Part shown: piece by piece, positions 1-64,000 of the stretch | Layout: every line of letters starts with the position of its first letter | Numbering within the stretch: position 1 is the first letter of the stretch | Assembly: GCF_027580225.2 (NCBI RefSeq) | Contig: NC_073352.2 | Coordinates: 64,501 to 128,500, forward strand | Direction of reading: 5' to 3' | DNA length: 64,000 bases | Source: Misgurnus anguillicaudatus | Taxonomy: Eukaryota > Chordata > Actinopteri > Cypriniformes > Cobitidae | The notes under the pieces: model-generated | Seen by the model: only the letters and a program-made list of their open reading frames with translations | Told to the model about the DNA's origin: nothing | Database searches by the model: none | Translations under genes and position numbers: made by a program

Positions 1-2
1 GA

Positions 3-392
3 ACCCTCGCCGTGTCTAGTGAATGGAACGACTCCGCCCAGAGAGCTCAATTTCTCAGAGGTTTGAATGAGCATATTCAAGATGAGATCGCATCCCATGA
101 CCTACCTGGCTCTCTGGAGGGTACCATTGATCTGGCGCTTCGTGTCGAGGCTCGCCACAGACAGCGGAGAGCTCGTCGCTCTTTACACCATCTTCTATCC
201 GATCCCTCGCTGTGTGTGGGCGACGATGTTCCTTCAACATCCATCTCTCCGGGTGAGCCTATGCAACTGGGTCGTCTTCGGCTTACCGCAGAAGAGAAAC
301 AACAACGTCTCGTCAATGGTCTGTGTTTATACTGTGGTAAGCCGGGGCATAAGGCCCTCAACTGTCCAGCAAAAGGTTCCGCCCGCCGGTAG
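3..392 (+). CDS. gag: gag, C-terminal part, gypsy chromovirus
   Basis: The frame is open from base 3 to a TAG at 390-392; the true start is outside the window. The visible part holds the end of the capsid-like region ([17 protein letters not shown]) and one CCHC zinc knuckle, [14 protein letters not shown], near the C-terminus, which in this family binds RNA during particle assembly. The following pol frame is different, so pol is probably reached by frameshifting or reinitiation. Confidence 0.9.
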
Positions 393-406
393 CCCCGGGA
401 GTATCG

Positions 407-3400
407 GTGGGCGTTTCTCCACTCAAGTCTTCTCCTGGGTCTCGTACCATGTTGACTGTCTCCATCATCCATAATAATTCGGTGTTTCACTCTCAGGCCT
501 TGCTGGACTCTGGTGCCGAGGCGAGTTTTATGGACGCTTCTCTCGCTGAGTCTTGGGGTATTCCTGCGGTACCCCTTACAGAGTGTCTTTCTGCTTTAAC
601 TTTAAAAGGGCAACACATGGCAGAGATCACACATTGCACCCCCTCTGTAAGTCTTTTTGTTTCTGGCAATCATCGTGAGGATTTTAAATTTCTTTTGTTA
701 CATTCTTCCCAGTCACCCATTATTTTAGGTCATGACTGGTTAACTAAACATAATCCTCACGTTGATTGGCAGAGTTGTCTTGTATTGTCTTGGTCACCGT
801 CTTGTCATGTATCTTGTCTTGGTCCTGCTCTTTCTGATCCTGTTTGTCCTGTTTTGCAGATTCCAGGGGCCGATGTCTCGGGGGGTCCGGCGGAGTATTC
901 TGATCTGCACCGGGTGTTCAGTAAATCTCGAGCTACGTCCCTGCCTCCTCACCGGCCGTATGATTGTGCCATCGATCTTCTCCCAGGTACTTTTCCGCCT
1001 AAGGGTCGCGTTTTTTCCCTTTCGGGTCCTGAAAGAGAGGCAATGGACAAATACATTAATGAAGCTCTTGCCGCCGGTCTCATTCGCCGTTCCACCTCCC
1101 CTGCCGGGGCAGGTTTTTTCTTTGTCAAGAAGAAGGACGGCTCCCTCCGTCCGTGTATTGATTATAGAGGGTTAAACGACATTACTGTTAAGAATAAATA
1201 CCCCTTACCTTTAATGTCCACTGCCTTTGAACTATTACAGGGAGCTCGCATCTTCACCAAGTTAGATCTGCGTAACGCGTATCACTTGGTTCGCATAAGG
1301 GAGGGCGATGAGTGGAAGACAGCATTTAATACACCCTCAGGACACTGGGAATACTCCGTTTTACCGTTCGGTTTAGCGAACGCTCCAGCTGTCTTCCAGA
1401 CTATGGTCAATGAAGTGTTGGGAGACATGATTAACAAGTTTGTCTTCGTGTATCTGGATGACATTCTCATCTTTTCACCTTCGGTGCAGATACACACCCA
1501 GCATGTTCGCCTAGTCTTACAACGGCTTTTAGAGAATCAGTTATTTGTTAAGGCGGAGAAGTGTGAATTCCACAAGCAGTCGGTTTCGTTCTTGGGTTTT
1601 GTTATAGCCGCGGGAGAGATTCGCCCCGATTCCGCTAAGATCAAAGCAGTCGCTGAGTGGCCAGTACCCGACACACGTAAGGAGTTACAGCGATTTCTGG
1701 GATTCGCCAATTTTTATCGGCGTTTCATCAGAAACTTTGGTCAGATCGCTAAGCCTCTTACTTCACTTACCTCTACTAAAGTAGGTTTCCGTTGGAATAA
1801 CGAAGCTCAGGAAGCCTTTGATGAATTAAAGTCCCGTTTCATCTCTGCACCTGTGCTCACTATTCCTGATCCGGCTCACCAGTTTATAGTTGAGGTAGAT
1901 GCTTCTGATGTCGGGGTAGGCGCCGTTTTGTCTCAGCGGTCACCTATTGATGGGAAAGTGCATCCTTGCGCTTTTTTTTCTCACCGGTTAAACCCAGCAG
2001 AACGTAATTACGACATAGGTAATCGGGAGCTGCTGGCGGTTAGACTCGCTTTGGGTGAGTGGCGTCACTGGTTGGAGGGAGCCTCGGAGCCCTTCCTGGT
2101 CTGGACGGATCACAAGAACTTAGCCTACATCCGTTCGGCCAGGAGATTAACATCCAGACAGGCTCGCTGGGCACTTTTCTTTGACCGTTTTAACTTCACC
2201 CTCTCGTACCGGCCTGGTTCTAAGAACGTTAAGCCCGATGCTCTCTCCCGTCTGTTCAATGGTTCGGAACACGACTGCTCCGAGACCATTCTTCCGCGGG
2301 GAAGGGTAGTCGGGGCGGTCGTCTGGGGCATCGAGCAGCGGGTGAGAGAGGCCGGACGAGGGGTGGAAGTTCCAGAGGGGTGTCCAGCGGGTTGTCTGTG
2401 GGTTCCCGAGGCGTTGCGTTCTGATGTTATCCGGTGGTGTCATGAATCCAGGTTTGTCGGTCATCCTGGTGTTCGGAGAACGTTGGCTGCTGTCCGTCAA
2501 CGTTTTTGGTGGCCCGCTATGGGTCCTGACGTCAGACAGTTTGTATTAGCCTGCCAGGTTTGTGCTTGTAATAAGGCCTCTCATCAGCCGCCTGTTGGTC
2601 TGCTTAAACCCTTGCCTGTCCCCTCTCGCCCCTGGTCTCACATAGCCCTTGATTTTGTCACTGGCTTGCCACCATCTGATGGTAACACGGTTATATTGAC
2701 TGTGGTGGATCGCTTCTCTAAAGCGGTTCATTTCATTCCCCTGCCCAAACTTCCTTCTGCCAAGGAGATGGCTCAGGTTCTGATTAACCATGTCTTTAGG
2801 TTACACGGTCTTCCCTCTGATGTGGTTTCAGATAGGGGTCCTCAGTTCATCTCGCATTTCTGGCAGGAGTTTTGTAAACAGATCGGCGCCACCGCCAGTC
2901 TGTCTTCTGGTTATCATCCGCAGACCAACGGGCAATGTGAACGGGCTAATCAGGATCTAGGACGTACGCTCCGCTGTCTGTCGTCTCGCTATCCGAACTC
3001 CTGGTGCCAACAGCTCCCCTGGGTCGAGTACTCTCATAACTCTCTTCCCGTTTCCTCGACCAATCTGTCCCCATTTGAAGTCTCTATCGGTTTCCAACCT
3101 CCCCTATTTCCATCACAAGAACCCGATGCAGCGGTTCCGTCTGCTTTAGCTTTTGTCCGAAGGTGCAGACGCACTTGGAAGAAAGCTAGAACCCTATTAT
3201 TACAAAGCTCCAGACGAACCAAGGCTGCGGCTGACCGTCACCGGCGACCTCCTCCTCGTTATATCTGTGGACAGAGGGTTTGGCTTTCCTCCAAGGATCT
3301 GCCTCTTCGCGAGCCTTCTCGTAAGCTGGCTCCGAGATTTCTTGGGCCATTCAGTATTGTCAAGGTGGTCAATCCAGTGACGGTTAAGCTTAAGTTACCT

Positions 3401-3751
3401 CCTTCTCTTGGTCGGGTTCACCCTGTTTTTCATGTATCCAGGGTTAAACCAGTGATTTTTGCTTCTATTAATTCCCCTGTCTCTGCCCCTAAACCCCCCG
3501 CCCCTTTACTAGTGGATGGTACTCCTGCCTACACGGTCAGGAGGTTACTAGATGTTCGCCGTAGGGGTAGAGGTTTTCAGTATCTTGTGGACTGGGAGGG
3601 ATACGGTCCGGAGGAGAGGTGTTGGGTACCGGCTCGGGACATTCTGGACCCCGGACTGATCGAGGATCTCCGTCGACGACAGGGTGAGTTCCTCCCTGGC
3701 CCGTCTGGTGCCGGACGTGGGGGGAGGGGTACTGTCAGGACCCCGGTGTGA
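407..3751 (+). CDS. pol: pol polyprotein, gypsy chromovirus (PR-RT-RH-IN-chromodomain)
   Basis: An uninterrupted frame of about 1114 residues; the marked start is a GTG, so the real N-terminus depends on how translation enters from gag. In order: aspartic protease with [13 protein letters not shown] (about aa 31-43), reverse transcriptase with [10 protein letters not shown] (about aa 346-355), RNase H with [15 protein letters not shown] (about aa 494-508), integrase HHCC zinc finger (GHPGVRRT to CQVCAC), integrase catalytic residues in [16 protein letters not shown] and CERANQDL, and a C-terminal chromodomain (about aa 1042-1092, [17 protein letters not shown]). Chromodomains in this family are thought to guide integration to marked chromatin. 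The stop lies 19 bases inside the LTR. No lesion is visible. Confidence 0.95.
3719..3729 (+). other. polypurine tract
   Basis: A run GGGGGGAGGGG ends 3 bases before the TGTCAGG that opens the LTR. This is the usual place of the plus-strand primer of an LTR element, and it fixes the LTR boundary. Confidence 0.75.
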
Positions 3752-4477
3752 TCGGTTGCTCTGTTTGTTTGTTTACCTTTTGTGTCATGTGTGCACTCTC
3801 AGTCTCCTCCCTTCTCGTTATTCCTGATTGTTTTCCAGCTGATGTGTGTTTGTTCTCCTCTATTTTAGGTCCGGGATTGCTGTGCTCTGTGCGCGTTCGT
3901 TGAGTTACTTCCGGGTGATCGCTGTCATGTTTTGCTAGACTCTCGTTGGTCTTTTGATCGTGTTTTTGTTCTCATTGTGTGTTTTTGCCTCCAGGACTCG
4001 GTAGAGATTGGTGTCGTTTGGCATTCACTATTACCTCCGCTGTGGAATACTGTTTTTGATTCTTGTGGACTCTCGGTGGCAGTATTCAGCGTATCTCAAC
4101 TAAGCCTTATTTAGGCTGGGACAGTTTCCTCTTTTTACCGGTACTGTACTCATCTGTGAACTTTATGTGACTCTTTTCTCTGCTCATCGGTGTGTCTCGT
4201 TTTCAGGCTAGATCCGATTGAGCGTGGTGGTGATCTCACCGTCCGTACTGCCTATTCACCGGTTTTCTGAGAACTGTGGATTATTTTCCCGGCCGCGAGT
4301 GAGGATTGTGTATTTCCTGCTGATACTTTCTGAGACTCTGGATTTACTACCATACATCGTGGATTGTGTTGTTGGTTGCTGTTTTGCTGAGACCCTTGTG
4401 GATTATTTTCCTCTTCTCTACTCTGTTTATTTAATAAACATTTTACTTGCATAAGATTCCCTGTCTCATCCATTACA
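3733..4477 (+). repeat. 3' LTR of the 5'-most gypsy element
   Basis: Begins TGTCAGGACC directly after the polypurine tract and ends CATCCATTACA. An AATAAA at 4433-4438, about 40 bases before the end, is the likely polyadenylation signal. The 5' LTR is outside the window, so divergence and age cannot be estimated. Small open frames inside it are chance. Confidence 0.85.
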
Positions 4478-4539
4478 GAAGGGGAGGGGTGAGTGACAAC
4501 TGATCACCGTGAGTGAAACCCAAGCGCTAGCGCACAGAT

Positions 4540-4666
4540 GGGAGGGGCGCGGTTGACATTCATTTTCGGTTGACATTTTCGGCTGGATTTTTTTTATTTC
4601 GGCCCGAAACCGATAATGCAATTTTCGGCCGAAATTTTTGGCGACCGAAATTTCGGTGCACCCCTA
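4540..4666. mobile_element. terminal fragment of a non-autonomous hAT-like element
   Basis: The stretch ends TTTCGGTGCACCCCTA, whose reverse complement TAGGGGTGCACCGAAA is a typical fish hAT end, and has internal TTTCGGCC/GGCCGAAA self-complementarity. The other end is not in the window; it may lie beyond base 1, the gypsy element having inserted between. Confidence 0.55.
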
Positions 4667-4907
4667 ATTTATTTCTAATTCAGTAAGAACTATAGGGCAT
4701 ATGTATGTATGTATACGGTAGACACACGTACGTGTATAAATACATAGCTGCTATAACAAAACCACACAAAATCAAGATATCTGCCCTTTATCAACAAATA
4801 TTGCTAATTAATGATCAACAATCGGTATCTGCGTACAAAATCAGGACGAGGCATCTGGTGTGTGTGTGTGCAAAATATTTTGTTTTGACACTTTCTACTT
4901 TGTACAG

Positions 4908-6825
4908 ATGGCATATTTAAGAATGTGGAGAAAACGTAAAGCAGACATCAATGAACTTCTCCAGTCTGACGACAACAACGATGATGTGACAATCGACAAC
5001 GCAGTGATGACATATGACAAAGAGGAAACAACCAGTGATGATGGTGGAAGCAATACTGATGACCACTGATGCTTCATGCTTTGATACCGACATTGAAATG
5101 TGTGACTCAGATGTGGAGATTTTGAATCCTGAACCAGAGGCCCAAGTTAGAAACCTAGGCAAGGACTTGCGAGAGTGGAGTACAAGACAACAAATTACTA
5201 ATAGGTCCCTTAATGAATTATTGCAGATTCTAAGGGATCATGGACATGTACTCCCCAAAGATGCACGCACATTACTAGCCACTCCTCAAGTCATTGACAG
5301 CCATTCAAAATGTAATGGACAGTATATATACTATGGCTTGGAGGTGGGCATTTCTCGTGTACTGTGTCAAAATGATGCTTTCAGATGACAACACAGTATG
5401 GTTAGTTTGGATGTCAACATTGATGGAGTAACAATCTTTAAAAGTAGTGAAGTCCAGTTCTGGCCAATACTGGTGAAATTTAGCAATTTCAATCCATTTA
5501 TTGTGGCATTATACTGTGGGGAAAGCAATCCTGAGCCCCTTGATGAGTATCTCCATGACAATAATCTCAAACAGAATGGCCTGGTGATTCATGACAAAAA
5601 GATTGAAGTAAATATTCATACCTTTATTTGTGATGCACCGGCAAGAGCATATTTAAAATGCATTAAAGGTCATACTGCAAATGACAGTTGTGAGAGGTGT
5701 GAAGTGAAAGGCCAGTATGTCGAAAGAAGAGTCGTCTTCAATCAGCTGACATCCACCTTGCGCACAGATGAAGCATTTAGTCAGATACAGTATTCTGGCC
5801 ATCAAAATGGGTGTAGCCCTTTAACAGCTGCTGGGATTCCCTGTGTCAGTGGCTTTGTGTTAGACTATATGCATACGATTTACTTGGGTGTTGTAAGGCG
5901 GCTGTTGGTGTATCTGAATAGAGGCCCAAAACTGTGTAGGCTCTCTGTGAGACAGAAAACTGAAATCTCACAAAAACTGAACATGCTACGAGGCCAGATG
6001 CCCAGCGAGTTCGCACGACAGCCCCGTGGCCTTCAAGAGTTCGACAGGTGGAAAGCTACAGAGTTCAGTCAGTTTCTTCTTTACACAGGACCCATAGTAC
6101 TCAAAAATACCGTCTCCTTACAGCTGTATGCTCATTTTGTTACATTGACTGTGGCAGTATCCATCATGCTGGACTCAGATGACCGGACAAGAGCTGCCTA
6201 TTTGGATTTTCCTACTGAACTGAAGAGGCACTTTGTGTCTAGCTGCCCTGCACTCTATGGAAAAACATTTACTGTGTATAATGTGCATGCCCTGTTACAC
6301 ATCCATGAAGATGTCTCTCGTTTCAGGTGCTCTTTAAATGACATATGTTGCTTTCCATATGAGAATTATTTGCAGCAGATCAAAAGATTGGTCAGGACTG
6401 GCCAAAATCCATTAGCGCAGGTGTCCAAACGGCTGGTCAAAATCGAACATGCCCAATGGAATTTCAGTGCACAGCCTGAGGCGAAGCCCCAAATGTACAT
6501 TTCAACAAAAAGGAGAGATAGCTGCTTCCTTATGGAAGATGAGAGGTTTGCTTTTGTTCAAGAGAGGAGGGGAGATGGGACGATTGTTTGCGATGTGATA
6601 AAACAGAGACACACTGTTGACCTGTTTGGCAAACCATGTCCGTCAAAGCTCTTGAACATTGCTTATATAAGGAATGGCCGTAGATTCCAAAGAAAAGAAA
6701 TCAAGGAAAAAGACCTTGGACGAAAAGTAGCCTGTTTAGCTTTCAACAATCGCTCTGTCTTGATTCCTGGGTTTTTCAGGTGTACCCAGGTCCCAGGCTG
6801 TGGAGAGCGGGTCCATAGATGGTGA
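4908..6825 (+). pseudogene. CACTA-like (tnp2/DUF4218-type) transposase, broken
   Basis: Three reading frames make up one protein. 4908-5069 gives an acidic N-terminus; the frame changes between about 5020 and 5069; 5014-5388 continues in another frame (RSLNELLQILRDHGHVLP) to an in-frame TGA at 5386-5388; 5398-6825 gives 475 more residues. The last part has WPILVKFSNFNPFIVALYCG, a Cys-rich CIKGHTANDSCERC, LDYMHTIYLGVVRRLL and HALLHIHEDVSRFRCSL followed by FPYENYLQQIKRLVR, matching the layout of transposases often called transposase domain-containing proteins in fish and cnidarians. The family name is from memory. Downstream exons of a DUF4806-like gene suggest a two-gene element. One frameshift and one stop make it inactive. 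Confidence 0.7.
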
Positions 6826-6912
6826 TTGCCATTGGTTGTATCACTGAATGAAGCACATTGTAGATATGTTCTAAATATATTGATCGCTTCACACTTTTTC
6901 TTTCCTGCTTAG

Positions 6913-6978
6913 GTCTTACACCTGCAAGTTCCAGTTGTAATAGGGCTGTGCCAACCACATTCCCGCTGTCAGAAACGA
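6913..6978 (+). other. possible exon of the DUF4806-like gene
   Basis: A 66-base stretch between a good acceptor (TTTCCTGCTTAG) and donor (GTGAGT). In one frame it reads a Ser/Thr/Pro-rich linker with PTTFPLSET. It lies between the transposase and the clearer DUF4806 exon at 9005. Weak evidence on its own. Confidence 0.25.
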
Positions 6979-7119
6979 GTGAGTACAAGAATATTTTCAT
7001 GTGACTCCCAGACAAATTACTTATGTATTACAACATTGCATTCTCTTTGTAACTTTTTGGTAAATCAGACTTCAGGTTTTCATCTTGTTGCTTTGGCATT
7101 TATGACATTTAGTCTAGAA

Positions 7120-7311
7120 CAGTGGTTCTCAACTCTGTTCCTGGAGGCCCACTGCTCTGCACATTTTGTATGTCTCTCTCATCTGACACAATCAGTTCAG
7201 TTGATAGAGAGCTCTACTAATGCTGATGATTTGATTCAGGTTTGTTTAATAAGGGAGACATACAAAATGTGCAGAGCAGTAGGCCTCCAGGAATAACGTT
7301 AAGAACCACTG
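7120..7311. mobile_element. hAT MITE with perfect 8-bp target duplication
   Basis: Inverted ends CAGTGGTTCTCAAC and the inverse ending GAACCACTG, with about 55 bases of arm homology each side (GACATACAAAATGTGCAGAG in the right arm). It is flanked by GTCTAGAA at 7112-7119 and 7312-7319. The 192-bp length and 8-bp duplication place it among non-autonomous hATs. Confidence 0.9.
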
Positions 7312-7319
7312 GTCTAGAA

Positions 7320-8668
7320 TAGGGCTGGACGATATGGCCAAAATTTTTATCATGATATACTTCTTAATTTCGGTCGATACGGTATAAATCTGATAACAGT
7401 AAGCTTTTTAAAAAAGCCTCAGGAAATACTGCCAAGAATGCCTGCAATGGATGTCTAAACCGAAAACAAACCTCTGAAAAAACTAATTTGCCAATGAAAC
7501 CTTCTCCTATAAAACAATATCATATTTAAAATGAAAAGGGATAAATATATTAATGTTCACGTTCAATACGTGTTAAGTCTTCATACAAAAAAGTGATATC
7601 ACTGTCCAGTAAAACAGACTTTCAGGCTCAGCTTAATAATATTATAAGTGCACCCTAAATGTCAGTCAGTGTTAAATGCTGCAATGCAGGAGTCTTAAAC
7701 TTAAATAGGCTTGGGGCCATTTCTGAGATCGACATTTCATAAAAGGGACAAAGAAGAGCTATTTTAACATTAAAAAACACAATTATTTATTTTACATTTA
7801 TAAACTATTATGCATTTTTTGCCACCAGGTTGTGTTTTTATATATTATGGATTTATTCAGTCACAGTATTGACTTTCATAGTTCCATGATGTGTTAGTCC
7901 ATAGTTTTGATACATTTGCTATTATAGTAATATGTGGAGAAAATATTAATAGGTCAATGTGACCCTAAAACTTTTCAATGGTAGTATTTAATGTTACATA
8001 CTATTAGAAAAATAAAAAATACTAATCTACTTGTAATTGCTTAGCAAGCTAGATAGTGATATATTTGATCCTAGACATTTAATTATATTATACATATTAC
8101 TCATAACCCCGTGACACAGCAGCATACATACATATATTTTCTCCGCATCTTTACCCTTTTCTAATCATGGCACTTTATGGCTTAAGCCTGTTTCTTCTCA
8201 TCAGTAATTTAGTTTGTGTTGCATCACATCTCCTGTTCTCTCTCTTCCTATATGGCGTCGTCATTGGAAGCTATGACTTGACGCGAACTAACCCTGCACC
8301 TCCTTCTCGGACTTCTGAGGGACAGCTCTTCTCTGAGCAAACACTCCAAACTCCCAAATATATTAATTGATCGCATGGTGACAATGATATGATTTGGCGC
8401 GAGGTACAGATAAGCGATTCCGTTTGCTTGTCGTCCCGGAGATTGCGGCTCATGGTTGCTTAACTACAAAAGACGGCACGCGTTTTATAGGGAAGTTGTG
8501 CCTTGACCCGCGTTTAACACGCGTTTTTACGCGTGATATGTGAACGGCCACGGCCGCCGTAATGTATATCGAAATATTGGAAATGCGTTTAGAAACCATA
8601 CAGTATCACCGTTATCGAAAAATATTATACCGCGAGATATATTGATATTAAATTATTGTCCAGCCCTA
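7320..8668. mobile_element. non-autonomous hAT element, 1349 bp
   Basis: Starts TAGGGCTGGACGATAT and ends ATTGTCCAGCCCTA, forming inverted ends. The 8 bases on its left are GTCTAGAA (the right duplication of the neighbouring MITE) and on its right GCCTAGAA (8669-8676), one mismatch. The interior is AT-rich with no transposase; the CG-rich part around 8400-8560 is non-coding. Confidence 0.85.
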
Positions 8669-8802
8669 GCCTAGAACCATCTCTAAATAAAATTGTTCTT
8701 TACACAAAAAACAGGGTCAGGGTTTCCCTGTTGAATAAAGTGTTAAGTAACTAATTGAATAGTCATTAATTTTTCTGGGATTGCTAGAGAGCAAGTTATA
8801 AA

Positions 8803-8880
8803 TCTTTATTTATATAGCGCTTTTTACAATGTCGATTGTTTCAAAGCAGCTTCACAGTGATAAACAGGAAAACAGGATGT
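8803..8880. repeat. teleost TATATAGCGCTTTT repeat, fragment
   Basis: TTTATTTATATAGCGCTTTT followed by a caaagcagcttcacag-type core is a common dispersed fish repeat. A longer copy is at 62930-63245. Confidence 0.6.
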
Positions 8881-9004
8881 CTAAAATTTAGTGGCCCCAA
8901 CTGAGCAAGTCAAGCAGTCTTTACTGAAAGGCTGGAATGCTTGCTGTTATCAGAGATGATTATAGTGTGTGATTATTTTTTTCTTAATTCCTCATTATTG
9001 CCAG

Positions 9005-9171
9005 AGTTCCAGAAAATAGTTCTGACAAAGCTGGTGACTCTCGTCGATGAAGTAAAAAAAATGCAGAGGAGCGTGCCTCACTCTGCAATTGAAATCACAA
9101 GGATGGACACCTTGGAAGAGTTCGAGAGGGAGGAGGCTTCTCTTCAGAAAGCAACTAAATTTGAAACCTTG
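9005..9171 (+). other. exon of a DUF4806-like protein
   Basis: A coding stretch flanked by an acceptor (ATTATTGCCAG) and donor (GTAAGA). It reads FQKIVLTKLVTLVDEVKKMQ, then ITRMDTLEEFEREEASLQK. The pattern of a helical segment followed by D/TLEEFE-EE-L matches the start of DUF4806 domains, which in fish often accompany tnp2-like transposases. It ends in phase 0, while the matching later exon (40177) needs phase 2, so at least one exon between is missing or unseen. Confidence 0.5.
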
Positions 9172-9266
9172 GTAAGACGTTTTCAACCTCTAACAATTGA
9201 CCTATGGCTAAGCCACGCCCCCTCCACTCACTAGGACAAAAAAAATCAACATTCGGTGATAGACGC

Positions 9267-10329
9267 TAGGCCTGGCAAACTTGATTCCTTTTAAGGATCC
9301 GGGTTATTGTGAGTCACTCACTAAAGTGATCCGGGTTGTGTGAGTCACTTGAGTCACTCGAGTCAGTATTGCTAAATCGCCAAGGAAACTCAGTACAGAC
9401 CCACTTGTAACCGGCTGATCCGCGCGACTAGGGATTCTCAGAGCCGGAAACATTGCAGACCATGGGACACATGAAACACTGCTGAAAACTGCTGTCATAG
9501 TAAGGCTGGCAACATGGCAGACTAAAAAAATACCACATCTGAAATATATATTTTTCTTATTTGTATTTATCAGTTAAATCATTTAAGTATTGCATACATT
9601 TTGGTTCTGATTTACCCTTTAATACAGAAATACAATCTATAGATCTTTTTAGGTCAAGTTTAAAAACATTGCAAGGGGTTTATTTTTCATAAACTTTGAT
9701 ACCAAATCTGAAATAGTGAGTCTATGTTACGTTATGGGTCAGAGCCGGCGAGTCTCGAGTCTGCAATGTTTCCGGCAGATCTGCGAATCTGCAGTGTTTC
9801 CGGCTCTGACTAGAGAGACAGTTCGCGCGGATCAGCCGGTTACGGATCAGCCGGTTACGAGTTGATAGATTCTCGAGTCAGAGCCGGAAACATTGCAGAT
9901 TCGCATGTCTCTCGAGTCCGGAATGTTTCCGGCTCTGAGTGAGAATCTCGGGTCAATTCGCGGCTCGCGCGGATTCGCAGGTCTCTCGAGTTTGCAATGT
10001 TTCCGGCTCTTAGTGAGAATCTCAGGTCAGTTTGCTGCTCGCGCGGATCAGCAGGTCTCTCGAGTTTGCAATGATTCCGGCTCTGAGTGAGAATCCCAGG
10101 TCAGTTCTCGTGCAGATCAGACGGTTACGAGTGGATCTGTAGAGCTAGCGAAGTCGCATCAATAATGTTGAAAGAGGTTTGTGTGTGTGGTGGCGCTGTT
10201 TATGGTTTTACATTGAATTGTAGTAGGACTCAACTGATCCGGGTTAATGATAATAGAGACTCGCGACTCATGAGTTAATTTAAAGATCCGGGTGAAAGAT
10301 CCGAGTGAGTCACGACTCAAACAGGTCTA
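9267..10329. mobile_element. non-autonomous hAT-like element with 8-bp duplication
   Basis: Starts TAGGCCTGGCAAAC, ends AACAGGTCTA, and is flanked by ATAGACGC at 9259-9266 and 10330-10337. Subterminal GATCCGGGT motifs occur near both ends. The interior (about 9420-10130) is a degenerate array of a motif containing GCAATGTTTCCGGCTCTGA and CGCGCGGATCAG in both orientations. No coding capacity; short open frames across the array are chance. Confidence 0.85.
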
Positions 10330-10338
10330 ATAGACGCT

Positions 10339-10506
10339 ATGGCAGCCGTTGCAGTAGGCGACATTTCACAGAAGGCAATTGATGATTTTGGGAAACAGAA
10401 AGACTATATATCATCTCGAAGTCATCAAAAGGGCCTTAACTATGCATTGGAGGTTTATATTAATAATTTTATTGTTGAAAAGGTCAATGAAAAGCTTCAC
10501 AAGTAA
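10339..10506 (+). other. 55-codon coding-like start, possibly SWIM-domain protein N-terminus
   Basis: ATG at 10339 opens a frame with AIDDFGKQKDYISSRSHQKG and LNYALEVYINNFIVEKVNEK, ending in TAA at 10504. From memory it resembles the N-terminus of fish SWIM zinc-finger (YqaJ-like) proteins linked to repeats. The reading ends four bases before a repeat end (CCCACCCAGCA at 10510), so the rest was probably cut off by insertion. Its 5' edge abuts the hAT duplication above. Confidence 0.35.
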
Positions 10507-10509
10507 ACA

Positions 10510-10690
10510 CCCACCCAGCACAAGACGTCATTTAGACATTGTTTTTTGGGCTAAATCACGTCGGCCCATCATGACCTTCATTGAGTCCAAAAAAAGACGT
10601 TGAAAACTGGTCTTTGTTTGGTCCGTCTAATTCAGTCCAAATTTAGCCTAAAATTAGACGTCTTTTTCGGACCACTTTTCAACGTGTCTC
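10510..10690. repeat. GACGTC-rich repeat, left-type end
   Basis: Begins CCCACCCAGCA and continues with repeated AGACGTC, TTAGACGTC and CTTTTCAACG motifs. The same motif set, ending in the inverse TGCTGGGTGGG, occurs at 39845-40077. Neither copy has both ends. Confidence 0.5.
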
Positions 10691-12190
10691 CATTCAATAA
10701 TAATCCTGACAAAATATGCATGAATGTATAAATACTGAGCACATTGAACGATAATAAAACACATGCTTTGTTTAAAGTCTATTAATTTTTCTGTTTATTT
10801 TATTAAATAAATATGTTAAATGTCTAAACTGGTCATTTCGGTCCTGTACAGCACTGATAGAAGCACTTCATTTTCATCTTTTAACAAATATCTTTATTTT
10901 CTTTTAATATGATATTATTGGCAGAGGCGCGCGTCCGTCTCATGCTTTGTGATCACGTGATTATTCAACCGGGAGACGTGCGTTCTGGATTTACCGATTT
11001 TCTCCTCAGACAAGTGTTTCTGTTTTGTGGTCGATTCTGGGGTAAGTTTCCTTAAATTCGTGGTTACTTTATTGAAATTAGTTCATAGGGATGTTAATTC
11101 AGTTGTCAGTATATGTCGATACGACTAATAAATGATCAATTTGAATGTTTATCGCTTGTTAGTAATGTTAGCTCGAGCGCTGTCAGCTTGACTGAGCTCG
11201 TCGCGCCTGTGAGCTAATCAGTTAATGGAAATCTTTTATTTGTCTTTATATCTTCTATATAATCGTGTTATGCTTGTTTTTAAATGTATTTTAAATTGTT
11301 TAGTTAATTATAATGCAAGTTTACTCCAAGTATTGTAGTGTGGGCTTTTTTCAGCTTACGGTTAGCCTGATTGAGCTCGTGGCACAGCTGTGAGCTAGCA
11401 GTTAACGTTAGTGGATATTTGTTTTATATCTTTTATAAAAACGTATTGTGCTTTTTTCTTAAATGTATTAAACAAATTATATCGTAAGTTTACTCCATGT
11501 ATTGCAATGTATGTGTGCTTTGTTCAGCTCCCTATCAAAATTACATTAACTAGTCTACTTTAAAATGTTAAAAGGCCATTCTGAATAAATAACTGTTGTA
11601 TATTTATTGTTACTTTTTTCAGATCCTTTTCTTGGTGTGTCTTGATGTTTTCTATTGGCTAAAGAGTAAGAATTACTTTGTTCATATTTTCACAGCCACC
11701 AGAATCAGAAGTAAGTGCTCAAAAGTGAAATAGCATGTTGGTCTCTTCAATGCAATGATAAATAAAATAGTTATAACTAATGAAATAGTCATATCTCACT
11801 TTGACTTTATGTACAGTTGAGGTCAAAACACAGCTCATTCATACAAATCAAACAGTGACACTGGCTATATGTCTGCTTTCTTTTTATAGCAATAAAAGCA
11901 TAGGGATATATAAAGCAAAGGCAACTATAAGATAATCCTTCAGGAGCCAGTAAAACATATACAGTTACAGCAGTAAGCATACTTGTTATGGGGTAAGAAA
12001 AACTAGTACAGTGTAGATATGAATTATGGTATCCTAAGCACTTCTCTTATTATTGCTTCTGTCTTGTTCTTCATTTTTTGTAGTGCAAATAAGGAGACTT
12101 AGAGTAAGTACAAATTGAGCTTTAAGTACTGACGTGAATATTACATCGCCATTCGTTTGAAAGAAATAACAGACACTTTGAATGAAAGTG
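10691..12190. other. no gene seen; promoter-like stretch and a degenerate duplication
   Basis: 10925-11045 is CG-rich (GGCGCGCGTCCGTC, a CACGTGATTATT site) and ends in a donor-like GGGGTAAGTTT, so it could be a non-coding first exon. 11178-11352 and 11362-11528 are imperfect direct copies of one segment: GAGCTCGT..TGAGCTA, then AAGTTTACTCCA.GTATTG, ending near TTCAGC. No protein-coding segment is visible. Confidence 0.4.
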
Positions 12191-12397
12191 CACTGTAAAC
12201 AATTTCTGTAGAAATTACAGTATTAATGGGTATTAATAGCAACTAGCTGCCAGTAACTTACTGTAGATTTTACATTTATGTTATTTACTGACAACAATCT
12301 GTTCAAAGTTAAATGAACATGAAACATTTTTAGTCTTTATCTTCTACAGTAAGTTACTGGCAACCAGCTGCATAATTACAGCAACTATTTTACAGTG
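12191..12397. mobile_element. short MITE-like element
   Basis: CACTGTAAA at the left and TTTACAGTG at the right, with inner inverted homology around AGTAACTTACTGTAG and CTACAGTAAGTTACTGGCA. About 207 bp, non-coding. Confidence 0.6.
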
Positions 12398-12480
12398 TGG
12401 TACTTAAAGGAATAGTCTATCCATTTTCCATATTAAACTATGTTATTATAGCCTGACGTTGTCATACTCAATTCTAGTCA

Positions 12481-13997
12481 GGGCTGCGTTTCCCGACAAC
12501 ATTCTCTCTTAGCGCGCTACGAAGACTCTTAAGTTAAACCTTAACTACAGGTTTACCTTTTCTAGGCGTGTTTCCCGAACTGTACCTTAGCGGGTTTCTT
12601 AAGGTATACTTTCTTACGAACGACGTTACCAGGTGCTGTCCATGGCGATGGTGCTGAATAGGTTGATATCGATTGCTCGACAATCAATTGTTCACTTTAT
12701 GTAATAGGTACTTCGCTGTGTTATCAGAGAGCGGTGTTATTTATTAAAGAAACATTTCAGAAATAGTTCAAGTTACATTTATTAGGAATATCTGGTAAAA
12801 ATATTTTAAATTGCAAACAACTAAATATAAACCTTGTATATTTTATTTTATATCAAACCCGTGCAAAACTCGCAACTTCATGTCCAAAAGTATAATGCAT
12901 AAACTGCTCCAATGCATCCATTATTCCTTCACTTTAAAGGATAATTTATATTAGGGGTTCCCAATAAATGCATTGCACAGGGAAATAAGGTGGGTCGTGC
13001 AAGTCACCTGGCTTGGCATTACACTTAAAATATAGAAAAACAAATTGTTGTTCATTAGTTCACGCGTTTATGTGTTTGGACACTGCGCAAGCAGCGCGTT
13101 TACAATGCGGATAACGCTTAATGGACGCATTTCTGGAGCCGCGCCTGTCTGTTTACCTTAAATATAACATAAAATATATATTATATGATATATAAATATA
13201 TAGTATGATTGTTTTAGGTTTAAGCTTTGATTAGTTTTAATGTGGAAAATTTGTTGACCTTATACAAGCAATTATAAAGTGGAGCATTTTCTTTTTAATG
13301 TTTATAAAGAATATGGCATGCAGTTGCCTCAAAGTTATAAAACATTAAAAAAGCTTCGATGCAAAGTCGAATTACCATCAATAATAATATTTAGGAAAAT
13401 CAACAATTATGATTTCGTGATGAATGTGCTCCCGTGGCATGCAATTTTTTACTTGATTTGTTTTATTTGCAGATAAAATAGCCGGTAAACTAAAGATTTA
13501 ACGGATATGAAATGCACAAATGAAATAGATTCGCTGTATAGCTGCCTGCCATAGTTTCACCAACTCCTCCACCCAAAATCTTTTTTTAATAGTTTCTTTA
13601 GCCTATAATAATAGTTCACAGCTGATGTTCCTTTGGAAAAAATATAAAAATCTAACAACCATCAGTGTAATAATGTCTAATTATGTGAATATTTTATTCT
13701 TTAAATAAATAAAAAATGCCTAATTTAACATGGAGTGTACTTCAACTTTTTTTAAACAGATATTTAGTTATATAGACTGCAATCTACACAAGCTTTTATC
13801 ACAGTCATGGCCCCTAGCGGAGTCAAGTGGGATAAGGTATAGCTAAGATTGCTCCAGACCAACCTTCCGAACGAACGACTTACAGAAGAGATACGTAACT
13901 AAGAACGTTTTGGGAAACACGTATTAACGATAAGGTACAGCTTAAGGTACAACTTAAGAACGACGTAGAGCTAAGAAGGTTTCGGGGAACGCAGCCC
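12481..13997. mobile_element. TIR element B (GGGCTGCGTTTCCCG ends), nested
   Basis: Left end GGGCTGCGTTTCCCGACAAC and right end TCGGGGAACGCAGCCC are inverted; homology continues inward for about 100 bases (TTAGC, GGTACAGCTTAAG-type motifs). AT-rich, non-coding middle. No clear target duplication was found, so exact ends are uncertain. Confidence 0.65.
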
Positions 13998-14503
13998 AGA
14001 ATTTGAGTCTGATACCCTCCATTGAGCTATAATTATGAGGCGTGTCCCAACCGAAAAATGCCTCTGCACTCAATTGGATAGACCTACGACCAATCAGAGC
14101 AACGGAGTGTGTGACGTATGCTGAAATTACGTCTTTGCAGCCTGACCGAACTGCTAGTTATTTCGCTACAATGACACTAACATTGTGATTATACTAAGTC
14201 TGAATTAGCGAATGTACATCAACACCTAATATGTTTACAACATTTCGTTTATATCACAACATGAAGTGTTTACTAAGTCATACAGTCAGACTATCTCTTA
14301 CCATTTGTAGTTACGTCAGGTGAACTTCATCCACGACGATACCCATTACGTTGGCTTGAAAATATTGGAGCCTAACATGTCCCTCCACTTATTCAGCAAC
14401 CACGATTTCGGGCTTCCGAAAAGAAGCTGGCAACGACCGCTAATTATATCCATCTCGTCGTGCACGCCGAGTTGCATCGCCGTGATAACGTTACCCATTT
14501 CAG

Positions 14504-14641
14504 TTGCGACCAACTTTTGCCGAATTCGTTAGGAAGGACGGCAAAAACATCAACAAATGCCCTGCTCGCGTTTCTCTGTTCCTCTTTTAAAATCAATGTT
14601 CTGTCGATATCTTTTAGAACAGACTCAATGTCAGAATCCAC
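14504..14641 (-). pseudogene. RecQ-like helicase fragment
   Basis: Minus-strand reading VDSDIESVLKDIDRTLILK then EEQRNASRAFVDVFAVLPNE and FGKS resembles the start of a RecQ-type helicase core, where a Q-motif-like LK-EQ segment leads into a Walker A loop. The expected T-G-x-GKS is here N-E-FGKS, losing a key glycine, and the similarity stops soon after. It lies inside element A; possibly a captured or decayed transposon gene. Confidence 0.45.
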
Positions 14642-15067
14642 ACATCTGAACTCTACAGCGGCAGCATAGAGCGGCAGCCATTCAACACACGCGCTCTTTG
14701 GTGACGTGGTTCATTACGTTACTGTTGATTATCTCTCCATCATCGTAAAAAGGCCGCCCTGACAATTTGATTGGTTCGACCAGCTTTGGGTCTAGCATAG
14801 TAGCTCCTCAACGCAGAAACCCCAGACCGATCTTCCCGTTTTCAAAATCTTGTGGGCAGGGCTAAGATCGGCTGGCACCCAGGCTAATGTTATTACCTTA
14901 ACTAAGAAGAGTTGATACATCCCTGTATCATCTTAGTGCATGCACGTAAGTGCTGGGGCGCGCTGCGACACTTCGATAGCATTTAGCTTAGCCCCATTCA
15001 TTCAATGGTACCAAACAGAGATAAAGTTAGAAGTGACCAAACACATCAACGTTTTTCCTATTTAAGA

Positions 15068-15363
15068 CGAGTAGTTATACGAGCAAGTTTGGTGCTACAA
15101 AATAAAACGTATCGCTTTTCTAAGCGGATTTAAAAGAGGAACTATATTTTATGGCGGAATAGGACTTTTGGGAGTACTTCGACTCGCCTGAAAAATCTGT
15201 TCACCTTCTCCCTCTCATAATGGGAGAGGGAGGGTGTTAATGCGCCGAGTCGAAGTACTCCCAAAAGTGCTATTCCGCCATAAAATATAGTTCCTCTTTT
15301 AAATCTGCTTAGAAAAGCGCTACGTTTTATTTTGTACCACCAAACTTGCTCGTATAACTATGA
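15068..15363. repeat. long hairpin, about 118-bp arms
   Basis: Left arm 15068-15186 (CGAGTAGTTATACGAGCAAG to AGTACTTCGACTCG) pairs with right arm 15246-15363 with few mismatches, around a loop of about 60 bases containing a smaller CTCCCTCTC/GAGAGGGAG stem. Part of the dispersed repeat that starts at 12404. Confidence 0.85.
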
Positions 15364-15574
15364 TAATAATACTTTTTCTGATGCTGCTGTTTACTCCATT
15401 GTAGCATGTCTCTGTGAAACTGACAATCTCAGGTAGGAGCTGCTGGTTTGTGGTTGGCAGTATGGATCACGGTCTGCGACTCATGAGGAGCTGGTCTGGA
15501 GACATGAAGAGGTTGTCAACAGGTGTGTTCCTATACTCTACCAAAATGAGATCGGGATCAGTCATGTGGCAAAA

Positions 15575-17197
15575 CAGTGCGACGCGGGACAAATTTTGAA
15601 TGGTCTTTGCGGGAGCGGGCGGGATGATAGAGATGCACTTGCGGGTGCGGGCGGGAGGGATGATACGCTGCACTCCCGCAAATTAAATATTAGTTAATAT
15701 TACAAAACTTTAGATTTATTTATGTTAAAAGATGGGTAAATGTTTTCTGTCTATTAGTTTTTGTTAAACGTTCTGTTTAATAAGCGAGTCATTTTACTTA
15801 TTGTTGTTCTGTTTTAACAAAAAAAAAATACTCGTAGTAATGGAAAATTATGTATTTCATTTATTCGTTATAACGCAGATAGCATCCGTCGAATTCGTTT
15901 TATTAATAAAACAAACTGTTTAATATAAGTGAGTTTGTCATTGTAAGCCTACTATTTAATTGGTGTTGATTTTGAGGCTGCAAGGGTCGCTCTGATAATA
16001 GTTATACATTGCGAGTAGCAACCCCGTCTGGAGGCTTGATGTGAATATAATTCATATTATAAACGAGAGTATTCAACTGCAATATGGCAATATCCTCACA
16101 ACATTATTATTTCTCAAAACTTTGACAAAAATTATTTTTAAGGATTAACTGTATTCTTACAGTTATTCAAAGATGCACACATTATTCCGCATATGATTTG
16201 AATAGTAGTCGAGAGTATATAACGGCAATTCACGTCTTATATGGCAATAAATATCCACATAACTTAATAACCCTAACCCTAACTTAATTAACTTTTTAAT
16301 TTTTTTATTAGTAATTATATCATGTTATTCATGTATATAGGTAAATAACGTCGTAAGATACGCATACTTTGTGTCCAAAAAGAATTAATATAGTGGATTT
16401 TTTTTTTACTTAACATCATATATGAAACTTACTTTATTTTCCAATAAACTGATGAGTTTTGCATCAAATAGATTTTTGATACTCTTGCAATAGACGATTT
16501 ATGACGATTCACAGACGATTCATTGTTACATCTATGACTTAAAAAATTACGATTTGTATATCCTTTTCTTTTTAGAGACCGTTCGCATCAAGTTGCCAAG
16601 TTTATTTTAAATCTTGATGCTCGGCAAGCGCACTCAAATACAGACGCGTCTGAAACAAAACTCGTATTTACAGGCGAACGCTTTGAAAAGAAGAAGAAAT
16701 TCAGTGCGTCCTGCGTTTTCCATTCATTTTAGATGTTAAGTTAATGGACTCGAATGCAAAAATTCTTCCAATAAGTGGTCGGGACTCAGGACACAATCAA
16801 TTTGGGCCTAAAGTGGTGGGGCTGCGGCTGCTGTGACTGCAGGCAGCCTATGACAGCAACCTTCAACCTGGTGGCATGACAACAACCGGCCTGGTTGCCA
16901 AAAAACAGACCGGCCCATCAGGAATTCTCCTTGTCCGATTAGCCATCTGGGCCTGTTACCATGTATTGGTAAGGAATTATATGTGCACGCACGTTTTTTT
17001 AAGACCGTTCCTGAGACAGAAAGTAAACATCCATCCATCCTGCCTGCGGGCATTTGCGGGCGGGAGCGAGACAAAATATCACAGATGCGGGCGGGAGCGG
17101 GACTAAAAATTAAAAATCTTTGCGGGAGCGGGCGGGAGTGGGACTGAACATTGCGGGCGGGAGCGGGACTGAAAATTGTGTCCCGCGCAGACCTCTA
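15575..17197. mobile_element. GC-rich-ended hAT-like element
   Basis: Both ends hold arrays of GCGGGAGCGGGCGGGA (15600-15680 and 17040-17180). The right end is GTCCCGCGCAGACCTCTA; the left is approximately GTGCGACGCGGGACAAATTT. The interior is AT-rich and non-coding; short open frames over the GC arrays are chance. No target duplication found, so the left end is approximate. Confidence 0.55.
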
Positions 17198-17205
17198 CCG
17201 TAGTA

Positions 17206-17413
17206 GTGTTGAAGAACGAACAACGACAAGTCACAGAGAGCTTACTGAGACTGAACTTGACAAAATAGAGCATGACAGCTACGAAGCCAACACACAAAAA
17301 AATACAGAATGGGCATTAAAACTTCTCAAAGACAGACAAAGTATGAAGCAGAGGATCTTAATAAGGTATTACGATCATTTTATGCATCTGTGCAAAGTTT
17401 CGCGGAAGGATAA
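17206..17413 (+). pseudogene. Crypton-like (DUF3504/KIAA1958-type) N-terminal fragment
   Basis: Reads RELTETELDKIEHDSYEANT then QKNTEWALKLLKD; after a frameshift near 17340 it continues YEAEDLNKVLRSFYASVQSF to a TAA at 17411. The pattern (acidic helix, K-TEWA-xx-L-x-DW, then E-LN-VLR-FYA-VR) matches the N-terminal domain of Crypton-derived tyrosine-recombinase-like proteins, as I recall them. The frameshift and loss of everything downstream make it a relic. Confidence 0.5.
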
Positions 17414-17489
17414 AAATGTTAATTTAAAACAAATATGCCAATAAAATGTTTCATATTCATGTCCAGTTTTTTTCTTATGTGGCAAGTAG

Positions 17490-17645
17490 TCGTGTAATTA
17501 GCAGGATAATGAAGAGGCAGCCGGTAGTTATCGGGAAATAAGCCCCGACAGTGTGATCAGGACCCGACGCGAAGCGGAGGGTCTTGTATCACACTGAAGG
17601 GGCTTATTTTCCGATAACTGCCGGCTGCCTCTACATTATCCCTTA
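17490..17645. repeat. hairpin repeat, about 60-bp arms
   Basis: GGATAATGAAGAGGCAGCCG ... AAATAAGCCCC pairs with GGGGCTTATTTTCCGATAAC ... CTACATTATCC. A second stem, AGTGTGAT/ATCACACT, lies nearer the centre, around GACCCGACGCGAAGCGG. Confidence 0.75.
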
Positions 17646-17994
17646 CATAATGTATGTGGGAAATTGTCTCCTCTTTGCAGGCCATCCATCCAAGATCATC
17701 TATCTGAGCTGCTGAAAACTGCCTCGGTACGGATCTGTTGGAGCTTTGTGTCACTGACTGGTAAGTTTTTATAATTAAGTGAATCTACATGTCCATATCT
17801 TTGATGAGATTGTCATGTTTTGTTGCTATGGACTTTTTGGAGAGGGTGTCTGCCACAGGAATCTCCTTTCCTGTTCCGTGTTTGATGTCATATTTCTAGG
17901 GCTGTAGAATCATTCTTTAAAGCCGTGGAGGAGCGGCATCTAGTAGGACCCTGCTATGAAATCCATTACATTTTTGTCCGGAATTCAGTTTTAT

Positions 17995-18535
17995 TTTTCT
18001 CAAATAATCACACCAAACGCGCTTTAAATGCTTGGAAACGCAAGGCGCGACGCACTGCGGTTTTTGAAAAAGAGCGGTGTGACACAGCTTTTTATATTGC
18101 TAGCAACCAACGAGTCAGCTGTCTTGTCAATCAAATATTGAAGCGTGATATTATTTTGCTATTAACTGTCATATTAGCAGAAACTTTAAAAAGAGGACGC
18201 TTGCTCTGACCTTGTTTGAGGGTGAGAGGTGCACAAACACGCAGGAGAGTGAGCGAGTGGAGTCCGGTTCTTCAAAGCAACTGTAAACTTCCCCCTAACC
18301 ACACCGTAAGGCCCGCCTCTCCCCCCATCCGATTGGACAATGGAAAGATGCGAATGACGTCGGCTGCTTTTCCGCTCTCAGCGCTCCTTCAAAAGCTTAT
18401 GCTGCGGCTGGTGGCAAAAAACGCAAGGTGTTCGGCGCACATAAACAGTGCGCAAATACTCCCTGCCCATTGAATATAATTAAAAAAAGGCGCCTGCAAC
18501 TGCCATAAATGCGTTTGGTGTGATTGGCCCCTAAG
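17995..18535. mobile_element. MITE with TCACACCAAACGC ends
   Basis: Left AATCACACCAAACGCGCTTT and right AATGCGTTTGGTGTGATTGG are inverted. About 540 bp, non-coding. Target duplication not resolved. Confidence 0.55.
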
Positions 18536-18866
18536 AGTGATTCTTAGCTTTAAGGAATTTGACAACTTGCTTTTATACTCAAGTTTGAAAGTAGGAGTAT
18601 AATTTATGAATTCTTAGTACTTAAGATAAAAATGGCACTTTCAGAAACTTGATAAATATGGAAACAGTTGTCTAACTTGAAACTAACTTCAGTTTCTTTC
18701 CTTTCCTATCAGTATTTCTTCAAATTCCTGTTCCGTGTCACATTGCTTATGCAAGACTGAATCCATAAAGGTGAGTCGTCATCATCATAAGAAACGTCTT
18801 TGCTCACTGCATGCACATTTCTTTTATAAGCAGAATGACACACTTTGGTGAAGTGATTGTGTTTTT

Positions 18867-19407
18867 GGGGCTGTTTAAACTTGGTATTAAGATGTGTGTT
18901 TGTTTTTTTTGTCGATCGGATCATAAGTGGATGAGAAGGACACATTCTGTTTACACCTGGTATTTAAATCCGTCAGTTTTGTCCCCTTTCAACCTCTTCT
19001 GTTCTGAATACTTTTAGGGGATGGTCTGTGGAGACTGTGGGCGATTCCTTCTGCTGTCATTTAAACATGAGCAGGAGTAATGACGGGTTTAAATGGACGC
19101 AACTAATATTATGTCAGAGTCCGCTGCTTGTAAGTAAACATGCTGCACAGTGTTTTGTACATTTATATGTAAAAGCTTTCTTTGATATTTCTTTGATATT
19201 CTCTTGTGGGTGTTGGAACACATTCTACCACATGCGCGCTTACACTACAAAAGCAATCCGATCAAAAGTGTTTTCAACTACCTCTGAATGTGGTCAAAAG
19301 TGGACGAGCTCAAGATGTTTTGAACATCATTTACACCTGTCTTTAGCATCGTCCACTTGTGATCCGATCGACAACAGCACATCTTAATACCAAGTGTAAA
19401 TAGCCCC
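18867..19407. mobile_element. MITE with GGGGCT...AAACTTGGTATTAAGATGTG ends
   Basis: Left GGGGCTGTTTAAACTTGGTA and right ACCAAGTGTAAATAGCCCC are inverted, with homology extending through TCGATCGGATCA..AGTGGA on both sides. About 541 bp; no coding capacity. No clear target duplication. Confidence 0.65.
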
Positions 19408-19933
19408 TTTTTTACTTGCGCTTCGAGGCTTTATAATGGTAGAAAACAACAGTTAGGGGACAACTTCTGACTTTAATCCTCAATAAAGTGCATTCATCCT
19501 TCACGGAGGTAATCCATACTCAAATATTGCCACTCATTACGCATTGAATCGTAGACATCGTTACCGGAAACTAGTTATTATAGTTTATAAAGTTTAAAAC
19601 ATTATCTTTTCTTACTATATAGCATCGATTACCCACAGAAGACCTTTATTAACCCCTTGGAGCGCTGTGGATTACTTCTTTAAAGGCTGCACTTCTTTGG
19701 AAAGTCAGAAAATGTACCCTGATTCATGTTTTTCCCCATATTAAGCTCGGAAAAGCTCTGACATTTACTAGAATAACTCGAAATGTGTTCGTCTGAACGT
19801 GTATCTGGAGTTACTGAGTGTGAGTAGTACATCACGGGGTAATTTTAAAATCTGTCTGAAGTATTGCTTTAAGGTTTTAAATGGAGTATAGCACTACATA
19901 ATTGGGACTAAATAACAAAGGTAAAATAAAATA

Positions 19934-21550
19934 CAGTCTTGTTCAAAATAATAGCAGTACAATGTGACTAACCAGAATAATCAAGGTTTTTAGTATATTT
20001 TTTATTGCTACGTGGCAAACAAGTTACCAGTAGGTTCAGTAGATTCTCAGAAAACAAACAAGACCCAGCATTCATGATATGCACGCTCTTAAGGCTGTGC
20101 AATTGGGCAATTAGTTGAAAGGGGTGTGTTCAAAAAAATAGCAGTGTGGCATTCAATCAATGAGGTCATCAATTTTGTGAAGAAACAGGTGTGAATCAGT
20201 TGGCCCCTATTTAAGGATGAAGCCAACACTTGTTGAACATGCATTTGAAAGCTGAGAAAATGGGTCGTTCAAGACATTGTTCAGAAGAACAGCGTACTTT
20301 GATTAAAAAGTTGATTGGAGAGGGGAAAACCTATAAAGAGGTGCAAAAAATGATAGGCTGTTCAGCTAAAATGATCTCCAATGCCTTAAAATGGAGAGCA
20401 AAACCAGAGAGACATGGAAGAAAACGGAAGACAACCATCAAAATGGATAGAAGAATAACCAGAATGGCAAAGGCTCAGCCAATGATCACCTCCAGGATGA
20501 TCAAAGACAGTCTGGAGTTACCTGTAAGTACTGTGACAGTTAGAAGACGTCTGTGTGACGCTAATCTATTTTCAAGAATCCCCCGCAAAGTCCCTCTGTT
20601 AAAAAAAGGCATGTGCAGAAGAGGTTACAATTTGCCAAAGAACACATCAACTGGCCTAAAGAGAAATGGAGGAACATTTTGTGGACTGATGAAAGTAAAA
20701 TTGTTCTTTTTGGGTCCAAGGGCCACAGGCAGTTTGTGAGACGACCCCCAAACTCTGAATTCAAGCCACAGTACACAGTGAAGACAGTGAAGCATGGAGG
20801 TGCAAGCATCATGATATTGGCATGTTTCTCCTACTATGGTGTTGGGCCTATTTATCGCATACCAGGGATCATGGATCAGTTTGCATATGCTAAAATACTT
20901 GAAGAGGTCATGTTGCCCTATGCTGAAGAGGACATGCCCTTGAAATGGTTGTTTCAACAAGACAATGACCCAAAACACACTAGTAAACGGGCAAATTCTT
21001 GGTTCCAAACCAACAAAATTAATGTTATGGAGTGGCCAGCCCAATCTCCAGACCTTAATCCAATTGAGAACTTGTGGGGTGATATCAAAAATGCTGTTTC
21101 TGAAGCAAAACCAAGAAATGTGAATGAATTGTGGAATGTTGTTAAAGAATCATGGAGTGGAATAACAGCTGAGAGGTACCACAAGTTGGTTGACTCCATG
21201 CCACACAGATGTCAAGCAGTTTTAAAAAACTGTGGTCATACAACTAAATATTAGTTTAGTGATTCACAGGATTGCTAAATCCCAGAAAAAAAAATGTTTG
21301 TACAAAATAGTTTTGAGTTTGTACAGTCAAAGGTAGACACTGCTATTTTTTTGAACACACCCCTTTCAACTAATTGCCCAATTGCACAGCCTTAAGAGCG
21401 TGCATATCATGAATGCTGGGTCTTGTTTGTTTTCTGAGAATCTACTGAACCTACTGGTAACTTGTTTGCCACGTAGCAATAAAAAATATACTAAAAACCT
21501 TGATTATTCTGGTTAGTCACATTGTACTGCTATTATTTTGAACAAGACTG
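19934..21550 (+). mobile_element. Tc1/mariner element with about 213-bp inverted repeats
   Basis: Ends CAGTCTTGTTCAAAATAATA and the inverse, flanked by TA at 19932-19933 and 21551-21552. Left repeat about 19934-20146, right about 21338-21550, nearly identical by eye. One transposase reading frame on the plus strand with a single frameshift. Near-identical arms imply a recent copy. Confidence 0.95.
20239..21254 (+). pseudogene. Tc1-type transposase with one frameshift
   Basis: First frame 20239-20739 contains the paired HTH region (SEEQRTLIKKLIGEGKTYKE and RRITRMAKAQPMITSRMI). At a run of seven A (20601-20607) the reading must change to the frame ending at 21254. The second frame has the catalytic residues [13 protein letters not shown] (D), [11 protein letters not shown] (D) and [15 protein letters not shown] (E): a D, D, 34, E Tc1 triad. 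No other lesion seen; a one-base homopolymer change, real or a sequencing error, separates it from an intact gene. A second in-frame ATG is at 20260. Confidence 0.9.
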
Positions 21551-21771
21551 TATACATTCCTTTAAATATTAGTGTACCTAATTGGATAGATCATGCTTTA
21601 CTTTTTGTTAAAACAACCCCTGTTTTTAATGTTGACCTTAATTTTTTTATGTTCTCACTTAGATGCTGTAACCATAAAGCAACCAGGACAACACACCTGG
21701 AGGGACCGAGAGCAGGATGAAGAAAGAATCGGATGAGAAAATGTCAACTGGTGCCCATGAGGAGACACATT

Positions 21772-23237
21772 GGCCCTCATTTATCAAAAGTGCGTACACC
21801 AAAATTCCAGCGTACACCTGGCGTACACCCAAAACCACGGTGACTTTGAGATTTATCAATATGGACGTTGGCGTACGGCACGCTCAAATCCTACGCCTGC
21901 TCAGGAGGTGGTGTACGCACATTTTGAGTTAGTGCAGAAATGCGCAAACACTTCCTAACACCACAAAACGCACTGACAAACTAAAATATATGATATATTA
22001 TGACCCACTGTAAAAAAAAAACATAATACTTACAAACTTCAGTGTTTATTTTTATGCAACATGACTTCAATGTTTAATTTGAGAGACTTTACCAAAGCAT
22101 TTGATTTTTGTATGCATATGTATTCCTTCAGTTGAGAGCCTGTGCGCTTTACCTGACGTTTCAGGGCAAAGCATGTGAGCGGAGCCTTGAGCGGTGCGGT
22201 AATATTACCATCAAAGCGCCTTTCTAAAAAGTTCTATTTATCCTGGAATCTGAAGCGGCACATTGCAAGAAAGCATGTGCTACGAAAACATGGTAATAAT
22301 GCATCAAAATGTAAGCTAGTTACATACCATTCGATGATAAATAAATAGCTACACATGAATAGGTAAAGTAAAATGTTTGTGTTGAATGGAGCCATAAATC
22401 CGATCATGATGACATGCGGACAAAATCATGGCCACGAATTATCTTTTATGCTACATTATGGACACTTCTTTTTCTTATTTAGTCTAAAGTATGGCCATAA
22501 ATATAAAATTCGTTCCCAATATTCAACAGTTTGTTCCTTGGGATTAATTATTATAATATTTCATCATTACTATTACAATTATTATTACTTCAAATTATGA
22601 ATTAGCCTAGTAAAACATGTGGATGTCGTGGAAACAAATTGTTAATTTGAATTATATCCGGAGCTCCGTATGAAACTGGATCTTAGCTAACAAACAACTG
22701 TATGTAAATACAGAAAAACACACTATAAAGTTACTACATCATTTTAAAATATTATTAAAAAAAAACTTAACCGAACCATTAAGCAGACATATAATTTAGA
22801 TGTAGGCAACAGTAAATAATAATAATAATAAATAATTATTATTCTAAATATCAATTAAGCGTCATTAATAATACAAATTATAATACAAATATTACAAAAT
22901 GTCATGCAATTATTAATGTGTCTTTAATCCGGCTCTTTAAACTCCCAAATAAAACAATTTTGTTTCTTTCCACTTCCCCGGTTTGTCTTCTTTGCCGTCT
23001 TCCATGTGTCAATGTCGTAAAATGAGGGCGTGGGGGAGGTGGAGACTTGAATTTATATGGGCGTGTTATTCTAATGACGATCGTTTTCAGCCGCGGCATT
23101 TATGAAGGGCAGATATTGCGTACACCTGAATATCAGTGGTACGCACAGTTTCATAAATCAGGCGGTGAGAGGAGTGTAAGCATAATCTTACGCCAACATA
23201 TACGCCCGTTTCTACGCAAGAATGATAAATGAGGGCC
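21772..23237. mobile_element. non-autonomous element with GGCCCTCATTTATC ends
   Basis: Left GGCCCTCATTTATCAAAAGT, right GATAAATGAGGGCC; 3-bp ATT on both sides (21769-21771, 23238-23240), consistent with a Harbinger-like element. Both subterminal regions have GCGTACACC-type motifs. The 1466-bp interior is AT-rich and non-coding. A related right end is at 61440-61755. Confidence 0.65.
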
Positions 23238-23335
23238 ATTGTTCTTGGACCTGCTGTTTCTGTTTAGTAATAAGTGGTTTTATGTGGTTAAATAAATGTA
23301 ATTTAATATTCAATCCACAAGCTAAATTTCCTACA

Positions 23336-23463
23336 TTTTCTTAAGTAGGTCACCCAAAAAGGAAACTTCTGTCATCATTTACACAAACAGTTTGGTTACA
23401 AACATTTCTCACAATATCTTCCTTCATGTTTATCAGAACAAAGAAATGTATGCGGTTTGTAAC
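23336..23463. repeat. cyprinid AAAGGGATAGTT-type repeat, left half (insertion site of the 15.6-kb element)
   Basis: Reads GTCACCCAAAAAGGAAACTT, then CTGTCATCATTTACAC and TTTGGTTACAAACATTTCTC; the other half (ATGACAGAATTTTCATTTTT, ending TACCCCTTTAA) resumes at 39073. A complete copy at 28483-28706 shows the two halves belong together. Confidence 0.7.
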
Positions 23464-23469
23464 AACATG
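23464..23469. repeat. target-site duplication, left copy (AACATG)
   Basis: Identical to 39067-39072 on the other side of the 15.6-kb element. Joining the flanks restores a known dispersed repeat, which supports this boundary independently. Confidence 0.88.
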
Positions 23470-25487
23470 TATGGGGTGCCAATTGTAAAGTGGCGCATAC
23501 TCAAAATATCAGCAACATTTTGTCACATTTAGCTTCAAACAATGTTTTAAAAAACTGGTATTAATTTTTGACTTTCACTTTTTAGCACATTTACAAAATT
23601 ATTTGTCAACTTAGAGATATTTTAAATAGTTAAATGTAAATATTAAATGTTACATCTAAATGTTAAATGTTAAATCTAAATATAAATGTAAAGTCTAAAT
23701 GTTAAATCTAAATCTAAATGTTAAATATAAATCTAAATGCTAAATCAAAATCTTAATATAAATGTAAAATCTAAATGTTAAATCTAAATCTAAATGTTAA
23801 ATCTAAATGTTAAATATAAATGTAAAATCTAAATGTTAAATATAAATCTAAATGTTAAATATAAATCTAAATCTAAATGTAAAATCTAAATGTTAAATAT
23901 AAATATAAATCTAAATGTTGAAATTAAATGTTTCGGGTGAAACTAAATATTTAACTAATATGCAAATTCAAAATGCCGCTAACCGGAAGTGCCAAAATAA
24001 AAGCTCGAGGTCAGTTTGTGTGTTTATAGCATCGTGTCAAATAAGTAACGAATAAAAACCATCTCATCCGAGGAAATTGACTCTTGGACATGGATTATCG
24101 TGATAATATCTACTTAAAATAATAATCACGTTTGAAGAAACTGTATTTGAGGAGTAGGCAAGTGTCATTTTTATGAAAAGTGCGGGACCTGTAGCAATAA
24201 TAGCCAGCCACGAGGGGTCTCACTTTGACTGAATTTATGTCCTCACTCATCATGTCATCACTCTGTCATGTTCGCATGCTTAATCGCCAGCAAGAGCCTG
24301 TATCCCCGCCCGCCCCGACCAGGTACGGTAACCGTTAACGTTACTGTCGTTCAAAATGTCCAACGAATCCGCTTTAGTTGAGAGCATCGGCAGAGCCGTC
24401 CTGGCGGCTATCCAAAATGTTTCAACAACGACAACAACCGCCTCCGGGCCACCACATGCCACCACACCGGTAAGTATGTTTTTTAAATCACGTAGCATTC
24501 GATTTTTTGTAAAGATTAACTTAACTAAACTGGCAAAAGAGATTTGTTACTAGCAACAAATGAACTTTATGTGTAGCACATGTGTTTCTATAAAGCGTAA
24601 AACTCACACGTTTAACGTGAGTGACGCAGTAAACCATGGTTTTATTGTGGTAAAAGTGTAGTAACCATGTTTTTTTTGTGTGTATCGATTTCCACCAGCA
24701 AAATCATGGTTTTACTACACTAACATGGTTTAACTATGGTTTTGGAAAACCATGGTTGTCAAACCCATGGTTATTTTGTGGTTACTACGGTTTACCACAG
24801 TTACCATGTTTTTTCTGGTTTTAACCGTAGTAAAACCATGGTTAATTTTCGTAAGGGTAAGATTATGTGAAGATTTGCTGAGCAGCAAAGCATGATTCAT
24901 TACATAATTTAGCATTACAGCTAACGGAGGCTACTTCTCACCTTACAAATTACACTAAATTGTTGGTCAAATGGAAATCTGCCTCTGTCCTGTGTCAGGC
25001 ATCTCTCACCTTGGCTTAACTTACCTGTTGACCTTTACTCACAAGATAAAACCATTCTCTGCTTGGCTAGAGAGAGAGAAATGCTGATGGAGGACAGCGG
25101 CAGTCATAATGATGGGGACATTTGGTTTCATGTGAATAGGGTACCAGAGTAAGAGTGCATACTGTAAAAAAGCATAACATGTGTCTCTCTTTGTTTCCGT
25201 TACCAATCTCAACCATGACCTTTGACTGCTGAGCATGTAAACATTAAAAACACATGAAATATAATGTTGCTAATATTTTGCTAATGTCTCTTCAGGTTCC
25301 CACCACTTACAATTACACACCGGGGCCAGCCACACCCACCACCTCCACTGGGACATCATACCGCTCTGTATATTTGCATATTCATGTAACCTAGCTGGCT
25401 GTTTGTTGTTGTTGTTTTTATTTGTGTGGTGTAATGTTTCAGGATTAGTTCCAATCATGATTTTTTACACTATTTTACACAACACTA
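23470..25487 (+). repeat. left terminal inverted repeat, about 2.0 kb
   Basis: Pairs with 37056-39066 at high identity by eye. It contains an AAATGTTAAATCTAAAT-type array (about 23640-23930), a GC-richer promoter-like segment (about 24180-24355), exon 1 (24356-24469) and exon 2 (25296-25367) of the integrase gene, and a palindromic CCATGGTTTTACTAC repeat in intron 1 (about 24628-24845). The match ends near CTATTTTACACAACAC. Confidence 0.9.
24180..24355 (+). promoter_or_regulatory. putative integrase promoter in left TIR
   Basis: GC-richer segment ending GTTAACGTTACTGTCGTTCA before ATG 24356, with CCCCGCCCGCCCCGACC. The same sequence stands before the HECT gene start in the other arm (about 38181-38356), so both genes probably share regulation. 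No TATA box seen. Confidence 0.4.
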
Positions 25488-26981
25488 ACATGTGACAAGA
25501 TAACGTCTTTGGTATTTTGTTTATATTTTAAAACCCCTCAGGGCTCTAGCACCAGCGTTACCACACCTTTACCAGCAACAGACTTCGCTCCAGTGACCTG
25601 TCTGTCAGTAAGTACTCATTAATAATCATGTTCATATTTGTTTGATTTATTTCTCATTTACCACTCAGTAACTTCTCATCTTTTGATTGTCCATTTTATT
25701 TAAACATTCCTTAAATAAATGTATATAGTACAATCTATATTTTTCTTTAGTCAGAAAGATAATAAGTGGATGTGAATGCTCATCTGTTATAATGTCTATA
25801 ATTCTCTCTTGAATAACCCTTTTTGTTATAGCTACATTCCAAATGTCATTTTCTTTGGTGTGTTCTAGAATGACTACCAAGGAAGACATCAGATTTCCAA
25901 AGAGGAGCTTGAACATGTTCTTTCACTGAAAACCACCTTTACAGAAGCGGCATCTATTCTTTCAATCTCAAGGCCAACTTTCTACAAGTTACTGCAAGAC
26001 CATAATATCCCAACATCAAAATTTAAGAGCATCAGTGATCAACAGTTGGATCTTGAAGTGTCACACATAAAAACTGAACACCCAAATGTTGGAGAAGTGA
26101 TGCTTATGGGGCATCTCCGCTCCAAAAACATTGTGGTTCAAAGACAACGTGTAAGAGATTCACTGCGAAGAATGGACCCAATTGGTGTCCTAGCCAGGAG
26201 AAGAACAGCAATAGCTCGGCGAGTATACTCTGTCCCCCATCCAAATTTCATATGGCATGTAGATGGAAATCATAAGTTGATTAGGTGGAAATTAGTTGTT
26301 CATGGTGCCATAGACGGCTACAGTAGGATGTTGATGTTTCTTCACTGCTCCAACAATAATCGTGCTGAAACTGTTAAAGACCTCTTTACTGCAGCTGTTG
26401 GACAGTTTGGCAGACCACTGCACATCAGGACCGATCACGGAGGAGAAAACGTTCAAATTTGGGAGGACATGCATGCGAGCAGGGGGGAAGGCTCTGTATT
26501 AACAGGAAGTTCTGTACACAACCAGAGGATAGAGCGTTTTAATCGAGACTTGAACAAAAACTGCAGCCATGTTTATGCACCCATTTTTTATGAACTGGAA
26601 TCCCTGGGTATCCTAGACATTGACAATGCAACAGACCTATTTTGTCTCCATTATGTCTTTCTACCCCGAATCAACCGCACTTTGGAGGAATTCAAAGCTG
26701 GATTTAACAATCACTCTATATCATCTGAAGGAAATAGAACACCAGTTCAGCTTTTTACTCTGGACAATGATTTGCCTCATTTTCACAACCCAGAACTCTC
26801 AACAGCAGGGGTAGTTTTTTGTTCCTCACCAAACTATCAAAGAGGATTTTCCCCATTGAATGATAGGGATTTGCAAGAACTGAATGATGCCTTTAACCCT
26901 CTTCAAAATGACAACAACAATGGCAAAACATTGTTTCAGAGAACACAACAGTTTATTTTTGATAAACTCGTAAATGCGTGA
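24356..26981 (+). CDS. integrase-type transposase (IS3EU/Ginger-like), 4 exons, 454 aa
   Basis: Exons 24356-24469, 25296-25367, 25542-25607 and 25869-26981; every intron is GT-AG and every junction is phase 0, giving 454 residues without a stop. Residues 1-84 are a Ser/Thr/Pro-rich leader (MSNESALVESIGRAVLAAIQ); the first 62 come from the inverted repeat and are shared with the HECT protein. About aa 92-130 form an HTH (ISKEELEHVLSLKTTF, ILSISRPTFYKLLQDHNIP). The catalytic core has D216 (FIWHVDGNHKLIRW), D273 (HIRTDHGGENV) and E306 (SVHNQRIERFNRD), a D, D-x32-E spacing, with HGAIDGYSRM between. This fold cuts and joins transposon ends. Exon 4 alone lacks a nearby ATG, so a single-ORF caller would start it late at 26046. 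Confidence 0.9.
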
Positions 26982-28122
26982 CTACTCATAACATGGACAA
27001 CTAGGTAACACTAGCCTTTTTGTACATTCAAAAGTACACAACACAAATCTTGATGTTTTGTTGTGCTTCTTGAACTACAAGATTTAAAACCTCTTGCCAG
27101 CATAGAGATGTTTGAAAATTACATGACGGCACATACTTGATGTCAGTGTTAAAAAGGCTACAGACGCACTTTTGCATCTTTTAGTTTTCTGTCAAGTCAA
27201 AAGCAATGGGAGTGTGGATAAAAACAAGATGACTCATGTTATGTGAAAGAACAGTAAAATACTTTTTAGGGCTCTACAGATTGTCTACAGACAGTATTGA
27301 TACATAACTGATTTCCACTACATTGTTCCTGTTTTTTAAAGTACCTAAATATGCAAAGTAAAAGTACTCAATGAAGTAAAACAATACATGTCAGTGTTTT
27401 ATAATATCTTATATATTACATACATAACTATTGTATTATTATTATGTATCTCTGAGAAGATGGCTGTTCATAAGGTAAGATTTTCTTGCATTCTGCAGCT
27501 AATCCAAAAGGTTTTGTAAAGTGATTGTTTGAGGAGTGTGAATTTTTTCAACATATGAACAAATACAATCTTCAGTTTATCACAAAACATTCAACAGCAA
27601 TAAATCTAAATATGCCAGGCTTTCGATGGTGAGGAGGGGAATTAAAAATTGTAATCTGAAAAGTACTTCAAATTTCTATGGAATTATTTTAAGTAAATGT
27701 ACATAGTTTATTCCTTCACTACTGTTTCATTAAAAAAAACTGTTAATTAAATTCATCAACAATCATTGTTAAAAAAACCACACACATCACAAGGTTAAAG
27801 AAACTGCATTTGAAATTTATTATTACTGCGATGATTGATTCCATATCTTTCCAATCATACAGTACAAAATCTTACAGTATAAAAAAGGGTCAGATAGTCC
27901 TCACAGAGGTAAAAAAAAAAATTGTAAGAAAACAGGGCGAAGTGTGGGGCAAGATGGAACAACACAAGCTTAAGTATTTATTTTTTAGATTTCTTGTGTA
28001 CTGCAATTAAAACTATTGCTTTATAACATGGACAAACTATGTCCTTTATGAACAAACATGTGGAGCCCTGCACTAAACGGTGTATTACACTGCAGGGGTT
28101 CTTTAACAAATTAACTGTTTGT
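26982..28122. other. gap between the convergent genes, no gene seen
   Basis: AT-rich sequence between the integrase stop and the HECT stop. It must hold the 3' ends of both transcripts, but no distinct coding segment or repeat was recognised. Confidence 0.5.
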
Positions 28123-30900
28123 TTAAATGGTGCTGAATAAAGATCCATTCATTAGTGCTACTAGGAAGCAGTAGTTAAATTCATCATCATCAGCCATTGT
28201 TTTTGTGTTTACAAAAAGGTGAAGCTCATTTGCACAAGTGTGCGCAATGGGAAGATGTTTTTTTTCATCATGAATAAACATTAATTTAGGAGATGGATGA
28301 AAGCCAATGGCTGGGACTTTGCTGCTCCCTGTAGCAAATGCCAGGATGTGACCAGGTCTCAAAGTCTTCAGGAATGCCTCCTCACTGCTGGTTAGAGTCC
28401 TGTCCCCATATGTGTCTCTCAGCTCTTTATCTAAAAGCAAAGGGAAACAATTGTTGACTTGAGACAGTAAAATACTCAGGTTTAAAGGGATAGTTAACCC
28501 AAAAACGAAAATTCTGTCATCATATACTCATTCTCATGTTGTTACAGACCTATATAAATTTCTTTGGTCTAATGAACACAGAGCAAGATATTTTGAGAAA
28601 TGTTTGTAACCAAACTGTTCGTGGACCCCATTTACTTCCATTTTTATATAATTTTTCCATTTTAAATGTTTTCATTTAATTTTCATTTTTGGGGTATCCC
28701 TTTAAGAAAGCCTGACTCAATAAATGAATGAGTGACTAATAGATTACTGTATAGGTATTTTGGTGAAAATTTTATTCTGAAAAGCAATCAGATAACATCT
28801 CTATTCTTGTTTGTGGTACATAAACATTAGATAGGCACAGCTTCATGGGTTGTAAGAAATAAAATAAATTTGTACGTTTCCTGGATTTGTCTGGTTGTAT
28901 AATATACTGAATTACAAATAATGAGTTTGGTTCCAAAATGCAATAAATTCATTTTGACTAATTTCGGTAAAAACGTGTTTTCTATAACAAGAAAGTGACA
29001 TGATGAAAACCACTATTTTCTGTTACAAACTTTCACATAGCATCTTTAGGTTATACAAACATAAAAAAATTAAAATCCATAATTTGATTTTCAAAGATTT
29101 ATTATAAACTTATTTTTTCCACAAACTGCAATAAATCCATCAATATAACAATATATAAATGTTCATTCATCTTTGCCATGTTACATTCATTTAGTTTTTC
29201 ATTTACAACTGATTTAAACGTTTAAATAAACATTGATGACATTAACAAAAACACTTTTTCATATTAAGAACACTCATTGCTTGCTTGGGATGTCGTCGTT
29301 TAACTTTTTTGCCAGCCATCAGCTGTAAAATGTTTGGTCCTGCTCGATTTTCGTTGGCTTTGCGTAAAATAAAAGTTTTTATAAGATCCCCTGGGGTCAA
29401 TGTGTTAGCATGAGAGACCTTGATGCTGTCGGGCGAACAAGCAACCGGCATTTTTCGTCTCCTAATACTTTACGTGAGAGGCACTTGGATGTTGATGGCT
29501 TACATTTCTTCCCCTCCACAGAAAACCAAAACCGGTTTAGCAATGCCATTAAGGTATTATTTTGGTTTGTTTGTTTGTTAATCACAAAGTACAAAGTAGA
29601 TGAGGAAAACTAGGATTCCGTGTACTCAACGCGCCACCATTATTTGTTTACAATGTGTGGAATGGTGCGCTGTAATTTGTGGAGCGGATTTATTACATTC
29701 TGTAGAAAAGGGGAAGTGGCGTTTATTACGTTTTGGGAAAAAAGATGACAGAATAACACGACGGATATTGGATTTTGCGTAAAATTAGGCATTTACTTTT
29801 AGAAACTGATGGTACTTACTTTCAACACATTGGAGAAACTCCCTAAATTTGATCACTATCAACTCCTCCTTAGCTCTTCTGTTGCTCCCCATTACGGAGT
29901 AGCTTGGTTTGAGAATACCAGCTACATAATCAGCTTCTTGACATTTGTCCTCTGCTGGTATGTCAAGTAGCACACGCAAGCTGGGGTTCTCTCTCAGGAG
30001 TGATAAAACCTGGAGGGAATTCAACACCATTAATGAAAGGCCATAAAGATAATCAAAGACGATACAGAACTGTGAGGTAAATCTTACTCCATAGTGGGAC
30101 AAGCCATCAATGAGTTGATCAAGACAGCTCTGCCGTTGCACAACAGTATGGTATAAAACTGCATTTTTCACAAACACATCTCTGTTGGCCATGGTGACTA
30201 CAAGTGGAAGCCCCTCTACTTGATATCGCCATGAGTCACAACAGCTGACTGCCTTCTCCAAATCATCCTGCAAGGTTGCATCTTGAACCTAAATATTACA
30301 GATGAAATGTTATTTTTTCAAATTACTGCATTTAACCAACAACATTTACAGAAGTACTATGTAGACTGTGCTTTTCCCTTAATAGTTACCTATGACAAGA
30401 AAAGTTTGCATTTTTAGTTATTTGTTTGGTAATATGAAATCAAAATTATTTTGATAATGCATTCCACCAAAATAAAAGTAACAGCTTTTTTGAATATTCC
30501 ACAGTAGTACAAAGGCTTACTACAATAGTCTTCAGATCATAACATTGTGCATTACCTTATTGAGGTTCTCCCTTAAATCAGGGTCACCTATATCATCAGG
30601 TGACACATGAACTTGAAGGATGTCCCCAAACACAATGTAGTCCACTACACTTGGAGACAGGAATGCAGGTGTTTCACCCCCTTCCACTATTATTGTAGAC
30701 ATCATCCTGCCAATGGTTCGATACACTCCGTTTTGCAAGTGGAGCATGTTCAGTCTTGGTGTGCATCCATTTGGTGTGCCTGAAATATTAAATAAGATAA
30801 GCAGCACATTCTGTATTATTTTCTCTGGGATTTACAAAACAATATTTGTGGTCAGGTAGCTAAATAAATAATTATATATCTATATATCTATATATCTATA

Positions 30901-30933
<33 letters not shown>

Positions 30934-33900
30934 AAATAAAAAACCTTCAAAAGCTCCACTGTCCTGGAAGATAGCCTTCACCAGTAAGCGGAAAAACTCT
31001 CGTCTGGGACCCCCAAGGTCAGCAGCATCTTCCACAGCATCATGTTCATCGCTTGTAAATGTGACATAGAGCTTGTCACAGCTTTCTGCAAAACTGTGTC
31101 TCTTAAACACACGTAAGGCTGTGGTCCAAACATTGGCTCGGCTGATATAGATCTGTCTTGTTCCCGATGTAATAACTCTCTCACTATGAGCTTGTAGAAG
31201 ACCTGCAATTTCTTCTTTGCTCAGCATTTCAGATGACCTATATTAAAAATGACAAAGATAAATAGACCTTTGACTATCTGTGCATTTACTCCACTATCAC
31301 CTTCAGTGCACAATGACATAACTGTTCAATGTTGTTTGCAATGTTTACACTGGTGTAAACAAGATATTTATTGTAATAAAAAATTACTTGTAATGCTTAC
31401 TTTAAAGTATTAACAGCAGGTCCATCAAACTCTTCTAGTAGACTACGCTGAATAGCCTCTTCAAGAGCCTCATCTTCCTCCAGAAAAACAGGGCTGAGCA
31501 AATGGACAGCAGGGACAGCAAAAAATTAAGCAGAGAGAAAGAGAGAGAGAAATAGAGAGAGGGAGAGATAGAGAGAAAGCGAGAGATAGACAGAGCGAGA
31601 GATAGAGAGAGAGAGAGCGAAGAAAGAGAGCAAGAGTGAGCGAAAGAGAGCAAGAGTGAGCGAAAGAGAGATAGAGAGCGAAAGAGAGATAGAGAGAGCA
31701 AGACTTTTATCATAATGGTTCATAATGTAAACGGACCAACATCTACACTGCTGTATTTCTATGAAGCCTAAACAATATATTACACAAAGTCTGCCACATT
31801 ATAAGGAAACACTTGTCTCAGGTTCTCTGCCTGGCCCTGACTTTCAGTTTCTTGAGTGCTGCTCTCTGTCTCCTGCCTTCTGGCCTCACTTTCCCTCTGT
31901 GATGAAGGCACTGTACTCAGCACTGCATAAAGAAAAGGAGGTTAAAAGGAAATATTTTTGTAATGATGTTAATCTCATTTTATCTAACTTAACCATAATT
32001 CCATTTTTAATTGTTTTTTCTTTAAAAGAAATTGAAAAGGCAGCCTAAAAGAATTAAGACATCCAATCCAACTACAGTATACAGGTTGCTTACAGTGATC
32101 CATTTGAGGCTGACCATAAAAATTAAATAAAAGAACTGATGCCTAAATTCTGTCAGGTTGGCTTTTATTAAGCTTTGGTCACACTACACGACTTTCAAAG
32201 TCTTAAAGGATTAGTTCACCTTAAAATGAAAAATTCCTAATAATTCACACACCACAATGCCATCCAAGATATCCATGTCTTTCTTTTCTCAGTGGAAGAG
32301 AAATTAAGTTTTTTGAGGAAAACGTTTCTGGGTTTTTCTTCACAGAATGGGCTCAAATGGTTACCATAGTTTTTCAAGTCCAAATCAATGAAGTTTCAAA
32401 AGTCTTTGAAGTGCTTTAACTTCAATCTGCACAATCCAAGTTGAGGATGAGGGGCTAATCTAGCGAAACGATCGTTCATTTTATAAAACAAATAAAAAAT
32501 ATATACTTTTTATACAACTGTTTGGATTGAACACAAGCCGGAAGACTGGAATCACACATTACATTACTGTTTGTTAAAGTTCGTTAATTGCTCTCAGCTA
32601 AGCTGAAAATCAGGGCTTCAATCCTAAAAACGTGTGAACTTAACTTCTGCAGTAAAAAGCAGTAATTACTGAGTTGTCAAGGTCAAGGGTATCGTCGCTG
32701 TCCGATGAAACTCGCGTATGTCCATTTTGACGATTTTTAGATTTTTCGACAGATTGAATGTCCAGGTTCATTTCCGTATACAGTATGCGTCACATACCTA
32801 AATGGCCAATGAAAAGTTGTGAAATCATGTCATCTGATTTTCACGTATATCCATTTGGTGTCAAAGCTGTCAATCACGCCGCATATCTTCCGCCTGTGAA
32901 GCATCTCGCAGGTCTCGTAAAGTTTCATCGAAGCTCAGCACTGGATATAGCCGAATAAACATGACAATGGCTTTCCTTCATCGAGGTAAACGTTTCCCCC
33001 GGATGCCAGACGAACATCTAGGAGTGACTTAATTACGGTAGGACTGTGCAAACAAAGTATCTGTCTAGCATTGGTGTTATTTACGCTGGGGACATCCCAC
33101 CGCTTTTTGAAAGCATTTGGTTAAAATGTTCTGAAAAATCAAGCGATGCTTAAGACTGGTTTTGTGGTCTAGTGTCACATATGTTGCGTTGTATGCTTAT
33201 GGTGTGTTTTCTTGTACATATGTAATGAAATTCATTGTAATCATTTATTAAACACGCTGCTGTTTTCTACGGTATGGTGCTGCACTGTTCGGTGGAGCTG
33301 GTGTTGCAGGGACTGTTACATGTGTGCAGTCGACATTGTTGAGGGTTTTATGCTGAGTATTTTTTTGTTGTTGACTAGCCTACACTATGCCCATTTTTGA
33401 TGCGCGTTATTCAATATTTTTCCCGTCCTGCAGTAATGTTTTTATCAGATCTTTTGTCCCCACAACTTTTCTACACAAACTGATGCCCCTGTTGTGTAGC
33501 ATTACCATGTCAGTGTATTGATTCATTGTCCCTTCATAGTTTGCAAGAGACATTTAATAAATTTATACTTAGTTAAATACGCTTAGTTTATTTAATATTA
33601 AGACGTAGGCTATTTAATAAACTGAGCGTATTCATCTGTCAATACGAAACGCGACTTGGCCATTCTAATTAATGATCGGAAGAATGCGTATCGATCACAG
33701 TTACTGTAAAATATGCACGTATGTCCATTTAAACTCAATTTTGGTCAAATGTGGATTATATCTTTACACTGGCAAGAATATGGTTACATGTAAAGATGCC
33801 GTACCAAGTATGACAACGCTACATTCAACTGCTTTTGATATACGGTGTTTTTTCACTTCCTGAAAAGTAACCGTTTTGGACATACGTGAGTTTCATCGGG

Positions 33901-35983
33901 CAGCGACGGTATACTTATTAATCACTAGAGGTGTGACGAGATCTGGTGCGACGTGGAGGTGAAATGCTGCCATTTCTCAAATAAAAGACTGTATCCTTCT
34001 GAGGTCGCATGAGAGTCTTATTAGAGACTATTAACAATTATAAAGTTTACTAATTATTAAGTTAATTGCAAATTGTTGTAATATGCATATGACTTGCAAA
34101 TGTAATGCTCAGTTAACTGAAATAAACCTTGATGATGTATGTAGCCTGCATATGCGACCTCTGGAAGATGCAGCTTTCTGTTTGAACCTTTTACAGTGCA
34201 TGCATTATATTCTTTCTTTTACTGCATGTGCTTTTTTATTTAGGTTTCCAATAATGTTCGTTTGGGAACTGGTATAAAATCTGAGGTGTGTTTTTCTGTT
34301 CATCAGTGTCAGAAGTGTCTCAGCAGATTAAACCCTCACACAGAGTTCACATGAATGTCTGCATTGTTACGGCCGTGTTTTGTATTTATTATTATTTTGT
34401 GTGGTATGTTGTATTGATTTGGTTTATCCTTTTACCGAGGAGAAGCTCCGCCCTCATGCACCTGCAGCTCATGATGAAGTTTGGGGTGGAGATAAAAGGA
34501 GAGGGTGACTGCGTGAGAAGGCTGAGTTCCCTATGCTGTTTCCATCTGAACTCCAGTCACCCGGTCGCCACTGCCACTGTCTTTAGCTCTACGTGAGCGT
34601 GGCGCACACTTGAGGGGAAGCTTTATTGGTCCCGCTGCTTTGACAAGAGCTCCGTGTGCGTCCTGAGATTTCGCTGACGCTGAAAAACTGTGTATTTATT
34701 TAATTTTTGGCTGTTCTATGTTTTTGGTTTTTGTCAAATTGTGTGTGAAAGTCTTTCGTCCGCAACCCTTACAAGTAGTTGCCCGTGGCACGTGAGTGCA
34801 ACGGCATTTAATAAATATTTAAATGGTGCTTTGACTCGAGTGTCCTTTTTTATGTTGCGTGAACCCCACTACCCTTACGAGCAACTTTGAGGGGTTCGTA
34901 ACAGCATGTTCTTGCTCAAGAAGGACAGTGGCTGTATCATTTCTATTGTAAAGAATTGGACAAATATTAAAGATTCAAATGGATTTAAACATTGTTTGGC
35001 TAAAAATGAATGTTTTCCTTCTAAAGTGAAAGTGAAGATAGCATCCGCGAGACGAGTACACTATTGCCCCCTGCAGGCATTTGTTATAATACATAATGCA
35101 GGTTTATTACATAGGCTACAAATATAATGTTGTTTAATGTAACTTGGTTTTGATACTTAATTTGAACCAAATTATTATTGCATCTTCATTATTATGTAAT
35201 TTTAAAGGCTATTGTTCACTTGGGTCTTTTTTGATTACCAAAAAATATCAAATTCAGAGAGAGCAGGGCTGGTTGGGCCAAGGGTTAGTTGGCACACAGT
35301 TCAATTACAGTACACTAAAGGGCCCTGCCACAAAAATCTAACATTAACATGACTGCCCTCTTGACCTGAACACACCCATTTACTAAAATCATTGAATAGT
35401 CACTAACTGTTGAGGTGTGGATAGCTTCTATATTTTACAGTGTCAAAACAAAAACAGTTCCCCACACTAAATACATTTAAGAGCTATGATAGATTGTTCT
35501 TGTGAACCCAATCTCGTGTCTCGTCTCGTGGATTAAGTGTCTCGTCACATCCCTATTAATCACACAAACAATGTAGTAAAGTGAAACTTGTCCTCTGCAT
35601 TTAACCCATCCCAGGAGCAGGGGCAACCATAGCACAGCGCCCTTGAACCAACTCCAGATTCTTAGCCAGTGCCTCGGTCAAGGGCACTGAGTGGATAATT
35701 AATCTAAATGTGCGCGTTTTTGATGGTGCAGGAAACCCACACAAACACGGGAGAACATGCAAACTCAACACAGAAAGGACCAGGGCTGGATAGGGGTTTG
35801 AACAGAGTTATCATACAGCCTATAGAAAATATAATATAAACATCTGCTTTAACCTACTTCTTTGATGTGATGGACTTTCTTGCAGTCTCTCATTTTCACT
35901 GCCTTGACTGTTGAGCTCACTTTCACTTGTGGAAGGTGACACTGTATGAACTAAATGACATGTTATGGACAAAAGAAGGGAAT

Positions 35984-36014
<31 letters not shown>

Positions 36015-38180
36015 TACATACATACATACATACACACACAAGAAACTGGAAGCAAAGTACTTAACATTTTTAATTAATTACCCATATCTGAATTTTGGAA
36101 TGAGCAGAATTAGAACAGATAAAAAATGTTATAAATGAATGATAAACCCATTGCATTGCTGTGAAAAAAATAACTTTTGACTGTGACTACAACCTGTTGC
36201 TAAACAACATTTCAAATTCTCAAACCCACCTCTCTTTCTCGAGCCCACAGGACTTTCAAAGTCACTATCGGAGAGTTCCTCAGGTTCCTCCTGGAGAAAA
36301 AAAAGTGATAAATAATACATCAAGCAAGTGGTAGTTAAGTATTTAACACTGAGTAAACCTAAAAAAAATTAGATGTTATTTATGTAAAGAAGCAAGATAA
36401 GCAACATAAATATTTTTACTTCTAACACATTGAAATGCTGCCCATAACTGAAACCCTGTACTGTCATGTAAACTGTTTACCTGTACAGGTTTGCTTATTG
36501 ATGCCATTATATAGAGACAAGTGGCTGAACTAATCGAGGCAACTTCTTTTCCACCCCACAGAAAACTGCTTGAGACATTTGGTTTCATTAGTCTTTTGCA
36601 TCCCTTGACTGTACTCAAATACTCGAATGGGAAAGACTGGCCCATAGACAATGCAAACGTTCTTCTGAAAATGGCAGTCATTTCTTCTTTAAGTTGTGCT
36701 TCAGACCAGTCAGATGTAAAGGAGATCTTCCCAATAAGGCCATCGCGTGCTAAATTTGCTCTCGAGTCTCCCCTTGGAATGCGGAATGTTGATGCTGACG
36801 AAAAAGGCAAGCACACAACATCTTTTGTATAGTGTTTGCAGGCTTTGTTTTTTCTGACAAAACGTGAGTGTGTAGCAGTCCTTTGATGAACTGATGGAAA
36901 GGGAACCTGAAATCAATGAAAACAGAGACACTTGTGCATTACAAGAGAGCAATTCGTTTTCGTTAATTGTGAATGCAAACTGTAGATGCAAACCAACTAA
37001 CCAACTGGTTCATTAAACTTTTTTTGTCAATAAGCAATTTATTAAATCAAAACACTGGTGTTGTGTAAAATAGTGTAAAAAATCATGATTGGAATTAATC
37101 CTGAAACACCACACAAATAAAAACAACAACAACAAACAGCCAGCTAGGTTACATGAATATGCAAATATACAGAGCGGTATGATGTCCCAGTGGAGGTGGT
37201 GGGTGTGGCTGGCCCCGGTGTGTAATTGTAAGTGGTGGGAACCTGAAGAGACATTATCAAAAAATTAGCAACATTATATATCAAGAGTTTTTAATGTTTA
37301 CATGCTCAGCAGTCAAAGGTCATGGTTGAGATTGGTAACTGAAACAAAGAGAGATACATGTTATGCTTTTTTACAGTATGCACTCTTACTCTGGTACCTT
37401 ATTCACATGAAATTAAATGTCTTTATCATTATGACTGCCGCTGTCCTCCATCAGCATTTCTCTCTCTCTAGCCAAGCAGAGAATGGTTTTATCTTGTGAG
37501 TAAAGGTCAACAGGTAAGTTAAGCCAAGGTGAGATGCCTGACACAGGACAGAGGCAGATTTCCATTTGACCAACAATTTAGTGTAATTTGTAAGGTGAGA
37601 AGTAGCCTCCGTTAGCTGTAATGCTAAATTATGTAATGAATCATGCTTTGCTGCTCAGCAAATCTTCACATAATCTTACCCTTACGAAAATTAACCATGG
37701 TTTTACTACGGTTAAAACCAGAAAAAACATGGTAACTGTGGTAAACCGTAGTAACCACAAAATAACCATGGGTTTGACAACCATGGTTTTCCAAAACCAT
37801 AGTTAAACCATGTTAGTGTAGTAAAACCATGATTTTGCTGGTGGAAATCGATACACACAAAAAAACCATGGTTACTACACTTTTACCACAATAAAACCAT
37901 GGTTTACTGCGTCACTCACGTTAAACGTGTGAGTTTTACGCTTTATAGAAACACATGTGCTACACATAAAGTTCATTTGTTGCTAGTAACAAATCTCTTT
38001 TGCCAGTTTAGTTAAGTTAATCTTTACAAAAAATCGAATGCTACGTGATTTGAAAAACATACTTACCGGTGTGGTGGCATGTGGTGGCCCGGAGGCGGTT
38101 GTTGTCGTTGTTGAAACATTTTGGATAGCCGCCAGGACGGCTCTGCCGATGCTCTCAACTAAAGCGGATTCGTTGGACAT
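28123..38180 (-). CDS. HECT E3 ubiquitin ligase with UIM (G2E3-like), transposon-borne, about 12 exons
   Basis: Proposed exons, 5' to 3': 38180-38067, 37242-37171, 36906-36481, 36290-36230, 35941-35858, 31910-31813, 31493-31401, 31237-30945, 30779-30556, 30288-30088, 30009-29820, 28430-28123. Exons 1-2 encode the same 62 residues as the integrase. Exon 3 has FRIPRGDSRANLARDGLIGK and SSSFLWGGKEVASI, a module seen in fish G2E3-like proteins. Exons 4-6 are an acidic Ser/Glu-rich linker. Exon 7 has a ubiquitin-interacting motif (EEDEALEEAIQRSLLEE). Exons 8-12 form a HECT domain: ISRANVWTTALRVF, DLGGPRREFFRLL, VYRTIGRMMSTIIVEGG, then FATGSSKVPAIGF and LPIAHTCANELHLF, whose Cys is the expected thioester site. 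All junctions are in phase except exon 6 to 7, which are off by one base; that linker is uncertain. Total about 720 aa. Confidence 0.8.
28483..28706. repeat. complete cyprinid AAAGGGATAGTT repeat inside HECT intron
   Basis: Left TTTAAAGGGATAGTTAACCC and right GGGGTATCCCTTTAAG are inverted; the inside reads ATTCTGTCATCATATACTCA and TTTGTAACCAAACTG. Same family as the insertion site of the whole transposon. Confidence 0.75.
28707..29819. other. last long HECT intron; weak minus-strand coding hint at 29242-29594
   Basis: Mostly AT-rich. Two overlapping minus-strand frames (29594-29397 and 29451-29242) have a more coding-like composition, the second with TPGDLIKTFILRKANENRA and KKVKRRHPKQ, but I recognise no family, and the HECT frame joins correctly without them. 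Possibly a decayed third gene. Confidence 0.25.
30866..30939. repeat. (TA)n and poly-T low-complexity tract
   Basis: TATATC/TATATA repeats followed by a T run, just downstream of the HECT exon ending at 30945. It replaces the usual intron start and explains the long Lys/Tyr/Ile run in translation past the donor. Confidence 0.8.
31529..31705. repeat. (GA)n-rich simple repeat
   Basis: AGAGAGAGAA/GAGCGAGAGATAGA units on the plus strand lie immediately upstream (minus sense) of the UIM exon. Long Ser/Leu frames on the minus strand here are artefacts of the repeat. Its expansion may have disturbed the exon 6-7 splice region. Confidence 0.85.
32209..32689. repeat. AAAGGATTAGTTCACC-type dispersed repeat and unassigned sequence
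   Basis: Starts TTAAAGGATTAGTTCACCTT, with CACAATGCCATCCAAGATAT and an AGTGGAAGAGAAATTAAG-type core typical of cyprinid repeats. No coding capacity. Right end not resolved. Confidence 0.5.
32690..33912. mobile_element. non-autonomous DNA element with about 50-bp TIRs
   Basis: Left TATCGTCGCTGTCCGATGAA (then ACTCGCGTATGTCC) and right GGACATACGTGAGTTTCATC (then GGGCAGCGACGGTATA) are inverted. The 1.2-kb interior has no transposase. It sits in an intron of the HECT gene, 13 bp before the next element. Confidence 0.75.
33926..35555. mobile_element. hAT element, 8-bp TSD, carrying a solo LTR
   Basis: Ends TAGAGGTGTGACGAGA and TCTCGTCACATCCCTA are inverted, flanked by TTAATCAC at 33918-33925 and 35556-35563. 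It contains the solo LTR 34365-34903; no transposase is visible in the rest. Confidence 0.88.
34365..34903. mobile_element. solo LTR, 539 bp
   Basis: Starts TGTTACGGCCGTG and ends GGGTTCGTAACA, flanked by GCAT at 34361-34364 and 34904-34907. CG-containing with no coding frame; TTTAATAAATATTT near 34807 may be the polyadenylation signal in plus orientation. A lone LTR is the usual product of recombination between the two LTRs of one element. Confidence 0.75.
35585..35800. repeat. dispersed fish repeat fragment
   Basis: CTCTGCATTTAACCCATCCC, GTCAAGGGCACTGAGTGG and GGGAGAACATGCAAACTC are hallmark phrases of a widespread fish interspersed repeat. Fragmentary, non-coding. Confidence 0.5.
35981..36040. 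repeat. (CA)n/(TACA)n microsatellite
   Basis: ACACACACAC followed by TACATACATACA units in the intron between HECT exons 4 and 5. Confidence 0.9.
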
Positions 38181-39066
38181 TTTGAACGACAGTAACGTTA
38201 ACGGTTACCGTACCTGGTCGGGGCGGGCGGGGATACAGGCTCTTGCTGGCGATTAAGCATGCGAACATGACAGAGTGATGACATGATGAGTGAGGACATA
38301 AATTCGGTCAAAGTGAGACCCCTCGTGGCTGGCTATTATTGCTACAGGTCCCGCACTTTTCATAAAAATGACACTTGACTACTCCTCAAATACAGTTTCT
38401 TCAAACGTGATTATTATTTTAAGTAGTTATTATCACGATAATCCATGTCCAAGAGTCAATTTCCTCGGATGAGATGGTTTTTATTCGTTACTTATTTGAC
38501 ACGATGCTGTGGACGCGCGAACTGACCTCGAGCTTTTGTTTTGGCGCTTCCGGTTGGCGGCATTTTGAATTTGCATGTTGGTTGGATGTTTAGTTTCACC
38601 CGAAACATTTAATTTCAACATTTAGATTTATATTTATATTTAACATTTAGATTTTACATTTAGATTTAGATTTATATTTAACATTTAGATTTATATTTAA
38701 CATTTAGATTTTACATTTATATTTAACATTTAGATTTAACATTTAGATTTAGATTTAACATTTAGATTTTACATTTATATTAAGATTTTGATTTAGCATT
38801 TAGATTTATATTTAACATTTAGATTTAGATTTAACATTTAGACTTTACATTTATATTTAGATTTAACATTTAACATTTAGATGTAACATTTAATATTTAC
38901 ATTTAACTATTTAAAATATCTCTAAGTTGACAAATAATTTTGTAAATGTGCTAAAAAGTGAAAGTCAAAAATTAATACCAGTTTTTTAAAACATTGTTTG
39001 AAGCTAAATGTGACAAAATGTTGCTGATATTTTGAGTATGCGCCACTTTACAATTGGCACCCCATA
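37056..39066 (-). repeat. right terminal inverted repeat, about 2.0 kb
   Basis: Reverse complement of 23470-25487. It supplies the promoter-like segment, exon 1 (38067-38180) and exon 2 (37171-37242) of the HECT gene. Exons 1 and 2 are identical in the two arms; scattered differences are seen outside them, e.g. around 38505-38520 against 24010-24030. Confidence 0.9.
38181..38356 (-). promoter_or_regulatory. putative HECT-gene promoter in right TIR
   Basis: Mirror copy of 24180-24355 directly upstream of ATG 38180 on the minus strand. Nearly identical sequence implies the same transcription-factor input as the integrase gene. Confidence 0.4.
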
Positions 39067-39072
39067 AACATG
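39067..39072. repeat. target-site duplication, right copy (AACATG)
   Basis: Matches 23464-23469. Immediately followed by the rest of the interrupted cyprinid repeat (about 39073-39125). Confidence 0.88.
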
Positions 39073-39125
39073 AGTGTGTAAATAATGACAGAATTTTCAT
39101 TTTTGAGTGAACTACCCCTTTAACA

Positions 39126-39844
39126 TTTTTATACCCAGGGGTAAAAGAAATGTATGTTAAACATTTTTATTTTGTCTTTTTTTTGTTACTGCTACTTTCA
39201 ACAAGACTAATTATTCAGCCAAGCTTATTTAGTACTTTAAAAAATGAAGGGCTTTTATGGGTTTTTAGACCCAGATATGTGCTCACAGTTCGCCCATAAA
39301 ATGCCCAGTGGTCCCACAATTTTCCTGCAGTATGCCCACACTTTGTCCATTGTGCCCACATTTTTCCCACGTATTTGTATTTAAATACATTTTTTCACAC
39401 AGCATTTTGTATTTGTGATATCTGTGAATTTGTGATAGTATTTTGTATTTGAATTTTAAAACAATTCCATATATGCATGTATGCCAATCTCAGATCATAT
39501 GCATGTGAAAGGCAGTTTCTGGTATAAATAGCAGAACACAAAAGGTTTTCTGTGTCATTAGAAATGCAGTCAAAAAGTGGGACAACAAGGATAACTGATC
39601 ATGAAGGTAAGAACCTTAACCATGCCAGGTGAGGGATATATTATGGCTGAAAAAAACAAACCAATTAATGAAATATTCATGTCATATGTGTATTTACCAT
39701 TTAAATTCGTATTACATTTTTGTTAGCTGTCCTATTTTGAGATATGTATTAGCCTAATATTAATAGTATAATTAATATTATATAATACATTCTTGAAACG
39801 AGGTTAAACCCTTGGAAAGACATAGGAAATAATATAGAAATTTA
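39126..39844. other. no gene established; TATA-box and mini-exon candidate
   Basis: At 39521-39530 a TATAAATAG-type box precedes ATG 39565, which opens a 15-codon frame (MQSKSGTTRITDHE) ending in a strong donor, GGTAAGAAC. This could be the first exon of an unrecognised gene or of a decayed element; no continuation was found. Confidence 0.2.
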
Positions 39845-40077
39845 GCCCTTTTATAGACGTCTTTTCAACGACCATGAAAAGACGTCTTTTAGCCTTTCAC
39901 TTTTCAACCAAATTTAGCCTTTTTCTAGACGTCGATTTATAGGCGTCTTTTCAACGACCATGAAAAGACGTCTTTTAGCCTTTCACTTTTCAACCAGAAT
40001 TTCACGTCATTAAGACGTCTGGAGAAGTCGTCGTTTCGACGTCTTTTCAACCAGATTTTGCTGGGTGGGATAGCGCT
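39845..40077. repeat. GACGTC-rich repeat, right-type end, two tandem units
   Basis: Two direct units share CTTTTCAACGACCATGAAAA then GACGTCTTTTAGCCTTTCAC, followed by the end TTTTGCTGGGTGGG. The inverse of that end begins the copy at 10510. Confidence 0.65.
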
Positions 40078-40176
40078 GCTTGTCCCCAATTTGTTTTCAT
40101 TTGGTGGTTGACAGAGTTTAGTTAAACTAAAATTAAAGTAAAATGCATACATTTATCTCTCTGTGGTTTGGATTAG

Positions 40177-40277
40177 GCTCTTCACCAATCAGCTCATGAC
40201 CCTGTTCAACATGAAGAGGAAGGGCAAAAAAGAAAACATTAAAATTGAAGACAAGAAATTGTTTTCAGCAATAAAAG
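40177..40277 (+). other. exon of a DUF4806-like protein
   Basis: Acceptor TTTGGATTAG, then a frame reading LFTNQLMTLFNMKRKGKKEN and IKIEDKKLFSAIK, then donor GTAAGC. The F-T-xx-L-xx-xFxxKRKGKK-xx-x-xL pattern is how DUF4806 domains usually end (L-xxFSWKGKKGK-AF). Together with 9005-9171 it suggests one gene torn apart by about 30 kb of insertions. Confidence 0.45.
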
Positions 40278-41020
40278 GTAAGCTTTGTATTATGGTCATT
40301 AAAATATAATAAATAAATATATTTGTAATTTTATATATGTAGGTGTGGAATGCTTAATATCTGGCTTGATGTAATTTGATTTGATTTGTGATTTAATAAC
40401 TATTTCATTTAATTGATTCGAGTACTCCAGGGGCATCATGCACCAATTTTTTTTCTAACAATCTGAGAACTGCCTTCATGCAAAAAACTCAAAAAAAGGG
40501 TTGACTAATTTTTATATCAAATACTGTTCAATCGAAAACATGACATATTGGCATAATATTTACATCTGAAACGGCAAGTTTTGTTTATTACCATTTTGTT
40601 TAATGACTTGTTTAATTGTGTCATTAATGCATTTGGCACAACAGCTGCATTATCCTATAAAATTAATGTAATTTTAAATCCATGAGGTATATAGCCTAAA
40701 CAACAAAAATGACATAAGCTGTAGCTTATAGCGTGATTTATTTTAATGTTCAATAATGATTTTAAAAAATGTTTAGATAAAATTATTAGAGGAACGGATT
40801 TTTGCATAAAATTTTACCTCACATGTAAACGTGTGATTCCGCGCCCCTGTGAACTCTGGCAAACTTTGGTGCTGTACCAGGAAGATCAATCTAGAAATCT
40901 CTACTAATTTAATGTCGAGACACATTTTAATCTTCTGTGCAACAACACGCTCACACTTACTGATAATGGGGTCAATAAAACTGGGTGCTGAATCCCTCAA
41001 TGTGAATAATGTCATAAAAT
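40278..41020. other. no gene seen
   Basis: AT-rich unique-looking sequence between the DUF4806-like exon and the palindrome. No credible exon or repeat end was recognised. Confidence 0.5.
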
Positions 41021-41534
41021 GTAAGAAAGGGACAGCACTCACAGCTCAAGCCCCAAAAACAGCATCCAATCGCCCACAACGAACGTTTCGGGCTGAGCGC
41101 CCTTCTTCAGCGTACTGGCGATTTCACAAATTAATCACAGGTGTTTCCTTAAATAAGGTGTTCACCTCTAACCTGTATACAATTCCTCTCCAAAAGAGGG
41201 AGCTCAAGATACAAGCAACCATCAAAATACATTTCTGAAAATGTACAAATTGTACAAATACACTGATATGCAATAGACAAATTGCATATCAGTGTATTTG
41301 TACAATTTGTACATTTTCAGAAATGTATTTTGATGGTTGCTTGTATCTTGAGCTCCCTCTTTTGGAGAGGAATTGTATACAGGTTAGAGGTGAACACCTT
41401 ATTTAAGGAAACACCTGTGATTAATTTGTGAAATCGCCAGTACGCTGAAGAAGGGCGCTCAGCCCGAAACGTTCGTTGTGGGCGATTAAACGCAATTTTT
41501 GAAGCTTGAACTGTGAGTGCTGTCCCTTTCTTAC
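41021..41534. repeat. 514-bp near-perfect palindrome with 6-nt loop
   Basis: The left arm from GTAAGAAAGGGACAGCACTC pairs with the right arm ending GAGTGCTGTCCCTTTCTTAC. The centre is ATATGCAAT-agacaa-ATTGCATAT at 41266-41289. Arms diverge only near the ends (a short segment around 41055 differs from 41500-41510). Both carry CTGAAGAAGGGCGCTCAGCC and GAAACGTTCGTTG. Apparent frames in both arms are mirror images of each other and not genes. Confidence 0.9.
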
Positions 41535-41934
41535 ATATTTTGAGACACATTTTAAACCATACATTTTCTACACAAAGGAGGTTAACTGCACATTACCGTA
41601 CTGGGGTTTGGAAATGTTGTGAGCGTTTCTTACACGTTTTTAAATCCTCAGATAGCCTTTTAAGCTTTTTGTGTTTTATTGTTCTGCCTTTTAAGCTTTT
41701 TTGTGTTAATGTGTTAATTTATACTTTACTGTTCTGCCTGTTAAGTTTTGGTCCAACAACATAGTAATAAAAATATATTTTGAGAATTTAGGTCTGTCTG
41801 TCTGCAGTTTCATGACACGACAACCAGTGAGAACTACCTCACTGTCACGGTTTTGAAGTAAACATTTTTTAAAGTTGGATCCTTGAAAATATGCACAGTT
41901 GTGAGTTTAATGTCACTATGGTTCTAATACAACT

Positions 41935-42228
41935 TTTAGTCTGGCTGCCTTTAGATGTCTAACAATTACGTCTGAAACACGTCTTTAGTTGACGTCTAAA
42001 CAAAGTCGAGTAAAGACATATAAAAAACTTAATTCTGGCTCCTGTGAGGACGTCTTCTGGATGTCTAACAATTACGTCTGTAGCACGTCTTTTATTGACG
42101 TCTAAACAATGTCCAGAAAAGACGTATAAAAAACTTTCATTCTGGCTCCTGTGAGGATGTCTTCTGGATGTCTAACAATTACATCATTTAGACGTGTTCT
42201 AGACGACTTTTTGCTCGCTGGGAGGAGT
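41935..42228. repeat. GACGTC-rich tandem repeat (about 2.3 units of about 125 bp)
   Basis: Units share TCTAACAATTACGTCTG, CACGTCTTT, TTGACGTCTAAACAA and TCTGGCTCCTGTGAGGA. Ends with TTTTGCTCGCTGGGA, resembling the TGCTGGGTGGG end seen at 40077. Confidence 0.7.
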
Positions 42229-42314
42229 TATCTTACTTGCTGTATAACTTGTATGTTGAAACAATATGTACCACACTCTAACTGAGCTATAACCTTATAT
42301 TAACTAATCATTGT

Positions 42315-43808
42315 TCACTCATCACGATAACGTGCTGGTGGTTTTGTGATCCGTACGGGATAGCATTTAACAGTCTCTGTTTTCTGAGTATGTTCCGTAG
42401 AGGGTGGTTCAGTGGAATGGTTTGTTTTTAATGGTTCTGTGATTTCTAGAACTTGATCATCATTCTTTTCTGGTGAAGGGGTGTTTGGGTGCATAGTGCC
42501 ACAACTATCACTCTGAGGTAATAACACCTGTGGGCTTACAGGACGGTTCACTGCAGTTTGCTGTGGCTCTGTGTCTGGGTGTGTCAGCATCTGATCCACA
42601 TGACGTTTCCATACCCCTGGCGATCCCACATTTACCTTGTACAACACAGGTACTGTCTTTTCTCTAACAATACCTTGTGCCCACTTTTCCTCCCCCTTCC
42701 TATAATCACGCACAAGAACTGACTCTCCTACCTCAAACTGTCTGGACTTAGAGTGACGCTGGCGCCGTTGTTGTTGGGCATCCTGTGACCTATGTACCGC
42801 TCCAGCAACACTCAGTTTTAAACAGTCCAGTCGAGAGCGCAGCCTGTGTCCCAGATACAACATAGCCGGGGTGTTTCTGTATGTCAGTAGAAATGCCTCA
42901 AGTCGCTGACGCACATGTGCTGTGCCTTTGGATGCTTTTAAGGCATGTTTGAATGTCTGCACGAACCGTTCGGCCAAGCCATTGGTGGCAGGATGGTATG
43001 GCGCTGAGCGGATGTGTTTGACTCCATTGGACTTCAGGAATGTACTGAATTCTTCAGCACAGAACTGCGGTCCGTTGTCACTCACAAGGATGTATGGAAT
43101 GCCGTAGCGACTAAACAGGCCCCTGAGCACTTGAATGGTCATGCTGGCAGTGGTGCTGTCCATGATATGCACCTCAGGCCACTTAGAATGTGCATCCACC
43201 GTGACCAAGTACATATGTCCTTCAAATGGACCCGCAAAGTCCACATGTATTCTTTCCCAAGGACTGGAGGGCCACATCCAGGGGTGTAAAGGTGCTAGCC
43301 CAGGCTCTTTTTGTACGCTCTGACAGGAGTGGCAAGATTTGACCTGGAGCTCAATTTGCAAGTCTATACCAGGCCACCAAACATAACTCTTCATCCTAAC
43401 TACACCTGGATGTGTTGAGTGGAGCTCTTCCAGAACTCGGGGGTGCAGTTTTGGTGGCACAACCACTCTCACACCCCACATGAGGCATCCCTGTTGGGTT
43501 GTGAGCTCATGCCGGCGCAACAGATAGGGTGACAGCTCTTCACCAGCATCCTTTGTAGCTGGGAAACGACCAGTCGAGACCATTTCAAAAACATGAGCCA
43601 AGGTGGGATCAGCCAAGGTGTCACTTCTAATTTCAGTGCTACTGACTGGTAATGTGTCCAACTGAGATGTGTAAAATACCTCTACTGCACTCCGCTTTTC
43701 TTTATGAGTGTAGGGGAGTGGCAGCCGTGACAGTCCATCTGCATTGGCATGTAATGCACCTTTCCGGTATTGAATGGTGTAATCATGCGCGACAGGAGGA
43801 GCGCCCAA
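42315..43808 (-). pseudogene. pol C-terminal part: RNase H tail and integrase
   Basis: About 497 open residues. The N-terminal end is the RNase H tail (HANADGLSRLP), then the zinc-binding module (HSTHPGVVRMK to CHSCQSVQ), then the integrase core: RIHVDFAGPFEGH (D), ILVSDNGPQFCAE (D) and HPATNGLAERFVQTF (E), with a GEEKWAQGIV C-terminal SH3-like segment. The integrase part itself is uninterrupted, but it is separated from RT by a frameshift and a stop. Confidence 0.9.
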
Positions 43809-43954
43809 TGCTGCATTCGGGCTGCAGCCATTGGCCGTGTACTTTTCAATGGGCTCAGAATGGAGGTCAGCGGCCGATGGTCAGTAAGTAGAATGAATTT
43901 GTTACCATAGAGGTACTGGTGGAACTTGCGTACTCCAAAAACTATTGCTAGCGC

Positions 43955-44914
43955 CTACTTCTCAATTTGAGCATAGTTTTGCTCTGCCTTGCTGAGCGTT
44001 CGTGATGCATAGGCTATCGGTCTTTCCTCATTATTGGGCATGACGTGTGAGAGTACAGCCCCGACTCCATAAGGCGAAGCATCACATGCGAGCTGGAGAG
44101 GCAGTTTTGGATTGTAATGGGTTAACACTTCCTGTGATACAAGTAGTGCCTTAGATGTCTGGAACGCTGACTTACAGGCTGACGTCCATTGCCATTTCTT
44201 CCCCTTATTTAGCAGATCATTCAGCGGTTTCATGACAGTGGCTAAGTTGGGAATAAAACGGCCGAAATAGTTTAGCATGCCTAAAAACGAACGTAGCTGA
44301 CTGATATCTCCTGGTGCCGGTGCTTCTACAATGGCACGTACCTTCTCTGGTGATTTGTGGAGTCCCGCTGGGTCAATGATATGGCCCAAGTATTCCACGG
44401 ACTCCTGCAAAAACAGGCACTTTTCTGACTTGAGATGCAGGCCCCGTTCCTCTAGCCTGCCCAGGACTGCATCCAGTGTTTTTAGATGTGTCAGCTCGTC
44501 AGGACCACTGATAAGGATGTCGTCCAAGTAGCAGTGCGTGTACGGCAGTCCGAGAAGCACTTGGTCCATAGCCTTCTGAAATAAGGCGGGCAATGAAGCT
44601 ACTACAAAAGGTAAACGATTAAAATGAAATAGCCTCTCCGCTAGAGAGGCAAAAATGTCCTCAATGCGTGCGATTGGATACCTATCCACGCACAGAGCTG
44701 GGTTGATGGTGATCTTGAAATCTCCACAGAGCCTCACAGTGCCATCCTTTTTGCTGACCAGCACCACGGGTGTTGCCCAATCACTATGTTCCACTGGTGA
44801 GATCACCCCAAGCTCCATCAGTCGCTTTAGTTCGGCCTCCACACGCGGTAGGAGGGCATATCGCAAGTTACGTGGTGGACAAAATTTTGGTACACTGTTT
44901 TGTCTGATTTTCAA
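43955..44914 (-). pseudogene. reverse transcriptase/RNase H with internal deletion
   Basis: Reads PVVLVSKKDGTVRLCGDFK, HCYLDDILISG and ACDASPYGVGAVLSHVMPNN. Between EDIFASLAE and FHFNRLPF about 30 residues expected in gypsy RTs are absent, including motif A with the first catalytic Asp; the following F-G-V-AS is FVVAS. It ends in TAG directly after AQIEK, where the RNase H should continue. Not catalytically competent. Confidence 0.85.
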
Positions 44915-44974
44915 TGTGGCTTAAATTCCCTTCATTGTGCCTAGATTTTCAGAGAAAACAGCTGAGTGTCTCTT

Positions 44975-45325
44975 TTATACGGCCTCCAAGTTGTCTTTCT
45001 CTTTTTGCTCAATTGCATGCACAGTCTTTAAATCTTTCCAATTCAGTTTAATTACTTTCAGCCACTCTCTACCAAACAGTGTGGGTGTATCCACTTTAAC
45101 TACATACAAAGGCAATTCAGCACATTGCTTGTTTAACCTTACTTGCACTTTGATGACCCCTTCAGGTGACAAAGGCTCTCCAGTGTATGTCTTAAGCATA
45201 ATATCAGTGGGTTGCAGTGGTAGTTGGCCTAGTGTGCTTCTATACTGTTCCCAAGGGATCAAAGACACAGCAGCCCCTGTATCCAATCCCATCTCCATTT
45301 TCTTTCCATTTACAACAGGCAGCAC
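44975..45325 (-). pseudogene. aspartic protease region
   Basis: MEMGLDTGAAVSLIP contains the retropepsin D-T-G-A active-site signature, followed by LFGREWLKVI, the usual second motif. It is separated from gag and RT by stops or frame changes. Confidence 0.8.
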
Positions 45326-45331
45326 TGAGAT

Positions 45332-46170
45332 TCATGAATATTTCCCTTTTTGTGACATAGCATCCAGTCCCAACTCACAGTCAGTGTCAGATTTATTTTC
45401 CTCACTTTCACTTTGATCTTCTCTTGTCTCTACTTGAAAAATTTTCTCCTTTCTACCTTTCACACTGCGCTTACTTGCATTACCTCTCTGTTCAGGTTTT
45501 TCCACTTTCTGTTTCCATTCTCGGTCACGACCGTTCTTGCCTTTAATCTTACACATACGCTTTGTGTGGCCTTTCCTCCCACACTGATGACAGTCACAAT
45601 CTTTGTACCAGCAGTCTTCATCATTATGATTAGTTTTCCCGCAACGCCAGCATTTTTGAGAAAACACCGCGTTCACTTTAAGCAAGCCACTTAACTGCTG
45701 CACATCACGCGCTGCTGTCTCTGCCGATACAGCGTAATCGACTGCTTTCTGAAACGTGAGATCATTCTCCGTCAAAAGGCTTCTGTATGGACTGTATAAG
45801 TCCACAAACAAATCTGTCCCTTAGTGCATCTTCCAAGTTAGCACCAAACTCACAATGTTCAGAAAGTCTTTTCAATACCGCGACATACTGTGACACAGTC
45901 TCTCCTTCTCCCTGATTTCGCTTGTGAAACCTGAATCTCTCCGCAATTATGAGCAGCTTTGGAGCGAAATGAGCCTGCAACGCTCTCACAATATTGTCAC
46001 AGTCCATCTCCCCAGGCTTGTCGGGAGCAACCAAACTTCGAAGTAGACCATACCTTTTTGATCCCAGCACACTTAATGGCACCGGACTTTCTTTGCATCC
46101 CTAATCTCATTAGCTAGGACGTAATGTTCAAAACGTTCAATGTACGTTGCCCATTGCTCACCGGTATCAT
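45332..46170 (-). pseudogene. gag, main part, frameshifted
   Basis: 46170-45762 holds the capsid-like region (FAPKLLIIAERFRFHKRNQG and GETVSQYVAVLKRLSEHCEF) and 45811-45332 holds two zinc knuckles (CWRCGKTNHNDEDC and CHQCGRKGHTKRMC). The two lie in different frames, and an early frame also ends in TAA before the ATG at 46082. The first codons are on the far side of the insertion at 49331-49368 (MAEIFGHMDPFD). Confidence 0.8.
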
Positions 46171-49100
46171 TGTCACCCGGTGACGATTTCGAGGGGCGGA
46201 ACCTTTGGGAGGGAAGATTTGGTCCGCCCGGAAGGTTTCCCGCTCGGAAGCGAAACGAAGACCCGGAACTTCCGGCAAGCGCTGCGAAGCGAAATCAAGC
46301 CGAATTCAAAACATGTGTGAGTAATAAACACCGCGGTCAGCGATTGGAAGATACACGGAAGGAGTGGGATATATGTAGGAGTTGTAAAGACAGAGGAGAG
46401 GTCGGTCATTGTTGGGGATTGCTGTCATTGCGTGTTCTGCTTTGCAGTCCGGTCAGCGCAAGAGTCTGCTGAAGGAGTCGAAGACGGCTGGGTTTCGTGG
46501 ATGCTTTGCTCTGGTGATATTTATGAAGAAGCACTGGTTTTACTCACGCTGGTAAACGGAAGATTGTACAGCTGTGGAAAGTAAGAGCGGGAGACGAGGA
46601 AGAGGGAGACACAGGCTGAGTACATTTGACATTGAAGGCTCTGTGAGTAGTAAAACGTTGTGTGTGCAATATTGTTGTGCGCTTACTGTTGTTAACAGCC
46701 TACTGATCGTGAGTAGACCGAGGAAAATGGTGGAAGTGGATTTACAGCGGGGTGAAGAGTATAACATCCGCCTACGGAAACAAAACAAAGGAAACCGATC
46801 GTCAGTGTTGTGAGTACTCATGTGAAAGTATTGCACCATTGTATATTAATACCCCAACGTGTAATTTGAGCCTTGGTGGCGAGGTTGGCCCCACCGCGGA
46901 GCAGGGTGGTGGGCAAGCCGGAGTTTAGTGTTTCTGAGAGGATTAAAGGACCACTGCAGCGACGTTTGTATTGCCAGCCACCCATTTAATATTCATCGGC
47001 CCCAAAAGGCAGCCAGACGGAGAGGGGCTGCGAACCTATTTTTATGCACGTAGAAGAGTGAGGAGTGCGGTGGGTGAGTCTGAGACTTTGCTGTGAGAAT
47101 TGCACTTGAAAGTTGTTTTGATGCTGTGTGGTGTTTTCTAGCAGCCTCTCCCCTTTGAGCTGGCCGTGAGACATCAAGAGGCCGTGAGGCTGGCAGCCCA
47201 TTTATTGTTTATGCTGTGCGTGTGGCCCTTGCATTGGAGGTTCGGTGGAGTGCTGGTTCTGTAATCTTCATACGTGGCCGATTCGGTGGAACGGTGGTGA
47301 GACATCTGGAAACAGCAGAGTATTTGTGAGTAAACCAACTACTTACAGAGCAAGTTGTGTGTATGTGTACTGTTGTGTACAGGGAAGCTGAGGTCGTTAC
47401 CACCTGTCACGAAGCCTCTACAAAGGTGCGCCCCTTTCCTGGCTCTCGGGAGTTAAAGGAACGAGAGGAGAGGACAGCGTTCGGCTTGGTGTGGCAGTGT
47501 TGGATCTCCCCCGCTGTAGCACCAGCGGCGTGTGGGAAGAACGTACCACGGCGCTTCACCATCACAGAGGTTGGGAAAATATCCATCTACTGATTAAGCA
47601 CAGTACCGTAAGTCCACCATCCCCGAATCGGGGCCACTTTTGAAAGCACCCACTAAATGTACGAATTATAAAAATTGTCTGATGCAGTTAAAGGAACCAG
47701 AGCCTGTCGCCGTGAAACGTTACCAGTGTTGACTTCGTGTGAGTACCAGTGTCGAGATTAACCCCTGTGTTACAGCTAAGAGCCTACAGTGGCAGAAAGA
47801 AAGAACTAGAGCCTGTGACCGTGAGAAACTTACCTGTGTACGGCCGCTTGTGAGTAGTGTGAGCCCCAGTATTGAGATTAACCCCTGTGTTACAGCTAAG
47901 AGCCTACAGTGGGAGAGAGAAAGAACCAGAGCCTGTGACCGTGAGATCCTTACCTGTGTGCGGCCGCTGGTGATTTGTGTGAGCCCCAGTTTTGAGTTTA
48001 ACGCCTGTGTTACAGCTAAGAGCCTACAGTGGGAGAGAGAAAGACCCAGAGCCTGTGACCGTGAGAAACTTACCTGTGTGCGGCCGCTCGTGAGTAGTGT
48101 GAGCCCCAGTAGTGAGATTAACCCCTGTGTTACAGCTAAGAGCCTACAGTGGGAGAGAGAAAGACCCAGAGCCTGTGACCGTGAGAAGCTTACCTGTGTG
48201 CGGCCCCTCGTGAGTAGTGTGAGCCCCAGTATTGAGATTAACCCCTGTGTTACAGCTAAGAACCTACAGTGGGAGAGAGAAAGACCCAGAGCCTGTGACC
48301 GTGAGAAGCTTACCTGTGTGCGGCCGCTCGTGAGTAGTGCGAGCCCCAGTATTGAGATTAACCCCTGTGTTACAGCTAAGAGCCTACAGTGGGAGAGAGA
48401 AAGACCCAGAGCCTGTGACCATGAGAAACTTACCTGTGTGCGGCCGCTCGTGAGTAATGTGAGCCCCAGTATTGAGATTAACTCCTCTGTTACAGCTAAG
48501 AGCCTACAGTGGGAGAGAGAAAGACCCAGAGCCTGTGACCGTGAGAAGCTTACCTGTGTGCGGCCGCTCGTGAGTAGTGTGAGCCCCAGTACTGAGATTA
48601 ACCCCTGTGTTACAGCTAGAGCCTACAGTGAGAGAGAGAAAGACCCAGAGCCTGTGACCGTGAGGAACTTACCTGTGTGCGGCCGCTCGTGAGTAGTGTG
48701 AGCCCTAGTATTGAGATTAACCCCCGTGTTACAGCCAAGAGCCTATAGTGGGAGAGAGAAAGACCCAGAGCCTGTGACCATGAGAAACTTACCTGTGTGC
48801 GGCCGCTCGTGAGTAGTGTGAGCCCCAGTATTGAGATTAACCCCTGTGTTACAGCTAAGAGCCTACAGTGGGAGAGAGAAAGACCCAGAGCTTGTGACCG
48901 TGAGAAACTTACCTGTGTGCGGCCGCTCGTGAGTAGTGTGAGCCCCAATATCCCGAACAAATTGACTGTCTTGTGTTCTCTCTGCCTCCAGGAAGAAAAG
49001 GAGGGCGCCACGGGATCAATAAACTAAGACGGAAGAGTCTTACCTGTTTTCCCTTTTTCCCGATAGTGTCTTGGTCCTCCGACGCTTGGTCTCCCCCCCC

Positions 49101-49330
49101 CCCCTTCTACGTGTTACAGCCCACCTGGAGGGCAGATCAGAGACTGTTTAGTTTTAAACTTCCCTTTCCCCATTCCCTATCCTTTTTAATTAATTTAAAT
49201 AAAGATTATATTTTATACTTACCTGTTCTTGTGTTGTTTGGTCATTGGGTTGGCTTTGGGACCTCCTCGAGGTGGAAACTAGGAAGGGGCGTGGCTTAAT
49301 TACAGTAGCGGCCAGCCCCGACCTGTGACA
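46171..49330. mobile_element. 3160-bp TG...CA insertion (large solo-LTR-like), 4-bp TSD
   Basis: Starts TGTCACCCGGTGACGATTTC, ends CCCCGACCTGTGACA, flanked by TCAT at 46167-46170 and 49331-49334. Joining the flanks restores the gag reading frame of the host gypsy element, so the ends are secure. No gag or pol coding, many GTGAGTA motifs, a 120-bp tandem array, and an AATAAA near 49198 about 130 bases before the end. The simplest reading is a very long LTR, or a non-autonomous LTR element whose LTRs recombined; plus orientation is suggested by the poly(A) signal. Confidence 0.65.
47738..48952 (+). repeat. 120-bp tandem array, 10 units plus a partial
   Basis: Units start at 47738, 47850, 47970, 48090, 48210, 48330, 48450, 48570, 48689, 48809 and 48929. 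Each begins GTGAGTAGTGTGAGCCCCAG, has CCCCTGTGTTACAGCTAAGA 46 bases in, and CTTACCTGTGTGCGGCCGCT at the end. The first unit is 8 bases short and one unit is 1 base short, otherwise the period is 120 (a multiple of 3), which explains the long 317-aa repetitive frame at 47739-48692. A degenerate part-unit precedes it at 47690-47737. Confidence 0.95.
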
Positions 49331-49395
49331 TCATCAAAGGGATCCATATGTCCAAATATTTCAGCCATGATGTGTCTGTCTCTATTGGCTTGCAC

Positions 49396-49990
49396 TGTTA
49401 CGTTAGACTATTCGGAATCAACTCTTAACAGCTACACCGGCTCACTAGCTAGGTGTCGTTTTAGCGTGATTCTTTTTGTTTTCCAAACTTAACCAACACC
49501 GGCAGTTCTCTCGCCGATGCAGTGAAAAGTCTTCAGGATTACACAACTCGTCGCCAGTTTATATTATATTGCTTGCTGATGTATTTATATAAACAATTTT
49601 ATCATAACACATAGAGCAACACTCACACGCTGTTAGCTGATTCACTCAATTCTTTTCTGCTTTTATTTAGTACAGAACTCACTCAAATATAGAACACTGT
49701 TTCCCCCTAAGGGCAACCCTTCATATAGCACAACATTTAGCTACATATATAACACTAACCTTTGCCACTTTTGGTTCCCTTCAGTGCTCTCCACCCCCAT
49801 TTTTGAGGGCGTACCCAAGCAAAGCAGAGAGGGCTGAACTATAATAATATTGCTCTTGTCTTTGTCACCAATCGCAGGAAGTAAACTATTGCTTACAATT
49901 CGAGTGTTTTTTGTAGTCCTAGAACGTTAAAAAACTCGCGTCATTGTTTTCTTTTGGGTATGTACTTTTTGAATATCATTAACATGTACT
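49396..49990 (-). repeat. possible 5' LTR of the K02A2.6-like element
   Basis: The segment directly upstream (minus sense) of the gag ATG 49368 begins TGTTACGTTAGAC on the plus strand, as an LTR edge should, and has no coding capacity. The outer edge is not resolved and there is no partner LTR to compare, so this is positional inference. Confidence 0.3.
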
Positions 49991-50062
49991 AATACACACC
50001 TACACACCAAAGGATGTTTAAAACCATGAATTTTAAAATAGGTGCTCGTTAAACACTTTCAG

Positions 50063-50188
50063 GTAGCCCAACTGCTGACAGGCATCCCTATAAAGAGGAC
50101 AGCTTGTTGAATGCTGAATGTTGGTATCATGAAGCAATTGCCCTGGTGAAGCATGGGTCAAATGCTGTGGAAATACTTATTGGACAGG
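50063..50188 (+). other. orphan exon-like coding segment
   Basis: Flanked by an acceptor (AAACACTTTCAG) and a donor (GTAAGC). One frame reads SPTADRHPYKEDSLLNAECW, then YHEAIALVKHGSNAVEILIG, with good coding character. I do not recognise the family and see no neighbouring exon on the plus strand. Confidence 0.35.
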
Positions 50189-50913
50189 GTAAGCGGTTTG
50201 TGTTCAAGTTTAAAATGACATGTTATACAAAATATTGGTAAGATGAGCACATCCTGTTAATAACAACTGCATTAAAAACATTCTGTTTATCTGAACATAT
50301 CAATACCACACATACCACAGAAGCGCCTTATGTTCTGAAAACTGAGGATGTTTTGCAGCACAATTTCTTTGACATTCTAATGTCTTATGGTTGTGATTCT
50401 AGTTTTCATGCAATTCTTCGTCTCTTCTTACATCATCACTATTTTTAATTTTAGTATTGTTGTCATGGATTGTAATTATACTGTTTTAAAGAGGAGCTTG
50501 AAAAATAAAAATGATATATTAATATATGCGGTTTTAACAGGAACTTGAAAAATAAAATTATACAGAAATATAAGATTACATAGTTTTATTTTCAGACGGA
50601 AGTTTTTTCGTTTTGGGCTGTTTGATTGTAAAACATGAATTGTGTAATTCAGAAGAATAACTCTGGATAGAGTTAGTAATTCTTTATAGTTCACTCATAA
50701 TTGATGATAAATAACTCTGGAGGGGAAGTAAATTGTGGCAGAGTAAATCTGAAGTTTCTCTGAAAAGAGTTTAAATGTAGCAGAGTCAATTTCTTGAAGC
50801 TCTGAACTGAGTAATATGGTACTAGAGTTGAATTTAAAAAACACTAAATAGAGTCAAATTTCACATGACAGAGTAAAATATAACACTATTTTGAGCATAA
50901 TTAACTCTATGAC

Positions 50914-51337
50914 TGTCACGAAACATGAGAGGAAGCAAATGCAAGTTAAGAGTTTTATTATAAACAGAGTAATGTGATCAATGCAAACAGCTGAGCGGGT
51001 GACACAGGCAGTTGAGGTGGCCAGCGTGAAGACAGTGAACTCCAGTCTGTGAATATCCAAATCCAAAATCCAAAACACGATCACGAACACGAGAGCAGGA
51101 ACACGGCAGACAGGAACACACAGCACGAGACCTCACTGACATCTAGACATCCAACGATCTGACAAAGAACACGAGAACTGAGTGAGTATAAATAGGTGAG
51201 TAAATGAGCTGCAGCTGGAGCGAGTGATGATCATCAGGTGCACTGGAGGTAAGTGCCAAACACACCCACACACACACACCACTACACAACACAGCCATGT
51301 GAATCAGAAGGAAACAATGTATTCATTAACCGTGACA
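50914..51337 (-). repeat. 3' LTR of the young gypsy element
   Basis: Plus-strand ends TGTCACGAAACATG and AACCGTGACA. Contains an AGAGTTTTATTATAAACAGA segment (TTTATTA, a poly(A)-type signal on the minus strand) and a GAGTATAAATAGGTGAG segment. Confidence 0.95.
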
Positions 51338-51340
51338 GTA

Positions 51341-51350
51341 CCACTCCTCC
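51341..51350 (-). other. polypurine tract of the young gypsy element
   Basis: Minus-strand GGAGGAGTGG lies 3 bases before the 3' LTR, the usual plus-strand primer position. Confidence 0.7.
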
Positions 51351-51563
51351 TAGGAACGCCGCCTGGCGTTCCCAGACTCCTTTACCTGTCGATTGAATTC
51401 CTCGATAAGAGAGTGATCCAATATGTCCCGAGCAGGAACCCAACTTCTCTCCTCCGGACCGTAACCGTCCCAAACCACCCAGTAATGAAATCCGCGTCCC
51501 CTCCGCCTAGAGTCCAGAATACGATTTACCGAATACGTGGTTACCCCATCTACGAGACGAGGC
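51351..51563 (-). pseudogene. chromodomain cut off from pol by a frameshift
   Basis: On the minus strand, in a different frame from the pol ORF, this segment reads a chromodomain ([13 protein letters not shown] and [14 protein letters not shown]). Pol instead hits a TAG just after a run of seven G on the plus strand (51564-51570); a one-base length change there accounts for the shift. The domain matches the one at the end of pol in the first gypsy element. Confidence 0.85.
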
Positions 51564-54500
51564 GGGGGGGAACCGGGGCAGGCGGATTAAGGCGTGACAA
51601 AAACACAGGTTTAGTCTTGGAAATATGAAAGGCGGGATGAAATCTCCTGTACGCAGGAGGAAGACTAAGGCGGACAGTCACTGGATTAATGATTTTAGTG
51701 ACCTTGAACGGGCCAATGAATTTGGGAGCTAACTTATTAGATACGGATCGGAGAGGAATATTCTTTGTAGAAAGCCACACTGTTTGACCAACGACGTATC
51801 TCGGAGGCCTAGACCGGTGGCGATCGGCTTTGGCCTTGGTTCGCTCCCGCACCTGGAGTAAAACCTCACGGGTTCTAGTCCAGGTACGACGACACCTCTT
51901 AACAAATGGGTGAGAAGAGGGGACCGTGACTTCGTTTTCCAGACTGGGAAAAACAGGTGGTTGGTAACCTACACTACACTTAAACGGCGATAGGCCCGTA
52001 GATGATACCGGTAAAGAATTGTGGGCGTACTCCACCATAGAGAGCTGTTGACTCCAAGATGAAGGATTCTTGGAAACCAGACATCGCAACACTCTCTCCA
52101 AATCTTGGTTGGCTCTCTCGGTTTGACCATTGGTCTGGGGATGAAACCCAGAGGAAAGGCTAACAGTCGCCCCTAGTAATCTACAAAACTCACGCCAAAA
52201 TTTGGACACGAACTGGGGACCCCTGTCGGAAACCACGTCTGTCAGGAGGCCATGTAAGCGAAAGACGTGATTTACGACAATCACCGCTGTCTCCTTGGCT
52301 GACGGTAATTTGGGCAAGGGAATGAAATGAGTCGCCTTCGAGAATCGGTCCACCACGGTCAAAACAACCGTGTTGCCCTGGGAGGGCGGGAGGGCGGTAA
52401 CAAAATCTAGAGCAATATGGGACCAGGGTCTCGAAGGGACAGGCAGCGGTTGAAGTAACCCATCAGGAGGACGATTGGAAGTCTTACCACTGGCACAAAC
52501 CGAACAAGCCAAAACAAAACTGTGAATGTCCCGAGCCATACGTGGCCACCAGAATCGTTGCTTGACCAAAAATCTGGTTCGACTTACTCCGGGATGACAA
52601 GCAACATTGGAACAATGACCCCACTGAATAACATTGGACCTTAACCTCTCCGGCACAAATAAACGGTTCGGTGGACACCCGACCGGAGGCGTTACCCCTT
52701 CTAGAGCCGCTTTGACCCTCGATTCGACCTCCCATACGAGTGCAGAGATAACTATCTTCTCTGGTAAAATACACTCGGGAGTAGACAGGCGTTCGGAACG
52801 ATCAAAAATGCGTGACAAAGAATCGGGTTTGATGTTTTTGGAACCCGGACGATACGAGAGAGAAAAATCAAAACGACCGAAAAAAAGTGCCCACCGAGCC
52901 TGCCTGGAATTCAGTCTTTTAGCAGTTCTAATATATTCCAAGTTCTTATGATCGGTCCAAACAATAAAAGGTACCCCGGAACCCTCTAACCAGTGGCGCC
53001 ATTCTTCCAATGCTAACTTGACTGCCAGCAACTCTCTATTACCAATATCGTAATTACGTTCCGCGGGGGACAATCGATGTGAAAAAAACGCGCAAGGGTG
53101 CATCTTGTCATCTGAGGAAGAGCGTTGGGATAACACTGCTCCTACCCCCACCTCTGACGCATCGACCTCGACCACGAACTGACGTGAAGGATCAGGGGAA
53201 ATAAGAATAGGGGCTGAAACGAAGCAACCTTTCAGTTTGGCAAACGCAGCTTCAGCTACGTCTGACCACCTGAACGTAGTTCGTGGAGAGGTCAAGGCAG
53301 TCAGAGGTGCGGCTAGTTGGCTGAAATTGCGAATAAAACGCCGGTAAAAATTGGCGAACCCCAGAAACCTTTGCAGGGCCTTACGGGAATCTGGACTTGG
53401 CCAATTTACCACAGCCTTAACCCTTTCAGGATCCATACGCACTCCCTCAGTAGAGATGATGTACCCCAAAAATGGTACGGACTGTGCATGAAACTCGCAT
53501 TTCTCCGCCTTGACAAAAAGCCCATTCTCTAGCAACCTCTGAAGCACTCGTCTGATGTGTTGCACATGTTCCTGGAGAGATGAAGAAAAAATCAATATGT
53601 CATCCAGGTAGACATATATGAACTGGTCAACCATATCTCGCAACACATCTTTGACGAGTGCTTGGAAAACTGCCGGCGAATTAGATAGCCCGAAAGGCAT
53701 CACTAAATATTCAAAATGGCCACGAGGGGTGTTAAAAGCAGTTTTCCATTCATCCCCCTCCCTAATGCGGACCAAATGATAAGCGTTACGTAAATCCAAT
53801 TTTGTGAAAATGGATGCTCCCTGCAACCTCTCAAAAGCTAATGACATCAACGGTAAAGGATAAGTATTCTTAACCGTGATGTTGTTCAGCCCTCGGTAAT
53901 CAATACAAGGTCGCAGAGAACCATCCTTCTTCCCCACAAAAAAGAACCCCGCCCCTGCTGGAGAAGAGGAAGGGCGGATGAACCCGTTTGCTAGAGAATC
54001 AGAAATGTATTTCTCCATAGCCTCCCTTTCGGGAATCGAAAGCGAATATAACTTGCCTTTAGGCGGAGACTTACCTGACATTAATTCTATAGCACAGTCA
54101 TAGGGACGATGCGGAGGAAGAGAAGCAGCCCGCGACTTACTGAACACTTCCTTCAGGTCATGGTACTCTGCGGGCACGTTAGATAAATCCACTGCCTCCT
54201 CCTGAAACACAGACAAAGGCACAGACGAACAAGCAGAAACAAGACAAGACTCATGACACTTTACACTCCAAGCACACACTGAATTAGTCTGCCAGTCCAC
54301 TTTGGGGTTGTGTAATGTTAGCCAGGGATGTCCGAGTACAACAGGAGCCAGAGGTGTGTCCATAATGTAAAATGAAATAGTTTCAGTGTGGTTGCCCGAG
54401 GTGATGAGTGTGATATTGTCAGTGACAGAAACAATGGTGGGAAGATCTTGTCCGTTGAGTGCATGAACTGAAATTTGACGTGAAAGAGGTCTGAAGGGAA

Positions 54501-54738
54501 TCTGGTGTTTGACAGCAAATGAACGGTCCATGAAATTACCTTCTGCCCCTGGATCCACCAGTGCCTGACAATTATGATGACGTGCTGACCACCTCAGTCT
54601 CACCGGGAGGAACGTAGATGTTGATGAGGACTTTTCGGCTGAGACCCCGCCCGATAGTAGCCTCGAATTTACTACCGGGCTGGGCCTTTTACGGGACAGT
54701 TGTAGGCAAAGTGACCAGTTCCACCGCAATATAAACAA
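51550..54738 (-). CDS. pol: pol polyprotein, young gypsy chromovirus, C-terminally truncated
   Basis: About 1062 open residues. Protease motif is [13 protein letters not shown], with Pro where D-S/T-G is expected. RT has [14 protein letters not shown]; RNase [19 protein letters not shown]; integrase zinc module (CHPGVSRT to CSVCAS), then [10 protein letters not shown] (D), [13 protein letters not shown] (D) and QTERANQDL (E). The first zinc ligand region reads [12 protein letters not shown], where GHPG is usual. The frame ends before the chromodomain because of the homopolymer frameshift. It overlaps the end of gag by 67 bases in another frame. Confidence 0.9.
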
Positions 54739-55625
54739 AGGCCCTGGGACCTCCGCCGCTCCTTCTCCTCCCGGGAGAGTCGGGCTCGACCCACCTGCAT
54801 GGGCTCGGGATCGTAGACAGGGCTGACCGCGGCTCCACCGGTGACTCGAACTCCCTCCGTTCTGCTGATGCCGGAGCTGGGCGTGACACTGCGATTCATG
54901 CGAGTCAATCGGGAATCGACTCTTAACGCCAGTTCAATGAGTCCGTTGAGTGTAGTTGGTAACTCCGTGGTGTAAATCTCCCGATGGACGCGATCAGCCA
55001 ACCCATGCAGGAACATGTCCCACTGCGCCTCCTCATTCCATTGACACTCGGCAGCAAGCGTCCTGAACTCAATCGAATAATCAGAAACCGACCTCTCTCC
55101 TTGCTTTAACTCCGCCAGTAGACGAGCCGCTTCCCTACCAGCGAGAGCTCGATCAAAGACTCGCTTCATCTCCTCAGAAAGTGTCTGGAATGAGGCGCAG
55201 CATGGATCTTGGTTCTCCCACACCGCCGTTCCCCAGAGCGCCGCCTAACCCGTCAAAAGGGTTAACACAAACGCCACCTTGGTTTGTTCATTGTTGAAGG
55301 TTCTAGGTTGCAAAGAGAAATGCATTGAACAACGTGTTAAAAATGCTCTACAAAAATTCGGCTCACCAGCGTAGGACTCGGGAATCGGTAGGCGGGGCTC
55401 CGAGGACGTGTTGTTATCCGGTGGTATGGGTTGAACGGGCGGTGTGGGCGGCGCAGTGGGCATCTGAAGTTGTTGAAATTGTTGGGTGAGCTCCGATACC
55501 TGTGCCACCAACGCCTGAACAGCGCGACCAGTCTCACAAAGATTACGTTCTTGAGACTCCATACGTCTGTTGCTGCGATTGAAGAACTCCTCCATGGATG
55601 TAATATTAGAACTCGCTGCTTCCAT
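54672..55625 (-). pseudogene. gag: gag, young gypsy chromovirus, one in-frame TAG
   Basis: ATG at 55625 follows the 5' LTR by 18 bases. The N-terminus is a coiled-coil-like region (VQALVAQVSELTQQFQQLQM) and a Pro-rich stretch, then the capsid region; a single TAG at 55245-55247 follows FVLTLLTG and the same frame continues ALWGTAVWENQDPCCASFQ to a zinc knuckle [14 protein letters not shown] and stop. The reading frame does not change across the TAG, so this is a simple nonsense mutation or a readthrough codon. Confidence 0.88.
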
Positions 55626-55643
55626 GAGGTGGTCAGATCGTTC

Positions 55644-56067
55644 TGTCACGAAACATGAGAGGAAGCAAATGCAAGTTAAGAGTTTTATTATAAACAGAGT
55701 AATGTGATCAATGCGAACAGCTGAGCGGGTGACACAGGCAGTTGAGGTGGCCAGCGTGAAGACAGTGAACTCCAGTCTGTGAATATCCAAATCCAAAATC
55801 CAAAACACGATCACGAACACGAGAGCAGGAACACGGCAGACAGGAACACACAGCACGAGACCTCACTGACATCTAGACATCCAACGATCTGACAAAGAAC
55901 ACGAGAACTGAGTGAGTATAAATAGGTGAGTAAATGAGCTGCAGCTGGAGCGAGTGATGATCATCAGGTGCGCTGGAGGTAAGTGCCAAACACACCCACA
56001 CACACACACCACTACACAACACAGCCATGTGAATCAGAAGGAAACAATGTATTCATAAACCGTGACA
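55644..56067 (-). repeat. 5' LTR of the young gypsy element
   Basis: Same length and ends as 50914-51337. It acts as promoter for minus-strand transcription. The primer-binding site should lie directly at 55643 and below, but I could not match it to a tRNA end. Confidence 0.95.
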
Positions 56068-56170
56068 ATGACTTAACATCTGGTCCCTTTACAAAAAGAG
56101 TAAAAGTTATCTGGTACAGAGTAAAATTTTGTTAAAATTGAATAAATTTTACTCTGGCAAATTACCTGTG

Positions 56171-56690
56171 TAGCTTCAGGTTCATTTAGCAGCACCTACA
56201 GAACTGGAGTGTGGAGCGAGCTTCCTTTTGCTTATAAATAATGTCTCACACATCTTGCAATGCTGTGAAAGTTTACAACAAAGAGAATAATTGTATTGTT
56301 CATCAATATTGTTACGTTATCATGCTTATCCTGGATGACTCAATCTGTTTAAAGCCACAATGAAATTGAAATGTAACTTTTTTCCTTTAAATATACATAC
56401 TAAGAATAAATATAAACTGGTATGATCCAAAACACAGAAAAAATCTCATACAGAAGATATAAGCATTCAACCTATGTTTTGTTACAGTATATCTTTGCTG
56501 GACTGTGCCATAAATGAAACGCTATTTTTTTTTTTAAATGGGTCTTCTTGATAGTTTTTTCTGACTTCCTGTTTCAGTTAAACTGATGTCACCACATCAA
56601 ATAATGCTCCACATTACAAGGCACTTTGGTGGGCCTTTAAAAACATAAAAATACAACATAGGTAAATAACATGCCTTTTGCCTTAAATAT
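56171..56690. other. no gene seen
   Basis: AT-rich sequence between the AGAGTAAA repeat and the GCTGCAAGCAGC-type repeats. No coding segment or element end recognised. Confidence 0.5.
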
Positions 56691-57961
56691 TAGACACTTC
56701 CTAATTTCGACATGAATTTGTCGCCACGCCAAGGCAGCACCGTTCGAGATATCAAAAATCCCTTCGCAATTTAGCATCTCCAATGTCTCGGCATCATGTT
56801 CACCATGTTTGGTGTCAATCACATACATCCCCTAGGTGGAGTATTTAAAAGTTCATCACATGCATGTTTGAAACAATCCAAAATGTCCGACTTCCTGATG
56901 GGCGGAGCTAATAGGTTTGAATTCGAAAATTGTTCGGGTCGGTGAGATCTATATGTGTACCAACTTTTATACATATGCGTACATGTTTGCACGACCTGTG
57001 CACCAATTTTTTTTGCATTACAGGGGGCGCTACAGAGCCCCCCTGCCACACCCGTGTTCAAGCCTATGCCTGGTCGCAATGACGGATGACTTTGACGTCT
57101 ATGCCAAATTTTCGAGTTTTCGAGTATGTTAAGGCACCCAAAATGCCCAAAAGTAAATATAATAATAATAAAAAAATATAGCTGCAAGCAGCTATGGTGG
57201 GCCCTCGCATGTTTTTTTATCGCTATACGGTGCCTCTGAGAAAACGATGCACGGTGGGCAAAATGCCCAAAAGTGTTATAAAATAATAATAATAATCCAA
57301 GCAAAAACAATAAGGCTTCGCACCTGCTCCTCGGTGCTCAGGCCCTAATAAACGGAGTGAAAACAATAAGGCCCTTACACCCCGGTGTGCTTGGCCCTAA
57401 TAATCCTAAGGAAAACAATAGGGCTTTGCACCTTTCGGTGCAGACCATTCTGGCCAGCTCCTCTGTGCTCGGGCCCTAAATATAGCTGCAAGCAGCAATG
57501 GCGGGCCCTCGCACGTCTTTTTATCGCTATACGGTGCCTCAGAGAAAATGATGCACGTTGGGCACGTGCATCAAGTGGGTAAATACCAGTGGACTATTTC
57601 ATGTTGCTACAATTTAGGTACTGAAGGGTAAAACAAACCCCACATTTTAGACAAACAGGGGTGCTAGTAAGCCACTAAATAGACACGCCTTTGTCTGACC
57701 TTTTTGTCAATACTTAACAGCCGACAACTCTGATGTGTGTGCCAAATTTAAAGTTAATCCAAGCACGCCAAGAGCCTTAAATATGCCTGAAATAAAAGTA
57801 AAGTTTGACGCGTTGCCATGGGAACAGCGTTCGAGATGTCAAAAATTCCTTCGCAATTTAGCATCTACATTGTCTCAACATCATGTCGACCACATTTGTT
57901 GTCAATCGCATGAATCCTATAGGAGGAGTATTTAAAAGTTCACAGCAAGCAACTGTAAGGC
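56691..57961. repeat. GCTGCAAGCAGC-type dispersed repeats, several partial copies
   Basis: Recurring phrases: ATAGCTGCAAGCAGC (57178 and 57481), TGGCGGGCCCTCGCACG, TTTTATCGCTATACGGTGCC (twice), AACAATAAGGCTTCGCACC, CAAAAATCCCTTCGCAATTT (56754 and 57842, also 60240 and 60560), GGAGTATTTAAAAGTTCA (56837 and 57924). Copies overlap and are truncated; none encodes a protein. Confidence 0.7.
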
Positions 57962-58110
57962 TTAACCCCCTGGGGTCCAAAAACGCGGGGCCGCGTTTTA
58001 ACGTGTTTTTTCCTTATCATGGCAGAATCAACTTAAAATACTCCATCATTAATAATCATACACTTACGTGTTTGACATCATTTGAAACGGTAAAGGGTCT
58101 TCTTTAATAT
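57962..58110. mobile_element. piggyBac-like terminus (TTAA, CCCCCTGGGGTCC)
   Basis: TTAACCCCCTGGGGTCCAAA interrupts a GCTGCAAGCAGC-type repeat right after its GGAGTATTTAAAAGTTCA motif. A TTAA target followed by a CCC-rich end is the piggyBac pattern. I could not find a matching right end, so the length is open. Confidence 0.4.
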
Positions 58111-58810
58111 GTGTTCATTCACAATAACAACAGATCTTTGTGTTTTTGTCAAATAAAGAAAATAAACAGGGTGTGCATCCAGACATTTCTGTCTCCGCCA
58201 GCTGTCTCTCAAAACACGTTACAAAAATTAATTGAAACTCCGCGAATACTCGTCACACAAGCATGATACACACATCCAAAGAAAGCGTGAAATGTCTACT
58301 TTTAAACAAGCGAAATATAATCAAAAACAAATATTGCCTGTTTATGTAATCTGCATTGAAGTAAAGAGAGTACCGTTTTTCCTGGCTGACTTCATTATCT
58401 TTAATTTGGTCACGCCCACAGCTGTTGACATGGTAATGAAGACACGAGCTGTTCAACCATAACAAGCAAAGCGTAAAGTTTGATCAGATTTAAGGACTTT
58501 TTACCGCATGTTTGGATTATAAACTTTATTCACACACGTGAGGAATATCTTAATTTATGTCTGGACATTGAGGAAGAGAAGCATTTATCTTTAACGTTAC
58601 CTAAGAATAACAATGGAGAACGCACTGCTGGATTAGAAGTAAGTAACGTTAACAGTTAATTTATACCATTTATATTTGCTATCATGTAACTTAATATGCT
58701 CATGGCTTGTGCAGTTCAGCCTACATACAGTAACGTTAAGCAACCTTAGCAGACTACACGCTTCGGATTGAAAAACTTTCGTTGTTTACAAACGGACGCG
58801 ATCTCACGTA
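58111..58810. other. no gene seen; probably interior of the piggyBac-like element
   Basis: Unremarkable AT-rich sequence; GAAGTAAGTAACGTTAACAG near 58640 is a donor-like site after a short frame beginning ATGGAGAACGCAC at 58613. No family recognised. Confidence 0.3.
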
Positions 58811-59260
58811 ATGGCGGATTTCACTGTTTCATGCTGTAACAGTGTTAAACACAGTTATTCACTTATATCCTTCATGGAAACTTTCAGTAAGCCTGAACTG
58901 CTGCATCTTTCAAGTATGTGCTGTAACATGACTCCACGTTTACATGCTTATTTACAAACAAATCCGCGCGACCCCCCGCAATGGCAGACATCTGCCACAT
59001 GCTGCACAGTGTCAAGACACAGTTATTCACTTATATCCTTCATGGAAACTTTCAGTAAGCCTGAACTGCTGTATCTTTTAAGTGTGTGCTGTAATATGAT
59101 TCCATGTTTACATGCTTATTTACAAACGAGTATGCGTGACCTCCCACAATGGCGGACACCTGCCACATGCTGCACAGTGCTAAGACACAGCCATTCACCC
59201 TCGTATCTGTCATGGCAACCCTGCGTAAACGCTGCACTGGGGGATTTGCTGTAAAATGAC
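58811..59260 (+). repeat. 170-bp tandem repeat, about 2.6 units
   Basis: Units start near ATGGCGGATTTCAC (58811), ATGGCAGACATCTG (58981) and ATGGCGGACACCTG (59150). Each contains TCACTTATATCCTTCATGGA then AACTTTCAGTAAGCCTGAAC. The 147-codon frame across it is open largely because the repeat is; it resembles no family I know. Confidence 0.85.
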
Positions 59261-60239
59261 TCCATATTGTTTACATGCAAGATAATTCCATACATTGCGC
59301 TTTACACGCGACACCGTTTATTATGAGCTCCGCGTTGTTTACACGGAGACGCGAGCTCGCGCACATCCATTTGCGATGTGTTTTTAAAGTTCATACTCGC
59401 TTACAGAAACGCGTTTAAAACAGAAGCTAGACGATAAGGGGATGGGCATCTGAAAACAGTCATCTGAAAACAGCTTTTTATATAACTAATTATTGCAGAT
59501 GTTTATCTGAGATACTAATTTAGTTTATGATAGTTTATCTGAATGTAGTGCTATCATTTACCCATCAGTTATGTATGTAAGGGTATTTCTGTGGACAACT
59601 TATGCTAACAGCTGTTTATAACTCTCTTAGAGGTCTGCATCCCTCTCATCAGTACAAAACTATGAAGTGGAAAAACATATTCACACTCTTTGGACATAAA
59701 GTTATATGGTAACATGAGCCACATGAAGTTTCTTATACAAGTTAAGTTTTTTAATAGGGTTCGTTTCCAAATAAACTGAAAATGTCCTACTGACCTTCAT
59801 TTCTATTTTGATTATATTGTTAACTTCTTAATAAACCTCAAACAAACGTGTCCTCACATTCTTTACTGTAGTTCCTTCCTGCCTCATTATGCAGCTCATT
59901 ACAGCTCATTATGCGAGCCTTTGTTTGCTAGCTGTCAATCAATCCTTCTCGCATACGGCCACTCTAAACAAAAAGTGTCTTACAATTTCTAAATCAATAC
60001 ATTGTTTTATGAGAATAAGTAGGCAGGATGATTTTCACATCATTTTAAAGAAAAAACTCTAGGCTACTAGATTCTGTTTAGGAAAGTCTTGTTAAAACAT
60101 ATTTAGTATGGGTTTTGTGAACTTATATCAGTGACTTAAAATTTTTGCTTTTTTAAAAACCACGCATAAACCTTTTTCTCTGAAAAATACAAACATGTAC
60201 ATACATGTAGCTCATATAATATTTTAGCGCAGTTTGTCA
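59261..60239. other. no gene seen
   Basis: AT-rich, no reading frame with coding character, no recognised element end. The first 150 bases are richer in CG (ACGCGAGCTCGCGCAC). Confidence 0.5.
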
Positions 60240-61070
60240 AAAATCCCTTCACAATTTATCATCTATAATGTCTCAGCATCCTGTTGACCACTTTTGGTGT
60301 CAATCACATAAACATTCTAGTAGGAGTATTTAAAAGAACATCGCATGGAACTGTCAAAAAATCCACACTTCCTGTCGCCTGGTGGTGGCACTATACCCGG
60401 AGGCACAATAGGAACATCAATGCGATCGGAATCTTCGGCTGGACAAACACCCCCCGTATCATCACAATAAGACATTTTTGCCTTAGATATTAGACACTTC
60501 CTGTTTCTCTGAATTCGCCATAAATTTGCGGCCTCGCCATGGCAGAACCGTTCGAGAAATCAAAAATCCCTTTGCAACTTAGCAAGTAAAATGTCTCGAC
60601 ATCATGATCTCCTCGTTTGGTGTCAATCCCATGTATCCCCTCGGAGAAGTATTTAAAAGTTTACAGCATGGATTTTTTAAACAATCCAAAATGGCAGACT
60701 TCCTGTTGGGTGGAGCTAAAATGTTTGAGTGCGAAAGTTGTTTGGGTCGATGAGATCTATAAGTGTACCAACTTTCGTACATGTGGGTACATGTTTGTCC
60801 GATCTGTGCACCAATATTTTTTTTGCATTACAGGGGGCACTACAGAGCCCCTCTGCCACGCCCGTGTTCCAGCCTTTGCTAATTCCCAATGACGGACGAC
60901 TCTGACGTCTGTGCCAAATTTCAAGAGTTTTCGAGCATGTTAAGGCACCCAAAATGCCCAAAGTGTTGGAAAAAAAAGCTCTGTGCTCGGGCCTTAATAA
61001 TAATCAGAGCAAAAACAATAGGGCTTCGCACCTTTCGGTGCAGGCCACTCTGAAAACCTGCATGAAGAAA
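60240..61070. repeat. GCTGCAAGCAGC-type dispersed repeats, further copies
   Basis: CAAAAATCCCTTCACAATTT, GGTGTCAATCCCATGTATCC, GGAGAAGTATTTAAAAGTTT, GTGCACCAATATTTTTTTTG, CATTACAGGGGGCACTACAG and GGGCTTCGCACCTTTCGGTG parallel the copies at 56691-57480 in the same order, so this is a second, fuller copy. Confidence 0.7.
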
Positions 61071-61439
61071 CATCCGTTTGCCTATTACATTAAAATAAAT
61101 ATTTACTCTCACGTGTACAAGTTAATGCAAGTATGATAGGTAAAAGGAAATTACTATTTATGTTTTTTAAATTTAAATGATTCATTTTTTATATGTCTGC
61201 TTTTTGTATAGCAGAGGAGAATGCTCGTGCTGCTGGAGAACAGTACGCATATATCAGACGCGTGCACAAAAGGAGCAGAAAACTCATATCTATTTTACTT
61301 TAGTGATACCTCTAATTTATGCTGTGATTTTGGCAAGGTGTTACAGCATATAATTGCTGTAAAAATATAAAAAATGCTGCGGTGACTCCTGTGTGTAATG
61401 CTGCGACCTTTCAATGCTCGAGGATTATGACAATGGCTT
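61071..61439. other. no gene seen
   Basis: Unassigned AT-rich sequence between repeats. Confidence 0.45.
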
Positions 61440-61755
61440 GTGTTTATTGGCTGGGGGCATTTAGCTTACGAACCAACAATTGGATGCCAGTCTCATAAAT
61501 ATGAGGATAAGCATTCAGGAGGTGATTTGCATCGACTATTTATTGTTAAAAATGGGTGTGTATAGGGCGGGATGTGAGACAGACTCACGTACACACATTT
61601 TCAGTTGATCTGTAATTCATAAAAGGAATATTGCTTGCTGGTGTGCGTACGCATGGTTTTATAAATCTGAATATTTTTTGCGTACGCTATTTTTGGCTTT
61701 TATGCGTACGTAGACTTTTAGTATGGATTCTACGCAGTTTTATAAATGAGGCCCC
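61440..61755. mobile_element. right end of a non-autonomous element (TTTATAAATGAGGCCCC)
   Basis: Ends ACGCAGTTTTATAAATGAGG then CCCCA, with GTGCGTACGCATGG and TATGCGTACGTAGAC inside. It is related in pattern to 21772-23237 (TAAATGAGGGCC, GCGTAC motifs). The left end was not found. It abuts a BEL/Pao pol fragment in mid-frame, so it inserted there. Confidence 0.5.
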
Positions 61756-61756
61756 A

Positions 61757-62920
61757 GGTGAGCAAAACATTGCTGACCTCACAACAAGAGGAGCAACCCC
61801 AGAAGACCTCAAAGAGAACTCTGTGTGGCAAAATGGCCCAGAGTTTCTGAAACGAGTGGCCAACAAAGTCAGCCAAAGATGTCGCTGCAGATGCCAAACC
61901 AGGTATAAACAAGCTCCAAAGGAAATGTTTTACAGCAGCACTAACCCGAGCACATGTGGGAAAAAATCCAAGATGCTCCACCTGCCACTGCAACGCCAGT
62001 GTCTCCAAACTCTGACCAAAACAAGCACCTGCAAAGCAGCCCTAGGGGAAAAGGGCACCAAATCCAAGTCCGGAGGCCACCTTCTGGTTCTTTAGTGAGG
62101 AAAATCCTTAACATCAGTAAGTTCAGCAGTTTAACCAGGTTGATGAGAGTCATTGCCTGGGTGTAGAGAGCTGCCTCAAAGTGGAAAGAAATGCTGGCCA
62201 AGACCTCAACCACAAGCAGGCCAAAAAGGAAGAAGATTCCTTCAGCTCTTGAAATCAAGTCCAGAGTCAAGGAAGCTACACTTACCATCATGGAGTGTGA
62301 AGGTGTACTCAGGGATTTCTTCCTTGCCACTCAAAAGGAGGTTACCTTTCCAGACACCACACTCAGCAGACTTGCTGTGGTCAAAGAGGAAAGCACTACT
62401 TTTTCTCTGTGGAGGAAGATTCCAAATCTTTAATGAAAAAAAAAACCACGGTACCAATCTTGCCGTGCACATCATGGGTATCTACTCTTCTAGCTCAAGA
62501 AGCCCACAAGGCAAATCATGAAGAATCACAAGCAAACTCCTCAGGATGAGAAGGAAAACATGGGTGATGAGAGGCTGGAAATTAGCTCAGAAGATCGTTG
62601 ATAATTGTGTGACATGCAGGAGACTTAGGACCTGAAGATGCCAACAGATCATGAGTGACCTTCCATTGAAGCGAATTAAACCAGCCAATCCATTTGAGTA
62701 CACAACAGTGGACCTTATGAAGTGAAGGATGAGGTGAGAAAGAAGGTGAAACTCGAAGTGTGGGAAATTGTCTTCTTTTGCATGGCGTCCAGAGCTATGC
62801 ACACAGACCTTGTCAGTGACCAGTCAGCTGAAGGCTTCCTGTTAGCCTACCAAAGATGTACGGAACTGAGAGGACATCCGAGGAAGTTGTGGTCGGATCC
62901 TAGAAAGAAATTTGTTGGAT
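61757..62920 (+). pseudogene. BEL/Pao pol fragment (RNase H end to integrase)
   Basis: The first frame reads GEQNIADLTTRGATPEDLKE and NSVWQNGPEFLKR, the hallmark end of a BEL/Pao RNase H region (N-x-ADxxTRG..., W-xGPEFL). From about 62540, in broken frames, comes an integrase: GWKLAQKIVDNCVTCRR, then RIKPANPFEYTTVDL, then FCMASRAMHTDLVSDQSAEG and LRGHPRKLWSDP. Several stops and frame changes. It is cut at the left by a DNA transposon end and at the right by the TATATAGCGCTTTT repeat. Confidence 0.75.
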
Positions 62921-63250
62921 ACAATTCAATTCAATTTTATTTATATAGCGCTTTTCACAATTTGGTAATTGTATTAAAGCAGCTTTACATTAATAGAAGC
63001 AGTGAAAAGCACAGAAAATCGACAGATAGCACAACATAATACACGATAGCACAAGCAGCTAAATTTGCTGCGGCTGTAAATCAACATTAAAGTGAACGTA
63101 TTACTAATGTAACGTATAGAAGTTAAGCCCAAGAAGGCTGCTTCCCCGGGTTGAAAAAACCCCTAGGAGAAAAAAACCCCCGGACTTTTTAGCCGGGGAA
63201 GTAAAAAAAGTCTTAGGAGGGAAAAAAAGTCTTAGGAGGGAAAAAAATAT
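62921..63250. repeat. teleost TATATAGCGCTTTT repeat, long copy
   Basis: ATTTTATTTATATAGCGCTT, then AAAGCAGCTTTACATTAATA, then GCAAGAAGGCTG-like text and an end with two direct AAAAAAAGTCTTAGGAGGGA units. Typical dispersed fish repeat; it interrupts the BEL/Pao fragment. Confidence 0.65.
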
Positions 63251-64000
63251 ATATATGACCCGTCACGGAAAGTAGGGACACAAGTCGGCAGCACAAGTTC
63301 CGAGAAAATGAGAAACAGTTTTTTTTTCAAAATTTGTGATTTTCGTTTTATTGCAGAATCTGTTAGTTGAGATCACGAAGAAGCCTCTCCATGTTTGAGA
63401 TAGCAGTTTTTGTATATTTAAAAGCGTACATTTTGCGGTTAAAATAGGCTTGTTTTTCCAGAGATTCTCGAGCGTGAAGTCACGTGACTGTAGTGACGCG
63501 GCTGCCCTGTTCCTCAGACATGTTTGCTACGTTTTTTTTCAATCTTATAGCGTGCGTCTCCCCAGACTGTAAAGCTCGGGCGCACAAAACAAAAATAAAA
63601 GAAGCTGGGGTGGAACAAATAACAGTCAGCCGCATCGTACGTCAGCCGCGTCACTGACTTTATGCGGCGCCGCAGTCGGATGACGTCAAACTACCGCGAG
63701 AGCTCTTCAAGAAATCTTACGGAGTAGTTAAATTTCGACTCGCTCTCGCGGTACTTTGTAGTCATCTCTTTGTCAGTTCTTGCAGCACAGCATGAGTCCA
63801 AAAACACAGAAGTTACAAAGAGATCGTTGAATTCGTTATATAATTGGCTACATGTTTTGTCTATCAATATTTTCCATGAAGTCATTGGCTGATGGAGGAA
63901 CGAGCGAGCCATGGGTAACATCTCTAAAGGATGTCACGTTTTCGACGGCGCTGTTTGGATGATCTATTATACTACCTCCCTATTTTAAATACAATCTTTG
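63251..64000. other. no gene established; CG-richer promoter-like region
   Basis: 63480-63740 is richer in CG, with GACGTCAAAC and CTCTCGCGGTAC/GTACCGCGAGAG-like motifs. A minus-strand frame at 63921-63691 is open for 76 codons but matches no family. A new gene or element could begin past the window edge. Confidence 0.3.

Follow-up and report, generated by a model that had tools for sequence, protein, structure and literature searches.

A DNA transposon in the loach Misgurnus anguillicaudatus raises the question of whether a mobile element can own a ubiquitin ligase as a gene of its own. The element is 15,597 bp long and spans positions 23470-39066 of the window (the whole 64,000-nucleotide stretch of DNA that was analysed). 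It holds an integrase-type transposase gene and, convergent with it, a HECT E3 ligase gene, their stop codons lying 1.1 kb apart. As we discuss below, this is very probably a two-gene cut-and-paste transposon of the IS3EU type, with the ligase as a genuine second gene whose leader is encoded in the terminal repeats.

The element starts with TATGGGGTGCC at 23470 and finishes with GGCACCCCATA at 39066, and an AACATG lies on either side of it. A paralogous copy of the flanking repeat (28623-28482, 84% identical) has an uninterrupted site with one AACATG. The inverted-repeat arms, 2.0 kb each, are identical at 1966 of 1999 aligned bases (98%), far beyond chance. Each contains a degenerate TAAATCTAAATGTTAAATA array, which, to judge from its sequence, may provide transposase-binding sites; when non-autonomous copies with nothing but the ends in common were sought with a 531-base query, 48 of the 55 matches were partial, mostly inside this repetitive subterminal array. 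The features of the locus are:

23464-23469 (left) and 39067-39072 (right), no strand: target-site duplication AACATG, from the sequence and the paralogous empty site
23470-25475, plus strand: left terminal inverted repeat, TATGGGGTGCC end, containing transposase exons 1-2
23631-23932, no strand: subterminal degenerate TAAATCTAAATGTTAAATA array, with a mirror copy in the right arm
24356-24469, plus strand: transposase exon 1 (leader)
25296-25367, plus strand: transposase exon 2 (leader)
25542-25607, plus strand: transposase exon 3
25869-26981, plus strand: transposase exon 4, HTH-like region and integrase core
26262-26264 (D), 26433-26435 (D) and 26532-26534 (E), plus strand: transposase triad codons in exon 4
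28123-28430, minus strand: HECT exon 12, C-lobe, with the codon of the catalytic Cys698 at 28236-28234
29820-30009, minus strand: HECT exon 11
30088-30288, minus strand: HECT exon 10
30556-30779, minus strand: HECT exon 9
30945-31237, minus strand: HECT exon 8, N-lobe, GGPRREFF
31401-31493, minus strand: HECT exon 7, ubiquitin-interacting motif (UIM) at 31480-31430
31784-31922, minus strand: HECT exon 6
35858-35941, minus strand: HECT exon 5
36230-36290, minus strand: HECT exon 4
36481-36906, minus strand: HECT exon 3, no Pfam match in this region
37062-39066, minus strand: right terminal inverted repeat, containing HECT exons 1-2
37171-37242, minus strand: HECT exon 2, leader equal to transposase exon 2
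38067-38180, minus strand: HECT exon 1, leader equal to transposase exon 1

The transposase has 454 residues encoded in four exons, and all of its introns are GT-AG. Its triad, assigned by motif, is D216, D273 and E306; 32 residues separate the last two. Exon 4 matches the Pfam families rva_4 (E 1.9e-70) and rve (1.1e-9), with a weak HTH match, and a relative, P0046, has an integrase fold. No HHCC zinc finger appeared among the Pfam matches of exon 4 (E up to 1) or of four full-length relatives (E up to 0.1). Ginger1 is defined by such a finger (PMC10045372, in its accessible text), which is thus lacking here by Pfam. IS3EU elements, as far as the accessible text of the sources goes, are marked by TAYGG..CCRTA termini, a 6-bp duplication and a DDE transposase without HHCC (PMC10045372, PMC12730594). 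The loach element has TATGG..CCATA termini at 23470 and 39066, the 6-bp duplication in the window copy (the flanks of two further copies, C5 and C17, show no matching one) and, by Pfam, an integrase-type DDE transposase without the finger. Every IS3EU mark examined is present, and the element very probably belongs to an IS3EU lineage of ray-finned fish. It has these three traits in common with IS3EU/GingerRoot elements, the accessible descriptions of which contain neither a convergent HECT gene nor a leader shared through 2-kb repeats; the loach element has both.

The HECT gene reads through 734 residues without a stop in twelve exons with GT-AG introns. An annotated M. anguillicaudatus protein has the same length and is 99% identical to this model over 100%. 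The product has the sequence hallmarks of a HECT E3 ligase (an N-lobe, a C-lobe and a catalytic Cys in the context AHTCANEL) as well as a UIM, EEDEALEEAIQRSLLEE, in which E311, A312, S316 and L317 are invariant in a 29-sequence alignment. The N-lobe and C-lobe pieces each align to AREL1, the best profile match among solved structures; the predicted model (mean pLDDT 43 overall) is usable in parts of the HECT domain only. The initial annotation had described AACATG duplications, inverted ends with repeats of about 2.0 kb, a complete four-exon integrase with D, D and E, and a convergent gene with a UIM and HECT domain around AHTCANEL. The flanking copies and the empty site bear out the first, the arm alignment the second, and the 454-aa frame with its triad and the 12-exon, 734-aa frame confirm the two genes. 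It had also noted that G2E3-like HECT proteins are repeated in fish genomes. G2E3-like holds as an annotation name: many relatives are named G2/M phase-specific E3 ubiquitin-protein ligase-like by NCBI. The label fails on domains. Pfam finds no PHD or RING in the three members scanned (P0001 and P0015 have HECT alone, P0012 HECT plus a sub-cutoff PI3K_rbd match), and identity as a G2E3 orthologue was ruled out on these grounds. Tongue sole G2E3 has PHD, RING and HECT (PMC11394658, in part). The loach ligase resembles G2E3 and AREL1 in its bilobal HECT domain and HTC cysteine context, and differs from them in its UIM-like motif and transposon leader, with PHD and RING not found.

Does the ligase belong to the element, or does it merely lie within it? 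Four copies with these termini were found: the window copy, C5, C17 and the broken C21. Both genes lie between the same termini in the first three, and are whole in the window copy only. C21 retains pieces of HECT, and transposase exons 3-4 were not seen in the 37.5 kb examined; none of the four keeps the transposase while lacking HECT. The same 25-nt deletion is present in the HECT-side leader exon of C5 and of C17. C5 has a frameshifted HECT-side leader beside a whole transposase-side one; in C17 the HECT-side start codon is gone, codon 221 of HECT is a stop, and the leader on the transposase side is interrupted.

Of the 17 HECT C-lobe places in the genome, 10 have a listed transposase match no more than 8 kb away, where 0.025 of 17 would be expected. 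All ten of these nearby pairs are convergent, and seven are divergent copies. With the four near-identical copies removed, 7 of 13 places are near a transposase (binomial P 3e-17), and a profile search of flanking DNA yielded further convergent pairs. It could be supposed that the HECT genes belong to the host and that IS3EU copies landed beside them by chance, as six of the 17 C-lobe places, together with C21, have no listed transposase match inside 8 kb. However, the HECT gene sits between the termini and has been copied along with them, and the orientation of nearby pairs is uniform; we regard this supposition as having a negligible probability. Three of the eight divergent transposase matches (L050, L056, L057) showed no HECT in the 5 kb downstream or in the genome search. 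In 19.5 kb at the divergent copy C22, neither full inverted repeats nor leader exons were found, and flanking repeats were not found in eight further stretches, some only 3.5 kb long. A search for IS3EU relatives in viral contigs gave five pattern matches, none of which was confirmed.

The last HECT exon is under purifying selection between the window and the divergent C10 copy: exon 12 has a pN/pS of 0.36 (bootstrap 0.25-0.50). Three transposase pieces, compared with a C10 transposase that has internal stops, gave 0.18-0.36. Nonsynonymous changes are not depleted among the near-identical copies (HECT in window and C5: four nonsynonymous, one synonymous), in a count that involves at most five changes of one kind per pair and leaves out leader exons 1-2. 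A host G2E3-like gene captured once and carried as a passenger would suit this lack of signal, and also the NCBI names of the relatives. Such a capture is very improbable, given that the convergent pair recurs in divergent copies, that exon 12 is constrained, and that PHD and RING are lacking by Pfam in three members. The passenger and host-gene readings were both rejected on the same-termini copies, the convergent pairing and the selection on exon 12. These same observations uphold the proposal of the initial annotation that the HECT gene is a true second gene of the element; that annotation had also suggested that the enzyme may act on the transposase or on host silencing factors. It had asked whether other copies with these termini carry both genes, which C5 and C17 do, with no transposase-only copy among the four, and whether HECT is under purifying selection, which was seen for exon 12 and not among the near-identical copies. 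The pairing recurs in distantly related fish copies and hence probably contributes to the way the element functions.

A further observation, absent from the initial annotation, is that the leader exons (exons 1-2 of each gene) sit inside the inverted repeats, and hence the first 62 residues are common to the transposase and the HECT protein (62/62). Ligase and transposase leaders also agree in Merluccius polli (57/58) and Epinephelus coioides (34/35; 97-98%), and in Percidae (58/61, HECT of Perca against transposase of Sander). Because the leader of Merluccius is 66% like that of Epinephelus, these two cases are not fully independent. A short helix is predicted in the leader with low confidence.

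The leader may nonetheless be a by-product of long repeats that duplicated a promoter and first exons, with the ligase a genuine second gene and no coupling between the two proteins; we give this a probability somewhat short of even. Within one element, long inverted repeats should remain similar, as they do here, and any exon within them is then shared automatically. The coral transposase P0070 starts with a leader that looks similar by eye, which suggests that the role of the leader may be confined to the transposase, and the C5 copy, with only its HECT-side leader frameshifted, is in keeping with this. Against it, the frame stays open and in phase with both genes despite sequence drift between the loach and Merluccius or Epinephelus (29-38% identity between leaders; 10/35 to 22/44 aligned residues), and an I-x-R-x-V/I core is kept in 24 of 27 leader rows, the exceptions being P0021, P0034 and coral P0070.

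A coupled model, in which the leader is functional, can be proposed in comparable, still tentative terms. Each long inverted repeat carries the start of one gene, presumably with its promoter, the left driving the transposase and the right the ligase; the match between repeats, perhaps homogenised by gene conversion or transposition, would keep both leaders alike. Contact of like with like through the leader may then bring the ligase to the transposase or to its partners. The ligase would ubiquitinate the transposase or transpososome. This would remodel the complex after strand transfer or limit the transposase dose. More speculative, and rather doubtful, is that the repeats tag both proteins alike as a self-addressed ubiquitin system, in which the ligase recognises the transposase of its own element, co-evolves with it in each family, and acts as a private regulator that ignores relatives.

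It is also conceivable, if unlikely, that the ligase acts on host silencing, repair or innate-immune proteins instead of the transposase, thereby removing a host factor. The analogy comes from other eukaryotic transposons with enzymes directed at host marks, namely fungal IS3EU elements that carry a TET/JBP dioxygenase and an alpha-kinase (PMC12730594, in its accessible part), but such a target is not suggested by a leader in common with the transposase. In the fungal TET+ elements the second enzyme gene is likewise opposite to the transposase; it is a kinase, with the dioxygenase between, and neither a ligase nor a shared leader is described in the portion of the source available (PMC12730594). 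RAG1-RAG2-type Transib elements similarly pair a transposase with a second protein, and the RING of vertebrate RAG1 has ubiquitin ligase activity (PMC4411706, in part); that RING is within the RAG1 protein and not a separate HECT gene, and the transposase superfamily is another one. KolobokP, an animal DNA transposon that encodes two enzymes, also has long terminal repeats, which unlike those of the loach element are direct; it has a His-Me finger nuclease and a transposase of another superfamily (PMC9587614, in part). A literature search largely outside subscription journals found no title on a transposon-borne HECT ligase and no paper on IS3EU with HECT.

If the two-gene reading is true, a HECT ubiquitin ligase joins the known transposon-encoded helper enzymes, and many fish genes annotated as G2/M phase-specific E3 ligase-like could be transposon genes. 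Long inverted repeats can act as shared coding leaders that keep the two proteins of one element matched. With this element one can test how a transposon might use ubiquitin to regulate its own transposase or the host.

The window (C16:64501-128500, in a genome of 1.12 Gb) contains a two-gene DNA transposon, delimited in window positions as follows:

23470-39066: element with termini TATGGGGTGCC..GGCACCCCATA and AACATG on either side

Its inverted-repeat arms are 2.0 kb each, with 1966 of 1999 aligned bases identical. DDE integrases act by cut-and-paste with staggered joining, and such joining would give rise to the 6-bp duplication. An uninterrupted insertion site is seen in a second copy of the flank repeat (28482-28623), which sits within the element's own last HECT intron. 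The repeat family hosting the element is represented by the flanks (23350-23469 and 39073-39140) and by this further copy. The transposase gene has four exons and encodes 454 residues, combining a stretch that resembles an HTH with an integrase core. The predicted structure of a Merluccius relative (P0046, mean pLDDT 70.5) resembles retroviral intasomes and IstA-type transposases (Foldseek, best E 1e-5). Of 1208 transposase relatives 120 were listed, and coral, crinoid, ribbon-worm and ascidian proteins are among these.

The HECT ligase gene has 12 exons and encodes 734 residues; its exon borders were set from splice signals, after single-exon Pfam matches and before the homologue search. The closest annotated relative, a Misgurnus anguillicaudatus protein of exactly 734 residues, matches the 12-exon model at 99%, which shows that an intact HECT gene is also present elsewhere in loach and makes this species, or one close to it, the probable source of the DNA. 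Both lobes of the HECT domain are represented by pieces that align with the known ligase AREL1, GGPRREFF marking the N-lobe piece and the HTC cysteine the C-lobe piece, and all names among the 50 structural matches listed are HECT ligases, the model as a whole being weak (mean pLDDT 43). Residues E311, A312, S316 and L317 (numbering of the HECT-side relative P0001) of a UIM-like motif are invariant in a 29-sequence alignment. Two listings gave 33 and 56 HECT relatives from about 8,000 candidates scored, a scope that leaves room for other groups; those with a name, all but a few, are ray-finned fish, except for one cluster labelled both Oreochromis and Mustela. The initial annotation, which described AACATG duplications, inverted ends, inverted repeats of about 2.0 kb, a complete four-exon integrase gene and a convergent gene with a UIM and a HECT domain, is borne out by these results. 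HECT intron 5 includes some 540 bp (34365-34903) that the window and C5 copies have and the C17 and C21 alignments lack, probably a nested insertion. In Merluccius polli, P0018 bears the annotation 'Zinc finger MYM-type protein 1'; it joins this HECT protein to a PF14291 domain and is probably a chimeric gene model spanning a nested transposon.

Each gene has its first two exons (1 and 2) within an inverted repeat, and the first 62 residues, the leader, are therefore identical in both proteins. Leaders of HECT- and transposase-side relatives also match in Merluccius polli (P0012 and P0046, 57/58 residues), in Epinephelus coioides (P0031 and P0049, 34/35) and in Percidae (Perca P0004 and Sander P0037, 58/61), where the leader resembles that of loach. 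Between loach and Merluccius or Epinephelus, leaders are 29-38% identical and the remainder of both proteins 60-67%. The Merluccius and Epinephelus leaders are 66% identical (23/35), and so count as two related cases. Near-identity within an element and divergence between families would be expected of repeat-encoded exons kept alike. The source contigs of P0012 and P0046 are both 169,433 bases, which suggests that the two genes share one contig. An I-x-R-x-V/I core occurs in 24 of the 27 leaders aligned, and in both proteins the leader is predicted, at low confidence, to form a short helix. The element proteins of percids (P0007 and P0037 of Sander, P0004 of Perca) are 86-92% identical to those of loach, which is high for such distantly related fish; horizontal transfer between the two lineages is possible.

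A search of the genome with 531-base ends found both ends in the window, C5 and C17 and a single end at C21, the other 48 of 55 matches being partial. The C5 copy (98.4% identical along its length) and the C17 copy contain both genes. The broken C21 copy retains HECT exons 1-8 and 12, and transposase exons 3-4 were not found there within the 37.5 kb fetched. Some features of C5 and C17 count against the present reading: neither has a matching duplication, both lack the same 25 nt (a deletion) of the HECT-side leader exon, and in C17 the start codon on the HECT side is gone too, codon 221 of HECT is a stop and the transposase-side leader is interrupted. Owing to these gene defects and the breakage at C21, both genes are whole only in the window copy among these four. 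The ends of the C5 and C17 copies (G000:C5:11647580-11663128 and G000:C17:10943973-10964702) are complete but not flanked by a matching 6-bp duplication, a pattern that recombination or rearrangement by way of their repeats would leave. One arm of the window copy (38509-38588, + strand) alone has 14 A-to-G changes in 80 bp where six other arms have A. These affect 14 of 25 tract adenines, 0/14 of the changed and 3/11 of the unchanged following G (Fisher P 0.07), and look like ADAR-type hyperediting fixed in DNA.

Counted without leader exons, differences from the window copy are fewer in HECT exons than in internal non-coding DNA for C5 (5/2019 and 64/8427, Fisher P 0.009), C17 (7/2019 and 70/7899, P 0.010) and C21 (7/1399 and 90/5337, P 0.0004), but no depletion of nonsynonymous changes was found between these near-identical copies, in which changes are few. 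Purifying selection is seen in HECT exon 12 when it is set against the divergent C10 copy, to which it is 58% identical in protein: over 101 codons of this single exon, pS is 0.65, pN 0.23 and pN/pS 0.36 (bootstrap 0.25-0.50), a rough ratio because dS is close to saturation. For three pieces of the transposase the ratio is 0.36, 0.27 and 0.18, the C10 transposase itself containing stops.

The pairing recurs in divergent copies. When the genome was searched with transposase exon 4, 111 of 351 candidates were scored and yielded 115 matches; the HECT C-lobe yielded 18, which fall at 17 places once two overlapping C21 rows are merged. At ten of these 17 places a listed transposase match lies within 8 kb, and all ten pairs are convergent; the remaining seven comprise C21, the broken copy, and six places with no listed partner. 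Without the four near-identical copies, 7/13 HECT places are near a transposase (genome fraction so near 0.0015, P 3e-17). Profile search of fetched flanks added pairs on C7, on C12 at 0.52, 2.92 and 5.14 Mb and, weakly, on C14 at 1.385 Mb. Eight 5-kb downstream stretches had HECT matches in four (one weak) and none in four; that at C14 1.20 Mb had none, but a match lies just past its end. The transposases of these divergent pairs are 36-50% identical to that of the element over the best-matching part. These results support the initial proposal that the ligase is a genuine second gene of the element.

The element agrees with the published IS3EU marks (PMC10045372, PMC12730594) wherever checked. 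Fungal TET+ IS3EU elements are described as having an alpha-kinase gene opposite the transposase (PMC12730594), a precedent for an oppositely oriented second enzyme. Neither a transposon-borne HECT ligase nor a repeat-encoded shared leader was found in the parts of the literature searched. An unclassified Cottus repeat element, reported in PMC5638112 to have a blastx match to the HECT ligase G2E3, is perhaps an element of the same kind.

Two complete convergent genes thus share one mobile unit, a common leader and a long-standing association. Each inverted repeat would supply a promoter, the UIM would let the ligase bind ubiquitin, and the leader would bring ligase and transposase together. 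The ligase may target a host protein instead, a somewhat less probable reading. With the transposase as target, ubiquitination would remove or remodel the transposase complex, or limit transposase dose.
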